Positions 1 through 64,000 of a stretch of DNA of 64,000 nt are shown here, one piece after another. Position numbers and translations under genes: made by a program. Numbering within the stretch: position 1 is the first letter of the stretch; each line of letters opens with the position of its first letter. The stretch lies in NCBI RefSeq assembly GCF_000282595.1, contig NZ_AKIZ01000023.1, forward strand, positions 62,001-126,000, written 5' to 3'. The notes beneath the pieces were generated by a model. That model had not been told where the DNA came from, made no database searches, and worked only from the letters and a program-made list of their open reading frames with translations. This DNA comes from Phyllobacterium sp. YR531. Its GTDB lineage: Bacteria > Pseudomonadota > Alphaproteobacteria > Rhizobiales > Rhizobiaceae.

Positions 1-1338
1 CTACTGCTTCCGGGTGCAAAATTGCCATCCATCCGAAGTTTCTCTGAAACAATGGCAACGTCAAAGTCTACGGTGGTCGAAGCGTATGACAGGCTTGCGG
101 CAGAAGGGCTCATTCAGTCGCGGCGTGGATCGGGTTTTTATGTCGCCGGGCATCTGGCACCGCTGACACTTGCTGAAATCGGTCCCAAACTTGACCACGC
201 CATTGATCCCCTTTGGGTATCGCGGACTTCGCTTGATGCTGGGAACGATACTTTAAAACCTGGCTGCGGCTGGCTGCCTGCATCGTGGATGCCGGAAGGT
301 GCCATTCGCCGTGCATTGAGGGCAATCGCCAGATCGAATGACTCGGTGCTGACTGATTATGCTTCGCCTCTCGGACTGCAGCCACTTCGTCAGCTTTTAT
401 CGAGAAGGCTCGGCGAACATGGAATCGAAGCGCCCGCCAATCAAATCATGCTGACTGATTCTGGAACTCATGCCATTGACCTTATATGTCGATTCCTGCT
501 TGAAGTAGGAGATAGCGTGATCGTTGATGATCCGTGTTACTTCAATTTTCACGCTTTGCTCAAAGCGCACCGTGTCAATGTGATAGGCGTGCCTTACACT
601 GCAAACGGTCCCGACCTCGCATTGTTTGCGCGCGCGCTGGAAGAACATCATCCGCGCCTTTACATAACGAATGCTGCCTTCCACAATCCAACTGGAGCAG
701 TGCTCTCGCCTGTCGTGGCCCACCGTCTGTTGAAGCTGGCAGAACTTCATAATCTCACGATTGTCGAAGACGATATTTTTGCAGATTTTGAATATGAACC
801 TGCGCCGCGACTTGCCGCATTTGATGGCTTGAATCAAGTTGTCCATATCGGCAGCTTTTCGAAATCAATCTCGGCATCTGTTCGTTGTGGCTTCATTGCT
901 GCCAAACGCGACTGGATCGAAGGACTTACGGATTTACGTATCGCGACATCATTCGGCGGCAGTCGCCTCGGTGCCGAACTGGTGCTGTTCATGCTGAAAG
1001 AAGGTGCATATCGCAAACATATCGATAATTTGCGGGTGCAGCTTGCACGCAGCATGGAACATACAATTGCTAGGCTGAAGATGCTTGGCATAATCCCATG
1101 GAACGAGCCACGTGGCGGTATGCTGTTATGGTGCAAACTGCCCGATGGCATCGACGCTGCCGGCATCGCAAAATACGGGCTGGAAAACGGCATCGTATTC
1201 GCTCCGGGCAATGTTTTCAGCCAATCGCAATCCGCCAGTTCCTATATGCGGTTTAACATAGCCCAGTGCGACGACACCCGCATATTTGATGTGCTGGCAA
1301 AGGCCATTAAACTTCAGCTAGCCGCAGCAAGCGCCTGA
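1..1338 (+). CDS. MocR-type transcriptional regulator (GntR HTH + aminotransferase fold), 5' end outside window
   Basis: The frame is open from the first base, so the true start lies upstream and the gene is cut by the window edge. The visible N-terminus is the second half of a winged helix (KLPSIRSFSETMATSKSTV, then AEGLIQSRRGSGFYV), the GntR pattern. About 370 residues of type I aminotransferase fold follow: NAAFHNPTGA before VEDDIFADFEYEP, and a PLP-lysine motif HIGSFSKSIS. MocR proteins bind PLP and usually act as DNA-binding regulators of amine, amino acid or vitamin genes, not as transaminases. The last 25 bases overlap the end of the convergent DUF1697 gene. The target genes cannot be told from this window. 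Confidence 0.9.
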   Translation, partial: LLLPGAKLPSIRSFSETMATSKSTVVEAYDRLAAEGLIQSRRGSGFYVAGHLAPLTLAEIGPKLDHAIDPLWVSRTSLDAGNDTLKPGCGWLPASWMPEGAIRRALRAIARSNDSVLTDYASPLGLQPLRQLLSRRLGEHGIEAPANQIMLTDSGTHAIDLICRFLLEVGDSVIVDDPCYFNFHALLKAHRVNVIGVPYTANGPDLALFARALEEHHPRLYITNAAFHNPTGAVLSPVVAHRLLKLAELHNLTIVEDDIFADFEYEPAPRLAAFDGLNQVVHIGSFSKSISASVRCGFIAAKRDWIEGLTDLRIATSFGGSRLGAELVLFMLKEGAYRKHIDNLRVQLARSMEHTIARLKMLGIIPWNEPRGGMLLWCKLPDGIDAAGIAKYGLENGIVFAPGNVFSQSQSASSYMRFNIAQCDDTRIFDVLAKAIKLQLAAASA

Positions 1339-1844
1339 AGTTTCAGCACACTGTTCCAATTACGGGCTGTCGCGGCGACACCCAGCGTCCGCTCAATTTT
1401 GGGGAAGAGCCGCGCATTCGAAATGCCCTGCGGCGTATGATAGTAAAGGACTCGCCCCCTTATCTCAAACTCATCCGGACCATCTGCTTTTGCCCGCAGC
1501 GCCTCTATGGCTTTGTCGTCCGGTCGTTGCTTCATAAGATAAGCATGAAGCTTTGTGGGTGTAGTAACCGCATCGGGGAAAGGATTTTCAGCAACCAGCC
1601 TGTTCCATTCTGCGGCACTGGCAATCAATATTTCTTTCGCAAAATCAAACTGCTCCAAAACAATCGGAGCGATACGCTTTATTATTTTTTCCGATGTGCC
1701 TGACGACTTGAGAACAACGTTGCCTGTGTTGATATAAGTCCGCACGCTATCAAACCCCGCTTCTGTCAAGGCTGCCGCGAGCGGCTTCACCGGCAATAAT
1801 GTTGCGCCACCTACACCGCGAAACAGAACGATCCAAGTCGCCAT
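1314..1844 (-). CDS. DUF1697 family protein
   Basis: A 176-residue soluble protein with the DUF1697 opening (WIVLFRGVGG, then TYINTGNVVL) and the usual length of that family. No biochemical role is established for the family. It is the third gene of a minus-strand run: it starts 9 bases after the ilvA stop, and its GAGG ribosome-binding site lies at the ilvA end, so it is probably cotranscribed with ade and ilvA. Its 3' end overlaps the convergent MocR gene by 25 bases. No signal peptide or membrane segment is visible. Confidence 0.85.
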   Translation of the reverse strand: MATWIVLFRGVGGATLLPVKPLAAALTEAGFDSVRTYINTGNVVLKSSGTSEKIIKRIAPIVLEQFDFAKEILIASAAEWNRLVAENPFPDAVTTPTKLHAYLMKQRPDDKAIEALRAKADGPDEFEIRGRVLYYHTPQGISNARLFPKIERTLGVAATARNWNSVLKLQALAAAS

Positions 1845-1853
1845 GAAAGGCCT

Positions 1854-3113
1854 CTAAATAATCAACCCGGCAATTGTTTCGTTGTCAGTGATATCCTGAT
1901 ACGCCCAACCCGCTTCATCGAAGCGCCTGAACAATATATCAAAATTCTTCCTGTTCTTGGTTTCGATACCAATGAGCACCGAGCCGAAGTTACGAGCCGA
2001 TTTCTTGAGGTATTCAAAACGGGCGACATCGTCCTCGGGACCAAGGAGATCGAGGAAGGAGCGCAAGGCACCAGGACGCTGCGGAAAACGGAAAATGAAG
2101 TACTTCTTGAGGCCTTCGTACCGTTGTGACCGCTCTTTCAGTTCCGGCAACCGCTCGAAATCAAAATTGCTGCCGGATATCACCAGTACGATCCGTTTGC
2201 CTTTGATATCGGCCTTCTTGAAATCTTTAAGCGCATCAATTGCCAAAGCTCCTGCGGGTTCTACGACGATCCCCTCAATATTGAGCATTTCCAGAATTGT
2301 AGAGCTAAGCCGATTTTCCGGAATTAATGTCACAGAGTCGGGACTGAACCCTTTGAGAAGCTTGAAGTTTTCCCGCCCGATCTCACCGACAGCAGCTCCA
2401 TCAACGAAGTTATCGACAGCTTCGAGTTTTACCCGCTTCCCGGACTCAAGGCTGCGTTTCAGACTGGGAGCCCCGGCAGGTTCTACAAAACGGAATTGCG
2501 TGTCCCAACCGAGTTCCGAGAGATAGCGTGTCACGCCACCGGAAAGCCCGCCGCCCCCAACCGGCAAGATCATCAGATCTGGTTTTCGCTCATCAGGCAG
2601 TTGTGCGGCGATCTCGTGCGCTACGGTCGCCTGACCGGTTATAATGTCCACATGATCAAAGGGGGGCACCATGATCGCCCCCATCTGAGCTTCAAACTCG
2701 CGCGCCGCCGCATAGCACTGGTCGAAAATATCGCCAACCAGACGAATCTCGATAAACTCGCCGCCGAAACTCCGCGTCTTGTCGATTTTCTGCTGCGGTG
2801 TCGTGACTGGCATGAAGACAACGCCCTTCTTGCCAAAATGCCGACATATGAAGGCAAATCCCTGGGCGTGATTACCAGCAGAAGCACAAACAAAAATGGC
2901 CTCTCCGGACTTGTTTGTGTTCAGATAATGCGAAATGAAATTAAACGCACCCCTGATCTTATACGAACGGACAGGCGATAAATCCTCCCGCTTCAGCCAG
3001 ATTTGCGCACCGTATTTCTGCGAAAGATAGTGATTGAGTTGGAGCGGTGTTTCTGGAAACAGCGTACGCATTTTTGTGGTTGCTTGGGCAACAGCCTTGG
3101 CAAAAGCAGTCAT
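1854..3113 (-). CDS. ilvA: Threonine ammonia-lyase, short ACT-like form
   Basis: Converts L-threonine to 2-oxobutanoate and ammonia, the entry to isoleucine synthesis, in the cytoplasm with PLP. The PLP lysine is K52 in SYKIRGA. The glycine-rich phosphate loop is seen as PVGGGGLSGG. After the catalytic domain comes one ACT-like regulatory domain starting at about residue 330 (KKYFIFRFPQRPGALRSFL). At 419 residues it matches the short single-ACT class rather than the roughly 510-residue E. coli enzyme. The start codon overlaps the ade stop by four bases (ATGA), which implies translational coupling with adenine deaminase, an unusual partner. Confidence 0.93.
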   Translation of the reverse strand: MTAFAKAVAQATTKMRTLFPETPLQLNHYLSQKYGAQIWLKREDLSPVRSYKIRGAFNFISHYLNTNKSGEAIFVCASAGNHAQGFAFICRHFGKKGVVFMPVTTPQQKIDKTRSFGGEFIEIRLVGDIFDQCYAAAREFEAQMGAIMVPPFDHVDIITGQATVAHEIAAQLPDERKPDLMILPVGGGGLSGGVTRYLSELGWDTQFRFVEPAGAPSLKRSLESGKRVKLEAVDNFVDGAAVGEIGRENFKLLKGFSPDSVTLIPENRLSSTILEMLNIEGIVVEPAGALAIDALKDFKKADIKGKRIVLVISGSNFDFERLPELKERSQRYEGLKKYFIFRFPQRPGALRSFLDLLGPEDDVARFEYLKKSARNFGSVLIGIETKNRKNFDILFRRFDEAGWAYQDITDNETIAGLII

Positions 3114-4924
3114 AGAAATAAATCAACCTTTTCGAACGTTCGAACATCGATAATCCCGACATCGGAAATACGCAATTCCGGAATGACAACCAGCGCCAAT
3201 AGCGAGTGCTGCATGTAAGCATTGTTCAGGCTGCATCCCATGGCTCGCATGGCATTGACCAGCTTGTCCGCCTTTGCTGCCACCACTTCAGCACGCTGCT
3301 CCGACATCAAACCCGCTATCGGCATCTCGACAAGAGCCAATTCACGTCCTTTGGAAAACAGCACCACACCTCCACCGACTTCACCAAGTCGATTGGCAGC
3401 TTTGGCCATGTCTTCCTTATTGGTGCCCACAACGATCATGTGATGGCTGTCATGAGCTACGGTCGACGCCATTGCGCAATCTAAAGTATAGCCAAAGCCC
3501 GAGACAAACCCGTTTACCACCGCACCGGTGCCCCGATGACGTTCCACAAGCGCAATCTGGCAGACATCATTGCGCCTATCCATTTGCACAACTCCATCAG
3601 AAACCGACAGATCGGCCTCGAGCGCCTTGGTTGGTGCCTGATTTTCAATCACACCTATCACGCGCGCAGTAACATGTTTTCCGGGCTTTGGAGCCTTGAT
3701 GTCAAAGTCCCTGGATTTTAGTTTCTTGCCAAGCTTGATCGTGTTTTTGGCAAATGAGGGATAGTCATAAGCAGGAATATCCGCAATCAGCTTCCCCTTT
3801 TCCGCCATGTGCACGCCTCGCGCGTAGACGCGATCTATGACGAGATTCGGAAGATCAGATACGATCAGAAAATCCGCCAGACGCCCTGGCGTAATTGACC
3901 CAATCTCCCGCTCCAGCCGAAAATGCTGGGCTGTATTCAAGGTCGCCATCTGGATTGCCGTGACGGGCTTTAACCCTTGAGCAATTGCGTGTCTTACAAC
4001 ACGGTCCATATGCCCGTCATTGACCAGCGTACCGGAATGACTGTCATCAGTGCACAAGATGAAATTACGAGGATCAAGCCCCTGCTCGGTTACAGCCTTG
4101 ATCTGGCTCGCCACATCATACCAGGCTGAGCCAAGGCGAAGCATGGCACGCATACCCTGCCGCACGCGCGCCATGGCATCTTCCATGCGTGTGCCCTCGT
4201 GATCATCCTCGGGACCGCCAGCGACATATCCATGGAACGCGCGGCCGAGTTCCGGCGATGCGAAATGTCCGCCAACAGTTTTTCCGGCTTTAACCGTGGC
4301 ATCGATACCGCCTCGCATGGTCGCATCATTATTGGCAACACCGGGGAAATTCATGACTTCACCCAGCCCGACAATATTAGGCCACGTCATGGCTTCAGCT
4401 ACATCTTCCGGGCTGATTGCTGCTCCAGCATTCTCCAGACCGGGTGCAGAAGGAACACAGCTCGGCATCTGTACATGCACATTGATGGGCATGCCCAATG
4501 CCTCATCATGCATCAGGCGAACACCTTCAAGCCCCAGCACATTGGCGATCTCGTGCGGGTCTATAAACATGGAGGTAGTACCGTGAGGAATGACGGCGCG
4601 CGTGAATTCCGTAACTGTAACCATGCCGCTTTCGACATGCATATGAGCGTCACAAAGGCCCGGGACCAGATAACGGCCAGCCGCATCAACGACTTTGGTT
4701 TTAGAGCCGATGCAATGTTCGGCACCATGGCCGACAAAAGCAAATCGGCCGACTATGATCGCGATATCAATCCCCGCAATGATCTCACCGGAATATACGC
4801 TAACCAAGCGGCCATTTCGTACCACCAGGTCTGCTGGGCGGCGTCCCATGGCGACATCCACCAGCAGCGGTGCTGATTGCGTCCAGCTGTCCGGCCTTTT
4901 GGCGGCTTTATCCTGCTTCGACAT
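3110..4924 (-). CDS. ade: Adenine deaminase
   Basis: Hydrolyses adenine to hypoxanthine and ammonia (purine salvage, cytoplasm). The 604-residue protein has the amidohydrolase layout: an N-terminal beta-sandwich part (DLVVRNGRLVSVYSGEI), the metal motif DAHMHVESGM, a second metal region with HGTTS, the late DDSHSGTL segment, and the C-terminal adenine-deaminase domain. The start is ATG with an AGG ribosome-binding site seven bases upstream. It is first in the operon ade-ilvA-DUF1697. A 10-base palindrome lies 32 bases upstream of the start and may be regulatory. Length and motifs fit the Ade/YicP family well. Confidence 0.93.
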   Translation of the reverse strand: MSKQDKAAKRPDSWTQSAPLLVDVAMGRRPADLVVRNGRLVSVYSGEIIAGIDIAIIVGRFAFVGHGAEHCIGSKTKVVDAAGRYLVPGLCDAHMHVESGMVTVTEFTRAVIPHGTTSMFIDPHEIANVLGLEGVRLMHDEALGMPINVHVQMPSCVPSAPGLENAGAAISPEDVAEAMTWPNIVGLGEVMNFPGVANNDATMRGGIDATVKAGKTVGGHFASPELGRAFHGYVAGGPEDDHEGTRMEDAMARVRQGMRAMLRLGSAWYDVASQIKAVTEQGLDPRNFILCTDDSHSGTLVNDGHMDRVVRHAIAQGLKPVTAIQMATLNTAQHFRLEREIGSITPGRLADFLIVSDLPNLVIDRVYARGVHMAEKGKLIADIPAYDYPSFAKNTIKLGKKLKSRDFDIKAPKPGKHVTARVIGVIENQAPTKALEADLSVSDGVVQMDRRNDVCQIALVERHRGTGAVVNGFVSGFGYTLDCAMASTVAHDSHHMIVVGTNKEDMAKAANRLGEVGGGVVLFSKGRELALVEMPIAGLMSEQRAEVVAAKADKLVNAMRAMGCSLNNAYMQHSLLALVVIPELRISDVGIIDVRTFEKVDLFL

Positions 4925-4955
4925 TCAATAACCTCGCATCGCCTTTTCATATGTC

Positions 4956-4965
4956 ATGCATGCAT
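4956..4965. promoter_or_regulatory. Palindrome ATGCATGCAT upstream of ade
   Basis: A perfect 10-base palindrome lies 32 bases upstream of the ade start and between the divergent ade and tctC genes. Its position suits an operator. I know of no regulator that can be named from this sequence, and such short palindromes also occur by chance. Confidence 0.2.
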
Positions 4966-5036
4966 ATACGAAAATGGCATTGAGCACTCCACCGCAAGAG
5001 ATTTTCTCAAAAATTTATGCGAAGCCCATGAAATGC

Positions 5037-5065
5037 TTGACATACTGCCTGCGCTTGCCTCCGAT
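5037..5065 (+). promoter_or_regulatory. Candidate sigma-70 promoter for tctCBA
   Basis: A perfect TTGACA (5037-5042) is followed after 17 bases by a weak TCCGAT (5060-5065). It points toward tctC, whose start is about 118 bases further on. The poor -10 suggests an activator may be needed, or that the match is accidental. Confidence 0.3.
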
Positions 5066-5182
5066 AGAGAATTAACGACGAATTGAATGAGATTCTGCTG
5101 AACCGTGGAGGCAGCCGGCAATATCGTTCAGTAAAAGAAAGCGAAAATCTACTAACAAGCCATATTCTGGGAGGAACATTTG

Positions 5183-6160
5183 ATGCGCAAGATACTCATT
5201 TCGCTGGCAGCCACAGCTACTTTTGCTTTGGCGTCAAGCACTGCATTTTCTCAAGGTTATCCTGAACGCAATATTACAATGGTCGTGCCATTCGCTGCAG
5301 GCGGCCCTACCGATACGGTTACCCGCCTTGTCGCTGAAACCATGTCAAAAGATCTTGGACAGCAAATTCTCGTGGAGAATGTGGGCGGTGCGGGTGGAAC
5401 CTTGGGTGCATCGCAGGTCGCAAAGGCCGAAGCCGATGGATATACATTGCTTCTGCATCACATTGGTATGGCAACCAGCGCAACACTTTACCGCAAACTG
5501 CCCTATGATACGCTCAATGCCTTTGAATATGTTGGCCTTGTGACCGACGTACCGATGACAATTGTCTCCAAGAAAGATTTCGAAGCGAAAGACCTGAAAG
5601 GCCTCGTTGAGTATGTGAAAGCCAACGCCGACAAGATCAGCCTTGCAAACGCTGGCATTGGTGCTGCTTCGCATCTGTGCGGCATGTTGTTCATGAACGA
5701 GATCAAGGTTCCGCTCGTTACCGTTCCTTATAAGGGAACCGGACCTGCAATGACTGATTTGCTGGGTGGACAGGTCGATCTCATGTGCGACCAGACCACA
5801 AACACTACCAAGCAGATCAAAGGCGGCACGATCAAAGCCTATGCGGTGACATCCGCAAAGCGTCTCGACGCTCTTCCAGATGTTCCGACTGTAGAAGAGG
5901 CTGGTCTTCCCGGCATGCAGGTCGGCATCTGGCACGGTATCTACGCGCCAAAGGGCACGCCAACAGAAGTTACCGAGAAATTGTCTGCATCACTGCAAAA
6001 GGCCCTCAAGGATCCGAACATTATCGCGCGTTTTGCCGAACTTGGCACAGTTCCTGTAACTGATGCCGAAGCTACACCTGCAGGTTTGAAATCAAAGCTG
6101 GAGAGTGAAGTAGCACGCTGGAAGCCAATTATTGAGGCTGCCGGCCAATACGCAGACTAA
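5183..6160 (+). CDS. tctC: Tripartite tricarboxylate transporter substrate-binding protein (TctC/Bug family)
   Basis: Periplasmic receptor of a TTT-type importer. Residues 1-23 form a signal peptide (MRKILISLAATATFALASS, cut near AFS-Q). The mature protein starts with the family pattern YPERNITMVVPFAAGGPTD, where the PFAAGG loop binds the carboxylate, and continues with the ENVGGAGG region. The 325-residue length is normal. ATG 5183 was chosen because GGGAGGA lies eight bases upstream; a TTG just before it is less likely. Genes for both membrane subunits follow. The ligand is unknown: Bug proteins bind many carboxylates, including citrate, glutamate and nicotinate. Confidence 0.92.
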   Translation: MRKILISLAATATFALASSTAFSQGYPERNITMVVPFAAGGPTDTVTRLVAETMSKDLGQQILVENVGGAGGTLGASQVAKAEADGYTLLLHHIGMATSATLYRKLPYDTLNAFEYVGLVTDVPMTIVSKKDFEAKDLKGLVEYVKANADKISLANAGIGAASHLCGMLFMNEIKVPLVTVPYKGTGPAMTDLLGGQVDLMCDQTTNTTKQIKGGTIKAYAVTSAKRLDALPDVPTVEEAGLPGMQVGIWHGIYAPKGTPTEVTEKLSASLQKALKDPNIIARFAELGTVPVTDAEATPAGLKSKLESEVARWKPIIEAAGQYAD

Positions 6161-6171
6161 TTCAGCATTAG

Positions 6172-6193
6172 CCGGGGCACGAAAATGCCCCGG
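6172..6193 (+). other. Stem-loop between tctC and tctB
   Basis: CCGGGGCA and TGCCCCGG form an eight-base-pair stem around a CGAAAA loop, 11 bases after the tctC stop. No long U tract follows. Such hairpins after binding-protein genes commonly protect the upstream mRNA or partly attenuate transcription, giving more receptor than membrane subunits. Confidence 0.6.
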
Positions 6194-6239
6194 TCCTTTC
6201 CATTTTAAGAAACGTCGGAAAACGGCGATTGGGGGATAT

Positions 6240-6701
6240 ATGAAATCCTTGAATTTCAGTTCACGCGACATTGTTTGCGGTGCATTATTTATTCTTGTGG
6301 GCCTGTTTTTTGCGGTACAGGCATATGGGCTCGAACTGGGTACGGCCGTTCGAATGGGGCCCGGTTATTTCCCGTTTGTTCTGGCAGGAATACTCGTGAT
6401 TCTTGGAATCATCGTGATCATTCAGGGAACGCAAATCGAACACGAGCCGATGGGACCCATTGCATGGCGCGGGATGTTGTTCATCCTTCCGGCACCTGTT
6501 TTCTTCGGCCTGACTGTCCGTGGTCTTGGATTTGTACCATCATTGTTTTTGACAGCATTGATTGCGGCTTTCGCCAGCACGAAAATGCGACCCGGTATGG
6601 CGTTGCTTCTCGTGGGGGGGCTGACGATCTTCTCCGTTGTTGTCTTCAGTTATGCATTGGGGCTGCCATTCCGCCGTTTCGGCCCTTGGCTCGGACAGTG
6701 A
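6240..6701 (+). CDS. tctB: Tripartite tricarboxylate transporter small membrane subunit TctB
   Basis: A 153-residue integral membrane protein with four predicted helices, the usual size and shape of TctB. The N-terminus (SSRDIVCGALFILVGLFFAV) and the region around GPGYFPFVLAGILVILGI are typical. The ATG at 6240 follows GGGGGA by a few bases; a longer reading from 6132 would overlap the tctC 3' end and is not supported. It acts with TctA as the membrane part of the proton- or sodium-coupled carboxylate importer. The gap to tctA is only nine bases. Confidence 0.88.
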   Translation: MKSLNFSSRDIVCGALFILVGLFFAVQAYGLELGTAVRMGPGYFPFVLAGILVILGIIVIIQGTQIEHEPMGPIAWRGMLFILPAPVFFGLTVRGLGFVPSLFLTALIAAFASTKMRPGMALLLVGGLTIFSVVVFSYALGLPFRRFGPWLGQ

Positions 6702-6710
6702 GGACGCATC

Positions 6711-8213
6711 ATGGAACTCTTTAACAACCTCGTCCTCGGCTTCACCACTGCCGGTGCTCCATGGAACCTGTTCTTCTGCCTCGTAGGCGTTATCCTTGGC
6801 ACACTGATCGGCGTATTGCCCGGTATCGGTGCGACGGCAACGATTGCCATGTTGCTGCCTATTACGTTCCAGCTGGAGCCTGTTTCTTCGCTGATCATGC
6901 TGGCGGGAATCTATTACGGCGCTCAATATGGCGGCTCCACCACGGCTATCCTGATTAATATGCCGGGTGAATCGTCATCAGCCGTCACCGCCATTGATGG
7001 ATATCAAATGGCACGGAAAGGGCGAGCGGGTGCGGCGCTGGCAATTGCGGCCATCGGTTCGTTCTTCGCCGGAACTGTTTCCACGGTATTGGTCGCTGTC
7101 TTCGCGCCGCCGCTCACAGCCATAGCCTTGAAGTTCGGTTCTGCCGAATATTTCTCGCTGATGATTGTCGGTCTCGTTTCTTCCATTGCCCTTGCCCATG
7201 GCTCAGTCGTGAAAGCACTCGGGATGGTGGTTCTCGGACTGCTTCTCGGCCTTGTCGGAACAGATATTTACACCGGTACGCCTCGATTCAACTTAGGCAT
7301 TCTTGAACTTTCCGATGGGCTGAACTTCGTTGCTCTGGCGGTCGGTGTGTTTGGTATTGCGGAAATTCTTCGCAACCTTGAAAATGAACATGACCGCGAT
7401 GTCATGATCAAGAAGGTCACCAATCTTTGGCCAACCAAACAGGATTGGAAGGAAATGACGGCGCCGATATTGCGCGGCACCGCAATTGGCTCTGCTCTTG
7501 GAATATTGCCAGGTGGCGGTGCCATTCTTGCTTCCTTTGCCTCCTATACCGTTGAAAAACGCATGTCCAAGACACCTGAAGAGTTCGGTAAAGGTGCCGT
7601 TGCGGGTGTTGCAGGGCCTGAGTCAGCCAACAATGCCGGTGCCCAAACATCGTTCATTCCAATGTTGACGCTTGGTATTCCTGCAAATCCGGTTATGGCA
7701 CTAATGATCGGTGCGATGATCATTCAAGGCATCGTGCCCGGACCAAATGTGGCGACGGAACAGCCTGCACTTTTTTGGGGTATCATCGCATCGATGTGGA
7801 TCGGCAATCTTATGCTGATCCTGCTGAATCTGCCGCTGATCGGTCTATGGGTAAAACTCCTGACCATCCCCTACTATATGCTGTTTCCAGCAATCATCGC
7901 GTTCTGTTCCATTGGCGTCTACAGCGTTAACTCCAATGTTTTCGATCTCTATGCGGTCGCATTCTTCGGATTGATCGGTTATGTGCTGGCAAAGCTTCGC
8001 TGCGAACCGGCCCCCTTGTTGCTAGGCTTTGTATTGGGTCCGCTTCTCGAAGAGCATCTGCGGCGGGCAATGATCATGTCACGCGGCGATGCTACGACAT
8101 TCGTCACACGGCCGATCAGTTTGACACTGTTGTTGCTTGCAGCGGCGGTGCTCGTTGTGGTTCTGCTGCCAAGCATTCGCAAGAAGCGCGATGAGGTGTT
8201 TGTCGAGGATTAA
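6711..8213 (+). CDS. tctA: Tripartite tricarboxylate transporter large membrane subunit TctA
   Basis: The 500-residue, roughly 12-helix permease subunit that carries the substrate across the inner membrane. Conserved family pieces are GVLPGIGATATIAMLLP near residue 35, YYGAQYGGSTTAILINMPGE near residue 70, and the repeated half with GILPGGGAILASF near residue 270. A GAGGA ribosome-binding site precedes the ATG. It ends the tctCBA operon. No TctDE-type sensor pair is adjacent, so regulation is not visible here. Confidence 0.93.
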   Translation: MELFNNLVLGFTTAGAPWNLFFCLVGVILGTLIGVLPGIGATATIAMLLPITFQLEPVSSLIMLAGIYYGAQYGGSTTAILINMPGESSSAVTAIDGYQMARKGRAGAALAIAAIGSFFAGTVSTVLVAVFAPPLTAIALKFGSAEYFSLMIVGLVSSIALAHGSVVKALGMVVLGLLLGLVGTDIYTGTPRFNLGILELSDGLNFVALAVGVFGIAEILRNLENEHDRDVMIKKVTNLWPTKQDWKEMTAPILRGTAIGSALGILPGGGAILASFASYTVEKRMSKTPEEFGKGAVAGVAGPESANNAGAQTSFIPMLTLGIPANPVMALMIGAMIIQGIVPGPNVATEQPALFWGIIASMWIGNLMLILLNLPLIGLWVKLLTIPYYMLFPAIIAFCSIGVYSVNSNVFDLYAVAFFGLIGYVLAKLRCEPAPLLLGFVLGPLLEEHLRRAMIMSRGDATTFVTRPISLTLLLLAAAVLVVVLLPSIRKKRDEVFVED

Positions 8214-8328
8214 TTCAAATCTGAGGGTGGCAAGCCGTTTCAGGCAAGCCATCCTGACTTCACCAATGCAAAAACTAATGCAAAACACCGTTGACGGAAT
8301 CGATTGAACCGTTGAAAAGCATAACCGC

Positions 8329-8414
8329 GCGGACGTGGTGAAATCGGTAGACACAACAGACTTAAAATCTGTCGGCCATAGGTCATGCGGGTTCAAGTCC
8401 CGCCGTCCGCACCA
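8329..8414 (+). tRNA. tRNA-Leu (anticodon TAA)
   Basis: The acceptor stem pairs GCGGACG (8329-8335) with CGTCCGC (8404-8410), followed by discriminator A and an encoded CCA. The anticodon stem ACAGA/TCTGT holds the loop CTTAAAA with anticodon TAA at 8363-8365. A long variable arm and a T loop GTTCAAGTC complete a class II tRNA that reads UUA. Confidence 0.98.
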
Positions 8415-8419
8415 ACATG

Positions 8420-8443
8420 AACCCGGCTTTAGCCGGGTTTTTT
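8420..8443 (+). terminator. Intrinsic terminator of tRNA-Leu
   Basis: AACCCGGCT and AGCCGGGTT form a stem with a tiny loop, followed by a T run, six bases after the tRNA CCA end. Confidence 0.9.
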
Positions 8444-8554
8444 GTTGTTTCACAATGTGTTGAGAACACACGTCAAGCTGGAAAGCCTTCATCAAGCGGG
8501 CTTGCGGCTATCCGTTTCGGGAACTACGTTCCATTTCCCATCAGGAGTCTTTCC

Positions 8555-9313
8555 ATGACCGAAAAGAGTGAGATTGTAACGGCAGCGATGCTCGCGATTG
8601 GTGACGAATTGCTGTCCGGCCGGACCAAAGACAAGAATATCGGCCATCTCGCCGACATTCTGACTGCTGTTGGGATTGATTTGGAGGAGGTCCGCATTGT
8701 TCCTGACGAACAAGCCCGCATCGTAGAGGCGTTGAATGCTTTGCGCCAGCGCTATGACTATGTTTTCACTTCCGGCGGCATCGGACCCACCCATGACGAC
8801 ATCACTGCCGATGCTATTTCCAAAGCTTTTGGGGTGCCATGCGAGCACGACGCAAAGGCAATGAAGATAATGGGCGATAGTTACGCTTCAAGAGGCATGG
8901 AGTTCACGGAAAGCCGCCAGCGTATGGCGCGCATGCCAAGGGGGGCAGTTCACATCGATAATCCGGTCTCAACCGCTCCCGGCTTCAATCTCGAAAATGT
9001 GTATGTAATGGCCGGCGTTCCATCCATTTTTCAGGCAATGCTGGACAATGTAATCCCTACATTGCGCGTGGGAACCCAATTGCTATCGCAATCTGTAAAC
9101 TGCCCGTTTGGCGAGGGATCGATTGCCGTTCCTCTTGGCAATATCCAAACGGAGAATCCTGAGACGATCATCGGATCATATCCAAAATACGAAAATGGCC
9201 GTTTTTCCACAGAACTCGTTGTTCGAGCTCGTGATGCGGCCAAACTGACATCTGCCGTGGAAGCTGTGAAGGCTATGATTGCAAATCTGGAGGCAACGCA
9301 ACTTCCGCGCTGA
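8555..9313 (+). CDS. CinA-like molybdopterin-binding-domain protein (MoaB/Mog fold only)
   Basis: A 252-residue cytoplasmic protein consisting of the MoCF_biosynth domain of CinA. Typical are AAMLAIGDELLSGRTKDKN and SGGIGPTHDDITADA. It lacks the C-terminal PncC nicotinamide-nucleotide amidase domain of full CinA, so it is the stand-alone form common in alphaproteobacteria. Some CinA-type domains hydrolyse ADP-ribose; the activity of this form is not certain. The ATG at 8555 follows CAGGAG; a longer reading would run into the tRNA terminator. Confidence 0.88.
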   Translation: MTEKSEIVTAAMLAIGDELLSGRTKDKNIGHLADILTAVGIDLEEVRIVPDEQARIVEALNALRQRYDYVFTSGGIGPTHDDITADAISKAFGVPCEHDAKAMKIMGDSYASRGMEFTESRQRMARMPRGAVHIDNPVSTAPGFNLENVYVMAGVPSIFQAMLDNVIPTLRVGTQLLSQSVNCPFGEGSIAVPLGNIQTENPETIIGSYPKYENGRFSTELVVRARDAAKLTSAVEAVKAMIANLEATQLPR

Positions 9314-9383
9314 CGCTTAGCCTATTCTGGTTGTATACTGTAGCCAGCCATGGTTCGATGACTCAAAGACAATGGAGGCCAAA

Positions 9384-10226
9384 ATGGCATTTCGCACGAT
9401 CATCGCTTTCATTCGTAGTGAACGGGAAGCAAAACGGGTCATTGGTGCGGCGAGATTGATCGCGTCATCGAGTGAGCGAACCCATATTATCGGCCTTTAT
9501 ACGGTTCCTTCACCTATTGTTTATGCCGACCCGACCGGTTTTGCCGATACCACTTTGTTTGAAGCACACGAACAACGGCATAAAGAGAATGCTGCCGCTA
9601 TTACATCCGCCTTCAATGCAGAAATGGCAAAAACAGCAATCTCACATGAATTCCGCATTGTGCGCTCTGAAAGCAGCAGTCCATCAGCAGGTGTTACTCA
9701 AAGCGCTTTACGAGCGGATATCATTATCGCCGGGCAACCTGATCCGAATGATCCCGACAGCGTCAATGATGTGACCGACCCGCTGGTCATGGAAAGTGGA
9801 CGACCCGTGTTGTTCGTGCCCTACAAAACACCGCTTCCGGAAAAGATTGACCGTGTAGTCGTTGCATTTAACGGCAAGCGGGAAGCCTCACGCGCAGCAT
9901 TCGACTCCCTGCCATTACTGATCAAGGCAGAAAGCGTTGATATTCTTTGGGTAGACCCCAGAAAATCCAACGATCCCAATGTCGATATACCCGGCACACC
10001 ACTTTCAGACGCGCTTCGGCGTCACGGTGTGAACGTTAATCCGTCAACTATCGATTCCAACGGTGAGTCCACCGATAAAATCCTGCGCCGCAGAATTGCA
10101 GACAATGGAGCAAATCTGTTCGTCATGGGCGCTTATAGCCAGTCCCGCCTGAAGGAATGGGTGTTTGGCGGCGTAACAACTTCAATCATGGCCGATATGC
10201 CATGCCTTACGCTCATGTCACGATAA
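9384..10226 (+). CDS. Universal stress protein with two tandem Usp domains
   Basis: About 280 residues with two Usp (adenine-nucleotide alpha hydrolase-like) domains. Domain one begins FRTIIAFIRSEREAKRVI; domain two begins about residue 150 with VVVAFNGKREASRAAFDSL and ends with LFVMGAYSQSRLKEWVFGG before TTSIM, the degenerate ATP-loop region. Tandem Usp proteins support survival in stasis or stress; the exact role is not known. ATG 9384 is preferred over ATG 9372 because GGAGG sits just upstream of it. It appears to be a single-gene unit. Confidence 0.88.
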   Translation: MAFRTIIAFIRSEREAKRVIGAARLIASSSERTHIIGLYTVPSPIVYADPTGFADTTLFEAHEQRHKENAAAITSAFNAEMAKTAISHEFRIVRSESSSPSAGVTQSALRADIIIAGQPDPNDPDSVNDVTDPLVMESGRPVLFVPYKTPLPEKIDRVVVAFNGKREASRAAFDSLPLLIKAESVDILWVDPRKSNDPNVDIPGTPLSDALRRHGVNVNPSTIDSNGESTDKILRRRIADNGANLFVMGAYSQSRLKEWVFGGVTTSIMADMPCLTLMSR

Positions 10227-10368
10227 CATGGGCCAAAGGACCGGTTAAAAATACAGTAAGCGTGGGTAAACAGTGCAAGCTGCTTGCCATGAGCTAGCTT
10301 TTCCCGCTATTGCGAATTGCATTCCTCGCGGTTTCCCGCTTCCTCGCTTGATTTATGGAGTGCATCCC

Positions 10369-10866
10369 ATGTCCCTGCCCGACAAAGCTTTTCCGGTTTC
10401 CTGGGATCAGTTTCACCGCGATGCGCGTGCGTTGGCATGGCGTGTTGCCGGCATGCAGCGTGAATGGCGGGCTATGGTCGCCATCACTCGAGGCGGCCTC
10501 GTTCCGGCTGCAATCATCTGCCGGGAATTAGGCATCCGAATGATCGAGACAGTTTGTATCGCCTCATACCACGACTATGACGAGCAAGGAGAGCTTAAGG
10601 TTCTCAAGGACGTTGATGCACGCCTTCTGGAAGATGGCGGCGAAGGTATTCTGGTTATTGATGATCTAACCGACACGGGCAAAACAGCGGCTATCGTTCG
10701 CGCAATGATGCCGAAAGCACATTTTGCCACGGTCTACGCCAAGCCAAAAGGTCGCCCGCTTATCGATACATTTGTTACTGAAGTTTCGCAGGACACCTGG
10801 ATTTACTTCCCTTGGGATATGGGTCTGACTTATCAAGAACCAATCACCAAAGGTCACAAGGGGTAA
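10369..10866 (+). CDS. gpt: Xanthine-guanine phosphoribosyltransferase
   Basis: Salvages guanine and xanthine to GMP and XMP using PRPP. The 165-residue length fits the bacterial Gpt family. The PRPP loop is [14 protein letters not shown], and the purine contact region is seen in [11 protein letters not shown] 10369 follows GGAG by eight bases and gives the normal N-terminus [17 protein letters not shown]. With adenine deaminase at 3-5 kb it belongs to purine salvage, but the two are not in one operon. Confidence 0.93.
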
Positions 10867-10977
10867 TCGCCTCCCCCTAAAACCGATAAAGACTCAGTCA
10901 AAGAGTAATTCAATAAAGTTGGGGAACAACTAGCCACCATTCATAGTTGTGTTTTTTTTGCACTGCTGTTCAAAAAA

Positions 10978-11562
10978 ATGTCACAAGTCGCGTTTAAGCA
11001 AAAAACTGTAGCCGGTAATCAATTGCGATTTGCACGAATCGGTTCAAACTTGCTGAAAACACAAGAAAGAATGAGTGGAGCCTTGAATATAGTCTACAAA
11101 GATGAGCTGGTTACTGCAAAACGGACCGAGATGCCTGATGGCCGGGTCCGGCAAGTTGCTGCGCTTGTTTACAGGCTCAAAAAGGACGTCCCCGAAATTC
11201 TCCTTATCACCAGCCGTGGTACCGGTCGCTGGGTATTGCCGAAAGGATGGCCGCAGGTCGGAAAGACCTATGCCTGCTCTGCTGAGGCGGAAGCATATGA
11301 AGAGGCTGGCGTTAGAGGCGACGTCAGTCCGTTCTCTGTCGGAACCTATCGTTATGAAAAAGATGATATGTGCGAAGGAGAAATTGGCGATTTCATTGTT
11401 GATGTTTTCCCACTGGAGTTTTCTCATCAGGAAAAGAAGTGGCCTGAACGGGGTGAACGTCGACTTGAATGGGTAAGTATTGAGGAATCTGCATTACGTG
11501 TCGAAGAGCCCGAACTCAAAGCTCTTTTGATGAGTTTTGACCCCTACCGTATCCCCCGCTGA
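10978..11562 (+). CDS. NUDIX hydrolase
   Basis: Up to 194 residues. The NUDIX region lies at about residues 80-110, with PKGWPQVGKTYACSAEAEAY followed by EEAGV. The box has Ala where the consensus REXXEEXGU has Arg, while the metal-binding glutamates remain; this variation is frequent in the DIPP-like alphaproteobacterial group. The substrate, a nucleoside diphosphate linked to another group or an inositol/dinucleotide polyphosphate, cannot be told. The start is uncertain: neither ATG 10978 nor ATG 11071 has a clear ribosome-binding site, and homologous-looking sequence begins only after residue 40. Confidence 0.85.
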   Translation: MSQVAFKQKTVAGNQLRFARIGSNLLKTQERMSGALNIVYKDELVTAKRTEMPDGRVRQVAALVYRLKKDVPEILLITSRGTGRWVLPKGWPQVGKTYACSAEAEAYEEAGVRGDVSPFSVGTYRYEKDDMCEGEIGDFIVDVFPLEFSHQEKKWPERGERRLEWVSIEESALRVEEPELKALLMSFDPYRIPR

Positions 11563-11639
11563 TCGCCGCTACAACTCCAAGAAAATCCATCATCCGAAGT
11601 GATGTGCCGTTGGCAATGCGACTAAGTAATTACTCCCCG

Positions 11640-11648
11640 TTATCCACA
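11640..11648 (+). promoter_or_regulatory. DnaA box TTATCCACA
   Basis: A perfect match to the 9-base DnaA box, 50 bases upstream of the candidate small-RNA promoter and about 500 bases upstream of nrdJ. DnaA controls nrdAB in E. coli, so a role is conceivable, but a single 9-mer may be chance. Confidence 0.3.
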
Positions 11649-11697
11649 TATGTGACACACAAGATGTTGCGGTCATAAATTTGTAAGAAACTATTTC

Positions 11698-11726
11698 TTG
11701 ACGCCCAGACGCGAGTCACTTTTTAT
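11698..11726 (+). promoter_or_regulatory. Sigma-70-like promoter of candidate small RNA
   Basis: TTGACG (11698-11703), a 17-base spacer, then TTTTAT (11721-11726). A start near 11733 would place a terminator-like hairpin almost at once downstream. Confidence 0.5.
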
Positions 11727-11728
11727 AG

Positions 11729-11780
11729 GAGACCGTTGCGTTAGTAGCGTGACCGGAGTGTTGGTAGCCGGTCTCTTTTT
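11729..11780 (+). ncRNA. Candidate small RNA with competing hairpins and U tail
   Basis: Two mutually exclusive stems share the same 3' arm. The outer stem pairs GAGACCG (11729-11735) with CGGTCTC (11769-11775). The inner stem pairs GACCGG (11751-11756) with CCGGTC (11768-11773) around an 11-base loop. TTTTT follows at 11776-11780. With the promoter just upstream this makes a compact transcript of about 50 nt or a very short attenuated leader. I do not recognise an Rfam family. Confidence 0.45.
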
Positions 11781-11873
11781 CCAGTTTGAACAATGCCTTA
11801 GACGCTGTTTTCATACGGAAACACGAACGGTAGACTTTTGACTTACGGAGGGGCAAAAGGATTGTTCGCGGGG

Positions 11874-11902
11874 TTGGATTTTTCTCTTGTTAATACTATA
11901 TT
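11874..11902 (+). promoter_or_regulatory. nrdJ: Candidate nrdJ promoter
   Basis: TTGGAT (11874-11879), a 17-base spacer, then TATATT (11897-11902). The -10 lies inside the NrdR-like box at 11893-11908, as expected for NrdR repression. It would give a 5' untranslated region of about 240 bases. Confidence 0.45.
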
Positions 11903-11908
11903 TAGTGT
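11893..11908 (+). promoter_or_regulatory. NrdR-like box 1
   Basis: ATACTATATTTAGTGT differs at one position from the palindromic NrdR-box pattern ACACWATATWTWGTGT as I remember it. NrdR is the zinc-finger/ATP-cone repressor of ribonucleotide reductase genes; the box sits over the -10 of the likely nrdJ promoter. Confidence 0.6.
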
Positions 11909-12118
11909 TTGCAGGCAGAATTCCTACCAGATACTGTGACAGTCCTTAAGGGGCAAGAATCGCAAGACAGACATCGGATAACTCACCTGATCGAAGTTTC
12001 ATGTGCTCAATCGCATTGAAAACAGTTCAGGGTGCAAGCAGCTGGCTTCAGACATTTGAACCAGTGTCAGTAGGATCGTGTTCATGGCACGCTTATCACT
12101 TCACATAGCGCCGGTTGA

Positions 12119-12134
12119 ACACTATATATAGAGA
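12119..12134 (+). promoter_or_regulatory. NrdR-like box 2
   Basis: ACACTATATATAGAGA matches most positions of the NrdR box and ends 14 bases before the nrdJ ATG. NrdR boxes usually come in pairs about 30 bases apart; here the two are 226 bases apart, so one may be dispensable or DNA looping may be involved. Confidence 0.5.
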
Positions 12135-12148
12135 CAAGGACCAAAGAA

Positions 12149-15100
12149 ATGCGGATCGAACGGCGTTTTACAAAAGAGAACCAATCTGCTTACGCGGATT
12201 TGGAATTTCGCGTAGCCACAAGCGAAATCAAGAATCCGAACGGTTCAGTTGTGTTCCGTCTCGAAAATATTGATGTTCCAGCCCAGTTTAGTCAGGTGGC
12301 TGCCGATATTCTGGCGCAGAAATATTTTCGCAAAGCCGGCGTTCCTGCCAAGCTCAAAAAGGTTGAAGAAAACTCTGTCCCGTCATGGCTGTGGCGCTCC
12401 GTCGCCGACGAAGAAGCTTTGGCTGCTTTACCTGCAGACGAGCGCTATGGCTCTGAAATGGACGCACGCCAGGTTTTTGATCGTCTGGCTGGTACGTGGA
12501 CTTATTGGGGCTGGAAAGGCAAATATTTCGACAGCGAAGCTGATGCCCTCGCCTTTCGCGACGAGCTTGCCTACATGTTGGCTACCCAGCGCGTTGCACC
12601 CAATTCCCCGCAATGGTTCAACACCGGGCTACATTGGGCCTATGGTATCGATGGTCCGGGACAAGGACATTATTATGTCGATCCTGAAACCGGCAAACTG
12701 ACCAAATCAAAATCATCCTACGAACACCCGCAGCCCCATGCCTGCTTTATTCAGTCTGTTGCTGATGATCTGGTCAACGAAGGCGGCATTATGGATCTTT
12801 GGGTCCGTGAAGCGCGTTTGTTCAAATATGGCTCAGGCACGGGCTCGAATTTCTCGTATCTGCGGGGCGAAGGTGAGAAGCTTTCAGGCGGTGGACGCTC
12901 CTCCGGCCTTATGTCTTTTCTGAAAATCGGTGATCGCGCTGCCGGAGCAATCAAATCAGGCGGCACAACAAGACGCGCCGCAAAAATGGTTGTCGTTGAC
13001 GTCGATCACCCTGACATCGAAGATTATATCGACTGGAAAGTGAAGGAAGAGCAGAAGGTAGCGGCTCTCGTTACCGGCTCCAAGATCGTCAAGCAGCATC
13101 TGACCGCAATCATGAAGGCTTGCGTCAATTGCGAAGCCGACAATGGCGATTGCTTCGAGCCCTTGAAGAACCCTGCTTTAAAGCGCGAAATCAAGGCTGC
13201 CAAGAAAAACCAGGTCCCCGAAAATTATATTCAGCGCGTTATCCAGTTTGCCAAACAGGGCTATACCGATATCGACTTCAAGACCTATGACACGGATTGG
13301 GATTCTGAAGCCTATCTGACAGTTGCTGGCCAGAACTCCAACAACTCGGTTTCCTTGAAAGACGAGTTCCTGCGTGCAGTTGAAAATGACGGCGATTGGA
13401 ACCTGACAGCCCGTAAAGACGGCAAGGTTATGAAGACCCTGAAAGCCCGCGATCTGTGGGAAAAAATTGGCTATGCCGCTTGGGCTTCAGCTGATCCGGG
13501 TCTTCACTTCAACACAACAATGAACGATTGGCATACGTGCCCGGCGGCAGGTCCGATCCGTGCCTCCAACCCTTGCTCGGAATATATGTTCCTTGATGAC
13601 ACGGCATGTAACCTTGCATCAATCAACCTGCTGACATATCGCGGCAAGGATGGGAAGTTCGATATCACAGGCTATGAACACACCGCTCGCCTGTGGACAA
13701 TCGTTCTGGAAATTTCCGTCATGATGGCCCAGTTCCCCTCAAAGGAAATCGCCAAGCTATCCTATGAATATCGCACTCTTGGTCTTGGCTATGCCAACAT
13801 TGGTGGCCTGCTGATGACCTCCGGTATTCCGTATGACAGCGATGAGGGTCGCGCGATTGGCGGCGCCCTCACCGCCATCATGACAGGCATCTCTTATGCG
13901 ACGTCGGCTGAAATGGCCAAAGAGCTTGGCGCTTTCTCTGGATATGCGCCAAACGCAGCCAACATGTTGCGCGTCATTCGCAATCATCGCCGTGCGGCTC
14001 ATGGCGAAAAGCAGGGTTATGAAGGTCTTGCTGTAAACCCGGTGGCACTGATTGCAAATCATTGCCCGGATCAGGACCTTATCACTCACGCTAAATCTGC
14101 TTGGGACAAAGCGCTGGAGCTGGGCGAAAAGCACGGTTTCCGCAATGCGCAGGCTACGGTTATTGCACCGACAGGCACAATCGGCCTGGTCATGGATTGC
14201 GATACGACAGGTATCGAGCCGGACTTTGCACTCGTCAAATTCAAGAAGCTTGCCGGCGGTGGCTATTTCAAGATCATCAATCGTGCCGTTCCTGAAGCCT
14301 TGCGCACGCTTGGATATTCCGAGAGTCAGATTGCTGAGATCGAAGCTTATGCCGTCGGTCACGGTAACCTTAATCAAGCTCCAGCGATCAATCCGGGTTC
14401 ACTCAAGGCCAAAGGCTTTACAGACGAGATCATCGCAACGCTCAATACCGCACTGAAATCAGCTTTTGATATCAAGTTTGCGGTCAACAAATGGACCATC
14501 GGCGAAGATTTTGCCAAGAATGTACTGGGCTTCACGGATGAGCAGCTCAGCGATATGTCATTCGAGATATTGCCAGCGCTTGGCTTCTCCAAGAAGGAAA
14601 TCGAAGCTGCCAACGTGCACATTTGCGGTGCAATGACACTGGAAGGTGCGCCTTTCCTGAAGGAAGAGCATTATCCAGTGTTTGATTGCGCCAATCCATG
14701 TGGCAAGATCGGTAAGCGTTACCTCTCGGTGGACAGCCATATTCGCATGATGGCCGCTGCACAGCCGTTTATTTCCGGAGCAATTTCCAAAACCATCAAT
14801 ATGGCCAATGAAGCAACTGTCGAGGATTGCAAATCAGCCTATATGTTGTCCTGGAAATTGGCGCTGAAGGCAAATGCGCTTTACCGCGATGGTTCAAAGC
14901 TCTCTCAGCCGCTTAATGCTTCATTGCTCGCCGATGAGGACGAGGATGAAGATGATGCAATCGAAGCTTATGTTGAAGCGCCGGCGGCGGCTCGTGCTGT
15001 TCAGGTAACGGAAAAAATCGTCGAGCGTATCGTAGAAAAATATATCCATGATCGTGAAAAATTGCCGAACCGTCGTAAGGGTTATACCCAGAAGGCAGTC

Positions 15101-15949
15101 GTCGGCGGTCACAAGGTCTATCTGCGGACGGGTGAATTTGACGATGGTCGTCTTGGCGAAATCTTTATCGATATGCATAAGGAAGGCGCTGCCTTCCGGG
15201 CAATGATGAACAACTTTGCCATCGCAATCTCGCTCGGCCTGCAATATGGCGTTCCGCTCGAAGAATATGTTGAAGCATTCACCTTCACTAAATTCGAGCC
15301 AGCCGGAATGGTTCAGGGCAATGATGCAATCAAGAACGCAACGTCGATCCTTGATTATCTGTTCCGTGAATTGGCCGTCTCATACCTGGATCGTCACGAC
15401 CTTGCTCATGTCGATCAGTCGGATTTTTCCAATACTTCCCTTGGACGAGGTATCTCGGAAGGCAAGGCGGAACCCGTCTCAAAAGGTTTGACCCGCGGCG
15501 CTTCTCTGACTGTCGTTTCTCCGACCAAGGCAGATCCAAAGGGTTTTAGTAACGCAGGGGGAACAGGCACGGTAAGCGCGCCCAAGGCAACTGCGTCATC
15601 AAATGTCACGACCCTTGCCAGCCGTTCTACAGCGGCGCTCGCTACAAAACCCGCGATTGCCATTGCAACTCAGGAATCGACCGGCTTCAAACGCGATTAT
15701 GAGGAGCAGACGAAGGAAGCTGCTGCTGAGACAAGTCCTTCTGCAGCATTGTTCGAGGATACAGCTGCAGAAACGGCTGCCGAAGAGGCCAAAGCTGCAG
15801 CAAAGAAAGTGATCTCTGACCGCCGCATCAAATCAATGATGCAGGGTTATACGGGTGACAGCTGCTCCGAGTGCTCGAACTTCACGATGGTGCGTAATGG
15901 AACCTGCCTCAAGTGTGACACCTGCGGAAGCACAAGTGGCTGCAGTTGA
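12149..15949 (+). CDS. nrdJ: Class II (adenosylcobalamin-dependent) ribonucleotide reductase
   Basis: Reduces ribonucleotides to deoxyribonucleotides with coenzyme B12 and works with or without oxygen. The 1266-residue length fits the long alphaproteobacterial NrdJ. The finger-loop NPCSE occupies residues 474-478, giving C476 and E478 as thiyl-radical cysteine and general base. HACFIQSV near residue 195 carries a conserved cysteine of the redox pair. A TSCPD-type domain follows at about residues 970-1070 ([20 protein letters not shown]). After an Ala-rich linker, the tail has cysteines at 1239, 1242, 1253, 1256, 1259 and 1265, the thioredoxin-linked or zinc-binding relay. The ribosome-binding site is AAGGA. 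NrdR-like boxes lie upstream. Confidence 0.96.
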
Positions 15950-15983
15950 CAGCTTGTAGTTGCAAACAGGAATGATAAGAAAT

Positions 15984-16010
15984 GGGCTTCCTTCTTGGGA
16001 AGCCTATTTC
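15984..16010 (+). terminator. Terminator after nrdJ
   Basis: GGCTTCC (15985-15991) pairs with GGGAAGCC (15997-16004) and TATTTC follows, 35 bases after the nrdJ stop. The stem is good but the U tract is short. Confidence 0.65.
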
Positions 16011-16089
16011 ATTTGATTGCTCTTGCCTTTATGCGAAGCCACCCAGACCAACTAAATTCATTGTCAGTAAGCTAAAAGGGACGCAATTC

Positions 16090-16473
16090 ATGTTCTACGC
16101 AATTCTGGCCTATCACGAAGAAGAAGTTGTCGCGTCATGGACCAAGGAGGAAGATGCCGCGCTTATGGCGGATCTGCTTGAGCTCAATGAGCGTCTTGTT
16201 CGCGAGAAAACATTGGGGCCTGCTGCGCGGCTTGGCCCGACAGGGCGTGCTGTAACTTTACGCGGCAAAGATGCTGGTATGGTCGTCGATGGTCCATTTG
16301 CCGAAACCAAGGAACAGCTATTGGGTCTCTATGTGGTTGATTGTCCGTCACTTGACGCTGCTGTGGAAACGGCTCGCCAATTGCGCCGCGCAAACCCAAC
16401 TGCTGTCTATGAAATCCGTGAGATATTGCTCTACCGGCCCGGCGCATCCATGAGTGCCAGCGATGAAAGCTAA
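16090..16473 (+). CDS. YCII/DGPF-domain protein
   Basis: A 127-residue cytoplasmic protein of the YCII-related family. The start MFYAILAYHEEE and the signature DGPFAETKEQLLGLYVVD (about residues 60-77) define the DGPF group. YciI-like folds include lactonases, dehydrochlorinases and proteins of unknown role; paralogues are often fused to or encoded beside ECF sigma factors, but none is seen here. ATG 16090 follows AGGGAC; a longer reading from 15982 would cover the nrdJ terminator and is rejected. Confidence 0.88.
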   Translation: MFYAILAYHEEEVVASWTKEEDAALMADLLELNERLVREKTLGPAARLGPTGRAVTLRGKDAGMVVDGPFAETKEQLLGLYVVDCPSLDAAVETARQLRRANPTAVYEIREILLYRPGASMSASDES

Positions 16474-16616
16474 ACACCAAAGTTAATCCTTGCCTGTCAT
16501 TCTTCGCAGTTTGCCAGACTCATGAATAACAGATAGCAATATAAAACTCTGGGCGTCATTTTCTGACCGCAAGCAAACATCCCACCAAGACATTGAACAG
16601 TATTCAGGACAGCAGC

Positions 16617-17513
16617 ATGAGTTCATCGATTTTCCACGGACTGTCCGCTTTCCCGATTACGCCATGTGATTCCAGCGGACGTGTAGATGAGAGCAGTCTT
16701 TCAAAGGTCATCGCTCGCCTTGCTGATGCGCGCGTCGATTCCATAGGCCTCATCGGAAGTACCGGGACATATATGTATCTCGACCGGGCGGAACGACAGC
16801 GCGCCTTCGAGATTGCTACGAACATTGCAGGTTCCGAAACTCCCATTATCGTCGGTGTAGGAGCTTTACGGACCGACGCTGCCGAACAATTCGCGAAAGA
16901 TGCTGAACAGGCAGGCGCTTCGGGACTTCTTCTTGCACCTGTCTCATATACCCCATTGAATGACGAGGAAGTCTTTCAGCACTACGCTTCGGTAGCTGGT
17001 GCAACCGGCCTCCCGCTGTGCATCTATAACAATCCCACGACCACTCATTTTACCTTTTCTGTTTCGCTGATTGAGCGATTGTCAGGAATTGACAATATAG
17101 TGGCCCTCAAAAACCCTGGCGCCCCGGCATCCGAAATGGCGGCTGTGATCAAGCCTCTTCGCGATGCTGTACCTTCTGATTTTTCTGTTGGGTTCAGTGG
17201 CGACTGGTTTGCCGCCAATGCGCTACTGGCTGGTGGAGATGCTTGGTACAGCGTGGCAGGCGGCCTTTTGCCCGTTCCATGCTTGGCACTAGCGCGTGCG
17301 GCGCAGAGCCTGAATCAGGATGAAGTCAAACGAATTGACGGGCTGTTTCAACCCCTATGGGACCTGTTCAAGGAGCTAACAAGCCTTCGTGTCATGTATG
17401 CGGCGGCAGAAATACTGGAATTAACGAGTTGCAAGCCACCACGCCCGATACTTCCCGTTGAAAAATCAGAATATTCGCGCATTGCCAAAGCCTTGGAAAG
17501 TCTGCCCATTTAA
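16617..17513 (+). CDS. Dihydrodipicolinate synthase-family aldolase/lyase
   Basis: A 298-residue TIM-barrel enzyme of the DapA/NAL family, which forms a Schiff base between a lysine and a 2-oxo acid. The lysine is K165 in VALKNPG and the proton-shuttling tyrosine is Y137 in IYNNPTT; GSTGTYMYL near residue 45 is the GTTGE-like substrate loop with Tyr in place of the usual Glu side. This loop differs from biosynthetic DapA, so it is more likely a catabolic paralogue for a sugar acid or hydroxyproline-type substrate. The ATG follows CAGGAC. No pathway neighbour identifies the substrate. Confidence 0.88.
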   Translation: MSSSIFHGLSAFPITPCDSSGRVDESSLSKVIARLADARVDSIGLIGSTGTYMYLDRAERQRAFEIATNIAGSETPIIVGVGALRTDAAEQFAKDAEQAGASGLLLAPVSYTPLNDEEVFQHYASVAGATGLPLCIYNNPTTTHFTFSVSLIERLSGIDNIVALKNPGAPASEMAAVIKPLRDAVPSDFSVGFSGDWFAANALLAGGDAWYSVAGGLLPVPCLALARAAQSLNQDEVKRIDGLFQPLWDLFKELTSLRVMYAAAEILELTSCKPPRPILPVEKSEYSRIAKALESLPI

Positions 17514-17560
17514 AGCGCGCAACTGGAAGATACCTGCAATCTGGATTCCAATTGGAGGCC

Positions 17561-18112
17561 TTATTCCAACGAAGCGGCATCAGCTTCAGCGATTAATGCT
17601 GTAACAGCGCGTTCCATTGGGGCTGCATCACCCATTGATGCCAACCATAATGTTGCACCTTCAAGACGCAACAGCGCATCTGTCGCCATCTGTTCGGCAC
17701 GCTCTACTCCAATTCCAACTGCGAGAATGTCCTTCAATCTGTTCCGGGATCCCAAAAAGAACCCCCGGACCGCTTCCCTCGCCTCGGGCGTTTCATCTGT
17801 AACCCCGTAAGCCAAATGCAGTCCCACGCAGCGTCTGGATTCAATCAGGCCAGATGCCATGCACTGCAATGCCGCCGCATAAGCTATGCGCCAGTCCGGA
17901 TTATCCAGTGCGGGATCGCCAAATGTCTCAGCCAAAGTAAGAGCCATGACCTCGGGAACCAGCGCTTCCTTGTTTTCAAATCGCATATAAAGGCTTGCTT
18001 TTTGCAACCCGACATTGGTTGCCAAAGCCTGCATGGACGCTCCGGCATAACCATATTGCCGAAAAAGCTCCCGAGCGGCTTTGACTATGTCTTCTCGCGC
18101 TACCTTCATCAT
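17561..18112 (-). CDS. TetR/AcrR family transcriptional regulator
   Basis: A 183-residue regulator with the TetR N-terminal helix-turn-helix at residues 5-50 (ARELFRQYGYAGASMQALAT, then QKASLYMRFENKEAL). The C-terminal ligand domain resembles the TetR_C group of YxaF/LmrA-type repressors. A CGAC-TG-GTCG inverted repeat 17 bases upstream of its start is a likely self-operator. It lies 62 bases downstream of modC on the same strand and converges on the aldolase gene. Whether it senses a drug or a metabolite is unknown. Confidence 0.9.
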   Translation of the reverse strand: MMKVAREDIVKAARELFRQYGYAGASMQALATNVGLQKASLYMRFENKEALVPEVMALTLAETFGDPALDNPDWRIAYAAALQCMASGLIESRRCVGLHLAYGVTDETPEAREAVRGFFLGSRNRLKDILAVGIGVERAEQMATDALLRLEGATLWLASMGDAAPMERAVTALIAEADAASLE

Positions 18113-18128
18113 TCTTTCCAGATATAAC

Positions 18129-18138
18129 CGACTGGTCG
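18129..18138. promoter_or_regulatory. Candidate TetR-type operator
   Basis: Inverted repeat CGAC-TG-GTCG within AACCGACTGGTCGTAT, 17 bases before the tetR-family start. It resembles the ACCGACTGGTCGGT type of operators used by AcrR-like repressors. Confidence 0.45.
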
Positions 18139-18174
18139 TATGTACGCCTTCGCGTCTTTCAAAACAAGAACGAC

Positions 18175-19251
18175 CTATCGAGGCTCCAGCGCCACCGTTT
18201 TTATAATCGCAAAAACCGTCATTCCCTGCCGTAATGACAAGTGCTCACTGGCAAGCGTTGTTATCCGGGAAAGCAAGGGCGTCCCACGGCAGTCAATATG
18301 AACATCCATGGTTCCTTCGCTGTTGGAAAGTATAGATGTAATTTTTCCTTCAAGAACGTTGAGAGCACTTATGCCTTGAGGATGAATTGTCGAAAGCATC
18401 ACATCTTTTGCCAAAATATACATTCGTATTGTTTTTCCGACGCCAATGTCGGCACCGGAAATGAACAATTGAGAGGAATTGGCTTCAATCGTGCTCAGAT
18501 TATGCTTTGGATCGTACCGCGTAACCTTTCCTTCTATCAGTGTCCCCGCTTCTTTCCTGCCCTGCACGGACGAAACAGAAGATTGATTCAAGACATCAGC
18601 GACCTCACCCGCCGCACCAACACTACCATTTGCGAGAACGACAACTTTGTCGGCCAACCTCGCAACCTCCCGCACAGAATGGCTGACATAAATGATCGGA
18701 ATATTCATCCGATCACGGAGTGCCTCAAGATAGGGCAAGATCTCCTCTTTTCGCGCTTCATCCAATGCTGCAAGCGGCTCATCCATCAACAATAGCCGCG
18801 GCGATGAAAGAAGCGCCCTGCCAATGGCGACGCGCTGTTTTTCACCACCCGAGAGATTCCCCGGGCGACGATCAAGCAAAGCATTCAATCCAAGCAAATC
18901 AACGACGGTATGAAAATTATCAACGTGCCTGGATTTTCCGGCGAACCATCGGCCATATTTGAGGTTTTGGCTGACCGATAAATGGGGAAACAATCTATCA
19001 TCCTGAAAAACAACACCAAATTGACGTTTATGGCGGGGAATATATACTTTCCTGCTGGTATCAACGACCACCTCGCCATCGAAAATGATGCGCCCTTCAT
19101 CCGGTCGACTCAAACCCGCGAGCATACGTATTACTGAAGTTTTTCCTGAACCGGATGGCCCGAATAACGCAGTTACGCCGCCATCAGACGTAAATGCCAC
19201 ATCCAGCTGAAAAGCGCCCAATTTACCACGTGCTTCAAATTCCAGCCTCAT
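18175..19251 (-). CDS. modC: Molybdate ABC transporter ATP-binding protein ModC
   Basis: ATPase of the molybdate importer, 358 residues. It has Walker A GPSGSGKTS, Q-loop region VVFQDDRLFPH, ABC signature LSGGEKQRVAIGRA and Walker B LLLMDEPLAALD. The C-terminal third is a Mop/TOBE oxyanion-binding domain (ALNVLEGKITSI onward). The start overlaps the modB stop by four bases. It is the last gene of modABC. Molybdate is needed for the molybdopterin enzymes that XdhC-type and oxidoreductase genes elsewhere in this window suggest. Confidence 0.95.
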   Translation of the reverse strand: MRLEFEARGKLGAFQLDVAFTSDGGVTALFGPSGSGKTSVIRMLAGLSRPDEGRIIFDGEVVVDTSRKVYIPRHKRQFGVVFQDDRLFPHLSVSQNLKYGRWFAGKSRHVDNFHTVVDLLGLNALLDRRPGNLSGGEKQRVAIGRALLSSPRLLLMDEPLAALDEARKEEILPYLEALRDRMNIPIIYVSHSVREVARLADKVVVLANGSVGAAGEVADVLNQSSVSSVQGRKEAGTLIEGKVTRYDPKHNLSTIEANSSQLFISGADIGVGKTIRMYILAKDVMLSTIHPQGISALNVLEGKITSILSNSEGTMDVHIDCRGTPLLSRITTLASEHLSLRQGMTVFAIIKTVALEPR

Positions 19252-19967
19252 GATGCTGTCACTTTACGCCCAACGAGATAGGCCATGAATTCCGAAGCCA
19301 TGAGGGCAGCCATGGAAATGATCACAGAAATAATGGTCAATCTGAATGCCCCGGCGTCCCCGCCGGGTACTTGGGTGAACGTGTAGATCGCTGCAGATAG
19401 GGTCTGTGTTTCGCCGGGAATATTCGAAACAAAGGTGATTGTTGCGCCAAACTCTCCCATGGCCTTGGCAAATGAGAGGATCATTCCCGCAATGATGCCC
19501 GGCAAAACCAAAGGCAAAGTTACCGTCAGAAAGACCCAGACAGGGCTTGCGCCCAGCGTAGAAGCTGCGTCTTCCAATCCCCGATCCACCGCCTCTATTG
19601 AAAGGCGTATACTTCGGACCATTAACGGAAAGCCCATGACAGCACAGGCCAACGCGGCACCGGTCCATTTAAAAGAAAGAACGATTCCGAGATGCTCGGC
19701 CAGAAACGCACCTACGGGCCCTCTTCTGCCAAAAAGGACGAGCAAAATAAATCCGGTAACGACTGGCGGCAAAATGAGTGGAAGGTGAACAAGGCCGTTT
19801 AAAAGAGACTTTCCCCAAAAACGGCCTCTGGCCAATAACAAACCAACGGCAATACCAAAAGGCAAACTGGCAATCATTGCCACACTGGCAATGCGTAAAC
19901 TAAGGTGAACCGCCGTCCATTCCTCTTTGCTTAACGAAAACCAATCCAATCGAGAGCTCGCTATCAT
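19248..19967 (-). CDS. modB: Molybdate ABC transporter permease ModB
   Basis: A 239-residue inner-membrane permease with five to six helices. The EAA-loop motif that docks ModC is present as DAASTLGASPVWVFLTVTLP, followed by GIIAGMILSFAKAMGEFGAT, both standard for ModB/CysT-type permeases. It starts 30 bases after modA and overlaps modC by four bases, so the three subunits are translated from one mRNA. Confidence 0.95.
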   Translation of the reverse strand: MIASSRLDWFSLSKEEWTAVHLSLRIASVAMIASLPFGIAVGLLLARGRFWGKSLLNGLVHLPLILPPVVTGFILLVLFGRRGPVGAFLAEHLGIVLSFKWTGAALACAVMGFPLMVRSIRLSIEAVDRGLEDAASTLGASPVWVFLTVTLPLVLPGIIAGMILSFAKAMGEFGATITFVSNIPGETQTLSAAIYTFTQVPGGDAGAFRLTIISVIISMAALMASEFMAYLVGRKVTAS

Positions 19968-19997
19968 TTTTGCAAAGCTCTCAACCGGAGCCAGCCA

Positions 19998-20792
19998 TTA
20001 CTTCAATACAGTGAAACCCTGTTTCTCGAACAGTGGCACAGCTTTGTCGGATTTTATATAATCGAGCAGTGAAATGGCATCAGCATTCTTGCTGTCTGCC
20101 AGAACCGCTATTGGATAGACGATCGGCTTGTGGCTATCTTCAGGAAATGTGCCGACGATAGCCACTTCCTTGTCAGCCGCAGCATCGGTTTTATAGACAA
20201 TTCCGTACGGCGCCTCTCCTCGGGAAACAAGCAGCAACGCAGCGCGTACACTTTCCGCACCGGCAATCCTGCTTTCAACGGATGGCCAGATACCCAAGGA
20301 TTCCAGCGCCGCTTTTCCATACTTACCAGCCGGTACAGTATCAACAGCGCCCATAGCCAATCGGCCATCGCCAATAAGCTTTGACAGATCAAGCCCCTTT
20401 TTGATTTCAACAGGTTCAGCATTGTCTTTCGGAGCTACAAGAACGATGCTGTTGCCGAGGAGGCTTTTGCGGGTGGCCTCGTTGATAAGCTTCTTTTCAG
20501 CAAGATAGTCCATCCAATCCAAATCAGCGGATATGAAAATATCAGCTGGCGCCCCGGACTCAATTTGCTTGGCCAATGCTGAACTCGCAGCGTAAGAGGC
20601 CGTCACATCCTTACCGGTATCGGCTTTCCAGGCAGCTGCCACATCATCGATAGCGTTTTTCAGACTCGCAGCAGCAAATACAGTTACTTTCTCAGCTGCA
20701 TAAGATGGCCACACTTGAAGCGGTGTCGCCAGCCAAAAAACCGTTAGTACCGTCGCCGTACGCTTGACCCATTTATGCCATTCTACGTTCAT
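19998..20792 (-). CDS. modA: Molybdate-binding periplasmic protein ModA
   Basis: Periplasmic receptor of 264 residues with an N-terminal signal peptide of about 33 residues (hydrophobic ATVLTVFWLATPLQVW, cut near YAA). The mature protein begins with the ModA pattern EKVTVFAAASLKNAIDDVAA, whose serine and backbone amides bind the oxyanion, and contains GAPADIFISADLDWMDYL. First gene of modABC. I looked for a ModE operator upstream and found no properly oriented pair of half-sites. Confidence 0.95.
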   Translation of the reverse strand: MNVEWHKWVKRTATVLTVFWLATPLQVWPSYAAEKVTVFAAASLKNAIDDVAAAWKADTGKDVTASYAASSALAKQIESGAPADIFISADLDWMDYLAEKKLINEATRKSLLGNSIVLVAPKDNAEPVEIKKGLDLSKLIGDGRLAMGAVDTVPAGKYGKAALESLGIWPSVESRIAGAESVRAALLLVSRGEAPYGIVYKTDAAADKEVAIVGTFPEDSHKPIVYPIAVLADSKNADAISLLDYIKSDKAVPLFEKQGFTVLK

Positions 20793-20887
20793 TTGAATTC
20801 TCTCTTTTGTCCCACCGTAATATTTTTATGGATATATCGGTAAGCGGAGAATAGCGAGCGTTATATTTGACAAAATACAACACAAAA

Positions 20888-20916
20888 GCGTCCCACGATT
20901 TTGAACAGTGGGACGC
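20888..20916 (-). terminator. Terminator of the DUF6481 gene
   Basis: GCGTCCCAC (20888-20896) and GTGGGACGC (20908-20916) make a nine-base-pair stem. On the minus strand it is followed by TTTTGTGTTG. It lies 27 bases past the DUF6481 stop and separates this gene from modABC. Confidence 0.8.
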
Positions 20917-20942
20917 GATGGACTAGCTGAAAAGGGTTTGTT

Positions 20943-21305
20943 TTAGCGCTGTTTTGCTTTGCGGGCCGCGTAACGGCGGTCACGTTCTGCCTTGCGCTCG
21001 GCTTCGTCCAAGAGAACCTTGGCAATACGATTCTTCGCTTCAGCTGCCTGCGCTTCTGCCTCAGCTGCCGCAGCTTCTGCACGAGCCTGAGCTTCCGCTA
21101 GCTTGCGTTCTTCTTCCAGTTTGGCCAAACGGTCACGTTCAGCTTTTCTTGCTTCACGCGCAGCAATGATGGCTTCACGTTCAGCACGCTTGGCAATGAC
21201 TTTTGGATCATCAGCCTTCGGCGCTGATTCAAATTTCTTTAGCAGAAGCTTTTTCGCTTCAATCGCCGCGGTGCGGCGGTCGTTCAATTCTTTAAGATTT
21301 TTCAA
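20943..21305 (-). CDS. DUF6481 family protein, charged coiled-coil
   Basis: About 120 residues, mostly Ala, Glu, Arg and Lys, forming one long helix with a coiled-coil character (repeats such as AEAAAAEAEAQAAEAKN). The N-terminal KNLKELNDRRTAAIEAKK resembles DUF6481 proteins that sit beside cold-shock genes in Rhizobiales. No ATG is available: I choose TTG 21305, which has an AGGA ten bases upstream; a TTG at 21329 would add eight residues. It lies downstream of the cold-shock gene, with a hairpin between them. No function is known. Confidence 0.75.
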   Translation of the reverse strand: MKNLKELNDRRTAAIEAKKLLLKKFESAPKADDPKVIAKRAEREAIIAAREARKAERDRLAKLEEERKLAEAQARAEAAAAEAEAQAAEAKNRIAKVLLDEAERKAERDRRYAARKAKQR

Positions 21306-21359
21306 TAGAAAGTAGTCCTGTCGTTGCAAACAATTGGCATTTCAATTGCCGTTCGATGG

Positions 21360-21386
21360 AAAGGCTGGACATGAAGCCCAGCCTTT
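21360..21386. terminator. Hairpin between cold-shock gene and DUF6481 gene
   Basis: AAAGGCTGG (21360-21368) pairs with CCAGCCTTT (21378-21386). It lies about 50 bases after the cold-shock stop. The U tract on the minus strand is only the stem's own TTT, so termination is probably partial. Confidence 0.5.
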
Positions 21387-21435
21387 CTGTTTGTCGTAGC
21401 ATGAAATTCGCTGACAGCGAATACCGCTGTCGTTA

Positions 21436-21645
21436 TTATACAGCCGCGAGCTGATCAGCCGACATCTTGCCGGACTTCTTGTCGCGAACCAGTTCATAGC
21501 TGATCTTCTGGCCTTCAACTATATTGCGCAATCCAGCGCGCTCAACCGCTGAGATGTGAACAAAAGCATCTGTTCCGCCGTCATCTGGCTGAATGAAACC
21601 GAAACCCTTTGTCGAGTCGAACCATTTAACTGTACCTGTGGCCAT
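21436..21645 (-). CDS. Cold-shock domain protein (CspA family)
   Basis: A 69-residue OB-fold single-strand nucleic-acid binder. RNP1 is KGFGFI and RNP2 is DAFVHIS, preceded by TGTVKWFDS. These proteins act as RNA chaperones or antiterminators. ATG 21645 is preceded by GGAGG; the eleven extra upstream codons are not typical. The DUF6481 gene follows on the same strand. Confidence 0.96.
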   Translation of the reverse strand: MATGTVKWFDSTKGFGFIQPDDGGTDAFVHISAVERAGLRNIVEGQKISYELVRDKKSGKMSADQLAAV

Positions 21646-21850
21646 GATGGACCTCCGTCTAGCAACAAAAACTGGCACCCGTTTGCACAGGAGCCTCTAA
21701 TTAATCGAGTTTTGAAGAAGGAGTTTGTCGAAGCGCGAAACGCGTAAAACAAAGTCAGACGATCCAAAATCCAATGCTTCTATTTACAGTCCGAACCCTC
21801 AAGGATCAACCCACACCCGGATTTGTTTTACGCTGTAAATTTTCGCTCGA

Positions 21851-22165
21851 TTATCTCCGTACAAGCTCATGAAATTCGTCGCGCTGACCGGCAACTTCTG
21901 TTGCCACGACCAACGCGAGTTGCTTTTCGTCGAAAAGCTCGAACCATTCATCCCAATCTACCAACCGGGGACTGCCCAACGCATCTGGCCGGTCAGAGCC
22001 ATTAGCGTCATTGTCTTCATATGCCTGCTGTCCGAATTCTATCATCAGCACAGGTTCAGTTATGCCGATTAACTCCGCCGCGTCACGTATGACAGGCACA
22101 CCCGCGCGAGCCCCGGCCCAATCCTGAATAGCTTGGTGATCTGTAAGCAATGTTGTTTCGGTCAT
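21851..22165 (-). CDS. Conserved hypothetical protein, 104 residues
   Basis: A small acidic soluble protein with a good CAGGAG ribosome-binding site. It opens TETTLLTDHQAIQDWAGARA and ends with DWDEWFELFDEKQLALVVA, a pattern I recall from short uncharacterised proteins of Rhizobiales. No catalytic motif, signal peptide or membrane segment is seen. It is monocistronic and diverges from the PQQ-type dehydrogenase gene. Confidence 0.75.
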   Translation of the reverse strand: MTETTLLTDHQAIQDWAGARAGVPVIRDAAELIGITEPVLMIEFGQQAYEDNDANGSDRPDALGSPRLVDWDEWFELFDEKQLALVVATEVAGQRDEFHELVRR

Positions 22166-22290
22166 TTATGGTCTCCTGTCCGGATTGAACGTTGTTGTCG
22201 CAATCGGGTTCCACGGGGCATAATCATTTGGCAGGGAACACTCGTGCTTTATGAGCATTATGGTGTAGTTCTCCATCAAAGGATAAATCG

Positions 22291-23622
22291 ATGAAAACTC
22301 TTGCTAAAGTTGTGTTGGTACTTGCTGTACTTGCGGGACTTGGCGCCGGTGGCGTCTATTTCTACTCACAGGAATCGGCAACAGTCGCAATCGAACAGGG
22401 CTACGGTCCTAATCCCACGCTCCCAGCGCCTAATCCCAAACCCATCCCGACTGTGAATATTGCGAAGGCGAGTAAATGGCCTGAAGGTGTCACGCCGAAA
22501 GCCGCACCAGGGTTAAAGGTCAATGCGCTAGCCAAAGATCTCGATCACCCTCGCATGATCCATGTCCTTCCAAATGGCGATGTTCTCGTCGCGGAAAGCA
22601 ACGCACCCGCCAAGGAAGAACAAGGGTTCAGTATCCGAAACTGGGTGATGGGTCTCGTAATGGGACGGGCCGGTGCAACAGTTAAAAGCGCAGATCGCAT
22701 TACATTGTTGCGAGATGCCGACAATGATGGCGTAGCAGAGATGCGAAAAACCTTCCTGCAAGGCCTGCATTCGCCGTTTGGCATGACGCTTGCGAACGGA
22801 AAACTGTACGTAGCCAACGCCGACAGTATTATCGCGGTGCCTTATGCAGATGGCGATACCGAATCCACGGCTACGCCAGAAAAAATTGCCGACCTACCTG
22901 GCGGCCCTATCAATCATCACTGGACAAAAGACGTGATTGCAAGTGCCGATGGCACTAAGCTTTATGCAACCGTTGGCTCAAACAGCAATGTTGGTGAAAA
23001 TGGTATGGATGCCGAAAAAGACCGGGCTGGCATTCTGGAAATTGATCTTGCCACGGGAAAACAGCGCGTATTTGCTTCAGGGTTACGTAATCCCAACGGC
23101 ATTTCCTGGAATCCTGACAGCGGCGAATTATGGGTAGCTGTCAACGAGCGTGATGAAATCGGCAGCGATCTAGTGCCGGACTATATGACATCAGTTAAGG
23201 ACGGTGGATTCTATGGATGGCCATATAGTTATTACGGCCAGAACGTCGATGTCAGGGTCAAACCTCAAAACCCGGAATTGGTCGCGAAAGCTATCAAGCC
23301 CGACTACGCCCTTGGCCCACACACAGCATCGCTCGGCCTTACCTTCAACACGGCTGCTTTACTGGGATCGGAATATCAAAGCGGCGCTTTCGTTGGTCAG
23401 CATGGATCATGGAACAGAAAGCCAAGGAGTGGATACAAAGTGATCTACGTACCCTTCGCTAATGGAAAGCCAAACGGGGAGCCGAAGGACATACTGACTG
23501 GATTTATAAGCGATAAAGACGAAGCTCTCGGCAGGCCGGTCGGCGTTGCAATCGCCAAAACTGGTGCGCTGTTGGTTGCAGATGATGTGGGTAATACGAT
23601 TTGGCGTGTCGTGCCTGAATAG
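22291..23622 (+). CDS. PQQ-dependent sugar/sorbosone dehydrogenase-like protein
   Basis: A 443-residue exported protein: an N-terminal membrane anchor or signal (about residues 4-25), a Pro-rich linker, then a six-bladed beta-propeller of the GSDH/sorbosone dehydrogenase family. Recognisable blades contain HPRMIHVLPNGDVLVAES, ASGLRNPNGISWNPDSGELW, GQHGSWNRKPRSGYKVIYVP and GRPVGVAIAKTGALLVADD. Family members oxidise aldoses or sorbosone in the periplasm with PQQ and pass electrons to the respiratory chain. Many homologues have no proven substrate, and no PQQ synthesis gene lies in this window. Confidence 0.85.
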   Translation: MKTLAKVVLVLAVLAGLGAGGVYFYSQESATVAIEQGYGPNPTLPAPNPKPIPTVNIAKASKWPEGVTPKAAPGLKVNALAKDLDHPRMIHVLPNGDVLVAESNAPAKEEQGFSIRNWVMGLVMGRAGATVKSADRITLLRDADNDGVAEMRKTFLQGLHSPFGMTLANGKLYVANADSIIAVPYADGDTESTATPEKIADLPGGPINHHWTKDVIASADGTKLYATVGSNSNVGENGMDAEKDRAGILEIDLATGKQRVFASGLRNPNGISWNPDSGELWVAVNERDEIGSDLVPDYMTSVKDGGFYGWPYSYYGQNVDVRVKPQNPELVAKAIKPDYALGPHTASLGLTFNTAALLGSEYQSGAFVGQHGSWNRKPRSGYKVIYVPFANGKPNGEPKDILTGFISDKDEALGRPVGVAIAKTGALLVADDVGNTIWRVVPE

Positions 23623-23666
23623 GTTGAAAAGCAGACAGAGCGCTGATGTAAGGCAATCTCTTCATT

Positions 23667-24425
23667 TTAGCCGGAAGAGTTGGCTAGGGCTGCAATCCAA
23701 GACCTGACATCATTTGCCGAATTAACCTCATATTGCGCATCGCTTTGAAAAAGCGGTGTGCCTACTCTGACAGAACGACCATTTGATCCGTTGACAAACC
23801 GGAACATTGCTTCATCTGTAAGATCATCGCCAATGGCTAGTGGGCGCCTGCCCTTATAGGGTGCCGTACTCATGAAATCTGCAATAGCAGAACCCTTATC
23901 CGTGCCGGATGGAAGCAATTCAACCACCATCTTGCCGCTCTGTAGTTTCCATCCGTCTCCTAGCTTGGAGTGGATTGTCGACAGTGTTGCCTGCACGGCT
24001 CTTTCTGCCTCTGGCACTTGCCGATAATGCACCGCAATGGCCAATCCCTTATCTTCGATGATGGTTTGCGGCCAACGCAGAGTTAACTTTTCAAGCTCCT
24101 GTCGCGCTTCATCGAGCGCTAGCCGATCGATCAGTTTCGTCGCCTGATGCCCCACACCGTCTCTCACTTCCGAGCCATGCATGCCGGCGATAGGAAATTG
24201 AAACGGCGCAAACATTGCATCTGCGGACTCAATAGAGCGCCCGGTCACCAAGGCCATTGCGCCATCAAGCTGTTTGTAAAGAGACGATAAGTGCTCGGGC
24301 AAGACTTCCGGTACAATGATGCCGTTCGGTGTGGGCGCAAGGTCTATCAACGTTCCATCAATGTCCAAAAACAGTGCCCATGCACGCAAGTCTGTTGGAA
24401 GTACGTCTTTTATTTCAGGTTTCAT
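23667..24425 (-). CDS. otsB: Trehalose-6-phosphate phosphatase
   Basis: Removes phosphate from trehalose 6-phosphate. A 252-residue HAD phosphatase: motif I FLDIDGTLIDLAP (first Asp nucleophile), motif II ALVTGRS, and C-terminal motif IGDDLTDEAMFRFV. The gene is divergent from otsA with a 149-base gap, so both halves of the pathway can respond to one control region. Converges on the sugar dehydrogenase gene. Confidence 0.95.
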   Translation of the reverse strand: MKPEIKDVLPTDLRAWALFLDIDGTLIDLAPTPNGIIVPEVLPEHLSSLYKQLDGAMALVTGRSIESADAMFAPFQFPIAGMHGSEVRDGVGHQATKLIDRLALDEARQELEKLTLRWPQTIIEDKGLAIAVHYRQVPEAERAVQATLSTIHSKLGDGWKLQSGKMVVELLPSGTDKGSAIADFMSTAPYKGRRPLAIGDDLTDEAMFRFVNGSNGRSVRVGTPLFQSDAQYEVNSANDVRSWIAALANSSG

Positions 24426-24574
24426 AATAGATATTTTTTGCCGTTTTTTGAGTTCAGCTTCTCTAATTCAACTCTACAGGAGGCAAATTGTTCAATCGCC
24501 CTGCCCAATCAAATTGGGAACCATCTGCGCCTGAACGGGTTGGACCTACCTGACACAAATGCAAGGGACTTATT

Positions 24575-25999
24575 ATGGGACGGTTGGTTGTTGTTTCAAA
24601 CCGAACGGCAAATCTCGCCAAGAAAACGCAGGCGGGTGGATTAACAGTTGGAATTGTCGACGCGTTGAAGAGCCAAGGCGGTCTTTGGATGGGATGGAAC
24701 GGGCGCATCGCTGACGATGCATCGGCAACCCAAAGCGAGAAGCATGACAATGTCACCACCTTGACAACGTCATTGACGCCTGAAGAACACGAAAAATACT
24801 ATCTCGGATTCTCTAACAAGGTGCTTTGGCCGGCCTTTCATTACCGGCTGGATTTAATGGACTACAGGACCGAATTTGCAGACAGTTATGCATCGGTCAA
24901 CGAACGGTTTGCTGCAATACTGGTTCCGCAACTTGAGCCCGACGATGTTATCTGGATTCATGACTATCATATGATCCCCATGGCTGCGGAACTGCGCAAA
25001 AATGGTTGTGAGAACAAGATCGGCTTCTTCCTGCACATCCCATTTCCTTCCGTTGATGTATTCTCGGCAGTTCCGCGGCACGAATGGCTGCGGTTCTGTC
25101 TGCTTCAATATGATCTGATTGGATTCCAGACGGTAAATGATGTTCAGAATTTCCATCGATATCTCAAGGAGCACTCCGATGCGGACATTATTTCACCAGA
25201 ACTAATACGCGTAAGAGATCGAGCAATTCATGTCGGACATTTTCCTATCGGAATTGATGTCCACCAGTTTGCCCAAACTTCCGGCGAAACCGACGATGCA
25301 GTGGATTTGGAACGTATGCGCCGGAAGATGCTGAAGCGTTTCCAGATCATATCTGCAGATCGTCTCGATTATTCGAAGGGTTTGCCGCACCGGATAAAGG
25401 CATTTCGTAAATTCCTTGATCTTTACCCGGAATATCAGGGTCGTGCGGAATATCTCCAGATTGCATCGCCCTCCAGAGAAGACGTGACTGCATATGGAGA
25501 CATCAAATCAGAGCTCGAACAGCTTGCTGGCGCAGTGAATGGCAAATTTGCAGATTTCAACTGGGCGCCCATTCAATACATAAATCGAAGTATCGCTCGC
25601 GCGCAGTTGGCTCCGCTTTTCAAATCCAGTCTGATCGGTCTCATCACCCCCTTGCGTGACGGAATGAACCTCGTCGCAAAAGAATATGTTGCCGCACAGG
25701 ACGATGCCGATCCTGGAATACTCATTCTATCCAAATTCGCCGGCGCTGCTGAAGAATTGAGCGAGGCCCTTATAGTAAATCCGTACGATATCAATGACGT
25801 AGCACAGGCAATTCACAAGGCGGCGACCATGCCTTTGTCTGAGCGGCAGTCGCGTCAACGCAAACTTTTAAAGCGAGTCACCGACCGTGATGCTCAATGG
25901 TGGCAACGTGAATATCTTGACGCACTTCTGGGGCGAACTGAGCGCCCACAGCTCATACACCAGTTCACGAAACACTCCCCAATTCACCTTACGAACTAA
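24575..25999 (+). CDS. otsA: Trehalose-6-phosphate synthase
   Basis: Joins UDP-glucose and glucose 6-phosphate into trehalose 6-phosphate (GT20). The 474-residue protein has the N-terminal loop AGGLTVGIVDALK, the acceptor site WIHDYHMIPM, the donor-binding RLDYSKGLPHRIKAF and TPLRDGMNLVAKEYVAAQ, all intact. Trehalose protects against osmotic and desiccation stress. The start at 24575 follows a weak AAGG. The TreY-like gene begins 19 bases after its stop, so the two are almost surely cotranscribed. Confidence 0.96.
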   Translation: MGRLVVVSNRTANLAKKTQAGGLTVGIVDALKSQGGLWMGWNGRIADDASATQSEKHDNVTTLTTSLTPEEHEKYYLGFSNKVLWPAFHYRLDLMDYRTEFADSYASVNERFAAILVPQLEPDDVIWIHDYHMIPMAAELRKNGCENKIGFFLHIPFPSVDVFSAVPRHEWLRFCLLQYDLIGFQTVNDVQNFHRYLKEHSDADIISPELIRVRDRAIHVGHFPIGIDVHQFAQTSGETDDAVDLERMRRKMLKRFQIISADRLDYSKGLPHRIKAFRKFLDLYPEYQGRAEYLQIASPSREDVTAYGDIKSELEQLAGAVNGKFADFNWAPIQYINRSIARAQLAPLFKSSLIGLITPLRDGMNLVAKEYVAAQDDADPGILILSKFAGAAEELSEALIVNPYDINDVAQAIHKAATMPLSERQSRQRKLLKRVTDRDAQWWQREYLDALLGRTERPQLIHQFTKHSPIHLTN

Positions 26000-26018
26000 C
26001 AGAAGACTTGAAATCAGC

Positions 26019-28622
26019 ATGCCCAAAGAAAACAACGTGCCAACGTCAATCTATAGATTGCTCCTGAAAGACGGTTTTACGTTTCATCATCTGGAATCGA
26101 TAGTGCCTTACTTGAAACGATTGGGAGTTGACTGTGTCAGTGTCTCGTCGGTTTTTGAGACCAGCGATGCGGGCAATGGCAGACGCTCCTTCGATCCCGA
26201 AAAATTGGATGTAGCGTCGGGAGGGGAGCAAGGATTTGCTTTGCTCAATCAGGCACTCGCCAATGCCGGGATCAGCCTGCTGATCGATATCAATCCAAAT
26301 CAAATCTCTTTTTCTCACAAGAACGCTTGGTGGCGATCAATTCTCGAGTGGGGAAAAGATGCTGAATACGCCGCCTACTTTGACATTGATTGGAACAGGC
26401 AATTAAGCCTTCCAATATTGGAGCGGCCACTTGCTGAAGAGCTGGCTGCAGGTTCGATAACCCTGCTGTTTGATACCAACGCGAGAGCTTTGGGCATATC
26501 CTATTTGGACAGCTTCTGTCCCTTGTCGCCGCAGTCCTATAACAAGGTTCTGGCTGGGCTAGACAATGATTTGGCTGGTGGGCTCCGCAAGGCAGGAAAT
26601 GAGGCCCATCCACTTCAGGCAAACCATTTCCACGAGAGGCTGGGCAGCATCTACGATACAAGCAGCATCTCAAACCGTTTGGAACTCGCCAGGCACCTCA
26701 ATCTGCTGGCTTTTGATGCTACCTCGCTTAAGAACACCCTGACAGAACAGCATTGGGTACTGTCCACTTTAGCTGAAGCTCGCGAGTACTTGGGTTACCG
26801 GCACTCCTACGACTCGTTGTACTCTGTCGCAGCGCGGGTAGAGAATACCAAAGTGTTTGATAAGTTTCATAAAACTGCGCTGGAATTACTCCAGCTGAAC
26901 ACAGTAACCGGATTCCGCGTGAACCAAATTGATGGTCTCGCAGATCCTGCAGGTTACTTAAAACAGCTGCGTGAAGCAGCAGGTGACGAAGCTTACATCG
27001 TGACCGATAAAATTTTTCTGAATGGCGAATGCGCTCCAGATGATTGGGAGGCAGATGGAACGGCTGGCTATGATTTTATCGCTGCCACTTCAAACCTGTT
27101 CATTGATCACACGCAGCTTCCCGTTCTGGAACAGGCTCATGCGACGATCGCTGGGGTAGAGAACGAAAAGGCAAATCATTATCGCACCGCGAAATATGCA
27201 ATTCTCCAAAAAAAGTTTGCCCCGGAATTGAACGCACTGGGTGAAATGTTGCTGCAATTCACATCGGACAAGATCGATCAACTGGAGATAAGGCGGATAA
27301 TTTCACAACACATCACCGAATTGCCGGTGTTCCGTAGCTATTCGGGAGACCCGCTAAATAGTCACGCAGAAATATTGCTGGCTGCAGGACTGGAAAAATC
27401 TGAACTGCCAGAAGGCATGCTCAAAAACTTCGATACCCGCTATCAGCAGCTATCGGCGGCGGTTATGGCTCAAACAATAGAAGAGTCTTACCGTTATGAC
27501 CGAGGCCCAATATCACTCGATGAAATCACAGTTTCCTCTGCGGAGGCGGAACATCCCACAGAAGCATTTCATAGGCATATGGCTCAAAAAGCAGCCACAA
27601 TGCCATTAGGAATGAATGCAACCAACTTTTCCTATGCCACAAAATTTGGTGAAGACGCCCGTATGCGCCTTTTAGCACTCACCGAAGCACCCGCCATCTG
27701 GGCAGAATGTGTTTCCGATTGGCGCATACGTTTTGCGAGAAACATCCAGACAATTGAAACCGTAGCTGTTCCGCACCCCGAAACCGAATGGCTCATTTAT
27801 CAAACCATGGCTGCAATTTGGCCGCTCCAACTGCATCTTGATGATCAGCAGTCGCTTTTCGCGGTTCAAGAGGAGCTCACAAGCTTTGTAATAAGGGCTG
27901 TTCGGGAGATGAGAAAAGACGCCTTCTGGACGAACGTCAATCGACCGTATGAATTGGCAATCACCGAATATATCTGCTCGATCTTCGAGGATCGCGCATT
28001 TCTTGCGGAGTTTGCGGATCGGATGAAGCCTTATTGGGTGACGGGAGCACTTAACAGCCTCTCACAAACCGTCCTCAAAATGACTGCGCCCGGAGTCCCA
28101 GTCATACAGAGCGGTTGCGAAAGTTGGGATTTTGCACTTTCGCAAAGCGGTTCATCAGTTGGTGGAGGCTTTGGTGATTTGAGCACTCAACTGAATTATG
28201 CAGAGCAATCTCCACTCGTTAATCTTTTGTCGGATTGGCATTCTGGTGCAATAAAGCAGCGTGTAGCGACGATGCATCTGCGACTGCGGCAACAACATCC
28301 AAGCTTGTTCCTGCAAGGCGACTATACTCCATTGCAGGTCAGCGGCTCTTACTCTAATCATGTTTTGGCATTCATGCGCCGAAGTGAAACGGCGTCCTGC
28401 ATCATTGCTGTTCCACGCCTGACATTCGAAGCGGCCTCAAGATTTCAGGAACCTTTCATGCCTATTTCAGCTTGGGATGACACGGCTATCCATTTGCCAA
28501 AGGCGGCTTCTTCGACAACATATGAAAATATCCTCACCGGAGAAATGCTTACTCCGGATGATACCTTGCTTGTTGCCGAAGCCATGCGTGATTTTTCTAC
28601 AGCCACACTCGTCAAGCACTGA
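26019..28622 (+). CDS. TreY-like (GH13_26) protein lacking the catalytic residues
   Basis: An 867-residue protein that aligns by eye along its whole length with malto-oligosyltrehalose synthase: N-terminal SIYRLLLKDGFTFHHLE and PYLKRLGVDCVSVSS, then WWRSILEWGKDAEYAAYFDI, GTAGYDFI and the C-terminal region. The GH13 active site is gone: region I His is Q95 (DINPNQ), nucleophile Asp is N302 (FRVNQIDGL), acid/base Glu is D330 (IVTDKIF), and the His-Asp of THDTK is S538-Y539 (NFSYATKFGEDAR). The frame is intact, arguing for function without trehalose synthase catalysis. No treZ or glycogen gene is near. It may bind glucan or regulate OtsA. ATG 26019 has only a weak ribosome-binding site. Confidence 0.85.
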   Translation: MPKENNVPTSIYRLLLKDGFTFHHLESIVPYLKRLGVDCVSVSSVFETSDAGNGRRSFDPEKLDVASGGEQGFALLNQALANAGISLLIDINPNQISFSHKNAWWRSILEWGKDAEYAAYFDIDWNRQLSLPILERPLAEELAAGSITLLFDTNARALGISYLDSFCPLSPQSYNKVLAGLDNDLAGGLRKAGNEAHPLQANHFHERLGSIYDTSSISNRLELARHLNLLAFDATSLKNTLTEQHWVLSTLAEAREYLGYRHSYDSLYSVAARVENTKVFDKFHKTALELLQLNTVTGFRVNQIDGLADPAGYLKQLREAAGDEAYIVTDKIFLNGECAPDDWEADGTAGYDFIAATSNLFIDHTQLPVLEQAHATIAGVENEKANHYRTAKYAILQKKFAPELNALGEMLLQFTSDKIDQLEIRRIISQHITELPVFRSYSGDPLNSHAEILLAAGLEKSELPEGMLKNFDTRYQQLSAAVMAQTIEESYRYDRGPISLDEITVSSAEAEHPTEAFHRHMAQKAATMPLGMNATNFSYATKFGEDARMRLLALTEAPAIWAECVSDWRIRFARNIQTIETVAVPHPETEWLIYQTMAAIWPLQLHLDDQQSLFAVQEELTSFVIRAVREMRKDAFWTNVNRPYELAITEYICSIFEDRAFLAEFADRMKPYWVTGALNSLSQTVLKMTAPGVPVIQSGCESWDFALSQSGSSVGGGFGDLSTQLNYAEQSPLVNLLSDWHSGAIKQRVATMHLRLRQQHPSLFLQGDYTPLQVSGSYSNHVLAFMRRSETASCIIAVPRLTFEAASRFQEPFMPISAWDDTAIHLPKAASSTTYENILTGEMLTPDDTLLVAEAMRDFSTATLVKH

Positions 28623-28643
28623 GGCTAATATCAAACATAAGAT

Positions 28644-28673
28644 GGAATAAGTTCTCCGCTGAGAACTTATTCC
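28644..28673. terminator. Long perfect hairpin between the TreY-like gene and the ABC importer
   Basis: GGAATAAGTTCTC and GAGAACTTATTCC form a 13-base-pair stem with a four-base CGCT loop, between two convergent genes. Neither side has a U tract, so it may act as an mRNA end-protecting structure or factor-assisted terminator for both strands. Confidence 0.6.
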
Positions 28674-28691
28674 TAGAGTATACCGCGAATT

Positions 28692-29657
28692 CTACAGGCC
28701 GTTTGCCTTCAGTATTTCAGGGGCATTTTCTTTCGTGATGGTTTCAGTGCCGAGTACGATTTTCTTTTCGACTTTTTCACCAGCGAGCACTTTTAGCGCC
28801 TGACGAAGTCCTTCTGCACCGGGTGTGGGATAAAGGAACGTTGCTGCGAGTTCACCTTTATTTACCCACTGCACACCTTCATTAGGCAAGCCGTCAACAC
28901 CTAGAAAAAGTATGCTTTTTTCGCGCCCGGCATCCTTTGCTGCGAGGTATGCACCATATGCCATGGGATCATTGTGCCCATAAACCACTGAGATATCTTC
29001 ATGATTTCGCAGAGCAGTCGCCATTATGTTATAGGCCTGATCCTGCTTCCAATCTCCGGACTGTTTGTCCAGCAAATAAGTAATGCCCTTCTCAGCATCG
29101 GTAAATTTGTGGAAGCCGTTACTACGATCATGACTGGCTTGGGTGCCAAGACCGCCCCAAATCTCCACGACTGTTCCCTTGGCTTTGCCAGCGCCACCAA
29201 GAAGCTCCACCGCATATTTCCCCGCAGCTTCCCCGATGACAACATTATCGCCGCCAATCCATTGCGTGTACTTTTCAGTATCGACATTGCGATCAAGGAC
29301 GATCACCGGAATACCGGCATCCATAGCCTTTTCAACGACGCCAGTAAGACCAGCAGATTCCTTAGGAGAGATGAGTATTGCATCTACCTCCTGACGAATG
29401 AAATTCTCGACATCGGCAACCTGCTTTTCTGTCTTGTCCTGACCATCAGCGACAAGAAGTTCGACATTGGCATGCTTTTTTGCCTCTGCTTCCAAATCCT
29501 TGTTGAACTGTACACGCCAAGGCTCAACTGTAGTGGTTTGGCTGAAACCAATTACGTATTTGTCTTTGGCTTGCGCAACTGCACCATTGATTGCCAACGG
29601 CATCAACATGACTGTCGCCAATGCCAGCTTTGAAAAATGTCTACGGGTTATGTTCAT
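28692..29657 (-). CDS. Sugar ABC importer substrate-binding protein (RbsB/YtfQ-like)
   Basis: A periplasmic type I binding protein of 321 residues with a signal peptide (twin Arg at RRHFSK, hydrophobic LALATVMLMPLAINGAVAQA). The mature part begins YVIGFSQTTTVEPWRVQF, and DAILISPKES and GIPVIVLDRNVD are typical of pentose/galactofuranose binding proteins such as YtfQ. It is the third gene of the importer operon, 24 bases after the permease. The ligand is probably a sugar or sugar-like compound; the neighbouring DUF1349 and GntR genes do not settle it. Confidence 0.9.
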   Translation of the reverse strand: MNITRRHFSKLALATVMLMPLAINGAVAQAKDKYVIGFSQTTTVEPWRVQFNKDLEAEAKKHANVELLVADGQDKTEKQVADVENFIRQEVDAILISPKESAGLTGVVEKAMDAGIPVIVLDRNVDTEKYTQWIGGDNVVIGEAAGKYAVELLGGAGKAKGTVVEIWGGLGTQASHDRSNGFHKFTDAEKGITYLLDKQSGDWKQDQAYNIMATALRNHEDISVVYGHNDPMAYGAYLAAKDAGREKSILFLGVDGLPNEGVQWVNKGELAATFLYPTPGAEGLRQALKVLAGEKVEKKIVLGTETITKENAPEILKANGL

Positions 29658-29681
29658 TTTCTCTCTCCCTTTGATATTGTT

Positions 29682-30962
29682 TTATTTTTCCACCCGGTCT
29701 CGCATTCTCAGTTGCGATAGAAAGAACAGCCAGCCGCTCGAACGTCGCTCCTGCAGAAGCACAGCGACGATGATAATCGCGCCTTTCAAGACGAGTTGCG
29801 TATTGCTGTCGATATTGTTCAGCTGAAGAATGTTACTGAGGAAACCGAAGATCAGGACACCGACGAGTGTGCCGATCATTGATCCGCGACCGCCCATCAG
29901 GCTGGTGCCGCCGATGACAACCGCTGCAATCGCGTCAAGCTCCAGCCCCATTCCAGCATCAGGCTTCCCTTGACGATATTGCGCGACATAGAGAATGCCA
30001 GCCAAGGCAGCGAGATAGCCGGATATGGCATAGACCGTAATTTTCACCCGCCAGACGGGTACCCCCGCCAGCCGGGCAGATTCTTCATTGCCACCTATCG
30101 CGTAGACGTAGCGTCCAAATTTCGTGAACTTCAGGACGATCCAGAAAAGGAAAATCACTCCGGCAAATATAACGCCAGGAACAGGAATGACACCGAGTAT
30201 CAATGAGCGAAGAAACTCGAAATCTTCCGTAGCATTGCTGCCAGTATAAACCGGCCATACGGCGGTGTTTTGGCCGGCGGTCAAGCGAGCAATGCCCAAA
30301 CCTGCTACCATCATGGCAAGTGTCACAATAAAAGGTTGCAGCCTTCCTCCAACAATGACCAATCCATTGATCATGCCAAGCATAAAACCAACTGCAGGAA
30401 CAACCAACAACACGAGCAGTACACCTGCTTTGCCCTCCGACCCCATCGCCATGCAAAATGCGATGGCAAGGGCTGTCACGACTGATGCGGCCCCTATGAT
30501 CCTGGGATTAGCAAATGAACCCGAGGGTGAATTTGCCTGAGAGTTCCCTTTAAGTTTCGCTGCAAAGCTCAGCACTCCAAAGAGGCATACGAACGCCAGA
30601 ATAAAAAGTGCCGGGGTTCCGATTGAATAAGCTGCCGACCAGCCTTCGTTGGTCAAAAGCATGGCGCAAACCACCGAACCCAATGCAAGCACCGAGCCAA
30701 CGGAAAGATCGATACCGGCGATCAAAATAACTAACGTCATTCCGACTGCGGTTATGCCTGTTACCGATATTTGACGAAAGACATCGGAAAGATTGCCGAA
30801 TGACAAAAAGATATTATTGCCTTTTGACGAAATCGGCGAAGACAAAACTCCGACCAGAAACAGCAAAACCAAACCCCAATAGAGCTTCGTATGCTTTAAA
30901 ACGGTTTTCAGGCGCTCGGAAGCTCCAGAGGATACACTGATCTGCTCGCTTAACTTGCTCAC
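29682..30962 (-). CDS. Sugar ABC importer permease (RbsC family) with enlarged loop region
   Basis: A 426-residue inner-membrane permease. The RbsC-like core is clear: GITAVGMTLVILIAGIDLSV, GRLQPFIVTLAMM and the docking region VIGGTSLMGGRGSMIGTLVG. It is about 90 residues longer than ribose permease because of an insert of about residues 120-190 that carries extra hydrophobic stretches (AASVVTALAIAFCMAM). The same enlarged form is known in a subset of sugar importers. Start overlaps the ATPase stop by four bases. Confidence 0.9.
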   Translation of the reverse strand: MSKLSEQISVSSGASERLKTVLKHTKLYWGLVLLFLVGVLSSPISSKGNNIFLSFGNLSDVFRQISVTGITAVGMTLVILIAGIDLSVGSVLALGSVVCAMLLTNEGWSAAYSIGTPALFILAFVCLFGVLSFAAKLKGNSQANSPSGSFANPRIIGAASVVTALAIAFCMAMGSEGKAGVLLVLLVVPAVGFMLGMINGLVIVGGRLQPFIVTLAMMVAGLGIARLTAGQNTAVWPVYTGSNATEDFEFLRSLILGVIPVPGVIFAGVIFLFWIVLKFTKFGRYVYAIGGNEESARLAGVPVWRVKITVYAISGYLAALAGILYVAQYRQGKPDAGMGLELDAIAAVVIGGTSLMGGRGSMIGTLVGVLIFGFLSNILQLNNIDSNTQLVLKGAIIIVAVLLQERRSSGWLFFLSQLRMRDRVEK

Positions 30963-32515
30963 GCAGCTTCTCCTTGAAGCCGTACACCCAATGGTGTGGC
31001 GAGTTCCATTATGCGTTCTTCAGAAAACTCTTCGCTGCCAACGATTCCCGTCGCCCTGCCCTCGCACATGACGAGGATGCGGTTCGACAAAGACAGGAGT
31101 TCGGGTAACTCGGAGCTCACCATCACAATCGCAACGCCAGTCGCAGCGAGTTGCTTTAGCAGATCATAAATCTCCTCTTTTGCACCCACATCAATTCCGC
31201 GAGTGGGCTCGTCCAGCAAGACGACGCGCGGCCTTGTTTCGAGCCATTTGCCAAGGACAATTTTTTGCTGGTTGCCACCACTCAATTCTTCAATTTTTTG
31301 GTCTGGCCCCTGGCAACGGACGCGCATCGATTGGATCATACGTCGCGTTACAGCATTTTCACGCAAACGGCTTATCCAACCGAGCGGAGCGAGCTGCGGA
31401 AGCGAAGGGAGCACGGCATTTGAACGAATGTCAGCTTGCATGAGCAGACCGCTGCCTTTCCTGTCCTCTGTAAGAAAAGCAATACCATTCGTCACCGAAA
31501 CGCGCGGCGTCAGGGATTGTACGTTGGAAGAGATTCCACCGCGCGAAATTGCCCCCGAGCGCTGGCCGATCGGAGCACCGAATATAAGTTCGAGCACCTC
31601 AGTCCGACCCGATCCAAGCAACCCGCCAATACCGAATATTTCTCCGGCGTGAACCTCAAAGCTTACATCATCAACGACCTTATGCATTCGCCCGCGCGAA
31701 TTGGGTTTTTGCAGGCCAATATTCCTTACTGAAAGCGCTACCGGATTGCCCGAGACGGTACTTTTGCTTTCCTGTGGCTTCAATTCACGCCCAACCATCA
31801 TACGAATAACATCGCGCTCGCTGACTTCACTTGAGCGTCGTGTAGCAATAAAATTACCGTCTCTCAGAACAGTAATCTTGTCTGCTAGGGCAAATACCTC
31901 GCTCATTCGGTGCGAGATATAGAGTATTGCAACCCCTTGCTTTGCCAGAGCCCTCACAAACCCAGCCAAACGTTGCGCTTCAGCTTCTGACAGCGCAGAT
32001 GTTGGTTCATCAAGGACGAGTACATCGGCGTTGAGTGATAGCGCCCGCGCAATTTCCACCAGTTGCTGCTCACCAACTCTCAACGTTTCAACATCGGCCC
32101 GCGCATCAATATCTATACCGAAGCGGGCGAGTATCTCGGCACTTCTGTTTTCAATTTCCCTATAGTCGATAAACAGCCCGGCTTTGAGCGGTTCGCGCCC
32201 GAGAAAAATATTCTCGGACACGCTCAAGCTTGGAATGAGATTAAGCTCTTGATGGATGATGGCGATACCGTCGCGTTCGGCTTCTTTTGGTGTAGCAAAG
32301 TCCACTTCGCGTCCACGAACTTCCATATGTCCCGCGCTTCGCTGATGCACACCACTCAGAATTTTTACGAGTGTTGATTTTCCTGCGCCGTTTTCACCCA
32401 TGATCGCATGGATTTCACCCGGGTAAACGTCGAGATCAACGCTCCGTAAAGCTATCACGTGAGCAAAAGACTTACTGACGGCACGCAGAGAAATAACAGG
32501 TTTCGAACTTTCCAA
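30959..32515 (-). CDS. Sugar ABC importer ATPase, two fused ABC domains (RbsA/YtfR-like)
   Basis: About 518 residues with two ABC domains. The first has Walker A GENGAGKST and Walker B DVLVLDEPTSALSEAEAQR; the second has signature LSGGNQQKIVLGKWL and DEPTRGIDVGAKEEIYDLL, as usual for carbohydrate (CUT2) importers. I set the start at TTG 32515 because a strong GGGAGG lies eight bases upstream and the product then begins at SSKPVISLRAVSKSF; a longer reading would enter the regulatory region. First gene of the operon. Confidence 0.9.
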   Translation of the reverse strand: MESSKPVISLRAVSKSFAHVIALRSVDLDVYPGEIHAIMGENGAGKSTLVKILSGVHQRSAGHMEVRGREVDFATPKEAERDGIAIIHQELNLIPSLSVSENIFLGREPLKAGLFIDYREIENRSAEILARFGIDIDARADVETLRVGEQQLVEIARALSLNADVLVLDEPTSALSEAEAQRLAGFVRALAKQGVAILYISHRMSEVFALADKITVLRDGNFIATRRSSEVSERDVIRMMVGRELKPQESKSTVSGNPVALSVRNIGLQKPNSRGRMHKVVDDVSFEVHAGEIFGIGGLLGSGRTEVLELIFGAPIGQRSGAISRGGISSNVQSLTPRVSVTNGIAFLTEDRKGSGLLMQADIRSNAVLPSLPQLAPLGWISRLRENAVTRRMIQSMRVRCQGPDQKIEELSGGNQQKIVLGKWLETRPRVVLLDEPTRGIDVGAKEEIYDLLKQLAATGVAIVMVSSELPELLSLSNRILVMCEGRATGIVGSEEFSEERIMELATPLGVRLQGEAA

Positions 32516-32554
32516 AAAATGTTCCTCCCAAAACATTCTTTTAAAGCTAGTGTG

Positions 32555-32564
32555 TAACATGTTA
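32555..32564. promoter_or_regulatory. Palindrome TAACATGTTA, candidate GntR operator
   Basis: A perfect 10-base palindrome between the divergent importer ATPase start (32515) and GntR start (32649), the place expected for an FCD-type GntR repressor site that controls both. Confidence 0.45.
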
Positions 32565-32648
32565 GATGTTGGAGAAGGAGAGTCAATTGCTTTTGCAAAA
32601 GACTTGAATTGCTTTAATGCCAGCTGGAATTCAGGGGGAGTTTCACAC

Positions 32649-33353
32649 TTGCAACCACGCTTCTCGAGCAAAAACTACAAGGAACAAAAAGTAGTCTCCG
32701 CGACCCGTAAAGATCAGGTCTACGGCATACTCCGACAAGCAATTATCTCATCGCAGCTTGCCCCCGGGGAAGCAATACGGAAAGAACTCGTCGCGAACCA
32801 GCTTGGAGTCTCCAGAACACCGGTCAGCGAGGCCATCAGCAGGCTCGCTGGTGAAGGTCTTGTGGAAATCTATCCGCAAGCCGGGACATTTGTAGCGCGG
32901 CTTTGGTTGGACAAGATTGAAACTGCGCAATTCGTGCGTGTTGCACTTGAAACCGCTGCCATCCGACGCGCGGCAATAAACAGTACAGAAGAAATCGCGG
33001 CACGGCTTCGCGACAACCTTGATGATCAACGTAAAGCGGCTGAAATATTGGATTTCGAGCAGTTTTACGAGTTGGATGAGGCGCTGCATGACATGATCTG
33101 TGACGCGTCCGGGTTCGTAGGCCTACGCGAAATTGCTGCCAAAGAACGCAGCCAGATCGACCGCGTCAGGCGACTACTCCTGCATTACGAAACAAGGATG
33201 AGTGAAACTCTGATTGAACACGAAGCCATTATCTCGGCTATCACAATGCGTAACCCCGATCTCGCGGCAAAAACAATGGAGGATCATATCTCGAAAATGG
33301 GTATCATGCTTCTTCAACTTCGGGAAAAAAGACCGGAATTATTCGGAAGCTGA
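32649..33353 (+). CDS. GntR family regulator (FadR/FCD subfamily)
   Basis: A 234-residue regulator: winged helix at about residues 20-85 (YGILRQAIISSQLAPGEAI, then NQLGVSRTPVSEAISRLAGE) and a C-terminal FCD all-helical ligand domain with the metal-type pattern of Asp/His side chains (DEALHDMI, EHEAIISAI, MEDHISKM). TTG 32649 was chosen because GGGGGAG is eight bases upstream. Divergent from the sugar importer it probably controls. Its 3' end overlaps the DUF1349 gene by 15 bases. Confidence 0.9.
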   Translation: MQPRFSSKNYKEQKVVSATRKDQVYGILRQAIISSQLAPGEAIRKELVANQLGVSRTPVSEAISRLAGEGLVEIYPQAGTFVARLWLDKIETAQFVRVALETAAIRRAAINSTEEIAARLRDNLDDQRKAAEILDFEQFYELDEALHDMICDASGFVGLREIAAKERSQIDRVRRLLLHYETRMSETLIEHEAIISAITMRNPDLAAKTMEDHISKMGIMLLQLREKRPELFGS

Positions 33354-33932
33354 AGCCTCGTCATCATGCAGATTGCGGGAAATCGCGGGGCCAATCTTGA
33401 GGCCAGTGAAGCCAGCCTTGAACCCTGCACGCTCAGGTGAACAGGCCATCGCGCCGACAGCTGCGTCGGCAGACGAAAAAGGTGCAAGTCTTGCCATTTG
33501 CCATGCACCACCATTTATCGAATATTGCACGCGGACAGCATCGCCATGGCGAGTAAGCCTTACGCTTATCTCATCCGTGGTGAGCGTATTGTACAATGGA
33601 ATAACAGACCAATCTGATATTCCATTGGTAACGACAACGCTGAAATGCATTAAATCGTCCGTATATTCTATGCCAGCCTTTATCCAGTTCCGCTCGTCTA
33701 TCCGGAGCAATAACCCAGCTTGATCGTAAAGTTCCTCGTACTCACCCCTGATAGTAACAATTGCACTGAAATCACCTGACACCGGCGCTAGATAAGCATG
33801 CCCATTGTCACGCTCGAACCCGTAGAATGTGCGCTGCCAGAAATCCGTGCGATCATCCGTTACAAGCTTGAGTTCCTGCTCGTTACCGGTGTGTACGGCT
33901 GGCTCATTTAACCAGCTGAATAGTGAACTCAT
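33339..33932 (-). CDS. DUF1349 domain protein (concanavalin-like fold)
   Basis: A 197-residue protein with the DUF1349 pattern: FSWLNEP at the start, TDFWQRTFYGFERDNGH, then QAGLLLRIDERNWIKAGIEY and VRVQYSINGGAWQMARLA. The fold is a beta-sandwich as in lectins and glycan-binding proteins; no enzyme activity is established. It lies beside the sugar importer and GntR gene, so a role in handling the same carbohydrate is plausible. ATG 33932 or ATG 33938 may be used; both follow GCAGGAG. Confidence 0.85.
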   Translation of the reverse strand: MSSLFSWLNEPAVHTGNEQELKLVTDDRTDFWQRTFYGFERDNGHAYLAPVSGDFSAIVTIRGEYEELYDQAGLLLRIDERNWIKAGIEYTDDLMHFSVVVTNGISDWSVIPLYNTLTTDEISVRLTRHGDAVRVQYSINGGAWQMARLAPFSSADAAVGAMACSPERAGFKAGFTGLKIGPAISRNLHDDEASASE

Positions 33933-34040
33933 ATGCATTCTGCTCCTGCTGTGTCATTGCCGCGCCGTCAGTGCGACGTTATTAGCACTGGGAAGTGCGA
34001 TTCAGGCAGCGTTAATAGACCATCACGGTTTGGAAAAATC

Positions 34041-35009
34041 ATGTCACGTTTTTTACCTGATACATTCACAGTGCTGCTTGTCGTCACAGTGATCATAGCT
34101 TCTTTTGCGCCAGTCAGCGGCGAAGCAGCTGAATATTTCGGTTATGCGACCAAAATTGCCATTGGTTTGTTGTTCTTCCTGCATGGCGCCCGACTGTCAC
34201 GCGATGTTGTCATTGCGGGCTTTCTTCACTGGAAACTGCATCTTACCATCCTGGCAGCCACCTTCGTTCTCTTTCCCCTGCTCGGCTTGGGAATTGGCTT
34301 TTTGGTACCCATCATTCTCTCACCAGCCTTGTATGCTGGCGTTTTATTCCTCTGCGTACTGCCATCAACGGTCCAATCATCAATTGCGTTTACATCTATC
34401 GCTGGCGGGAATGTCCCTGCCGCGATTTGTGCAGCAACCGCATCAAATATATTCGGGATGTTTTTGACGCCGATTCTAGCGGGAGTTCTGTTATCTGCTC
34501 AGGGGCACGCCGGATTTTCGCTGGACGCACTAAAATCGATACTTCTTCAACTGCTGGCACCGTTCGTACTTGGCCAGATACTGCAGCCATGGATTGGCAA
34601 CTTTCTTCGCAGCAAGAAAAAACTTCTGATGCCGATTGATCGCGGATCAATCCTGATGGTCGTTTATCTGGCTTTCAGCGAATCCGTCACCGAAGGACTA
34701 TGGCGCACGATCTCGATCAGCGATCTCGCAATACTCATTGTGATCGATATAGTCTTATTGGCGATTGTTCTTGCGGTAACAATGTTCGGCAGCCACTGGG
34801 CTGGCTTTTCAAGGGAAGACGAGATCGCAATCACCTTTTGCGGATCAAAGAAAAGTCTGGCAAGCGGCGTCCCCATTGCAACCGTCCTGTTCGCAGGACA
34901 GAGCATAGGCGGCATCATGCTGCCATTAATGCTGTTTCATCAAATTCAGCTGATGGCATGCGCCGTAATTGCGCAGCGTTATGCCGACAAGGCGAACAGG
35001 ATCGCCTGA
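34041..35009 (+). CDS. Bile acid:sodium symporter-like membrane protein (SBF-like, YfeH type)
   Basis: A 322-residue protein of about ten membrane helices. Typical SBF-like pieces are GLLFFLHGARLSRDVVIAG, FLCVLPSTVQSSIAFTSIAG and TFCGSKKSLASGVPIATVLF. The natural substrate of this bacterial YfeH-like branch is unknown; an organic anion is a fair guess. It converges with acvB with only two bases between the stops. Confidence 0.88.
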   Translation: MSRFLPDTFTVLLVVTVIIASFAPVSGEAAEYFGYATKIAIGLLFFLHGARLSRDVVIAGFLHWKLHLTILAATFVLFPLLGLGIGFLVPIILSPALYAGVLFLCVLPSTVQSSIAFTSIAGGNVPAAICAATASNIFGMFLTPILAGVLLSAQGHAGFSLDALKSILLQLLAPFVLGQILQPWIGNFLRSKKKLLMPIDRGSILMVVYLAFSESVTEGLWRTISISDLAILIVIDIVLLAIVLAVTMFGSHWAGFSREDEIAITFCGSKKSLASGVPIATVLFAGQSIGGIMLPLMLFHQIQLMACAVIAQRYADKANRIA

Positions 35010-35011
35010 CC

Positions 35012-36394
35012 TTATTTTGGTTGTCGGGCCGTCACCGCTTCCATCAATTTGGTGGCGAGAAGCTCATACTTCTCGTCATAATGATGATCACCCGGAAGCT
35101 CGATTTTCTCCACGGCACTCAATGAAGTATCCGTACAAGCCGTATCGTCCTCCTCGGAGCCATAAACGCAAAGCACTTTGCTCGCGGGTATTTTAACCAC
35201 GGCGGGCGCGACTTCATTATCCCCTCCCAATCCTAGCCAGGCACCAACTGAGACTTGAAATGGAGTGGTCTTTTCAGTCCCTATCAGTCCGACGAGGCTG
35301 ATACGATCCTGAAGCTGCTTGGGAAGATATGGCCATGCAAAGGGCACGGTATTTGCGCCGAAGGAATAGCCGAGCAAAAGCACAGGCAATTTCCCGCTCG
35401 GATCGGCTTTGGCGACGATTCTCTGGATGTCTTTGGCGATACCCTCGGGCTTGCGCAAAGACCAATAATACCGCAGCGAATCCACCCCAACGACATGGGT
35501 GGACTCCTTGGAAATGATGTCGCCTACCGATTTATCAATATCGCGCCATCCACCGTCACCTGAAAAGAACAGAGCAACATATTTTGCCGGACCATTGGTT
35601 GATGGAATATCTATGACCGGCAAGGCTTCTGCCGTAGCGTCTTCCTTGGCGATATCCACCGCTGCATCGGCTGCGAGCTCCAACCTTCCCGCTTTGGTGT
35701 CTCCGATTTTTTCCTGCGCCAGGAAAAATCCTGCACTCGGAGGCCCCTTCGGATCAGTGTCAGGTTTTTCACGAATTATTGTTGCGGGATTTGGCAAATC
35801 CGCATCATAGGAATAACTGAATCCTTGTCCGGGAACCGCTTCATAATCAGCTCCCTCACATGATGGCAGCTTTGTATCCAAGGCAACGGACGGGTCTACA
35901 ATTACGGCACCCGCGATGGTAGCCGCAGGCGTATCGGCGACCGACGCGTAGGCCATTACACCGCCCTCACCGATACCAATGATGACAGGATGCATATAAA
36001 CATCAACGGCGATCATGCGCTGCGCCTCCTTGGCAATTCCCTCAAAGTCCGAAACAAAATAAGTGCAATCGCCCGTATCCTGATTGAGTTCTTTTCGCCA
36101 TTTCTCCAGATCGACTGTGAGAACCAGAAAATCCCGATCCAGCAAAAGCTCAGCCAAACTGTTGTCATCTGCGGCAAGGCCACCCTTCTGCGAAACAAGG
36201 ATCGCCAGCGCCTTTGGTTTGCCCGATGGCTGTAAAAGCGGAACATTGTTGAGGCGCTCTGATGAAACCAGCACGGGTTCGCCGGGCGCGCGGAAGCCAA
36301 ATTGCGGCGCGAAGTGCACTCCAGCAGCCAAAACAACGCTAACGATCAGAAGGGCCGCCACAATCAATACATAGCGGTTACGTAAAAATATCAT
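35012..36394 (-). CDS. acvB: AcvB/VirJ-family lysyl-phosphatidylglycerol hydrolase
   Basis: Periplasmic alpha/beta hydrolase of 460 residues with an N-terminal membrane anchor (VLIVAALLIVSVVLAAGV). Two VirJ-like domains follow; the second has FFSGDGGWRDIDKSV, nucleophile S344 in GYSFGAN and His in GDHHYDE. In Agrobacterium, AcvB cleaves the lysyl-phosphatidylglycerol made by LpiA/MprF. Here the gene overlaps mprF by four bases, the same arrangement (lpiA-acvB) known in rhizobia, where it supports acid tolerance. Not a type IV secretion gene in this setting. Confidence 0.92.
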   Translation of the reverse strand: MIFLRNRYVLIVAALLIVSVVLAAGVHFAPQFGFRAPGEPVLVSSERLNNVPLLQPSGKPKALAILVSQKGGLAADDNSLAELLLDRDFLVLTVDLEKWRKELNQDTGDCTYFVSDFEGIAKEAQRMIAVDVYMHPVIIGIGEGGVMAYASVADTPAATIAGAVIVDPSVALDTKLPSCEGADYEAVPGQGFSYSYDADLPNPATIIREKPDTDPKGPPSAGFFLAQEKIGDTKAGRLELAADAAVDIAKEDATAEALPVIDIPSTNGPAKYVALFFSGDGGWRDIDKSVGDIISKESTHVVGVDSLRYYWSLRKPEGIAKDIQRIVAKADPSGKLPVLLLGYSFGANTVPFAWPYLPKQLQDRISLVGLIGTEKTTPFQVSVGAWLGLGGDNEVAPAVVKIPASKVLCVYGSEEDDTACTDTSLSAVEKIELPGDHHYDEKYELLATKLMEAVTARQPK

Positions 36395-39015
36395 CGTTTG
36401 AAAACCTCGAAGGGACTTCCGCTCACCAGATTAGTTGCATCTATAAGCGAGCGCGGCGTTGCAAGCCCCGGAGGGCATATTAGATAGTAAGGCGTCCATT
36501 TCGGACCGAATTTATCTTTAAAAGCCCGAAGTCCGTCAAATCTGTAAAATTCAGCACCACGGCGATAAATGAATGAGCCAATTCGATTCCATCTCGACGC
36601 GAGATGGCTGTCGGAAAGGCCGGACAGCGGCGCCGCACCAAGGTTGAACCAGCGATATCCTTCATCCCTGGTAGCTACCAGAAGATTGGCAAAAAGGCCG
36701 TCCATGATAACGCTGGAGGCATCTGGTAGATGCCGCATCAAATCTACGGCAACCTCCTGCAGATCAGCACCGCGCCACAGATTTGCAAAAGCAACTATTG
36801 CTCCCTCTTTGCGTAAAACTGCGATATCGAAATTCGCAAGATAGGCATTCTCGAACGAGCCAAGGGAGAATCGCTTCTCCGATCCTGATTTCATCGCCAA
36901 CCAGGCATCGGAAACCTTGCGCAACTCCTGCATGACTTCACTGGTTTTGTCTTTGGAAAGAATCTCGAAGGATATCCCCTCTTTCTCAAGACGCCTGGCC
37001 GCATAACGTAAAGGTTGCCGCTTGGAACCTTCAAGTGAAAACTCACTGAGATCAACTCGGGCCACTTCGCCAAGCTTTAACGCAGTTAATCCCATATCGA
37101 GAAACAATGGCAATCGTTCTGGACCAACGCCATAAAATACCGTTCTCGTGCCTGTTCGGTCAGCCAGTCCGCGAAATGTCCAGGCAAGTTCAGACACAGT
37201 CTTGTCGTCAACGCCAACTGGCTCTCCCATTGAAACCAGACTTCCGCCTGAGCGAGCATACATGACAAAACCGCCGCCAGCATTATCGATCAAAAAGCGC
37301 TTGTCACCCAGCAAAGCCAAGGCATCAGAAGCACGTGGGGATTGGGCAACCAGTGCAGGCACAGGTTCCGGAATTGGCTGAGCGCGCAGTTTGATACGCC
37401 CTACCCCATTTATAATTGTATTAATCGTGACGGCAGCCAGACAAGTCAGAACCAGAACCAGCGCACGCAAAAACCGTGACGCCTGCGCATCCCATGCGAA
37501 CTCCCACCAAAGTTCGTTTGCATATTCAACATGGCGGTAGGCGAAGAAGCCAAGCCAGATAATGGCGAATGCTGTAGTGCCAACGCTGGCAAGCCAACCC
37601 CATGTCAGGGCGAAGCTTTCACCAAGCGGCTTTCGATAGAAGGAGTCGCGAAAAAGCAGCAATATGCCTGCCATCAGTGTCAGCATGAGCGCTTCTTCCC
37701 ATGCCAACCCCTTGATAAGGGCGAATACGGCACCAAGACTGAAAAGCCCGAGTGCAACAAGCCATGCACGCCAAAGACGACGTGCCAGCCCCCGCGCTAC
37801 TATCAGCAGGGCAAGCCCAACGAAGCTTGCACCAAGATGCGACATTTCAAGAAAGGGCATCGGGACAATATCCGCCAACGCCTCAAGCCGATGGTGGGTG
37901 CCGGGGATAACGGTTGAAATCAGCAGAACGATTCCACCAAGGAATGCGATGCCCGCAGACAATGGCGGAATGAGTGGCTCGAACATCCTCACGGCGGACT
38001 GGGTAGATGCAGTAAGGACGTGCCTTTTTCTGAGTATCTCGGACAAGGCAAAACCGGCAACGGCAACCAGAAAAGGAAAGAGGGTATAGATCGCACGATA
38101 AGCAACGAGCGCAGCAATCGCATCCGGATTTTGCCCAAGTCCAAGGCCAGCAATGATCGTCGCTTCAAAAGCACCTATGCCGCCCGGTGCGTGGCTGACA
38201 ATACCCAAGGCTACCGCAACGACATAGACCAGCGCGAAGGCAGGAATACTGCTCACTGACCCAGCAGGAAGCAGAACGTAGAGCGTAGCTGCGGCAGCAG
38301 CAACATCAACAAGGCCCGAAACAATCTGCAATACGGCTCCCTGCGTTGATGGAAGCCGGACAGACATTTTTCCAAACTGAAGAGTGCGTTCGCGGCGGGA
38401 TAGCCAATAGAGCAGCAGTGCTACGCCAGCGAGAATTACTGCCCCAATTGCTTGATCCACGACCGGACCAAAAGAGACAATCCAAGGGATTCGCGAGGGA
38501 TCGATGACGAGCGCAACAGCGATAAGAATAATGAATGCAAACCAGATCGCCATCCAGGATGTGCCAATGATCCTGCCAATGTCGGCTGTGTCTATGCCCT
38601 CAGCTGCATAGACCCGATAACGCAACGCTCCCCCGGTAAGCAGTGAGAACCCGAGCGCATTTGAAATAGCGTAACCGGCCCCGCCAGCCATCGCGGAAAT
38701 CCGGTATGGTATTCTACCTGGGGCAATTGTCTCAACTGCAACCACGTCATAAATGGCGACAGCAGCAAAGCTCACAATGGTGAATGCAAATGCCAGAATA
38801 ACCAGATTCATGGGTATCTGGTGCAATGACTGACGAACGTCGTGAAGATATATTTCACTGGAAAGATGGCTAAGCACCAGAAGGCTTACGCCTGCTACAG
38901 CAATACCCAGAAAAGCAAATAAAGCAGACCTTGCTTTTACGCTCCAGGGATTACTGGATTCGGCCCGCGCTTCAATTTTACGGATTTGTTTTTCACTGTC
39001 AGCAATTGGCGTCAT
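36391..39015 (-). CDS. mprF: Bifunctional lysyl-phosphatidylglycerol synthetase/flippase (MprF/LpiA)
   Basis: An 874-residue membrane protein. The N-terminal 500 or so residues hold about 14 helices of the flippase (UPF0104-type SHAPGGIGAFEATIIAGLGL). The C-terminal DUF2156/GNAT-like domain (YARSGGSLVSMGEPVGVDD, RWFNLGAAPLSGL) transfers lysine from Lys-tRNA to phosphatidylglycerol. The product lowers negative charge of the membrane and raises resistance to cationic peptides and acid. First gene of the mprF-acvB operon. Confidence 0.95.
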   Translation of the reverse strand: MTPIADSEKQIRKIEARAESSNPWSVKARSALFAFLGIAVAGVSLLVLSHLSSEIYLHDVRQSLHQIPMNLVILAFAFTIVSFAAVAIYDVVAVETIAPGRIPYRISAMAGGAGYAISNALGFSLLTGGALRYRVYAAEGIDTADIGRIIGTSWMAIWFAFIILIAVALVIDPSRIPWIVSFGPVVDQAIGAVILAGVALLLYWLSRRERTLQFGKMSVRLPSTQGAVLQIVSGLVDVAAAAATLYVLLPAGSVSSIPAFALVYVVAVALGIVSHAPGGIGAFEATIIAGLGLGQNPDAIAALVAYRAIYTLFPFLVAVAGFALSEILRKRHVLTASTQSAVRMFEPLIPPLSAGIAFLGGIVLLISTVIPGTHHRLEALADIVPMPFLEMSHLGASFVGLALLIVARGLARRLWRAWLVALGLFSLGAVFALIKGLAWEEALMLTLMAGILLLFRDSFYRKPLGESFALTWGWLASVGTTAFAIIWLGFFAYRHVEYANELWWEFAWDAQASRFLRALVLVLTCLAAVTINTIINGVGRIKLRAQPIPEPVPALVAQSPRASDALALLGDKRFLIDNAGGGFVMYARSGGSLVSMGEPVGVDDKTVSELAWTFRGLADRTGTRTVFYGVGPERLPLFLDMGLTALKLGEVARVDLSEFSLEGSKRQPLRYAARRLEKEGISFEILSKDKTSEVMQELRKVSDAWLAMKSGSEKRFSLGSFENAYLANFDIAVLRKEGAIVAFANLWRGADLQEVAVDLMRHLPDASSVIMDGLFANLLVATRDEGYRWFNLGAAPLSGLSDSHLASRWNRIGSFIYRRGAEFYRFDGLRAFKDKFGPKWTPYYLICPPGLATPRSLIDATNLVSGSPFEVFKR

Positions 39016-39120
39016 TGCAGGTACCGGCTTGCAGAAAACGGTTTCTAAATACTGCCAAGTTCACCATGAAATTGGGGTAGCGTCACTAGCAATCGAATAA
39101 TGGCGGGATTGCGCCCAAAA

Positions 39121-39149
39121 ATAAGAAAAAACACAAACTAATCTGTCAA
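39121..39149 (-). promoter_or_regulatory. Candidate promoter of mprF-acvB
   Basis: On the minus strand TTGACA (39149-39144) is followed after 17 bases by TCTTAT (39126-39121), about 105 bases before the mprF ATG. Confidence 0.35.
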
Positions 39150-39210
39150 CGGGGGAGTAAGCCGGACCGCGTTGACTTTGCTTCGAAGTGAAGCGCAAGC
39201 AACCTGTACG

Positions 39211-39693
39211 TTAAGCAGCGTTTAGCACTAGCCGCCGATAGCTGCCCGGCGCCTTTACTCTACCAACGGCAGATGATGGCGGCGTCAGCTCCATCGCTTC
39301 AGTTACCGCGCTAGCGACAGAATTACTGTTCTGAAACCAAAAAGAATACCGAAGATCAGATAGACGAATTCGCTGCGCCAAGTCGACGGCTGCGCGCCAA
39401 TGCGTTGCTATTGAACTATAACTGCCCTCCAGAAGCAGAGACGTCACTGAGGTTGGGCGCACATAGAACTCGGGATAATAGCGCAAATCGCGCTTTGCAT
39501 AATCCGTGACAACAGCAGTCAACGGACCCCGGATAGCGCAATAGTTAAAACTGCCATCCTGATTTGCAGCACCACCATTTATCTCGTAAAGCGGCCTACC
39601 GGTTTCGTCGCACATCACAACAAAATTATGGCTGGCTATCCCGGCAAAACGCGGAATAGGATACGAGCCAAATAGTATTTGATAGTTCATCAA
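39211..39693 (-). CDS. Hypothetical protein, 160 residues
   Basis: I do not recognise this protein. It has no signal peptide or membrane segment. Two pieces look like an active-site pair: ASHNFVVMCDETGRPLYEIN near the N-terminus and FWFQNSNSVASAVTEAMEL near residue 125; an H...N-x-N-S layout recalls papain/NlpC-like amidase folds, but a nucleophilic Cys is not obvious and this is only a guess. Start MMN at 39693 has no strong ribosome-binding site. AT-rich flanks on both sides suggest a recently gained or fast-changing gene. Confidence 0.65.
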   Translation of the reverse strand: MMNYQILFGSYPIPRFAGIASHNFVVMCDETGRPLYEINGGAANQDGSFNYCAIRGPLTAVVTDYAKRDLRYYPEFYVRPTSVTSLLLEGSYSSIATHWRAAVDLAQRIRLSDLRYSFWFQNSNSVASAVTEAMELTPPSSAVGRVKAPGSYRRLVLNAA

Positions 39694-39938
39694 GTGCCAA
39701 CTTTCGAGCCGATTTTGTTGTGTCTACTCACTAAATAAAGCATTTATTTTCAAAGACAACACACGAATTCTTCATCGATCGCTCAGATATATTTTGTTAG
39801 TCGACAAATATTTGCGGCCTATCAGTTTTTAAAGGCTTTTTTACATTGCGATCTGGCAGGTGCACTGAAAAATAATTTCAACCAGCCAGCTCGTTCACAA
39901 CAAGAACAATCATCTTTGTTGGCAAAATTAAGATCAAA

Positions 39939-40631
39939 TCAGACGACTTTCACACTGATCTCGGCAATTCCATCGACACCGCCCACCATTTTATCACCGC
40001 GCTGGATTGCACCTACTCCCGCCGGAGTTCCCGTAAATATGAGATCACCAGCCTTTAAAGCAAATAAGGTCGATAGATAGGCGATTGTCTCGGGCACTTT
40101 CCAAATCATTTGATCAAGATCACCGCGTTGACGCTCTACATCATTGACCTTCAACCATATCGCTCCTTGAGCGGGATGGCCGATCGTGGCGGCGGGAACA
40201 ATTGGTGAGCAGGGAGCGGAGGATTCAAACGCCTTGCCTACTTCCCAAGGACGGCCAAGCTTTTTTGCTTCTCCTTGAAGATCACGGCGGGTCATGTCGA
40301 GCCCTACGGCATAGCCAAACACGTGGTCGAGTGCAGTATCAACGCCAATATCAACGCCGCCCTTCCCGATTGCCACCACGAGTTCCATTTCAAAATGAAC
40401 ATCGTTTGTGGCTGAAGGATAGGGAAAGTCCTGCCCCTGCTTAACAAGTGAGTCGGGGTTTTTCTGAAAGAAAAAGGGCGGCTCGCGATTCGGATCATGT
40501 CCCATTTCAATAGCGTGGTCAGCGTAATTGCGGCCAACGCAATAAATACGATGAACCGGGAAAAGCTTGTCCGAACCGGAAATTTCCAGTCCCGGTTGAG
40601 GGGCTGGTTCGAAAACATACTGATCGTGCAT
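39939..40631 (-). CDS. Fumarylacetoacetate hydrolase-family protein
   Basis: A 230-residue FAH-fold metal enzyme. It has the short FAHD1-like layout: IYCVGRNYADHAIEMG, PFFFQKNPDSLVKQGQ, the metal ligands in DVHFEMELVVAIGKGG, and LIFTGTPAGVGAIQRGD. Small FAH proteins act as acylpyruvate hydrolases, oxaloacetate decarboxylases or maleylpyruvate hydrolases. Nothing nearby sets the substrate. Divergent from the GH144-like gene. Confidence 0.92.
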   Translation of the reverse strand: MHDQYVFEPAPQPGLEISGSDKLFPVHRIYCVGRNYADHAIEMGHDPNREPPFFFQKNPDSLVKQGQDFPYPSATNDVHFEMELVVAIGKGGVDIGVDTALDHVFGYAVGLDMTRRDLQGEAKKLGRPWEVGKAFESSAPCSPIVPAATIGHPAQGAIWLKVNDVERQRGDLDQMIWKVPETIAYLSTLFALKAGDLIFTGTPAGVGAIQRGDKMVGGVDGIAEISVKVV

Positions 40632-40737
40632 GATTATTATTCACCGCTTATTGACCGCTGGGGCCTTTTCAACTGGATCATCCATACTACATGCTATCGA
40701 GGTCAGACAATGATCATCAGCCTAACAACAAGTCGCA

Positions 40738-42054
40738 GTGGGACTTTCATCTGTAATGCATTTGAGATTTGACCTGACGCCCCCGGAAGTCGCGCAAGGT
40801 GACGATGACGTTCTGCTAGAGCACATACAGCGTGCAAGTTTCTCCTATTTCTGGGAAGGAGCACACCCCGAAAGTGGGTTGGCCCGTGACAGATCGGGAC
40901 GAACCACCGATCCTGACAATGACCTTGTAGCAATTGGCGGATCAGGCTTTGCATTCATGGCAATTTTGGTTGCGCTTGAGCGCAACTGGGTTACGCAAAA
41001 AAGCGCTCGTGAGCGTATAAATTTAATGCTGTCGGCTTTGGAGCGTACAAAACGCTATCATGGCGTATTCCCGCATTTTATCCATGGTGCGGATGGATCG
41101 ACGATTCCTTTTTCGAAATTGGATGACGGGGGCGATCTGGTCGAGACCTCATTTCTGATTCAGGGGCTTATCTGTGTCAGGCAGTATTTTGACAGCTTTA
41201 GTGCGCAAGATCGTACGCTACGCGAGCGGATCAATCATATCTGTAGAGCCGTGCAATGGAACAGTCATATCAAGCCAGGCGAAAATGTTCTTTATTGGCA
41301 CCGCAGCCCAAAATATCGTTTTGCCCGAAACGTACCTATCCAGGGCTGGAATGAAGCGCTCATCACTTACATTCTGGCAACCACCTCCGAAGAACATGGT
41401 ATAGCAGCAGACACCTATCACGATGGATTTGCACGAAATGGCGCCTTCCTTAATGGTGGCGACTATTACGGTATAAAATTACCATTAGGGATAGAATATG
41501 GTGGCCCGCTATTCTTTGCGCATTATTCATTTTGCGGGCTGGACCCAAGAGCGCTGATTGATCGCTATGCGGACTATTGGCAGCAAAATCAAAATCATAG
41601 CCGCATAAATTATCTGCACAGCGTCCACAATCCTAACAATTATGCCGGGTATGGCCCTGACTGCTGGGGATTGACTTCAAGCCATGGCCCCAACGGTTAT
41701 GTGGTCAGCTCACCAACATCCGATTTTGGCTTGATTGCCCCCACTGCTGCCCTGAGCAGCATGCCCTATACGCCGGTAGAATCCATGCAGGCGCTGCGCC
41801 ACTTCATGAAGATGCCAAAACGAAAAATCGCAGGCAGGTTCGGCTTTGTGGATGCCTTCTCTCCAGCTAGTGGATGGTTTGCCCGAACCTATCTTGCAAT
41901 TGATCAGGGGCCGATTGTTGCGATGATAGAAAATTATCGCAGCGGCCTGATCTGGAACCTGTTCATGAGCGCGCCCGAGATAAAAGACGCGTTGTCAAAA
42001 CTGGGATTTAGCAGCCCCCATCTGGAAAAAGCTTCGGAACCAAATCACCTCTGA
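40738..42054 (+). CDS. GH144-like glucanase (Pfam glucoamylase domain)
   Basis: A 432- or 438-residue (alpha/alpha)6-barrel glycoside hydrolase. Recognisable pieces are ASFSYFWEGAHPESGLARDR at the start, GFAFMAILVALERNWV, GDLVETSFLIQGL and GWNEALITYILA. This domain (called glucoamylase in Pfam) includes the GH144 endo-beta-1,2-glucanases. No signal peptide is visible, so it may act in the cytoplasm, perhaps on beta-1,2-glucan fragments, since Brucellaceae make cyclic beta-1,2-glucan. The start is GTG 40738 or ATG 40756; neither has a good ribosome-binding site. Confidence 0.82.
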   Translation: MGLSSVMHLRFDLTPPEVAQGDDDVLLEHIQRASFSYFWEGAHPESGLARDRSGRTTDPDNDLVAIGGSGFAFMAILVALERNWVTQKSARERINLMLSALERTKRYHGVFPHFIHGADGSTIPFSKLDDGGDLVETSFLIQGLICVRQYFDSFSAQDRTLRERINHICRAVQWNSHIKPGENVLYWHRSPKYRFARNVPIQGWNEALITYILATTSEEHGIAADTYHDGFARNGAFLNGGDYYGIKLPLGIEYGGPLFFAHYSFCGLDPRALIDRYADYWQQNQNHSRINYLHSVHNPNNYAGYGPDCWGLTSSHGPNGYVVSSPTSDFGLIAPTAALSSMPYTPVESMQALRHFMKMPKRKIAGRFGFVDAFSPASGWFARTYLAIDQGPIVAMIENYRSGLIWNLFMSAPEIKDALSKLGFSSPHLEKASEPNHL

Positions 42055-42132
42055 TCCATTGCGTCAGTTCGTGCAATCAAGCACTTTCAATCATGCCTTT
42101 TCCATCTTCCAAGCATAATTCAGGGGCCAGTC

Positions 42133-43059
42133 ATGAAAGTTCATGCCGTTTTTAACCGCGATGGCGGCACATTTCGTACAATGGACATGGAGCTTTTCAC
42201 AAAGACCGCAAAAGATGTGTTCGAAAGGCACGGCCATACATTTGAAAGCGAAGTGGTAGCAGGAAAGAACATTGTTGCCGCCCTCAAGAACGTCGCTGCA
42301 GAGACAGGCGAACACGTGCTTATGGCTGGCGGAGGCGATGGGACTATTTCCGCTGCCGCTGATATTGCCTGGAAGGCAAAAGTACCGCTCGCGGTACTCC
42401 CGGCAGGAACAATGAATCTCTTTGCTCGAGCGTTGAAAATCCCTCTGGAACTCAATGCCGCTCTCGAAAGTCTCGCCAGCGGCGAGATTGAGGCTGTTGA
42501 TATTTCAACCGCCAATGATGAGAGTTTTGTGCACCAATTTTCCATCGGTTTCCAACCGCAAATGATCAAATTCCGCAACACGTTGGAGTTTAGCTCGCGT
42601 TGGGGCAAAAGGCTTGCTAGCTTTCGAGCATTCCTCAAAGCAATGGCTAAGCCACCCAGTTTCACCGTGAGAATGACAATCGATGGAAGCCCGACCGAGC
42701 GAACAGTATCGGCTATTTCAATAGCCAACAATCCCTACGGCCAAACGATGCTGCCGGTGCCTGAGAGCGTCAATACGGGAAAGCTGGGAATATATATAGC
42801 TGGCAGCCTGACATCCGGTACGCTGATGAAGCTTGCGCTAACTGTTATAACAGGCTCCTGGCGCCGAAATAGGGATGTTGAGGAAGTATTGGCCGAAGAA
42901 GTCCAGCTGCATTTCCCTCACCTGAGAAAAAGCGCCAAGGCGACTATTGATGGTGAATTGATCAAACTGCCCAAGGACGTCAAAATCGCAATACATGCCG
43001 GTGAATTAAAGGTGCTGGTTCCGCCGAGAGAGAAGCAGGAACAAGAAAAGGACGACTAA
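42133..43059 (+). CDS. Diacylglycerol kinase-family lipid kinase
   Basis: A 308-residue DAGK-catalytic protein of the YegS/BmrU type. The nucleotide motif is VLMAGGGDGTISAAAD at about residues 60-75, followed by LAVLPAGTMNLFARALKIP. The C-terminal beta-sandwich lipid domain follows. It probably phosphorylates diacylglycerol or a related lipid at the membrane; sphingosine-type substrates are also known in the family. The ATG follows CAGGGG. It converges on the lipoprotein gene with a 30-base gap. Confidence 0.9.
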   Translation: MKVHAVFNRDGGTFRTMDMELFTKTAKDVFERHGHTFESEVVAGKNIVAALKNVAAETGEHVLMAGGGDGTISAAADIAWKAKVPLAVLPAGTMNLFARALKIPLELNAALESLASGEIEAVDISTANDESFVHQFSIGFQPQMIKFRNTLEFSSRWGKRLASFRAFLKAMAKPPSFTVRMTIDGSPTERTVSAISIANNPYGQTMLPVPESVNTGKLGIYIAGSLTSGTLMKLALTVITGSWRRNRDVEEVLAEEVQLHFPHLRKSAKATIDGELIKLPKDVKIAIHAGELKVLVPPREKQEQEKDD

Positions 43060-43089
43060 TGCCGCCCTTTGCTTACTGTCAAAGTCCGA

Positions 43090-43518
43090 TCAGCTCTTCT
43101 TTTTTGGCTTTGGCTCGGCCGCAGGCTGTCCAGCCGCCTTCTTTGCCGCTGCGGCTTCTTCAGCTGCAACCTGATCGGCGCTTTTAGGCATTGTATCGAC
43201 TACCGAGCGCACTTTGCCCTTGTCGGTAACAGTACACATTGCATCACGAATATCCGCCTTCAACCGCACCTGATTTATGCCGCCACCAATTGGTTCAGCG
43301 TCAATCGCAGTGATATGATTTTCAGTCAGGTAATACTTTGATGCGGCTGCAGAAATGCAGGGATCCGCAAGTGCAGCATCAACCGGCGGGCGGACAGGGG
43401 CAAATGTTGGCATGATAGATGGCCGCATATTCGGCTCGTCCGTGGTGGAACACGCTGCCAATGGGATAAGAACTGCCAGTGGGGCAATTCGGCAAAGAAT
43501 AATGGTGGGCAGGCGCAT
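43090..43518 (-). CDS. Putative lipoprotein
   Basis: A 142-residue exported protein. Residues 1-20 are a lipoprotein signal with lipobox LAAC before STTDEP. The mature part has a Pro-rich linker, two cysteines (DPCISAAA and DAMCTVTD) likely to form a disulfide, and an Ala/Lys/Pro-rich tail. A longer reading upstream to 43611 is less likely since only ATG 43518 gives a signal at the N-terminus. Function unknown. Confidence 0.8.
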   Translation of the reverse strand: MRLPTIILCRIAPLAVLIPLAACSTTDEPNMRPSIMPTFAPVRPPVDAALADPCISAAASKYYLTENHITAIDAEPIGGGINQVRLKADIRDAMCTVTDKGKVRSVVDTMPKSADQVAAEEAAAAKKAAGQPAAEPKPKKKS

Positions 43519-43633
43519 AGCTCTCTCCGCAAAGATCGTCTCGAAGGATGATAGTATAAGGCCGGAAACTATTCGCTTTTTAACAATTGTCGAGTGGCAC
43601 AACTGCCACAATGGGACTTTATTGCAACATCCC

Positions 43634-44512
43634 TCAGCTCGTGACGGAAAGCATCCAATTCAATACCAGTCGCCAGTCGGTCATCCGGATGGGTGTGCCG
43701 TGATTACCACTCTCGAAACGGTGAAACTTAACAGGATAACCCGGAGTCTGCGCTCGAAGTTTCTGATAAAAACCCTCCTGGTTGCTTATTGGAAACACCG
43801 GATCACGACTCCCGTGCCCAAAGAAAACCGGCATCCGGCGTTTGAATGCTGAAGAGCTGGTGAATTTATCGTCCCATAAGGAACCAAGCAAAATCAGGCC
43901 GGATATATTTTTTGAGATCGTTGCATCATTGCCCAATCGCCAGCACAACTGCCCACCCATGGAACCGCAAGCAACAAACAGCTTCGCTTTAGGTGATTTA
44001 GCTTTGAAATAGCTGATCAAACCCGAAACCTCGCCTGTACCCTTCGCTTCGAAATCAGTGAAATCTGGAGACAGGTAAAGTCCGTTATTCTTGTCCATCA
44101 AGTTTTTGAGACGATTGAAATTCCCGCCAAATGTATAGTCGTTCATACCCTGCTGGCGGCTACCGCCCTGCCCGTGAAGATAGAGCGTAATGACTGAGGC
44201 TCCTCCATCAAGATTGCCAACAGCCATGACTTTCAAAGCTCCGGCATCGGTTGTAACAATCAGGTCTTTTTGTGAGCGCTTGGGCTGCATTGATACATAG
44301 GCTTGTTTTACACGACGTTCGGGAATTTGATCTCGGGCGTTAATGTCGCGCAGTTCATTGTAATTAACGACAACATAGTCCCCATCATCTCCGGTTTTGA
44401 TAATATCAGGATAGGCAAACAGGCTATCCTTGTAAGGCTCCAGCTGGGCAGCCGACGCTGCACCCGCGCACGAGATAAACACCAGTGCCGCAAGAATACC
44501 GAGCTTCTTCAA
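43634..44512 (-). CDS. Secreted alpha/beta hydrolase
   Basis: A 292-residue periplasmic protein with a signal peptide (KKLGILAALVFISCAGAASA). The alpha/beta hydrolase core shows VITLYLHGQGGSRQ (oxyanion hole), nucleophile region VACGSMGGQLCW, acidic residue in GHGSRDPVF and a C-terminal FESGNHGTPI His. An esterase or acyl hydrolase is likely. Its start overlaps the XdhC C-terminal gene by four bases, so it is cotranscribed with genes whose roles look unrelated. Confidence 0.85.
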   Translation of the reverse strand: MKKLGILAALVFISCAGAASAAQLEPYKDSLFAYPDIIKTGDDGDYVVVNYNELRDINARDQIPERRVKQAYVSMQPKRSQKDLIVTTDAGALKVMAVGNLDGGASVITLYLHGQGGSRQQGMNDYTFGGNFNRLKNLMDKNNGLYLSPDFTDFEAKGTGEVSGLISYFKAKSPKAKLFVACGSMGGQLCWRLGNDATISKNISGLILLGSLWDDKFTSSSAFKRRMPVFFGHGSRDPVFPISNQEGFYQKLRAQTPGYPVKFHRFESGNHGTPIRMTDWRLVLNWMLSVTS

Positions 44513-45210
44513 TTCATATCCTTGTGTAGATTATCACGGGAACGGAAGGATTTGATGATACCGCCAATGATCGCAACTGCAATTTCCTGCGGGCCGACGG
44601 CACCAATATCCAAACCTATCGGGGCATTGATTGAATCCGTCTGGTCTTTGTTAAACCCCAGCAATTTTAGCCGTTCAACACGTTTTGCGTGAGTTGTGCG
44701 GCTACCAAGTGCTCCAATGTAAAAACACCCCGCATTCAGCGCAGCCGCCAAGGCGGGATCATCTATTTTGGGATCGTGGGACAGAACTGCCAGCGCACAA
44801 TAGGCATCCAGTGGACGCTCCTGCAAAACGCCATCCGGCCAATCAGCATAGACGTTCACATCGGGGAAACGTTCCCGCGTTGCAAATGCAGTCCGCGGAT
44901 CAATGATTTCCATCTCAAAGCCGGCAATCTTTGCCATTGGTGCCAGCGCTTCGCTGATATGAACAGCACCAATAACAACAAGCCGAGGCGACGGCAGATA
45001 AACATTGAGAAAGAAGGAGCGACCTTCAACTTCCGCAACGCCGGACCGCCCTGTCAGAAATGCTTTTTTGATAACATTGCCTAACGAACCGGCAACGGGA
45101 TCAGTTTCCCTGATGACACGATCCCGCCCGTCTTCAAGATCGGTCAACATGATTACGGCGCGGCGCTGACGCCTTTCTTCATTGAGTTTTTTCAGGCAAT
45201 AAGGATCCAC
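44509..45210 (-). CDS. XdhC/CoxI family protein, C-terminal (Rossmann) part
   Basis: About 233 residues with the XdhC Rossmann domain: LVVIGAVHISEALAPMAKIA, then DVNVYADWPD, ALGSRTTHAKRVERLKLLG and GLDIGAVGPQEIAVAIIGGI. XdhC/CoxI proteins help mature or insert molybdenum cofactor in xanthine and CO dehydrogenases. The gene begins (GTG 45210, or TTG overlapping the stop) right after the separate N-terminal-part gene, so the usual single protein is split in two. No molybdenum hydroxylase gene is in this window. Confidence 0.85.
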   Translation of the reverse strand: MDPYCLKKLNEERRQRRAVIMLTDLEDGRDRVIRETDPVAGSLGNVIKKAFLTGRSGVAEVEGRSFFLNVYLPSPRLVVIGAVHISEALAPMAKIAGFEMEIIDPRTAFATRERFPDVNVYADWPDGVLQERPLDAYCALAVLSHDPKIDDPALAAALNAGCFYIGALGSRTTHAKRVERLKLLGFNKDQTDSINAPIGLDIGAVGPQEIAVAIIGGIIKSFRSRDNLHKDMN

Positions 45211-45212
45211 GA

Positions 45213-45536
45213 TCAACCCAACCGCTCGACGTAAATCTTGATGCGCCCTCCGCAGGAAAGTCCTACTTTCCAAGCAGTCTCATCAGCAACGCCGAATTCG
45301 AGCATAATTGGTTCGCCGTGCCTGATCACATCAGCGGCTTCGGCAATAACTGAACTCTCTACGCATCCTCCCGAAACTGACCCTTCGAAATTCCCTGCAT
45401 TATCGACGACCAGTTGACTTCCGGCTTGGCGCGGCGAAGATCCCCATGTTTCGATGACAGTGGCGATTGCAACGTCACGACCATCTCTCATCCAGCTTTC
45501 TGCAATCATTAGTGGATCAGCCAGCCGTTGGGTCAT
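45213..45536 (-). CDS. XdhC/CoxI family protein, N-terminal part
   Basis: A 107-residue protein equal to the XdhC_CoxI N-terminal domain: VAIATVIETWGSSPRQAGSQ, SVSGGCVESSVI and the final VGLSCGGRIKIYVE, whose CGG and GGC cysteines are typical. It stops two bases before the GTG of the C-terminal part. The two products probably form one working chaperone. A 13-base gap separates it from the flavin reductase gene upstream. Confidence 0.87.
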   Translation of the reverse strand: MTQRLADPLMIAESWMRDGRDVAIATVIETWGSSPRQAGSQLVVDNAGNFEGSVSGGCVESSVIAEAADVIRHGEPIMLEFGVADETAWKVGLSCGGRIKIYVERLG

Positions 45537-45549
45537 AATTCTTCCAGTC

Positions 45550-46119
45550 TCATTCTCCGACGCGATGATAACCGCGGTTGAGGTAAACCAGCGAACTTTC
45601 CAGCTTATTCATATTGATGGCAGTTACTTTGCCGTAGATAACATAATGCGTCGCCACTTCATGCGTATCAATAATACGGCAGTCAAAGCTTGCCAGCGCA
45701 TCAATCAGCACTGGTGCACCGGTCTGTACTGTGTGCCATTTGCCCAGCGCAAACCTGTCCGCTTGTGAAAGATCGCCTTTACCTGAAAATGCTTCTGAAA
45801 GCGCCTGTTGCCGGAAAGACAGCGTATTAATCGCAAAGACCTGATTCTCTACAAAGAGATGGTTGAACTCGTGCTTGCGGTTAAGACAGACAAGCATTGT
45901 CGCCGGATCGTCGGACACTGAGCAAACAGCAGATATCGTCACACCGCGACGTCCAGCGGGACCATCAGTAGTAAGGATGTGAACAGCTTCAGCAAAATGG
46001 CTCATCGCATTACGGAACGCGAGCGGCTCTATCTTTTGGTCTTTGGCGATAAACACAGTACTTTTTCCATTTGTCTCTGCATCACTAACGCAAGACGTAT
46101 CATTTATATAGGGCCGCAT
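45550..46119 (-). CDS. Flavin reductase-like, FMN-binding protein
   Basis: A 189-residue protein of the flavin reductase-like domain family: FAEAVHILTTDGPAGRRGVT, SVSDDPATMLVCLNRKHEFN and FSGKGDLSQADRF. Such proteins supply reduced FMN/FAD to a monooxygenase. No monooxygenase is encoded nearby. About 20 residues precede the typical domain start, so the true start may lie downstream of 46119. It heads the operon flavin reductase - XdhC-N - XdhC-C - hydrolase and is divergent from the LivK-like gene. Confidence 0.87.
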   Translation of the reverse strand: MRPYINDTSCVSDAETNGKSTVFIAKDQKIEPLAFRNAMSHFAEAVHILTTDGPAGRRGVTISAVCSVSDDPATMLVCLNRKHEFNHLFVENQVFAINTLSFRQQALSEAFSGKGDLSQADRFALGKWHTVQTGAPVLIDALASFDCRIIDTHEVATHYVIYGKVTAINMNKLESSLVYLNRGYHRVGE

Positions 46120-46150
46120 TGCACTGAGTGAAGGAAACAGTTACCGAAAA

Positions 46151-46161
46151 CAGGTTACCTG
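46151..46161. promoter_or_regulatory. Palindrome CAGGTTACCTG in divergent promoter region
   Basis: A perfect odd-centred palindrome (CAGGT-T-ACCTG) lying 31 bases before the LivK-like start and 31 bases before the flavin reductase start. It is centrally placed in a 73-base divergent region, so it could control both. Confidence 0.35.
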
Positions 46162-46192
46162 CGACCAGATACGAGGAAACGGCACTTTTTCG

Positions 46193-47275
46193 ATGACACT
46201 CCTTATCCGCACGACAACCTTGGTTCTGGGCTTGGTGTTCTGCACTATCGCACATGCTGAAGATAAAATTGGTGTCGTCGCGCCAATCTCAGGTGCGTTT
46301 TCACGTCTGGGCAATCAGCTTGTGGATGGCGCTGCAATTGCTATCGCGTCAGACAAAAGCGGACAGGCAGCATCGATAGTAACTCGTGATGATAGTTGTA
46401 CGGCTGCAGGTGGTGCGGAAGCTGCAAAGCAATTGCTTCAATCCGATGCTCTTATCGTCATCGGCTTCCTGTGTACGGAATCGCTCGAAGCCGCATTGCC
46501 CATACTTGGTCAAAAAGGAATAGCGATCATCACACCAGCCATACGGTCGCAAACATTGACCGAACTACGGACAGATCAGCGCTATCCTGTATTCCGGCTG
46601 GCTCCTTCAAATCGCAATGAAGTCAGTGAAACCAGCACGATTCTTGCCGACCTTTGGCGCTCCACGCCATTTGCCATAATCGATGACGGGACAATATTCG
46701 GACGCGAGCTTACTTCCGGCATTCGCCTGCGTCTTGAAGAAAAAGGCCTTAAACCAGTGTTTTCCGACACTTACCGCCCCGGACTCGATAATCAGAATGC
46801 GCTTGTCGGGCGTCTCAAACGCGCCGGTGCCACACAGGTATTTGTTGGCGGTGAACGGGACGATGTTGCTGCCATCGGGCGCAGCGCAACAGCATTGGAC
46901 TACCCGCTGACAATTATTGGAAGCGAGGCGCTGAACGCTTCGGGAAAAGAAAATGACCTTGCATCAGGCACGCTCATGATTGCGCCACGCGCCGCGCAGA
47001 CGCTGGAAAGCGCGCGTACCGCAAAAAATGCCGTCGAACTCGCGGGAAAAGTGCCGGAAGGTTATACCATCGCGGCCTATGCTGCGGGTGAGATTGCGCG
47101 TGATGTGCTGAACGCCGCAAGATCGCAGGCTGGTTCAATCAGCGAACTGCTCCGCAAGACCACATTTGAGACCGCGCTTGGGCCGGTTCAGTTCGATGCA
47201 GCCGGCGAACGTATTGCCGATACCTATCGTCTGCAAAAATATGATGGAAAACAATTCGTACCGGAGACGAATTGA
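46193..47275 (+). CDS. LivK-like periplasmic binding protein without its transporter
   Basis: A 360-residue exported type I binding protein of the branched-chain amino acid/amide family. The signal peptide covers about residues 1-22 (cut near AHA). The mature start DKIGVVAPISGAFSRLGNQL and the region DDSCTAAGGAEAAKQLL are typical. No permease or ATPase genes are linked, so it is an orphan receptor. Its stop overlaps the start of the P1 peptidase gene (TGATG), which suggests that what it binds is related to a peptide or amide product. Confidence 0.87.
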   Translation: MTLLIRTTTLVLGLVFCTIAHAEDKIGVVAPISGAFSRLGNQLVDGAAIAIASDKSGQAASIVTRDDSCTAAGGAEAAKQLLQSDALIVIGFLCTESLEAALPILGQKGIAIITPAIRSQTLTELRTDQRYPVFRLAPSNRNEVSETSTILADLWRSTPFAIIDDGTIFGRELTSGIRLRLEEKGLKPVFSDTYRPGLDNQNALVGRLKRAGATQVFVGGERDDVAAIGRSATALDYPLTIIGSEALNASGKENDLASGTLMIAPRAAQTLESARTAKNAVELAGKVPEGYTIAAYAAGEIARDVLNAARSQAGSISELLRKTTFETALGPVQFDAAGERIADTYRLQKYDGKQFVPETN

Positions 47276-48282
47276 TGGCAAGGCAAACCGGGCCACGAAA
47301 CCTGATCACGGATGTTGGCGGTCTCAAGATCGGCAATGCGTCAAGTGATCAAGTAAAGTCTGGCTGCACAGTGATAGTTTGCGATACCCCCGCGACCGCA
47401 GCGGTACAGGTGCTTGGCGGAGCGCCGGGAACGCGTGAGACAGACCTTCTTGAGCCGCATAATACAGTTGAAGCAATCAATGCCCTTGTCCTTTCTGGAG
47501 GCTCGGCATTCGGGCTGGATGCTGCATCGGGCGTGCAGGCGGCGTTGCGCGAAATGGGCGTGGGCTTTGAAGTTGGCACGCAAAAGATTCCCATCGTCCC
47601 CGGAGCAATCCTGTTTGATATGCTCAATGGCGGCGACAAGGATTGGGGGCGCTATCCCCCGTATCGTGAATTGGGTTACGAAGCAGTCCATACGGCTTCG
47701 CTGGATTTTGCCCTCGGGACAACCGGTGCCGGGACAGGTGCAACCATCGCCGGATTGAAAGGCGGATTAGGCTCCGCCTCAACTTTGCTGGACAATGGAA
47801 CGACGATCGGTGCCCTTGTTGCCGTAAATGCACTGGGGATGGTTACGGTGGGAAATACCCGCCATTTCTGGGCCTCGCCCTTTGAGATGGTTGAGGAGTT
47901 TGGCGGACTCGGCATGCCTCATCCCCTTCCCGAGGAAGCAGCGGATATCCGCACGAAATTCAGCGACGCGGCCCGCAACGGTAATACTACGATAGGCGTC
48001 ATCGCAACCGATCTCGTACTCACTAAAGCTCAAGCAAAGCGACTTGCAATCGCGGCTCATGACGGTTTCTCACGCGCTATATGGCCATCACACACGCCAT
48101 TCGACGGCGACTTGATCTTTGCGCTTGCCACGGGGACGGCGGGCAGAGCGCCGGAAATTGGTGAATTTGTTGAGCTCTGTGCCAGTGCTGCCTCTACAAT
48201 GGCTCGTGCTGTGGCCCGGGGCGTTTACTCTGCTACCCCTGCCGACAACGATCCTTACCCCGTCTGGGGTTCTCTCAGCTAA
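47275..48282 (+). CDS. P1 (DmpA/NylC) family self-cleaving peptidase
   Basis: A 335-residue N-terminal-nucleophile hydrolase. Family pieces are LITDVGGLKIGNAS, ALVLSGGSAFGLDAASGVQ, GGLGSAS and, near the end, NGNTTIGVIATD. In NylC the chain cuts itself between Asn and Thr of the NTT motif; here that would be N237/T238, giving an alpha chain of 237 and a beta chain of 98 residues. Relatives act as D/L-aminopeptidase, beta-peptidyl aminopeptidase or nylon-oligomer hydrolase. No signal peptide, so probably cytoplasmic. Translationally coupled to the LivK-like gene. Confidence 0.9.
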   Translation: MARQTGPRNLITDVGGLKIGNASSDQVKSGCTVIVCDTPATAAVQVLGGAPGTRETDLLEPHNTVEAINALVLSGGSAFGLDAASGVQAALREMGVGFEVGTQKIPIVPGAILFDMLNGGDKDWGRYPPYRELGYEAVHTASLDFALGTTGAGTGATIAGLKGGLGSASTLLDNGTTIGALVAVNALGMVTVGNTRHFWASPFEMVEEFGGLGMPHPLPEEAADIRTKFSDAARNGNTTIGVIATDLVLTKAQAKRLAIAAHDGFSRAIWPSHTPFDGDLIFALATGTAGRAPEIGEFVELCASAASTMARAVARGVYSATPADNDPYPVWGSLS

Positions 48283-48345
48283 GCTTGTGCGGCAAGGCTG
48301 CACATGATAGGTGCGCGCCAATCATTTCGCTATCCGGAGAGTACC

Positions 48346-49020
48346 ATGAGCCGTCCGCTCGTCATCGCCCCGTCCATTCTTGCCTCGGATTTTTCGAAGC
48401 TCGGCTCGGAAATAACTTCCGTTTTGAGTGCTGGAGCGGACTGGATTCATATCGACGTGATGGATGGGCATTTCGTGCCTAACATAACTTTTGGTCCCGA
48501 TGTGGTCAAAGCGATCCGTCCTCTCACTGATGCGGTATTCGACACGCATTTGATGATCGCCCCTTGCGACCCGTATATTGAAGCTTTCGCCAAGGCAGGT
48601 TCGGATATCATCACTGTACACGCAGAAGCCGGACCGCATCTCCATCGTTCGCTGCAGGCTATTCGTGCTCTGGGTAAAAAAGCAGGTGTTGCGATCAATC
48701 CCGCTACGCCAGAATCCGCAATTGAATACGTTCTCGATAATGTCGACCTCATCCTTGTCATGACGGTCAATCCGGGTTTCGGTGGCCAGAAATTTATCAC
48801 CGAAATGCAGGATAAATTAAGAAAAATCAAAGGCATGATCGGCAATCGCCCCATCGATATCGAAGTTGATGGTGGCATCACTGCGGAAACAGCACCACTG
48901 GCTGTCGCCGCAGGCGCCAATGCACTCGTGGCAGGATCAGCCATTTATAAAGGCGGGACAGAAGCCCAATACAAAGCTAATATCGATCTTATACGGAGCG
49001 CGATACAAAAGGGTTCGTAA
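48346..49020 (+). CDS. rpe: Ribulose-phosphate 3-epimerase
   Basis: Interconverts ribulose 5-phosphate and xylulose 5-phosphate. The 224-residue TIM barrel has [33 protein letters not shown] (metal His and Asp), [14 protein letters not shown] and [11 protein letters not shown]. The ATG follows a GGAGAG; a longer reading from 48304 is not needed. The stop overlaps the next start (TAATG), so it is coupled to the DUF2259 gene. Confidence 0.96.
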
Positions 49021-49757
49021 TGCCATATCGCCCATTATCAGGCTTATGTCTGCTTTTTGCACTGATTGCAGCTCCTGCAATTGCGCAAGCAGGAGATGCT
49101 GCAAAGCTTGATATTATTGGGTTTTCCAAGGATGGCGGTGCATTTGCCTTCGAGGAATATGGCGTGCAGGACGGATCTGGTTTTCCATATGCCAACCGCT
49201 TTTACATCGACACGGCGACCGACAAGTTCCTTGCCAAAACCCCGGTAAGGGTAAGGCTAGATGACGAGAATGCTTCCATTGCAAATGCCCGAACGAAAGT
49301 CAGTCAGGATAGCGAAGAGCTGACATCTTTGCCGGATACCGAGTTACGTATCAATGCTGGCCAGACAGTTGCATCAAACCCGGTTACCGAGCTCTCCGCT
49401 GACCCGTTCAAGGTGATCGTAAATCCGCGACCAATCTTCCCCGCGCTTGATACCAACCTGAAGATCGAGCTTTTGGAAACGCCTGCCACGCCGAGTGAAA
49501 CATGCCAAAACATGGGCGAAATCAAAGGCTTCCGCCTTACACTCACGGAAGATAAGCCCGACGCAAAGCCTGAACTTCTGCATGAAGACAAGACAGTTCC
49601 ATCCAGTCGAGGGTGCCCGCTCGGCTATAGTATCGGCGCTGTCCAGACGTTCTATCCCGATAATGCAAAGCCGGTTATCGCTGTCATGATTGCAGTTCGC
49701 AGCGTTGGATTCGAGGGGCCAGACTATCGCTGGCTGGCCGTTACCAGACAGCGATAA
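49020..49757 (+). CDS. DUF2259 secreted protein
   Basis: A 245-residue exported protein with a signal peptide (LCLLFALIAAPAIAQA). DUF2259 features are KLDIIGFSKDGGAFAFEEYG, RFYIDTATDKFL and the final FEGPDYRWLAVT. No function is established; the domain is usually found between rpe and purB in Rhizobiales, as here. It overlaps rpe by one base. Confidence 0.9.
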   Translation: MPYRPLSGLCLLFALIAAPAIAQAGDAAKLDIIGFSKDGGAFAFEEYGVQDGSGFPYANRFYIDTATDKFLAKTPVRVRLDDENASIANARTKVSQDSEELTSLPDTELRINAGQTVASNPVTELSADPFKVIVNPRPIFPALDTNLKIELLETPATPSETCQNMGEIKGFRLTLTEDKPDAKPELLHEDKTVPSSRGCPLGYSIGAVQTFYPDNAKPVIAVMIAVRSVGFEGPDYRWLAVTRQR

Positions 49758-49858
49758 TCCACAGCGGGCCGGACCAGCCGGAAAGTAGCATTGAGTGATG
49801 CGCGCTGGTCTGATAGACCGCACTGAAATCCGATATACACCCGCCGACAGGAAAACAC

Positions 49859-51175
49859 ATGATCCCGCGCTATTCGCGACCCGAGATGGTTGCAATCTGG
49901 TCTCCCGAGACAAAATTCCGCATCTGGTTCGAGATTGAGGCACATGCCTGCGATGCCCTTGCAGAGCTGGGCGTCATCCCGAAAGAAGCAGCGAAAACCA
50001 TCTGGGAAAAGGGTGGCGCAGCGACATTCGACATTGATCGCATCGATGAAATCGAGCGCGAAACGAAACACGATGTCATTGCTTTCCTTACACATTTATC
50101 CGAAATCGTCGGTCCGGATGCTCGTTTTGTGCATCAGGGAATGACTTCGTCTGACGTTCTCGACACCTGCTTCAATGTGCAACTTATGCGTGCCAGCGAC
50201 ATCCTCCTGGATGATCTTGACCGGCTTCTGGCCGCGTTAAAAATACGGGCATTCGAGCACAAGGATACGGTCACCATTGGCCGCAGCCATGGCATCCATG
50301 CCGAACCGACAACCTTCGGCGTTAAGCTGGCACAGGCTTATGCGGAATTCGAAAGATGCCGCAGCAGACTGGTCGCTGCACGTGAAGAGATTGCAACCTG
50401 TGCCATTTCCGGCGCGGTAGGCACATTCGCAAATATCGACCCACGCGTTGAGGAGCACGTTGCCAAGGCATTGGGAATGCAAGCAGAACCGGTTTCGACG
50501 CAGGTTATTCCGCGCGACCGCCACGCCATGTATTTTGCAACCTTGGGTGTAATTGCATCTTCGGTTGAGCGATTGTCGGTCGAAATTCGCCATTTGCAAC
50601 GCACGGAAGTATTGGAAGCGGAAGAGTATTTTTCACCCGGACAGAAGGGCTCATCGGCCATGCCGCACAAGCGTAATCCGGTTCTGACAGAAAACATGAC
50701 AGGCCTCGCCCGCATGGTTCGCGCCTTTGCTTTGCCGGCCATGGAGAATGTCGCTCTGTGGCACGAGCGCGATATCTCACACTCATCGGTTGAGCGCATG
50801 ATCGGCCCGGATGCGACAATCACCCTGGATTTCGCCTTGGCCCGCATGGTTGGCGTGATTGAAAAGCTACTGGTGTATCCGGATAACATGTTGAAAAACA
50901 TGAATAAATTTCGTGGCTTGATCCACTCGCAGCGTGTGCTTCTAGCACTGACGCAGGCTGGCGTTTCTCGCGAAGACTCTTACCGCCTCGTTCAGCGCAA
51001 TGCGATGAAGGTCTGGGAGCATGGTGCTGATTTCCTTGAGGAATTACTTGCCGATGCTGATGTGCGGGCGTCGCTGCCTGAGGATGTGCTCCGCGAAAAA
51101 TTCGATCTCGGTTATCACACCAAACACGTCAATACGATTTTCCAACGCGTGTTTGGCTCAACTGGCAACAACTAA
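49859..51175 (+). CDS. purB: Adenylosuccinate lyase
   Basis: Acts twice in purine synthesis: it splits SAICAR and adenylosuccinate, each giving fumarate. The 438-residue protein has the fumarase/aspartase signature SSAMPHKRNPVLTENMTG, the HQGMTSSDVLDTC region and GRSHGIHAEPTTFG with its catalytic His. It follows rpe and DUF2259 in the same direction; AGGAAA precedes the ATG. A strong terminator lies 150 bases downstream. Confidence 0.96.
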   Translation: MIPRYSRPEMVAIWSPETKFRIWFEIEAHACDALAELGVIPKEAAKTIWEKGGAATFDIDRIDEIERETKHDVIAFLTHLSEIVGPDARFVHQGMTSSDVLDTCFNVQLMRASDILLDDLDRLLAALKIRAFEHKDTVTIGRSHGIHAEPTTFGVKLAQAYAEFERCRSRLVAAREEIATCAISGAVGTFANIDPRVEEHVAKALGMQAEPVSTQVIPRDRHAMYFATLGVIASSVERLSVEIRHLQRTEVLEAEEYFSPGQKGSSAMPHKRNPVLTENMTGLARMVRAFALPAMENVALWHERDISHSSVERMIGPDATITLDFALARMVGVIEKLLVYPDNMLKNMNKFRGLIHSQRVLLALTQAGVSREDSYRLVQRNAMKVWEHGADFLEELLADADVRASLPEDVLREKFDLGYHTKHVNTIFQRVFGSTGNN

Positions 51176-51327
51176 ATTAAAGCTGCTGATTGCAAAAACA
51201 CTAGCAAATTTGAGTGTTTTGCTCGCAAAATTTGAGAATTCTGCGCAACGCTGCCGTGGAATTTAAAAATGAAGCTTTGAGAATGGTCTTTTTGCACTGA
51301 AAAAGGCCTTTAGCGCTCCAAAACGAC

Positions 51328-51366
51328 AAAAGAGGAATTGAACGCTCGTTCAATTCCTCTTTTTTC
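51328..51366. terminator. Bidirectional terminator between purB and the DUF1127 gene
   Basis: AGAGGAATTGAACG (51331-51344) and CGTTCAATTCCTCT (51347-51360) form a 14-base-pair stem extended by AAA/TTT, with T runs on both strands. Confidence 0.92.
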
Positions 51367-51424
51367 TGTTTTGGTCGGCCGTGTATTTTTGGAACGTTGA
51401 ATCGTCGGCGATACCACCATCGAT

Positions 51425-51652
51425 TCAGTCCCAAAACCGCCGCTCAACTTCCTGGCGAGCTTCGCCCTTCGATATACCAATATCCCGAAGCTGATCATCG
51501 CTCAGTTCGCTGAGGTGAATTCGGCTGCGTCTTTTCGCCAAAGCCGAGACCAGCCAGTTGAAAACGACCATCAGTGTTGAAGGCGTAGCGCGATATTCCT
51601 CTACGACTCCCCGAGAGCCGCAAGAAGATTTGATTGTATCAATTGTACTCAT
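51425..51652 (-). CDS. DUF1127 domain protein
   Basis: A 75-residue protein ending in the DUF1127 domain: LSELSDDQLRDIGISKGEAR, then EVERRFW. These small arginine-rich proteins affect RNA turnover, phosphate and carbon metabolism in alphaproteobacteria. ATG 51652 follows GAGGAG by seven bases. Divergent from the second MocR gene. The strong terminator at 51328-51366 ends its transcript. Confidence 0.9.
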   Translation of the reverse strand: MSTIDTIKSSCGSRGVVEEYRATPSTLMVVFNWLVSALAKRRSRIHLSELSDDQLRDIGISKGEARQEVERRFWD

Positions 51653-51744
51653 ACTAAAACTCCTCAAGTCTGGATTGACTCAAACATTGTACGGGTATTC
51701 TAATGAATTGACTCTATTTGAATCGCAATATATTCATTGTCACC

Positions 51745-53178
51745 ATGACAAATTGGCTTCCCAACCTCGAAAATGACATTGAACCCCAAGAACGGCGCGG
51801 TCCGCTCTATATGCGGCTCGCAAACCGGATCGAATCCGACATAGCGCAAGGCATATTGCCGCCCGGCACAAAGCTGCCGCCGCAACGCAATCTCGCCTTC
51901 GATATCGGCGTCACCATTGGAACAGTGGGTCGCGCCTATAATCTTATTCGCGAGCGCGGGCTGGTTACCGGCGAAGTAGGGCGTGGAACTTATGTGACCA
52001 GTCACAAGGATGTGCCGCTGGTTGAACGTTCGAGCACATCAACACCATTTGGCGGAACCCGGGGCGCAATCATCGAGCCTGGCAATATACGTCTGGACTC
52101 GACGGCGGCTATTGATGTCGGCCAGTCCGAACCGATGGAACGATTGCTGCAAGGTATTTTGAAACAGTACCCGCGCGAAATATCCAGCTATTCCCGCACC
52201 CTACCCCAAAGCTGGCTTGAGGCCGGAAGCAGATGGCTTTCATCGGCAGGTTGGAAGCCAGACCTTGCCTCCATTGTCCCGACACTTGGCGCACACTCGG
52301 CAATTCTCGCAATCATTGCTGCGGTGACTGCTCCGGGCGACAGGATCGCGTTTGAAGACCTGACCTATTGTTCTGCCGCACGCAGCGTCAATCTTATGGG
52401 TCGCCGCAGTATAATCATGCATACACAGGCGGGCTTTGCGACACCGGATGATTTTGAACGTCTCTGCGCCCAGCAGCATCCCAAACTCGTATTTCTCATG
52501 CCCTCGCTGCATAACCCCACGGCAACAACCATGCCGGAGGAAAACCGCCGGGCAATCGTTGATATTGCGCGGCGCTATAATGTCTGGATCATTGAAGACG
52601 AGATATATGGCTCGATCATGCAGAATAAGCATATCGCCATCGCGGCACTGGCACCCGAGCGCACATTCCACATTGGCGGCCTGTCAAAATCGGTGGCGGC
52701 CGGCGTTCGCGGCGGCTGGGTCGCCTGCCCTCCGCATCTGGCCACACGGGTTTATACGGCACACAAGATGGTCACGGGCGGCATGCCATTCATGATGGCG
52801 GAGCTGGGTGCGCAACTGGTGAATTCCGGAGAAGCAGACGCAATCCGCAGCAAGGTCTGCGCCGAGGTCCGCGACCGGGAAGCCATTGCGCAGGAAATAT
52901 TTGCCGGCATGGATTTCAATTCGCAACCGCTTGCAACCTTCCTGTGGGTAAAACTGCCCGATCCATGGCTTTCAGCCACATTCAAGAATGCCGCCCTTAA
53001 TGAGGGTGTTCTGATCGACGACGAAGATGAGTTTAAGCCGGGCCGCACGGAGAAAGCGTTCCACCGCGTCCGGCTTGGTGTGACAGTGCCAGCAACACGG
53101 GAAGAATTGCGCCAAGGCTTCTCGATTATCCGCCGCCTAATGGAAACCAGCAACGCAAGTTACGATAGTTATTCGTGA
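51745..53178 (+). CDS. MocR-type regulator or PLP-dependent aminotransferase with GntR domain
   Basis: A 477-residue protein. The N-terminal winged helix covers about residues 15-80 (PLYMRLANRIESDIAQGILP, PPQRNLAFDIGVTIGTVGRA). The rest is a type I aminotransferase fold with MPSLHNPTATTMPE, WIIEDEIYGSI and PLP lysine in HIGGLSKSVAAGVRG. It is usually a regulator, not an enzyme. ATG 51745 is taken; TTG 51718 is an alternative. Divergent from the DUF1127 gene by 92 bases, where TTGACT (51675-51680) and TTCTAA (51698-51703), 17 bases apart, may be its promoter. Confidence 0.9.
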   Translation: MTNWLPNLENDIEPQERRGPLYMRLANRIESDIAQGILPPGTKLPPQRNLAFDIGVTIGTVGRAYNLIRERGLVTGEVGRGTYVTSHKDVPLVERSSTSTPFGGTRGAIIEPGNIRLDSTAAIDVGQSEPMERLLQGILKQYPREISSYSRTLPQSWLEAGSRWLSSAGWKPDLASIVPTLGAHSAILAIIAAVTAPGDRIAFEDLTYCSAARSVNLMGRRSIIMHTQAGFATPDDFERLCAQQHPKLVFLMPSLHNPTATTMPEENRRAIVDIARRYNVWIIEDEIYGSIMQNKHIAIAALAPERTFHIGGLSKSVAAGVRGGWVACPPHLATRVYTAHKMVTGGMPFMMAELGAQLVNSGEADAIRSKVCAEVRDREAIAQEIFAGMDFNSQPLATFLWVKLPDPWLSATFKNAALNEGVLIDDEDEFKPGRTEKAFHRVRLGVTVPATREELRQGFSIIRRLMETSNASYDSYS

Positions 53179-53391
53179 GGTTGGAAGCATGGCCAGTCGC
53201 GCTGCTGTCATACAGAGCGGCCCTCCGATTTCCTCAAACTGTCGGTCCTTTGGATAGGAATGCTCGCCATGTGTATGGGAAGAGCTTCACGGCTTCCCGC
53301 ATGGAAAGCTATTCACAAAATTCTATTAAGCCGGGTCCTTTACTTTCATCCCATTTGTCTGAAACTCGGTCAGGTCATCGGGGTATAGTGA

Positions 53392-53838
53392 ATGGTAGAA
53401 GTAAGATTTACAGCAGCTTCGCTGAGGATAATAGGCGAAGACCTGAACGTGGAAGAAATAACTTCATTGCTGGAAGTAGCTCCCCATCGAGCTATGAACA
53501 AAGGTGATGTAGAAGAGCGCCCAAACGGTCAAAAAGTAGTCTCAAGAACCGGAATATGGAGCCGAAAAGTTGATCGCAGTTCACCTGCTAATTTGGATGC
53601 TCAGATTGCCGAACTTCTCGAACCTCTCCCTCAAAATTTATCTGTCTGGCAATTGTTGACAAAGCGCTTCCGAACAGAAGTTTTTTGTGGCGCTTTCATG
53701 CTGGAGGGGAATGAGGGCTTAGGACTGAACCCAGAAACGCTTCTCGCGTTAGGATCACGAGGCATCGCCTTAGAGCTCGATATATACGGTCCAGAGCGAA
53801 CTGATCACATCGCTCCTTTGCCACACGAGTTTAACTGA
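53392..53838 (+). CDS. DUF4279 domain protein
   Basis: A 148-residue soluble protein of the DUF4279 type: TAASLRIIGEDLNVEEITSL, SRTGIWSRKV, the WQLL segment and RGIALELDIYGPE at the end. DUF4279 proteins often occur as immunity or stress-linked proteins; function is not proven. The gene stands alone, 213 bases after the MocR stop, in a stretch with no other visible feature. No ribosome-binding site is clear (GTATAGTGA before ATG). Confidence 0.82.
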   Translation: MVEVRFTAASLRIIGEDLNVEEITSLLEVAPHRAMNKGDVEERPNGQKVVSRTGIWSRKVDRSSPANLDAQIAELLEPLPQNLSVWQLLTKRFRTEVFCGAFMLEGNEGLGLNPETLLALGSRGIALELDIYGPERTDHIAPLPHEFN

Positions 53839-53957
53839 AGAATATCATCCCCCGCATATTGATGCGCTTGCGGCAGGTTTTCTCTCGCCAGATCACCGGC
53901 TACCCCAAGGCAGAGCTATTCAAGAAATCACCTCAAGCAGATCAGCGGCTAGCAAGG

Positions 53958-54263
53958 TCACGCCACTTTCAGCGTTGGAACCTTGCTCAAATCCGTCTCG
54001 CGTTCGGCATGCCAAGCATCATACCCTGCCTGCATGCGCAGCCAGATCGCAGCACCGTCGCCAAACATCTTGCCGAGGCGTGCAGCAACCGACGGGGAAA
54101 CCGGCTTCCGCTCGCCAATAATATCGTAAAGCTGCTGACGGGAGATACCAAGCATGCTGGCGATTTCGACTTTCGTCTTGCCAGTGGCGGGAATGATATC
54201 TTCAAGCAACGCGCCGGGATGGGACGGGCATCGTGCCAAGGGGCGGTTAACTTCGTAATTCAT
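53958..54263 (-). CDS. higA: HigA-type antitoxin
   Basis: A 101-residue antitoxin of the HigA/VapI family: PSHPGALLEDIIPATGKTKV leads into a helix-turn-helix (IASMLGISRQQLYDIIGERK). It binds the toxin and represses the higBA promoter. ATG 54263 follows AAGGAT. The gene starts 41 bases after the toxin stop, the usual toxin-first order. Confidence 0.92.
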   Translation of the reverse strand: MNYEVNRPLARCPSHPGALLEDIIPATGKTKVEIASMLGISRQQLYDIIGERKPVSPSVAARLGKMFGDGAAIWLRMQAGYDAWHAERETDLSKVPTLKVA

Positions 54264-54304
54264 AATACTATCCTTGACGGTTGTGGGGCGCATTGCCCGA
54301 CAGT

Positions 54305-54583
54305 TCAGTGGTATTGTTCAAAATCGACCTTTGTTGCATCCTTTCCATCGAACTCGAATGTAATGCACCATGGTCCATTCACATGGACTGTAAAGCGGGT
54401 TGGGTTGAAGCCCTTTAACGGATGGAAGTCAAAACCCGGAAGGCTCATGTCCTCTGGCTTCTCTGCATTATCAAGGCGATCCAAACGAACAAGAATGCGC
54501 TTGTGCATTTTGGCGTCAATTTTGGTCGCTTTTCCTGTTTGAAACAGGTCCGCGAGCGCCTTGTGCTTGAATGTCTTGATCAT
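54305..54583 (-). CDS. higB: HigB-type toxin (RelE/ParE fold mRNA endonuclease)
   Basis: A 92-residue toxin: IKTFKHKALADLFQTGK at the start, LDRLDNAEKPEDMSLPG, FHPLKGFNPTRFTVHVNGPW and the end CITFEFDGKDATKVDFEQYH. It fits HigB, which cuts mRNA on the ribosome. Length is normal. The promoter -10 lies only six bases from the ATG, so the mRNA is expected to be nearly or fully leaderless. First gene of the higBA operon. Confidence 0.92.
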   Translation of the reverse strand: MIKTFKHKALADLFQTGKATKIDAKMHKRILVRLDRLDNAEKPEDMSLPGFDFHPLKGFNPTRFTVHVNGPWCITFEFDGKDATKVDFEQYH

Positions 54584-54588
54584 GACAT

Positions 54589-54617
54589 TGTGTAAGCCAT
54601 CAGCTTACAAAAGTCAA
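54589..54617 (-). promoter_or_regulatory. higBA promoter
   Basis: On the minus strand TTGACT (54617-54612) and TACACA (54594-54589) are 17 bases apart, and operator 1 fills the spacer and overlaps the -10. The -10 ends six bases upstream of the toxin ATG. Confidence 0.6.
54591..54609. promoter_or_regulatory. higBA operator 1
   Basis: Inverted repeat TGTAAGC-N5-GCTTACA, perfect arms of seven bases, eight bases upstream of the toxin start. Confidence 0.75.
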
Positions 54618-54622
54618 CAGAA

Positions 54623-54641
54623 TGTAAGCGAATAACTTACA
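54623..54641. promoter_or_regulatory. higBA operator 2
   Basis: Second inverted repeat, TGTAAGC-N5-ACTTACA, one mismatch between arms. It lies exactly 32 bases from operator 1, about three helical turns, so two antitoxin dimers could sit on one face of the DNA. Confidence 0.7.
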
Positions 54642-54700
54642 CACATCCCCGTGGGAATATGACGGAACGGGCGAAATTGAGACAACCTCGCCTGCTCACC

Positions 54701-54934
54701 TTACCTCTTTACGCTGACGCTCTGCCCGCCGCGCCGCCTGATGACATACGGCAAAGCAAACATGTACAGACCGCTGAATAACAGTAAAAATAGCGGGATG
54801 AGTGGCGAGTAGACCACCCACATAGGGCGTTCACTTTCATTCATTCCCAAAATGGCGAAATTGGCTAAGACGGTCACAGTAAAGATGATCGATAGCCAGC
54901 GATGCAGCTGCCGAATCCATTTGCTTACGTTCAT
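54701..54934 (-). CDS. Small membrane protein, 77 residues
   Basis: Two predicted membrane helices (WLSIIFTVTVLANFAILGM and PLIPLFLLLFSGLYMFALPY) flank a short loop. The start WIRQLHRWLS resembles the first helix of PepSY-like or transporter-associated small proteins. It is third in the ArsR-SRPBCC operon with a 15-base gap. No function is known. Confidence 0.82.
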   Translation of the reverse strand: MNVSKWIRQLHRWLSIIFTVTVLANFAILGMNESERPMWVVYSPLIPLFLLLFSGLYMFALPYVIRRRGGQSVSVKR

Positions 54935-54949
54935 TGCAACCTCCCTTTG

Positions 54950-55360
54950 CTAATCTATCCGCGCCAAAACCTTTTCGCACGCATCGAAGAATTGCGCCCA
55001 GCCATGTTTTGCACCCTGATAGGCCTGTTCCTGATCGCGGCGGAAGCCTGACTGTTCCATGCGCAAATTGGTGCCTGTCTTTGTTGGGGTCAGCGTCCAG
55101 GTAACAACACTCTCCAGCCCATAGGCATCCCATGTGTAGGACAGGGATTTTTCCTGTTCTATTGTCAAAACCTTGCAATCCACCGCACCCCAATCGGCGC
55201 TGAATTTGAAACGATGATCGACAATCGGCCGGAAATCGCTCTTCATGAGCCATTCCTCGATCAAGTGAGGTTGGGTCAAGGCGCGCCAAATCTTTTCTGG
55301 CGGGTAAGATATCTCGCGCTCAACAACAACCGAGCGAGTTTCAGTCATTAGATCGGTCAT
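54950..55360 (-). CDS. SRPBCC (AHSA1/START-like) protein
   Basis: A 136-residue single-domain ligand-binding protein of the AHSA1/Aha1 type: ISYPPEKIWRALTQPHLIEE, then WLMKSDFRP and WTLTPTKTGTNLRMEQSGF. These bind lipids or other hydrophobic molecules. It overlaps the ArsR stop by one base; ArsR-SRPBCC pairs are common and often respond to organic stress compounds. Confidence 0.9.
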   Translation of the reverse strand: MTDLMTETRSVVVEREISYPPEKIWRALTQPHLIEEWLMKSDFRPIVDHRFKFSADWGAVDCKVLTIEQEKSLSYTWDAYGLESVVTWTLTPTKTGTNLRMEQSGFRRDQEQAYQGAKHGWAQFFDACEKVLARID

Positions 55361-55695
55361 CAGTCCATCCTTTTGAGTAAGTCTTCAAGATCGTCGAAGC
55401 GGTTTTCCCAGAATCCGGCCATTTGATTTGTCCAGTCGATCAACGACGACAAGGCACCTATCTGAGCGCTGTAGTGAATATTGCGCCCGTCTTGGCGGCT
55501 AAGTACCAAGCCCGCCTGTTTAAGCACCCCGAGATGCTTCGACACTGCTGGCTGCGATATCCCTGCCTGATCGGTCAGCGCTCCAACAGTCTGCTCGCCT
55601 TCCCGGCACATACGCTCGAAAAGAGCCCGCCGGGACGGGTCCGCCAGTGTTTTGAAAATGAGATCATGATTGGGTTGCATTGACATATAACTCAT
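55360..55695 (-). CDS. ArsR-family transcriptional regulator
   Basis: A 111-residue winged-helix repressor: IFKTLADPSRRALFERMCRE, TDQAGISQPAVSKHLGVLKQ and the wing LSRQDGRNIHYSA. No metal-binding cysteine motif is seen (the only cysteine is in the first helix), so it is of the YczG/SRPBCC-linked type, not an arsenic sensor. AT-rich near-repeats (ACATATA at 55683, TATATGT at 55726) flank its start region and may be operator parts. Confidence 0.9.
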   Translation of the reverse strand: MSYMSMQPNHDLIFKTLADPSRRALFERMCREGEQTVGALTDQAGISQPAVSKHLGVLKQAGLVLSRQDGRNIHYSAQIGALSSLIDWTNQMAGFWENRFDDLEDLLKRMD

Positions 55696-55781
55696 TGGCT
55701 ATACGTCAATCTATAACTACTCAGCTATATGTTAGTCAAGCCCACGTTGTGAATTAAAGACAAGGCTTTATCGCGACATGT

Positions 55782-56315
55782 TTAACCCGAGAACCTGCCT
55801 CCGAGTTCATCGCCATCTCTTCCAAGTTGAACCAACAAGCCGTGAACAGCCTCCTCCACGCTCACGGCTGCCGTATCGACAGTTGTCGTTCCTGCAGGCC
55901 ATTTGTCATAAGTTCGATCCACGACCTGCTGCCAGGTGGGCAAAACCAGGCCGGAAATGTCTGAAACCCGGGTCTCGACACGGCGTTTGTGCTCCACCGG
56001 GTCCGAGCAAACGATCTCTATCTCATGGAAGCCGCTGTTGGCTCGCGCTGCCACATCCCGCCAGGCCTGACGGGTCAGTTCAATGCCATTGACGTAATCG
56101 ACGATGACGGTTGCGCCTGCCCGCAGATTTTCCTCCGCAAGGGCATATCCAACAATATAGGCGGTTGGATTGTTGTCATCGATCATGATCTTGGCCGAAA
56201 TAAGCGCCTGCGCGATCGTATCAGCACGTAGATAGACGCCATTCAGGCGACGGGCGAGTTCCCGCGCAATCGTGGTTTTTCCGGTTCCGGGCAGACCGCT
56301 CATGATGATCAGCAT
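55782..56315 (-). CDS. P-loop kinase-like AAA-33 ATPase
   Basis: A 177-residue nucleotide-binding protein: Walker A GLPGTGKTT, then LRADTIAQALIS and ATVIVDYVNGIELTRQAW. It resembles zeta-toxin/gluconokinase-like AAA-33 proteins that phosphorylate small molecules. The last 25 residues are Gly/Asp-rich. The gene stands 63 bases from the histidine kinase gene and probably starts its own transcript. Substrate unknown. Confidence 0.87.
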   Translation of the reverse strand: MLIIMSGLPGTGKTTIARELARRLNGVYLRADTIAQALISAKIMIDDNNPTAYIVGYALAEENLRAGATVIVDYVNGIELTRQAWRDVAARANSGFHEIEIVCSDPVEHKRRVETRVSDISGLVLPTWQQVVDRTYDKWPAGTTTVDTAAVSVEEAVHGLLVQLGRDGDELGGRFSG

Positions 56316-56378
56316 ATGTAACCTCGTCTAGAGTCGAGGCCCATAATGGCACGATTCCGGCCATTGGTAGCCCCCGCA

Positions 56379-56945
56379 TTACAGGGGATAGATTATCCGG
56401 ATCGTCGTGCCTTCCCCCGCAATCGATCTGATGCGAAGTTGCCCCATGCCAGCTGCCAGACTATCAGCGATGTTGGTAAGCCCAAGCCCAAGATGAGTGC
56501 CGGCGCGGGTCGAAAAAAACAATTTGACTGCCTTGCTCTGCACTTCCCTGGTCATGCCCACGCCATTGTCGGCAATATCAATCACAAGCGACCTGCGAAA
56601 CAGCCAGCGGCGGCGCAAACGTCCGTGGATAGAGATCTCAATCTTCCGGTCGGGAGCTTCAGCTTTGATCGCATTACGGAGAAGCTCTTCAATGATCAGA
56701 TGAAACTGGGAAGATGGCACAAGCGCCTGCCCGGCCTGGGGCTCCAGCACCAGACGTACCTTTTCTGGATAAAAGGCTATGGAAGATTCAATGACTTTTT
56801 CCAGCGATCTGCGCGCGCCATTGTCGAAAGTGCCATTGCGCAAAAGGCCATTGCTGATCGTTATCAGTTCATCGGCAGTGGCAAGCGCCGCCTTGATCAT
56901 ATCGGGGTCTCTGGTTCCACGCTCGGGCAGATAGCTAAGGAACAA
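56379..56945 (-). CDS. Histidine kinase, C-terminal part (after frame break)
   Basis: A 188-residue ATP-binding part of a histidine kinase: N-box EELLRNAIKAEAP, G1 DIADNGVGM and G2 THLGLGLTNIADSL. It has no start or ribosome-binding site of its own; the same frame stays open upstream to the T9 tract at 57027-57035, adding a dimerisation helix FAHLTASRVAALRLFLSY with a candidate phospho-His (H213 of the joined protein). A -1 slip (or one extra T) at that tract joins it to the upstream part as one kinase of 411 residues. It is therefore likely half of one gene. Confidence 0.85.
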   Translation of the reverse strand: MFLSYLPERGTRDPDMIKAALATADELITISNGLLRNGTFDNGARRSLEKVIESSIAFYPEKVRLVLEPQAGQALVPSSQFHLIIEELLRNAIKAEAPDRKIEISIHGRLRRRWLFRRSLVIDIADNGVGMTREVQSKAVKLFFSTRAGTHLGLGLTNIADSLAAGMGQLRIRSIAGEGTTIRIIYPL

Positions 56946-56956
56946 CCGCAGCGCCG

Positions 56957-57613
56957 CTACCCGGCTGGCGGTGAGGTGAGCGAAGAGCGATGAGAAAGAT
57001 CGGATATGGTTTTTCGTACGTTCAGCAAAAAAAAAGCAAGATACAGCGCTATGGCAGCAACAAGAAAAAGCACCGAGCCCAGCGCAAACAACAATCTGTA
57101 GGCTGATGTCTTTGATTCCATTTGCGTTGTTTCCCCCAGAATTTGGGCTCGGGCGGTAAGAACCGCCAGAATGCGCGATACATTCTCCTTCACAGGGTGC
57201 AATTGCTGCAGAACGTCGGGGTATGATCTGTCAGTACTGTTCATCGAAAGATAGCTGGCATCGGCGACGTGCAGATGGGTGGTCAGCGCGGTAATTTCAT
57301 TTTCGCTCAAAAACTCATCAAGATAATCGGCCGACAGCAGCTCCTGTATATTGGTTTTCAGGCCGATCATTGTTGTCGGCAGCCGCGGGCTTTCTTCGCC
57401 CGTTTTGGCGGCAAGTTCGAGGTAACCGGTAATTCGCGTCAGTTTTTCCTGCAGCTTGTGGGCGCGTGACTGAATTTCCCCCGTCTGCCCCAGCAGAATA
57501 TAGGTCTGCCGCCATTGCCTGTCGGAGTTCATGAACGACCAGGCGCTCAAAACCATCGCTGCGCTGAGGCCAATGAAAGCCACCACCACAAGAAATTGAC
57601 CGAGGTGCTTCAT
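56957..57613 (-). CDS. Histidine kinase, N-terminal sensor part (before frame break)
   Basis: A 218-residue product: first membrane helix about residues 5-27, a periplasmic helical sensor (about 28-170) and a second helix (about 171-196, LLFALGSVLFLVAAIALYLA). After the T9 tract at residues 193-196 the zero frame soon ends (DLSHRSSLTSPPAG). ATG 57613 overlaps the secreted-protein stop by four bases. With a -1 frame change it continues into the kinase part at 56379. Either phase variation, slippage, a decaying gene or a base-call error at the homopolymer can explain the break. Confidence 0.85.
   Translation of the reverse strand: MKHLGQFLVVVAFIGLSAAMVLSAWSFMNSDRQWRQTYILLGQTGEIQSRAHKLQEKLTRITGYLELAAKTGEESPRLPTTMIGLKTNIQELLSADYLDEFLSENEITALTTHLHVADASYLSMNSTDRSYPDVLQQLHPVKENVSRILAVLTARAQILGETTQMESKTSAYRLLFALGSVLFLVAAIALYLAFFLLNVRKTISDLSHRSSLTSPPAG
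57027..57035 (-). other. T9 homopolymer (minus strand) at kinase frame break
   Basis: Nine A on the plus strand, reading GC-T-TTT-TTT-TTG in the kinase mRNA. The codons before and after are in frames that differ by one base and the -1 frame is free of stops from here to 56379. The run also forms a classic slippery heptamer. Confidence 0.85.
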
Positions 57614-58164
57614 GATGATGGCCTCAAAACAACCAGCGCCCAAATCCAGCGAGGATCATTTTCAGAACTGGATTTCGGCAATTGGGCTGACGGCCAAATC
57701 AAGCGGAAATAACCATTTTCCTCCTGCCGCAGTGGCCTGAACTTTTCCTCTTTCAGGCAAAGGCCACTTTTATAATCCGCCTCACGGCAGCCGATCTCGG
57801 TCGCAATGATCGGGGCATAGGCATCCATATCCTCCACGCTGATATTGGCGGTGTATTCGTCAAAAGCGATTGCAAGGATGTCGCGATTGTCCAAACCATG
57901 TTTTGCCATAACCTCGCGGAGCCGTGGCCCGCGAAAGCTGACCGCTCCTTCAGCCTTCAACCAGGGTATGACGGTTTCAACCTCATGCTGCGCAAACGCC
58001 GCTTGCAGCTGCTCCGGCGTATAACTGGCTAGAGGTGTGCCGTCCGCCGCTTCAATGCTCAGCTTTTTGGGGTCGTCATAATCTGCAAGGGTTGTGGAAT
58101 TCGCAGAGAGAAAAGCAATGGTCAAAACGGCGAAAACTGAAAAAACATGCATGAAAAAGCGCAT
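57610..58164 (-). CDS. Secreted molybdopterin-oxidoreductase-fold protein
   Basis: A 184-residue exported protein with a signal peptide (HVFSVFAVLTIAFLSANSTT). The rest resembles the small sulfite-oxidase-like (Mo-binding fold) proteins: VSFRGPRLREVMAKHGL, AFDEYTANISVEDMDAYAP and RLIWPSAQLP. It is too short to hold a full cofactor site, so it likely binds a ligand or interacts with the sensor kinase. It overlaps the kinase gene by four bases, suggesting that it is the kinase's periplasmic partner. Confidence 0.8.
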   Translation of the reverse strand: MRFFMHVFSVFAVLTIAFLSANSTTLADYDDPKKLSIEAADGTPLASYTPEQLQAAFAQHEVETVIPWLKAEGAVSFRGPRLREVMAKHGLDNRDILAIAFDEYTANISVEDMDAYAPIIATEIGCREADYKSGLCLKEEKFRPLRQEENGYFRLIWPSAQLPKSSSENDPRWIWALVVLRPSS

Positions 58165-58435
58165 TACGGGTCCTTAAAAAATCTCGCATTACAAATTCGA
58201 AGTGCCATCAAAGCGGGCACGCAATTCAAAAGACAAAAAGAAAATCAAATCCTGCATCCATGATACTGAAATTCCGATTCCTATCAAGGGTCCGTGCCAC
58301 TGTTGACAGCTTCACGTGAGCTGTGTTTGTCTGGGATGCGCATTCTGATCCGTGCAGGATCACGCCTTTGGCGATTTGAATTGCGCCTTACCCACATCCC
58401 CAAAACTGTTTCACCGGAAAGACGGAGGATTTTCC

Positions 58436-58858
58436 ATGTCCACTGCCCGATGCGCTTGTGGCGCACTGACACTTCTGATGCGGGAGCCGGCAAAGCTGGT
58501 CGCAGCCTGCCATTGTCTGGCGTGCCAACGCCGGACCGGCACACCATTCAGCGTCAATGCATTTTACGCCATTGATTCAGTCGTGATTTCTGGCGCTGCC
58601 ACGAAGTTCACCCGTATTGCCGAAAGTGGCCGCAATGTACGCATGTATTTTTGCCCGCACTGCGGCTCGACAGTCTATTGGAATGCGGACGCTGCACCGA
58701 CAATGATTGGCGTGGGCGTTGGAGCATTGGGCGACCCGGATTTTCCTGGCCCTACCCTGTCAATATTCGAGCGCACGAAGCATCGCTGGGTAAATCTTGC
58801 GCAAGAGGTAACGGGCTTTCAGGAAAGTCTCGATCAGGACTACGCTCCCGATCCATGA
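58436..58858 (+). CDS. GFA-family (CENP-V/Gfa) zinc-binding protein
   Basis: A 140-residue zinc protein: CACGALT, then AACHCLACQRRTGTPF and FCPHCGSTVYW. Named after a glutathione-dependent formaldehyde-activating enzyme, but most members have no proven activity. The ATG follows GGAGGA. The 270 bases upstream hold no visible gene or clear signal. A second GFA gene follows 69 bases later. Confidence 0.9.
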   Translation: MSTARCACGALTLLMREPAKLVAACHCLACQRRTGTPFSVNAFYAIDSVVISGAATKFTRIAESGRNVRMYFCPHCGSTVYWNADAAPTMIGVGVGALGDPDFPGPTLSIFERTKHRWVNLAQEVTGFQESLDQDYAPDP

Positions 58859-58927
58859 TACTGTTGCGTAGATAAATCAGGGCCACAAGCGGGCCCACAA
58901 AGCCAAAGTAGCGTGGAGCGGGTTGGT

Positions 58928-59266
58928 ATGCCGGGCAAAGTCAGCGGGTCGTGTCATTGCGGTATTGTCTGCATTGAAATTGCAACCGTCCCTGAAGAAC
59001 TGAACGACTGCCAGTGCGAGCATTGCCAGAAACGCGGCGCTTTGTGGGCTTATTTTCCGGTTGATCAGGTGATGATTACCGGAACGACCTCATATTACTG
59101 CTGGAGTGACAAAGGAATTGAGTTTCATTTCTGCAGTAGCTGCGGCTGCACCACCCATTGGGCACCGGTTGATCCTACGTACAACCGCATGGCTGTAAAC
59201 GCGCGGGTCTTCGGCAAAGCGATCTTTCAGAAAATCCCGCAACGTAAAGGCGCAGGGCCAAGTTAG
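58928..59266 (+). CDS. Second GFA-family zinc-binding protein
   Basis: A 112-residue relative of the previous gene, diverged: SGSCHCGIVCIE, CQCEHCQKRGALWAYF and FCSSCGCTTHW. The sequences differ too much for a recent duplication. ATG 58928 is chosen over ATG 58913 because the product then begins MPGKVSGSCHC and a GGAGCGGG lies upstream. Converges on the LysR gene with one base between. Confidence 0.88.
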   Translation: MPGKVSGSCHCGIVCIEIATVPEELNDCQCEHCQKRGALWAYFPVDQVMITGTTSYYCWSDKGIEFHFCSSCGCTTHWAPVDPTYNRMAVNARVFGKAIFQKIPQRKGAGPS

Positions 59267-59267
59267 T

Positions 59268-60194
59268 TCATGACAGCTTTGCCGCTTCACCCCGCTCCGA
59301 AGGATGCAGATCTTCCAAAAGCATATCAAGGAATGCGCGTACTGCGACCGGAAGAGTGCGGTCCTCCATCGTCAATATATGCAGCACGCTATCCGTCATG
59401 ACTTCGTCTTCAACAGGAACTGCCACGAACTCTCCCATTTCCATCCGCCCGGGCGTTCGGACCGCGCTGGTGAAATGGATGCAGTCCGCCGTATCAGCAA
59501 AGCGTCGCAGTGCTGAGATACAATTCGTCGACATGACAGGTTCGACGACCAGTCCCTGCATGGCAAAAGCCGCATCAATGAGGTGTCGCTGCGTGCGCCC
59601 CTTGTCCGGCAGGGCTACAGGATATTCCAGAGTTTGCGCCATCGTCACTGCTTCCAGTTCGGCCAGCGGCAGATGTTTCGGGATCAGGGCGTGCATGGGG
59701 CGGCGGACGACCTGCTCGATCTTTACACCGCGCGGCGGAGCAAGGTTGAAAGTCGTGCCTATGTCAGCTTCGCCATCCTGAATAAGCTGCGCCACTTCGA
59801 CCGAGTTCCCGACCCACAAATGAAATGTGACCCCAGGATAGCGTTTGCGGAATACAGCAATTGCTTCCGACAGAATATCAACTGCATAGCCCTCATAGCT
59901 GGCCAAGCGCACAAATCCGCGATCGGGAACCTGCAAAGCCTTGATCTCTGCCGTGGCACGTTCGGCGTCAAGCATTGTGCGCCGGGCATGGGCGGACAGA
60001 ACTTCACCGGCAGCACTGGGAACCATACCGCGCGGGCGCCGCTCAAACAGTTCCACGCCCAATTCGCGTTCCAGTTTGGCAATCTGCCTGCTTATCGCAG
60101 AGCTTGCGACGTTGAGGCGGTAAGAGGCATCGGCGATGGAGCCAGACTTCACAACCTCAAGAAAATAACGAAGTGCAGTGCTTTGCATGGTCAA
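59268..60194 (-). CDS. LysR-family regulator, divergent from the abg-like genes
   Basis: A 308-residue LysR protein: N-terminal helix-turn-helix YFLEVVKSGSIADASYRLNV, then ASSAISRQIAKLERELGVEL; effector domain from about residue 90. It is divergent from the amidohydrolase-AbgT genes and separated by 122 bases that hold a TGACG-N10-CGTCA repeat; regulation of those genes is likely (as AbgR in E. coli). Not the E. coli protein by close identity; inference from position. Confidence 0.92.
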   Translation of the reverse strand: MTMQSTALRYFLEVVKSGSIADASYRLNVASSAISRQIAKLERELGVELFERRPRGMVPSAAGEVLSAHARRTMLDAERATAEIKALQVPDRGFVRLASYEGYAVDILSEAIAVFRKRYPGVTFHLWVGNSVEVAQLIQDGEADIGTTFNLAPPRGVKIEQVVRRPMHALIPKHLPLAELEAVTMAQTLEYPVALPDKGRTQRHLIDAAFAMQGLVVEPVMSTNCISALRRFADTADCIHFTSAVRTPGRMEMGEFVAVPVEDEVMTDSVLHILTMEDRTLPVAVRAFLDMLLEDLHPSERGEAAKLS

Positions 60195-60252
60195 TCTTGC
60201 CTTGCTGTTTCGGCAACGGTTTATACGAATTAAAGCGATTGTGGCATGTTTG

Positions 60253-60272
60253 TGACGCTGTTATCAACGTCA
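60253..60272. promoter_or_regulatory. Candidate LysR-type operator
   Basis: Inverted repeat TGACG-N10-CGTCA between the divergent lysR-family and amidohydrolase starts, 58 bases before the first and 44 before the second. Confidence 0.4.
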
Positions 60273-60316
60273 AAAAGGCCAATCAGGCCAAGCGGAACAT
60301 TAAAACGGGAGTGTCG

Positions 60317-61474
60317 ATGAACGCGTTTTCAATCGAAGCAATCAACTATGCGACGGAAACCCGCCGCTACATTCATGCCAATCCTGAACTGAAATATGAA
60401 GAACATGGCACCGCCGATCTGGTGGCTGCCCGTTTGCGTGGTCTTGGATATGATGTTGTCACCGGCCTTGCCGAGACGGGTATCGTCGCGACGCTCGACA
60501 CAGGGCGGGCCGGTCCTACCATCGCTTTCCGGGCAGATATGGACGCGCTGCCAATCATTGAGGAAACCGGGCTCCCATACGCGTCTAAAAATGCAGGAAA
60601 GATGCACGCCTGCGGCCATGACGGCCACACGGCCTCGCTGCTTCTGGCGGCAGATGGGCTGGCTAAAATGGCGGACCAGCTTTCGGGCCGTCTGAAACTG
60701 ATCTTCCAACCAGCTGAAGAAGGCGGGCTTGGCGCAGCCCGAATGATCGAAGCAGGTGCTCTGAGTGGTGTCGACGCAATCTACGGTTATCATAATCGAC
60801 CGGGCTATCCACTCGGGCGTGTTTTTGCCAAATCCGGACCGACCATGGGCGGCAGTTCGCTTTATGAAATATCCATATCCGGAAAAGGCGGACACGCTTC
60901 GCGGCCAGATCTTGCCGTTGACCCGATCTTTGTCGGGACCGCTGTTGTACAGGGCCTCCAGAGCGTGATTTCACGCCGTCTCTCGCCGTTGGAATCGGGT
61001 GTTGTGACCGTTACGCAGTTTCATGGCGGCAACAGTCACAATATCATTCCCGTCAGTGCATCGCTGATTATCAATACACGCGATGGCTCCCCTGCCGCCT
61101 ACGCAGTTATCGATAGGGAGTTGCGGCTGGTGGTAGCCCAAATCTGCGAAGCACATAATGCCGTGGCGCAGGTCAACCAGACCATGCGTATCCCCGCTGT
61201 CGTGAACAATGCGGAAGAAACGGAGTTCGTGATCTCAACCGCCATCGAGACTGTCGGCAAAGACAAGTCAGGCAGAATCGATACGCTTCCCACCATGGGA
61301 GCTGAGGATTTTGCATTCTACCTCGAACAGATTCGCGGCTGCTTCTTCTTTGTTGGCAATGGTGAAGACGGCGCTTATCTGCACCACCCGCTTTACGATT
61401 ACCGAGACGAAATACTCCCCGTGGCAGCAGGCATGTTTACGGCCATAGCAGAACGGCGTCTCGCGCGCCGCTGA
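60317..61474 (+). CDS. M20 family amidohydrolase (AbgA/AbgB or hippurate hydrolase-like)
   Basis: A 385-residue di-metal amidohydrolase: FRADMDALPI, MHACGHDGHTAS (metal His and bridging Asp), FQPAEEGGLGA (catalytic Glu-Glu) and GAEDFAFYLEQ. It cleaves an N-acyl amino acid; with the AbgT transporter behind it, p-aminobenzoyl-glutamate from folate breakdown is a good candidate. Only one subunit gene is present, whereas E. coli uses AbgA plus AbgB. ATG 60317 follows GGGAG. Gap to abgT is 35 bases. Confidence 0.9.
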   Translation: MNAFSIEAINYATETRRYIHANPELKYEEHGTADLVAARLRGLGYDVVTGLAETGIVATLDTGRAGPTIAFRADMDALPIIEETGLPYASKNAGKMHACGHDGHTASLLLAADGLAKMADQLSGRLKLIFQPAEEGGLGAARMIEAGALSGVDAIYGYHNRPGYPLGRVFAKSGPTMGGSSLYEISISGKGGHASRPDLAVDPIFVGTAVVQGLQSVISRRLSPLESGVVTVTQFHGGNSHNIIPVSASLIINTRDGSPAAYAVIDRELRLVVAQICEAHNAVAQVNQTMRIPAVVNNAEETEFVISTAIETVGKDKSGRIDTLPTMGAEDFAFYLEQIRGCFFFVGNGEDGAYLHHPLYDYRDEILPVAAGMFTAIAERRLARR

Positions 61475-61509
61475 TCCACTCTTTCCATTCCGATTGAAGG
61501 ATATTCGCC

Positions 61510-63000
61510 ATGCAGCGTCTACTCAGCATTATTGAAAGGGCCGGCAATCGCCTGCCCCATCCATTCATTCTCTTCCTGATCCTTTGTCTCGTTGTTGCCG
61601 TCGTGTCCTGGTTGATGGCCATGGGTGGAGCAAGTGGCATCAATCCCAAAACCGGCAAGGAAGTCTTCGTACAGAGCCTCATTTCCGGCGAAGGGTTGGT
61701 CTTTGCCCTCACCTCTATCGCCAAGAACTATGTCATGTTCCCGCCGCTCGGCGTGATCCTCGTTATTATGCTGGCCATAGGCGTGGCTGATCGTGCTGGT
61801 CTCATCGCCAGTCTGATGCAGGTGAGCGTGATGAAAGCGCCTAGGCAACTGACGACATTCGTGATTTTCCTTGTCGGCATGTGCAGTCACGTGGCGTCAG
61901 ACGCCGCCTATATCGTTTTGATCCCGCTCTCTGCGATGATTTTTCAGGCCGTTGGGCGCAATCCGCTTGTCGGGGCTGTAACGGGCTATGTGGCGGTCGG
62001 TGCAGGGTATGATGCAAGCCTGCTGATTACACCGGTGGACGTGATTCTTTCAGGCATTACGACAAGTGCGGCGCATACGATCAACCCGCAGGCCTATGTC
62101 TCACCACTCGACAATTACTATTTCATCGCCTGTTCAGCAATTCTGCTATCACTGGTGGGTACATTTGTCATCGAGCGCATCGTCGAGCCACTGGCCGGCA
62201 AATATGATGGTGACGTGGTTCTCAATCTTGAGCCAATCGGTGCAACTGAATTGCGCGGCTTGAAGCTTGCCGGCTGGGCTGCCTTGGCATTTGTCATATT
62301 GGTACTTGCCATCGCCCTGCCAGCAGGATCGCCGTTGCGCAACGAAACCGGCGGTCTGGTGCCCTCGCCGCTGCTTGAAGGCATTGTTGCACTTTTGGCT
62401 GTGTTCTTTCTGCTGGTCGGCTGGATTTACGGTAAAGCCGTTGGCAAAATTAAAAACGCCCGTGATGCGGTTAACCTGATGACGGAAGCATTGAAAGAAC
62501 TGGCACCAACTCTGGTCCTGTTCTTCGCGATCTCGCAGTTCCTTGCATGGTTCAAATGGACCAATCTTGGCGAATGGATTGCAATCAGCGGTTCACATGT
62601 ACTGGATGCAAGCGGTTTTGCCGGGACACCTCTGGTGCTTGCATTCATCATGCTGGCAACCGTCATGAGCATTTTCATCACATCAGGTTCGGCACAATGG
62701 TCACTGATGGCACCGATTTTCGTGCCGATGATGATGCTGGTCGGGTTGGAGCCCGCGCTGGTGCAAGCAGCGTTCAGAATATCGGACTCTGCTACCAACG
62801 TCATTTCGCCAATGAGCCCGTATTTTGCAGTCTGTCTTGCCTTCCTGCAGCGCTACCAGAAAGACGCAGGCATCGGAACGCTGGCAGCAATGACACTTCC
62901 CATATCCATAGGATTCCTTGTCGCCTGGACAGCCTTCCTGGTCTTCTGGATCGAGGTTGGCCTGCCACTCGCACCGGGTGTGGGGCTGTTTATCAAGTAA
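61510..63000 (+). CDS. abgT: AbgT-family transporter (p-aminobenzoyl-glutamate)
   Basis: A 496-residue membrane transporter of about 11-13 helices. AbgT family pieces are IERAGNRLPHPFILFLILCL at the start, MCSHVASDAAYIVLIPLSAM, GVADRAGLIASLMQ and the C-terminal RISDSATNVISPMSPYFAV. AbgT proteins import p-aminobenzoyl-glutamate, and some export sulfonamides. It is paired with the amidohydrolase gene, so uptake followed by hydrolysis is the likely role. GAAGGA precedes the ATG. Confidence 0.93.
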   Translation: MQRLLSIIERAGNRLPHPFILFLILCLVVAVVSWLMAMGGASGINPKTGKEVFVQSLISGEGLVFALTSIAKNYVMFPPLGVILVIMLAIGVADRAGLIASLMQVSVMKAPRQLTTFVIFLVGMCSHVASDAAYIVLIPLSAMIFQAVGRNPLVGAVTGYVAVGAGYDASLLITPVDVILSGITTSAAHTINPQAYVSPLDNYYFIACSAILLSLVGTFVIERIVEPLAGKYDGDVVLNLEPIGATELRGLKLAGWAALAFVILVLAIALPAGSPLRNETGGLVPSPLLEGIVALLAVFFLLVGWIYGKAVGKIKNARDAVNLMTEALKELAPTLVLFFAISQFLAWFKWTNLGEWIAISGSHVLDASGFAGTPLVLAFIMLATVMSIFITSGSAQWSLMAPIFVPMMMLVGLEPALVQAAFRISDSATNVISPMSPYFAVCLAFLQRYQKDAGIGTLAAMTLPISIGFLVAWTAFLVFWIEVGLPLAPGVGLFIK

Positions 63001-63028
63001 CGAAAAGCTGGAGAGCGGAAAGCAGGCG

Positions 63029-64000
63029 CTATTCGCTCTCCAGTGTCTCCTTGACGACCGTTGCTAACTGTTTCAGCGAGAATGGCTTCGGCAGGAAGCC
63101 GAATTTCGCGTCTTCCGGCAGGTTCTTGGCAAAGGCATCTTCCGCATAGCCTGAAACGAAGATGAACTTGATATCCCCATATTCCTTGCGCAACTCGCGC
63201 AGCAATGTCGGACCGTCCATCTCCGGCATGACCACATCGGACACGATGATGTCGACCTTGCCGTCCAACTCCTTCATCACTTCCAGAGCCTCGACGCCGC
63301 TGGATGCTTCATGCACCGTGTAGCCGCGTGATTGAAGCGCACGCAGCCCACCCATGCGCACCGCATCTTCGTCTTCAACCAGAAGAACAGTTGCCGTACC
63401 GGAAAGATCGGTTGCCTTCTCCGGCTTCTTCTCTTTCTTCGGAGCTTCGATCTGGACCACTTCACCTTCTGCGTTCAGCACCAGCGGTTCAACGCCTTCA
63501 ACAAAGCGCGGCAGTAGGATGCGGAAGGTCGAGCCCTTGCCAAGCTCTGATTCCGCGTGGATCGAACCGCCGGTCTGCTTGATGATGCCATAGACCATTG
63601 AAAGGCCAAGTCCGGTGCCCTTGCCCACTTCCTTGGTGGTGAAGAAGGGTTCGAAAATCTTGGCAATGGTTTCAGGTGTCATACCTGTACCGCTGTCAGC
63701 AACCTCAACCACTACATAATCGCCTGGCACCACGTCACGATAATTCAGCCGGGTGGTTTCCGCTTCACCCATATTACGCGTACGAATAATCAGATCACCG
63801 CCTTCGGGCATGGCATCGCGCGCATTGACGGTCAGATTGACCACAACCTGCTCGAACTGGCCAAGGTCGGCCTTGACCTGCCACAGGTCGCGGCCATGTT
63901 CGATCTTGAGATTGACCTGTGTACCCGCAAGGCGTGTCAGCAACATGCGCACATCGGCAATGACATCGGTAAGGTTGAGAACCTCCGGACGCAATGTCTG
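63029..64000 (-). CDS. cckA: CckA hybrid histidine kinase, C-terminal part; 5' end outside window
   Basis: The frame is open to the right edge, so the N-terminal PAS/dimerisation part is missing. Visible: ATPase domain (N-box [49 protein letters not shown]), a charged linker, then a receiver domain ([11 protein letters not shown], phospho-acceptor Asp in [13 protein letters not shown], Lys in GFLPKPF). This order (kinase then receiver) and these sequences fit CckA, which feeds phosphate through ChpT to CtrA and controls the cell cycle of alphaproteobacteria. It converges on abgT with 28 bases between. Confidence 0.93.

What the first reader, a model, noticed from the sequence alone, without database searches (positions are those of the whole stretch)
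26019..28622. TreY-like protein encoded behind otsA has lost the GH13 catalytic set but keeps an intact frame
Four conserved GH13 positions are changed: region I His to Q95, nucleophile Asp to N302, acid/base Glu to D330, and the His-Asp pair to S538-Y539, while the surrounding TreY sequence remains recognisable for 867 codons without a stop. Loss of all three catalytic carboxylates in an intact long gene suggests selection for another function, such as glucan binding or control of trehalose-6-phosphate synthase. The gene starts 19 bases after otsA and no treZ or glycogen gene is near. This could be a new trehalose-associated pseudoenzyme class.
Basis: partly seen in the sequence, partly recalled or inferred. 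Interest (0 to 1): 0.78.

Follow-up and report, generated by a model that had tools for sequence, protein, structure and literature searches.

The report
Dead TreY enzyme beside trehalose synthase
In a Phyllobacterium-like group of bacteria, a gene that looks like a trehalose-making enzyme has lost its catalytic residues but is kept intact beside the real trehalose-phosphate synthase gene, which suggests it now has a non-catalytic job in trehalose production.

Summary
Window 26019-28622 (+) encodes an intact 867-aa TreY homologue, 19 nt after otsA. It is not a one-off. Of 20 genomes of the genus group (which includes Phyllobacterium), 13 carry it, all 13 changed at the three catalytic positions and directly behind otsA; 13 of the 14 genomes with otsA have it. 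All 93 other TreYs read keep D/E/D. The 13 form one clade; five close pairs give dN/dS 0.06-0.11. The window genome shows no TreZ, TreS or glycogen synthase GlgA, and GlgA was found in none of the 20, so a glucan role is unlikely. An EcfG-like stress promoter motif precedes otsA in 12 of 13. Most likely it is a TreY pseudoenzyme kept as a non-catalytic partner or regulator of OtsA. Pseudoenzyme status is near certain by sequence; the OtsA partnership is inferred. Against it: one genome keeps this OtsA type without it, and no interaction was tested. The one named relative seen (P. zundukense) is annotated treY. Origin is unresolved; structure prediction failed.

The parts
26019..28622 (+). TreY-like pseudoenzyme gene (867 aa)
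   Evidence: intact frame; TIGR02401 565.4 bits; catalytic positions changed
26301..26303 (+). codon 95, Gln at the GH13 region I His (1iv8 H90)
   Evidence: Q in 11 of 13, H in G012, R in G011
26922..26924 (+). codon 302, Asn at the nucleophile Asp (1iv8 D228)
   Evidence: N in 13 of 13 genus copies, D in 93 of 93 other TreYs
27006..27008 (+). codon 330, Asp at the acid/base Glu (1iv8 E255)
   Evidence: D in 13 of 13, E in 93 of 93 others
27633..27638 (+). codons 539-540, Tyr-Ala at the region IV His-Asp (1iv8 H442-D443)
   Evidence: Y in 12 of 13 (H in G002), then A in 6 and T in 7 of 13; alignment
24575..25999 (+). otsA, trehalose-6-phosphate synthase, looks intact
   Evidence: PF00982 413.5 bits; TIGR02400 544.5 bits, a little under its cut-off of 564.85, as for every genus OtsA; 102 of 120 outgroup near-invariant columns kept in all 14 clade members
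23667..24425 (-). otsB, trehalose-6-phosphate phosphatase, divergent from otsA
   Evidence: PF02358 120.2 bits; same place in all 13 loci (window; 12 others)
24517..24541 (+). EcfG-like stress promoter motif GGAAC-N17-GTT, 58 nt before otsA
   Evidence: sequence read; at -56 to -62 in 12 of 13 loci; 9 of 256 ORF upstreams as background, otsA sites included, with a slightly narrower pattern; consensus recalled

Best explanation
It is a TreY homologue that has lost TreY catalysis and is kept as a dedicated accessory protein of the OtsA-OtsB trehalose pathway. Shown: the catalytic positions are changed in the whole clade; the frames are intact and the gene is under purifying selection in the pairs that could be measured; every copy found follows otsA; TreZ and GlgA are not found in the window genome. 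Inferred: it is made together with OtsA from a general-stress promoter, binds OtsA (or its substrates or product through the altered TreY pocket) and stabilises it or adjusts its activity, much as the Tps3/Tsl1 subunits are thought to do in the yeast trehalose synthase complex.
For: 13 of 13 copies directly downstream of otsA with otsB divergent, 5 to 50 nt after the otsA stop at the start codon nearest the conserved N-terminal motif (19 or 37 nt in the window), with a further possible start overlapping otsA by 4 nt in six; 13 of 14 genus genomes with otsA have it and 0 of 6 without (Fisher p 0.0002, not corrected for shared ancestry); same branching groups as OtsA; dN/dS 0.061-0.080 (NG86) or 0.071-0.108 (YN00) in five close pairs; TreZ and over-cut-off TreS only in the two genomes that also hold a canonical TreY; no GlgA match in 20 genomes; OtsA itself looks active.
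Against: G009 keeps an OtsA of the same clade, with otsB and the promoter motif, but no pseudo-TreY, so OtsA does not strictly need it. Operon linkage can mean shared regulation only. No interaction was tested. It changes about twice as fast as OtsA by dN/dS. The window's own dN/dS could not be measured because dS to its nearest relative is saturated.
Confidence: 0.5

Rival explanations
1. It is an enzyme with changed chemistry: the pocket around the retained R300, D305, D330 and K331 acts on another sugar of trehalose metabolism, by a mechanism that does not need the Asp nucleophile.
For: N302 and D330 are fixed in 13 of 13 copies although the 12 others share only 41-70% identity with the window protein; the four GH13 segments are more alike than the rest (0.75 against 0.50, nine thinned copies); R300, D305, K331, K542, E545 and D546 kept in 13 of 13.
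Against: Nucleophile and transition-state Asp are both gone, and other positions such as the Tyr-Asp at 55-56, K485, D489 and the DPDN stretch near 709-712 are lost in all 13. The segments are about as alike in canonical TreYs (0.78 against 0.46, first 40 of 63 rows), so conservation there may be structural.
Confidence: 0.15
2. It is a sugar sensor or stress protein that acts on something other than OtsA and is only co-expressed with the operon.
For: EcfG-like motif before otsA in 12 of 13 loci; G009 shows that OtsA can live without it.
Against: Not seen away from otsA: 13 of 13 copies follow it.
Confidence: 0.2
3. It binds glycogen or maltooligosaccharides and brings trehalose synthesis to them.
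For: TreY ancestry.
Against: No GlgA match in 20 genomes, no TreZ or TreS match in the window genome; many conserved TreY residues lost. GlgE, GlgB and GlgP were not searched.
Confidence: 0.05
4. It is a decaying gene carried along in the operon.
For: Faster change than OtsA; absent from G009.
Against: 13 of 13 frames intact, 861-898 codons counted from the start nearest the N-terminal motif; dN/dS well under 1 in the pairs that gave a value; 79 of 163 near-invariant TreY columns still fixed in all 13.
Confidence: 0.05
5. It is still a working TreY with catalytic residues placed elsewhere.
For: Full-length profile match over 877 columns.
Against: Five PDB sequences (four named MTSase or TreY, one hypothetical glycosyltransferase) align consistently at the motifs; no TreZ found to use the product.
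Confidence: 0.03

Closest known systems
TreY, maltooligosyltrehalose synthase (TIGR02401; PDB 1iv8, 6lcu, 5zcr)
   Same: Full-length homology: 565.4 bits to TIGR02401, hhalign probability 100 over 877 columns at 33% identity.
   Different: Nucleophile, acid/base, transition-state Asp and two His changed; no TreZ found in the window genome; sits with otsA.
Yeast Tps3/Tsl1, putative regulatory subunits of the trehalose synthase complex (PMC9635654, passages read)
   Same: Proteins without defined catalytic activity kept for T6P synthesis; the resemblance is in the proposed role only.
   Different: Tps3/Tsl1 resemble Tps1/Tps2 themselves and interact with them by two-hybrid; this protein is a GH13 TreY homologue and binding is untested.
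Non-catalytic GH13 proteins such as plant isoamylase 2 (PMC12510319, title and abstract start in a listing) and the 4F2hc/rBAT transporter chains (recalled)
   Same: GH13 fold kept after loss of catalysis, working as partner subunit.
   Different: Other GH13 subfamilies, other partners.

Membership tests
TreY (EC 5.4.99.15) | Scores over the TIGR02401 cut-off over the full length | tested here: met
   565.4 bits against 498.65, residues 8-865
TreY (EC 5.4.99.15) | Asp nucleophile, Glu acid/base, Asp stabiliser | tested here: not met
   N302, D330, A540
TreY (EC 5.4.99.15) | Region I His and region IV His | tested here: not met
   Q95 and Y539
TreY (EC 5.4.99.15) | TreZ partner in the genome | tested here: not met
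   no TIGR02402 match at E 1e-20 in the window genome; 2 of 20 in the genus
TreY (EC 5.4.99.15) | Makes maltooligosyltrehalose | not testable with these tools
   needs an assay
Pseudoenzyme | Homology to an enzyme family with loss of essential catalytic residues | tested here: met
Pseudoenzyme | Intact frame under purifying selection | tested here: met
   13 of 13 frames intact; dN/dS 0.06-0.11 in five close pairs of one subclade; not measurable for the window copy
Pseudoenzyme | No residual activity | not testable with these tools
   needs an assay
Non-catalytic T6P-synthase subunit (Tps3/Tsl1-like role) | Physical association with the T6P synthase | not tested
   only operon linkage and co-occurrence
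Non-catalytic T6P-synthase subunit (Tps3/Tsl1-like role) | Derived from the TPS/TPP fold | tested here: not met
   it is a TreY homologue

The most novel reading that the evidence does not exclude
A bacterial lineage turned a dead GH13 enzyme of a rival trehalose pathway into a dedicated regulatory or sensing subunit of OtsA: the altered TreY pocket reads a sugar or sugar phosphate and sets T6P synthesis under stress, a bacterial counterpart, built from an unrelated fold, of the yeast Tps3/Tsl1 subunits.
Probability: 0.35. Interest if true: 0.75.

Novelty: new variant of a known kind. Interest (0 to 1): 0.56.

Why it matters
The one named relative examined (P. zundukense WP_262290624.1) is annotated treY, malto-oligosyltrehalose synthase, so pathway reconstruction from such names would credit these bacteria with a TreYZ route, although TreZ was found in only 2 of 20 genus genomes. 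If the protein binds OtsA, it would be a non-catalytic partner of a bacterial T6P synthase made from a GH13 enzyme. Eight searches of the held library listed no such report by title or abstract start; several lists were cut (20 of 81, 20 of 42, 12 of 58) and the library lacks most subscription papers. The genus offers a natural experiment: genomes with pseudo-TreY alone, with pseudo-TreY plus canonical TreY and TreZ, and one with OtsA but no pseudo-TreY.

Tried and rejected
Structure: AlphaFold2 of the window protein with one relative gave mean pLDDT 36.9 and pTM 0.28, unusable, so no fold search was run; all structural statements rest on sequence alignment to solved chains.

More rows for that alignment: a scan of viral contigs with canonical TreYs found no relative.

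Repurposed-pocket test: in the four GH13 segments, lost residues were replaced by a new fixed residue in 6 of 8 columns against 7 of 32 elsewhere (Fisher p 0.008). I do not lean on this: two of the six (F543, M549) also occur in solved archaeal-type chains such as 1iv8; without them the count is 4 of 6, not re-tested. (One search counts 40 lost columns; one search counts 41, one of them a column where the window protein has a gap.)

Origin: the 13 form one clade (SH-aLRT 100) but on a long branch (1.13 and 0.99) joining next to the base of the canonical rows, so whether it came from a rhizobial treY is open. These two trees are quick ones without bootstrap.

Relatives outside the genus: family (394 genomes), order (397) and phylum (398) searches with the 13-member profile gave nothing between 731 bits and 1394 bits, the lowest of the five genus copies. 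The samples overlap and are drawn from larger groups, and at most two candidates per genome were scored, so a second copy in a genome could be missed. Residues were read in 61 of the 124 non-genus genomes with a match, and in 30 of the 31 loci L151-L154 and L156-L182 (L160 dropped as a repeat genome). L114, which lacks region I, was left out of the trees.

dN/dS: 11 of 78 pairs computed; two (G000-G006, G000-G014) gave no value for this gene; the four more distant pairs gave 0.05-0.17.

OtsA stem: the OtsA clade sits on a branch of 0.77, but other branches in that tree are as long, so I do not call it coupled evolution.

Promoter literature: one search found no paper with all three terms; the EcfG consensus is recalled.

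Full report
What is there. Window 26019-28622 (+) is one open frame of 867 codons. It matches TreY over its whole length (TIGR02401, 565.4 bits, cut-off 498.65; solved TreYs). It starts 19 nt after otsA (24575-25999), and otsB (23667-24425) lies divergent upstream of otsA.

The catalytic positions. The 13-member profile aligned to PDB 1iv8, with residues counted, gives: H90 to Q95, D228 to N302, H229 to Q303, E255 to D330, H442 to Y539, D443 to A540. D228, E255 and D443 as catalytic residues of this enzyme are recalled. D330 is still an acid, one carbon shorter; the other two acids are gone.

Spread. Among 20 genomes of the genus group (G007 is 88% complete), 13 hold a copy with N302 and D330 and with A or T at 540 (13 of 13); Q95 in 11 of 13 and Y539 in 12 of 13. 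Two of these 13 genomes (G005, G010) hold in addition a canonical TreY with D/E/D. The genus group includes Phyllobacterium: contig G019:C1 has the length and the gene position of P. zundukense plasmid NZ_CP104969.1. The window organism itself is not named. Controls: 61 of 61 out-of-genus family TreYs and the 2 in-genus second copies and 30 of 30 others keep D/E/D; region I could not be read in one (L114). Searches of 394, 397 and 398 genomes at family, order and phylum level (overlapping samples, at most two candidates scored per genome) found no further member: no match between 731 bits and 1394 bits, the latter the lowest of the five genus copies.

Operon. In 13 of 13 loci the gene follows otsA on the same strand, and otsB is divergent. 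At the start codon nearest the conserved N-terminal motif the distance to the otsA stop is 5 to 50 nt; six copies also have a possible start 4 nt inside otsA. In the P. zundukense record the annotated distance is 5 nt. OtsA occurs in 14 of 20 genus genomes, and 13 of these have the pseudo-TreY; G009 has the same otsB-otsA arrangement without it. G002 has a second OtsA of another clade; its contig ends about 290 nt behind that gene, and the genome shows only one pseudo-TreY, the one behind the first OtsA. The OtsA tree and the TreY tree show the same groups, G014 with the window and G006, G005 with the five close ones, and G011 with G002, G012 and G018, which fits long joint inheritance. G009's place inside the OtsA clade has moderate support (92/77).

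Selection. Five close pairs give dN/dS 0.061-0.080 by NG86 and 0.071-0.108 by YN00; OtsA in the same pairs gives 0.030-0.044 and 0.037-0.059. The gene is constrained, about half as tightly as otsA. These pairs come from one subclade; for the window copy dS is saturated. Of 163 columns near-invariant in 63 canonical TreYs, 79 are fixed to the same residue in all 13, 41 are lost in all 13 and 43 are mixed. Lost columns include not only the catalytic ones but also residues around 48-56, K485, D489, F492, R494, N501 and the DPDN stretch near 709-712 (alignment there less sure). I read this as a dismantled sugar site on a kept scaffold. OtsA of the clade keeps 102 of 120 such columns in 14 of 14 and the motifs looked for are present in 13 of 13.

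Metabolic setting. In the window genome there is no match at E 1e-20 to TreZ, TreS or GlgA. Over the genus: TreZ 2 of 20, TreS over its cut-off 2 of 20 (G005 and G010, the two with canonical TreY; a weaker match in G014), GlgA 0 of 20. GlgE, GlgB, GlgP and TreT were not searched. OtsA-OtsB is thus the trehalose-making route seen in the window genome, and a role on glycogen is unlikely.

Regulation. A motif GGAAC-N17-GTT lies 56-62 nt before the homologous otsA start in 12 of 13 loci; G006 has it with one mismatch (window copy read). G009 has it too. Background is 9 of 256 ORF upstreams, otsA sites included. This resembles the general-stress EcfG promoter of alphaproteobacteria (recalled; the search found no paper).

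How it probably works. The evidence supports a pseudoenzyme with a kept function tied to OtsA. The most likely function is a non-catalytic partner that stabilises or adjusts OtsA under stress, possibly by sensing a sugar with the altered pocket. The nearest parallel in role is Tps3/Tsl1 of yeast, putative regulatory subunits that interact with Tps1 and Tps2; the double deletion left 55-88% of wild-type trehalose (PMC9635654, passages). They come from another fold, so this is likeness of role, not membership. G009 shows that the partner is dispensable in at least one lineage.

Limits. No structure, no interaction data, and long-branch uncertainty about origin. The literature statement rests on searches, read as listings, several of them cut, with passages read in PMC11046441, PMC10497880 (nothing used) and PMC9635654.

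Noticed in passing
window 24517-24541: EcfG-like general-stress promoter motif before otsA, kept at about the same distance in 12 of 13 genus loci.
   Followed up: partly
L131 (G009), 6196-7605: OtsA of the same clade with otsB but without the pseudo-TreY; a natural loss or a lineage that never gained it.
   Followed up: partly
L132 (G002 contig C37), 1069-6183: A second, different OtsA near the end of a 14-kb contig, behind an otsB-like frame whose C-terminal end reads unlike OtsB, with a transposase-like ORF nearby (by look of the sequence, no family search).
   Followed up: no
L034 and L035 (G005, G010): Canonical TreY with TreZ and TreS on the same contig within about 12 kb in two genomes that also keep the pseudo-TreY, so the two coexist.
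   Followed up: partly
OtsA residues 260-261 in the window (24575-25999): Gly-Val, near-invariant in 30 other OtsAs, is Ser-Ala in all 14 OtsAs of this clade, just before the DRLDYSKG segment.
   Followed up: no
window 28692-32671 (-): Genes that look like a ribose-type ABC transporter (by look, no family search), convergent with the pseudo-TreY; also beside it in G014 but not found in the other 11 loci.
   Followed up: no
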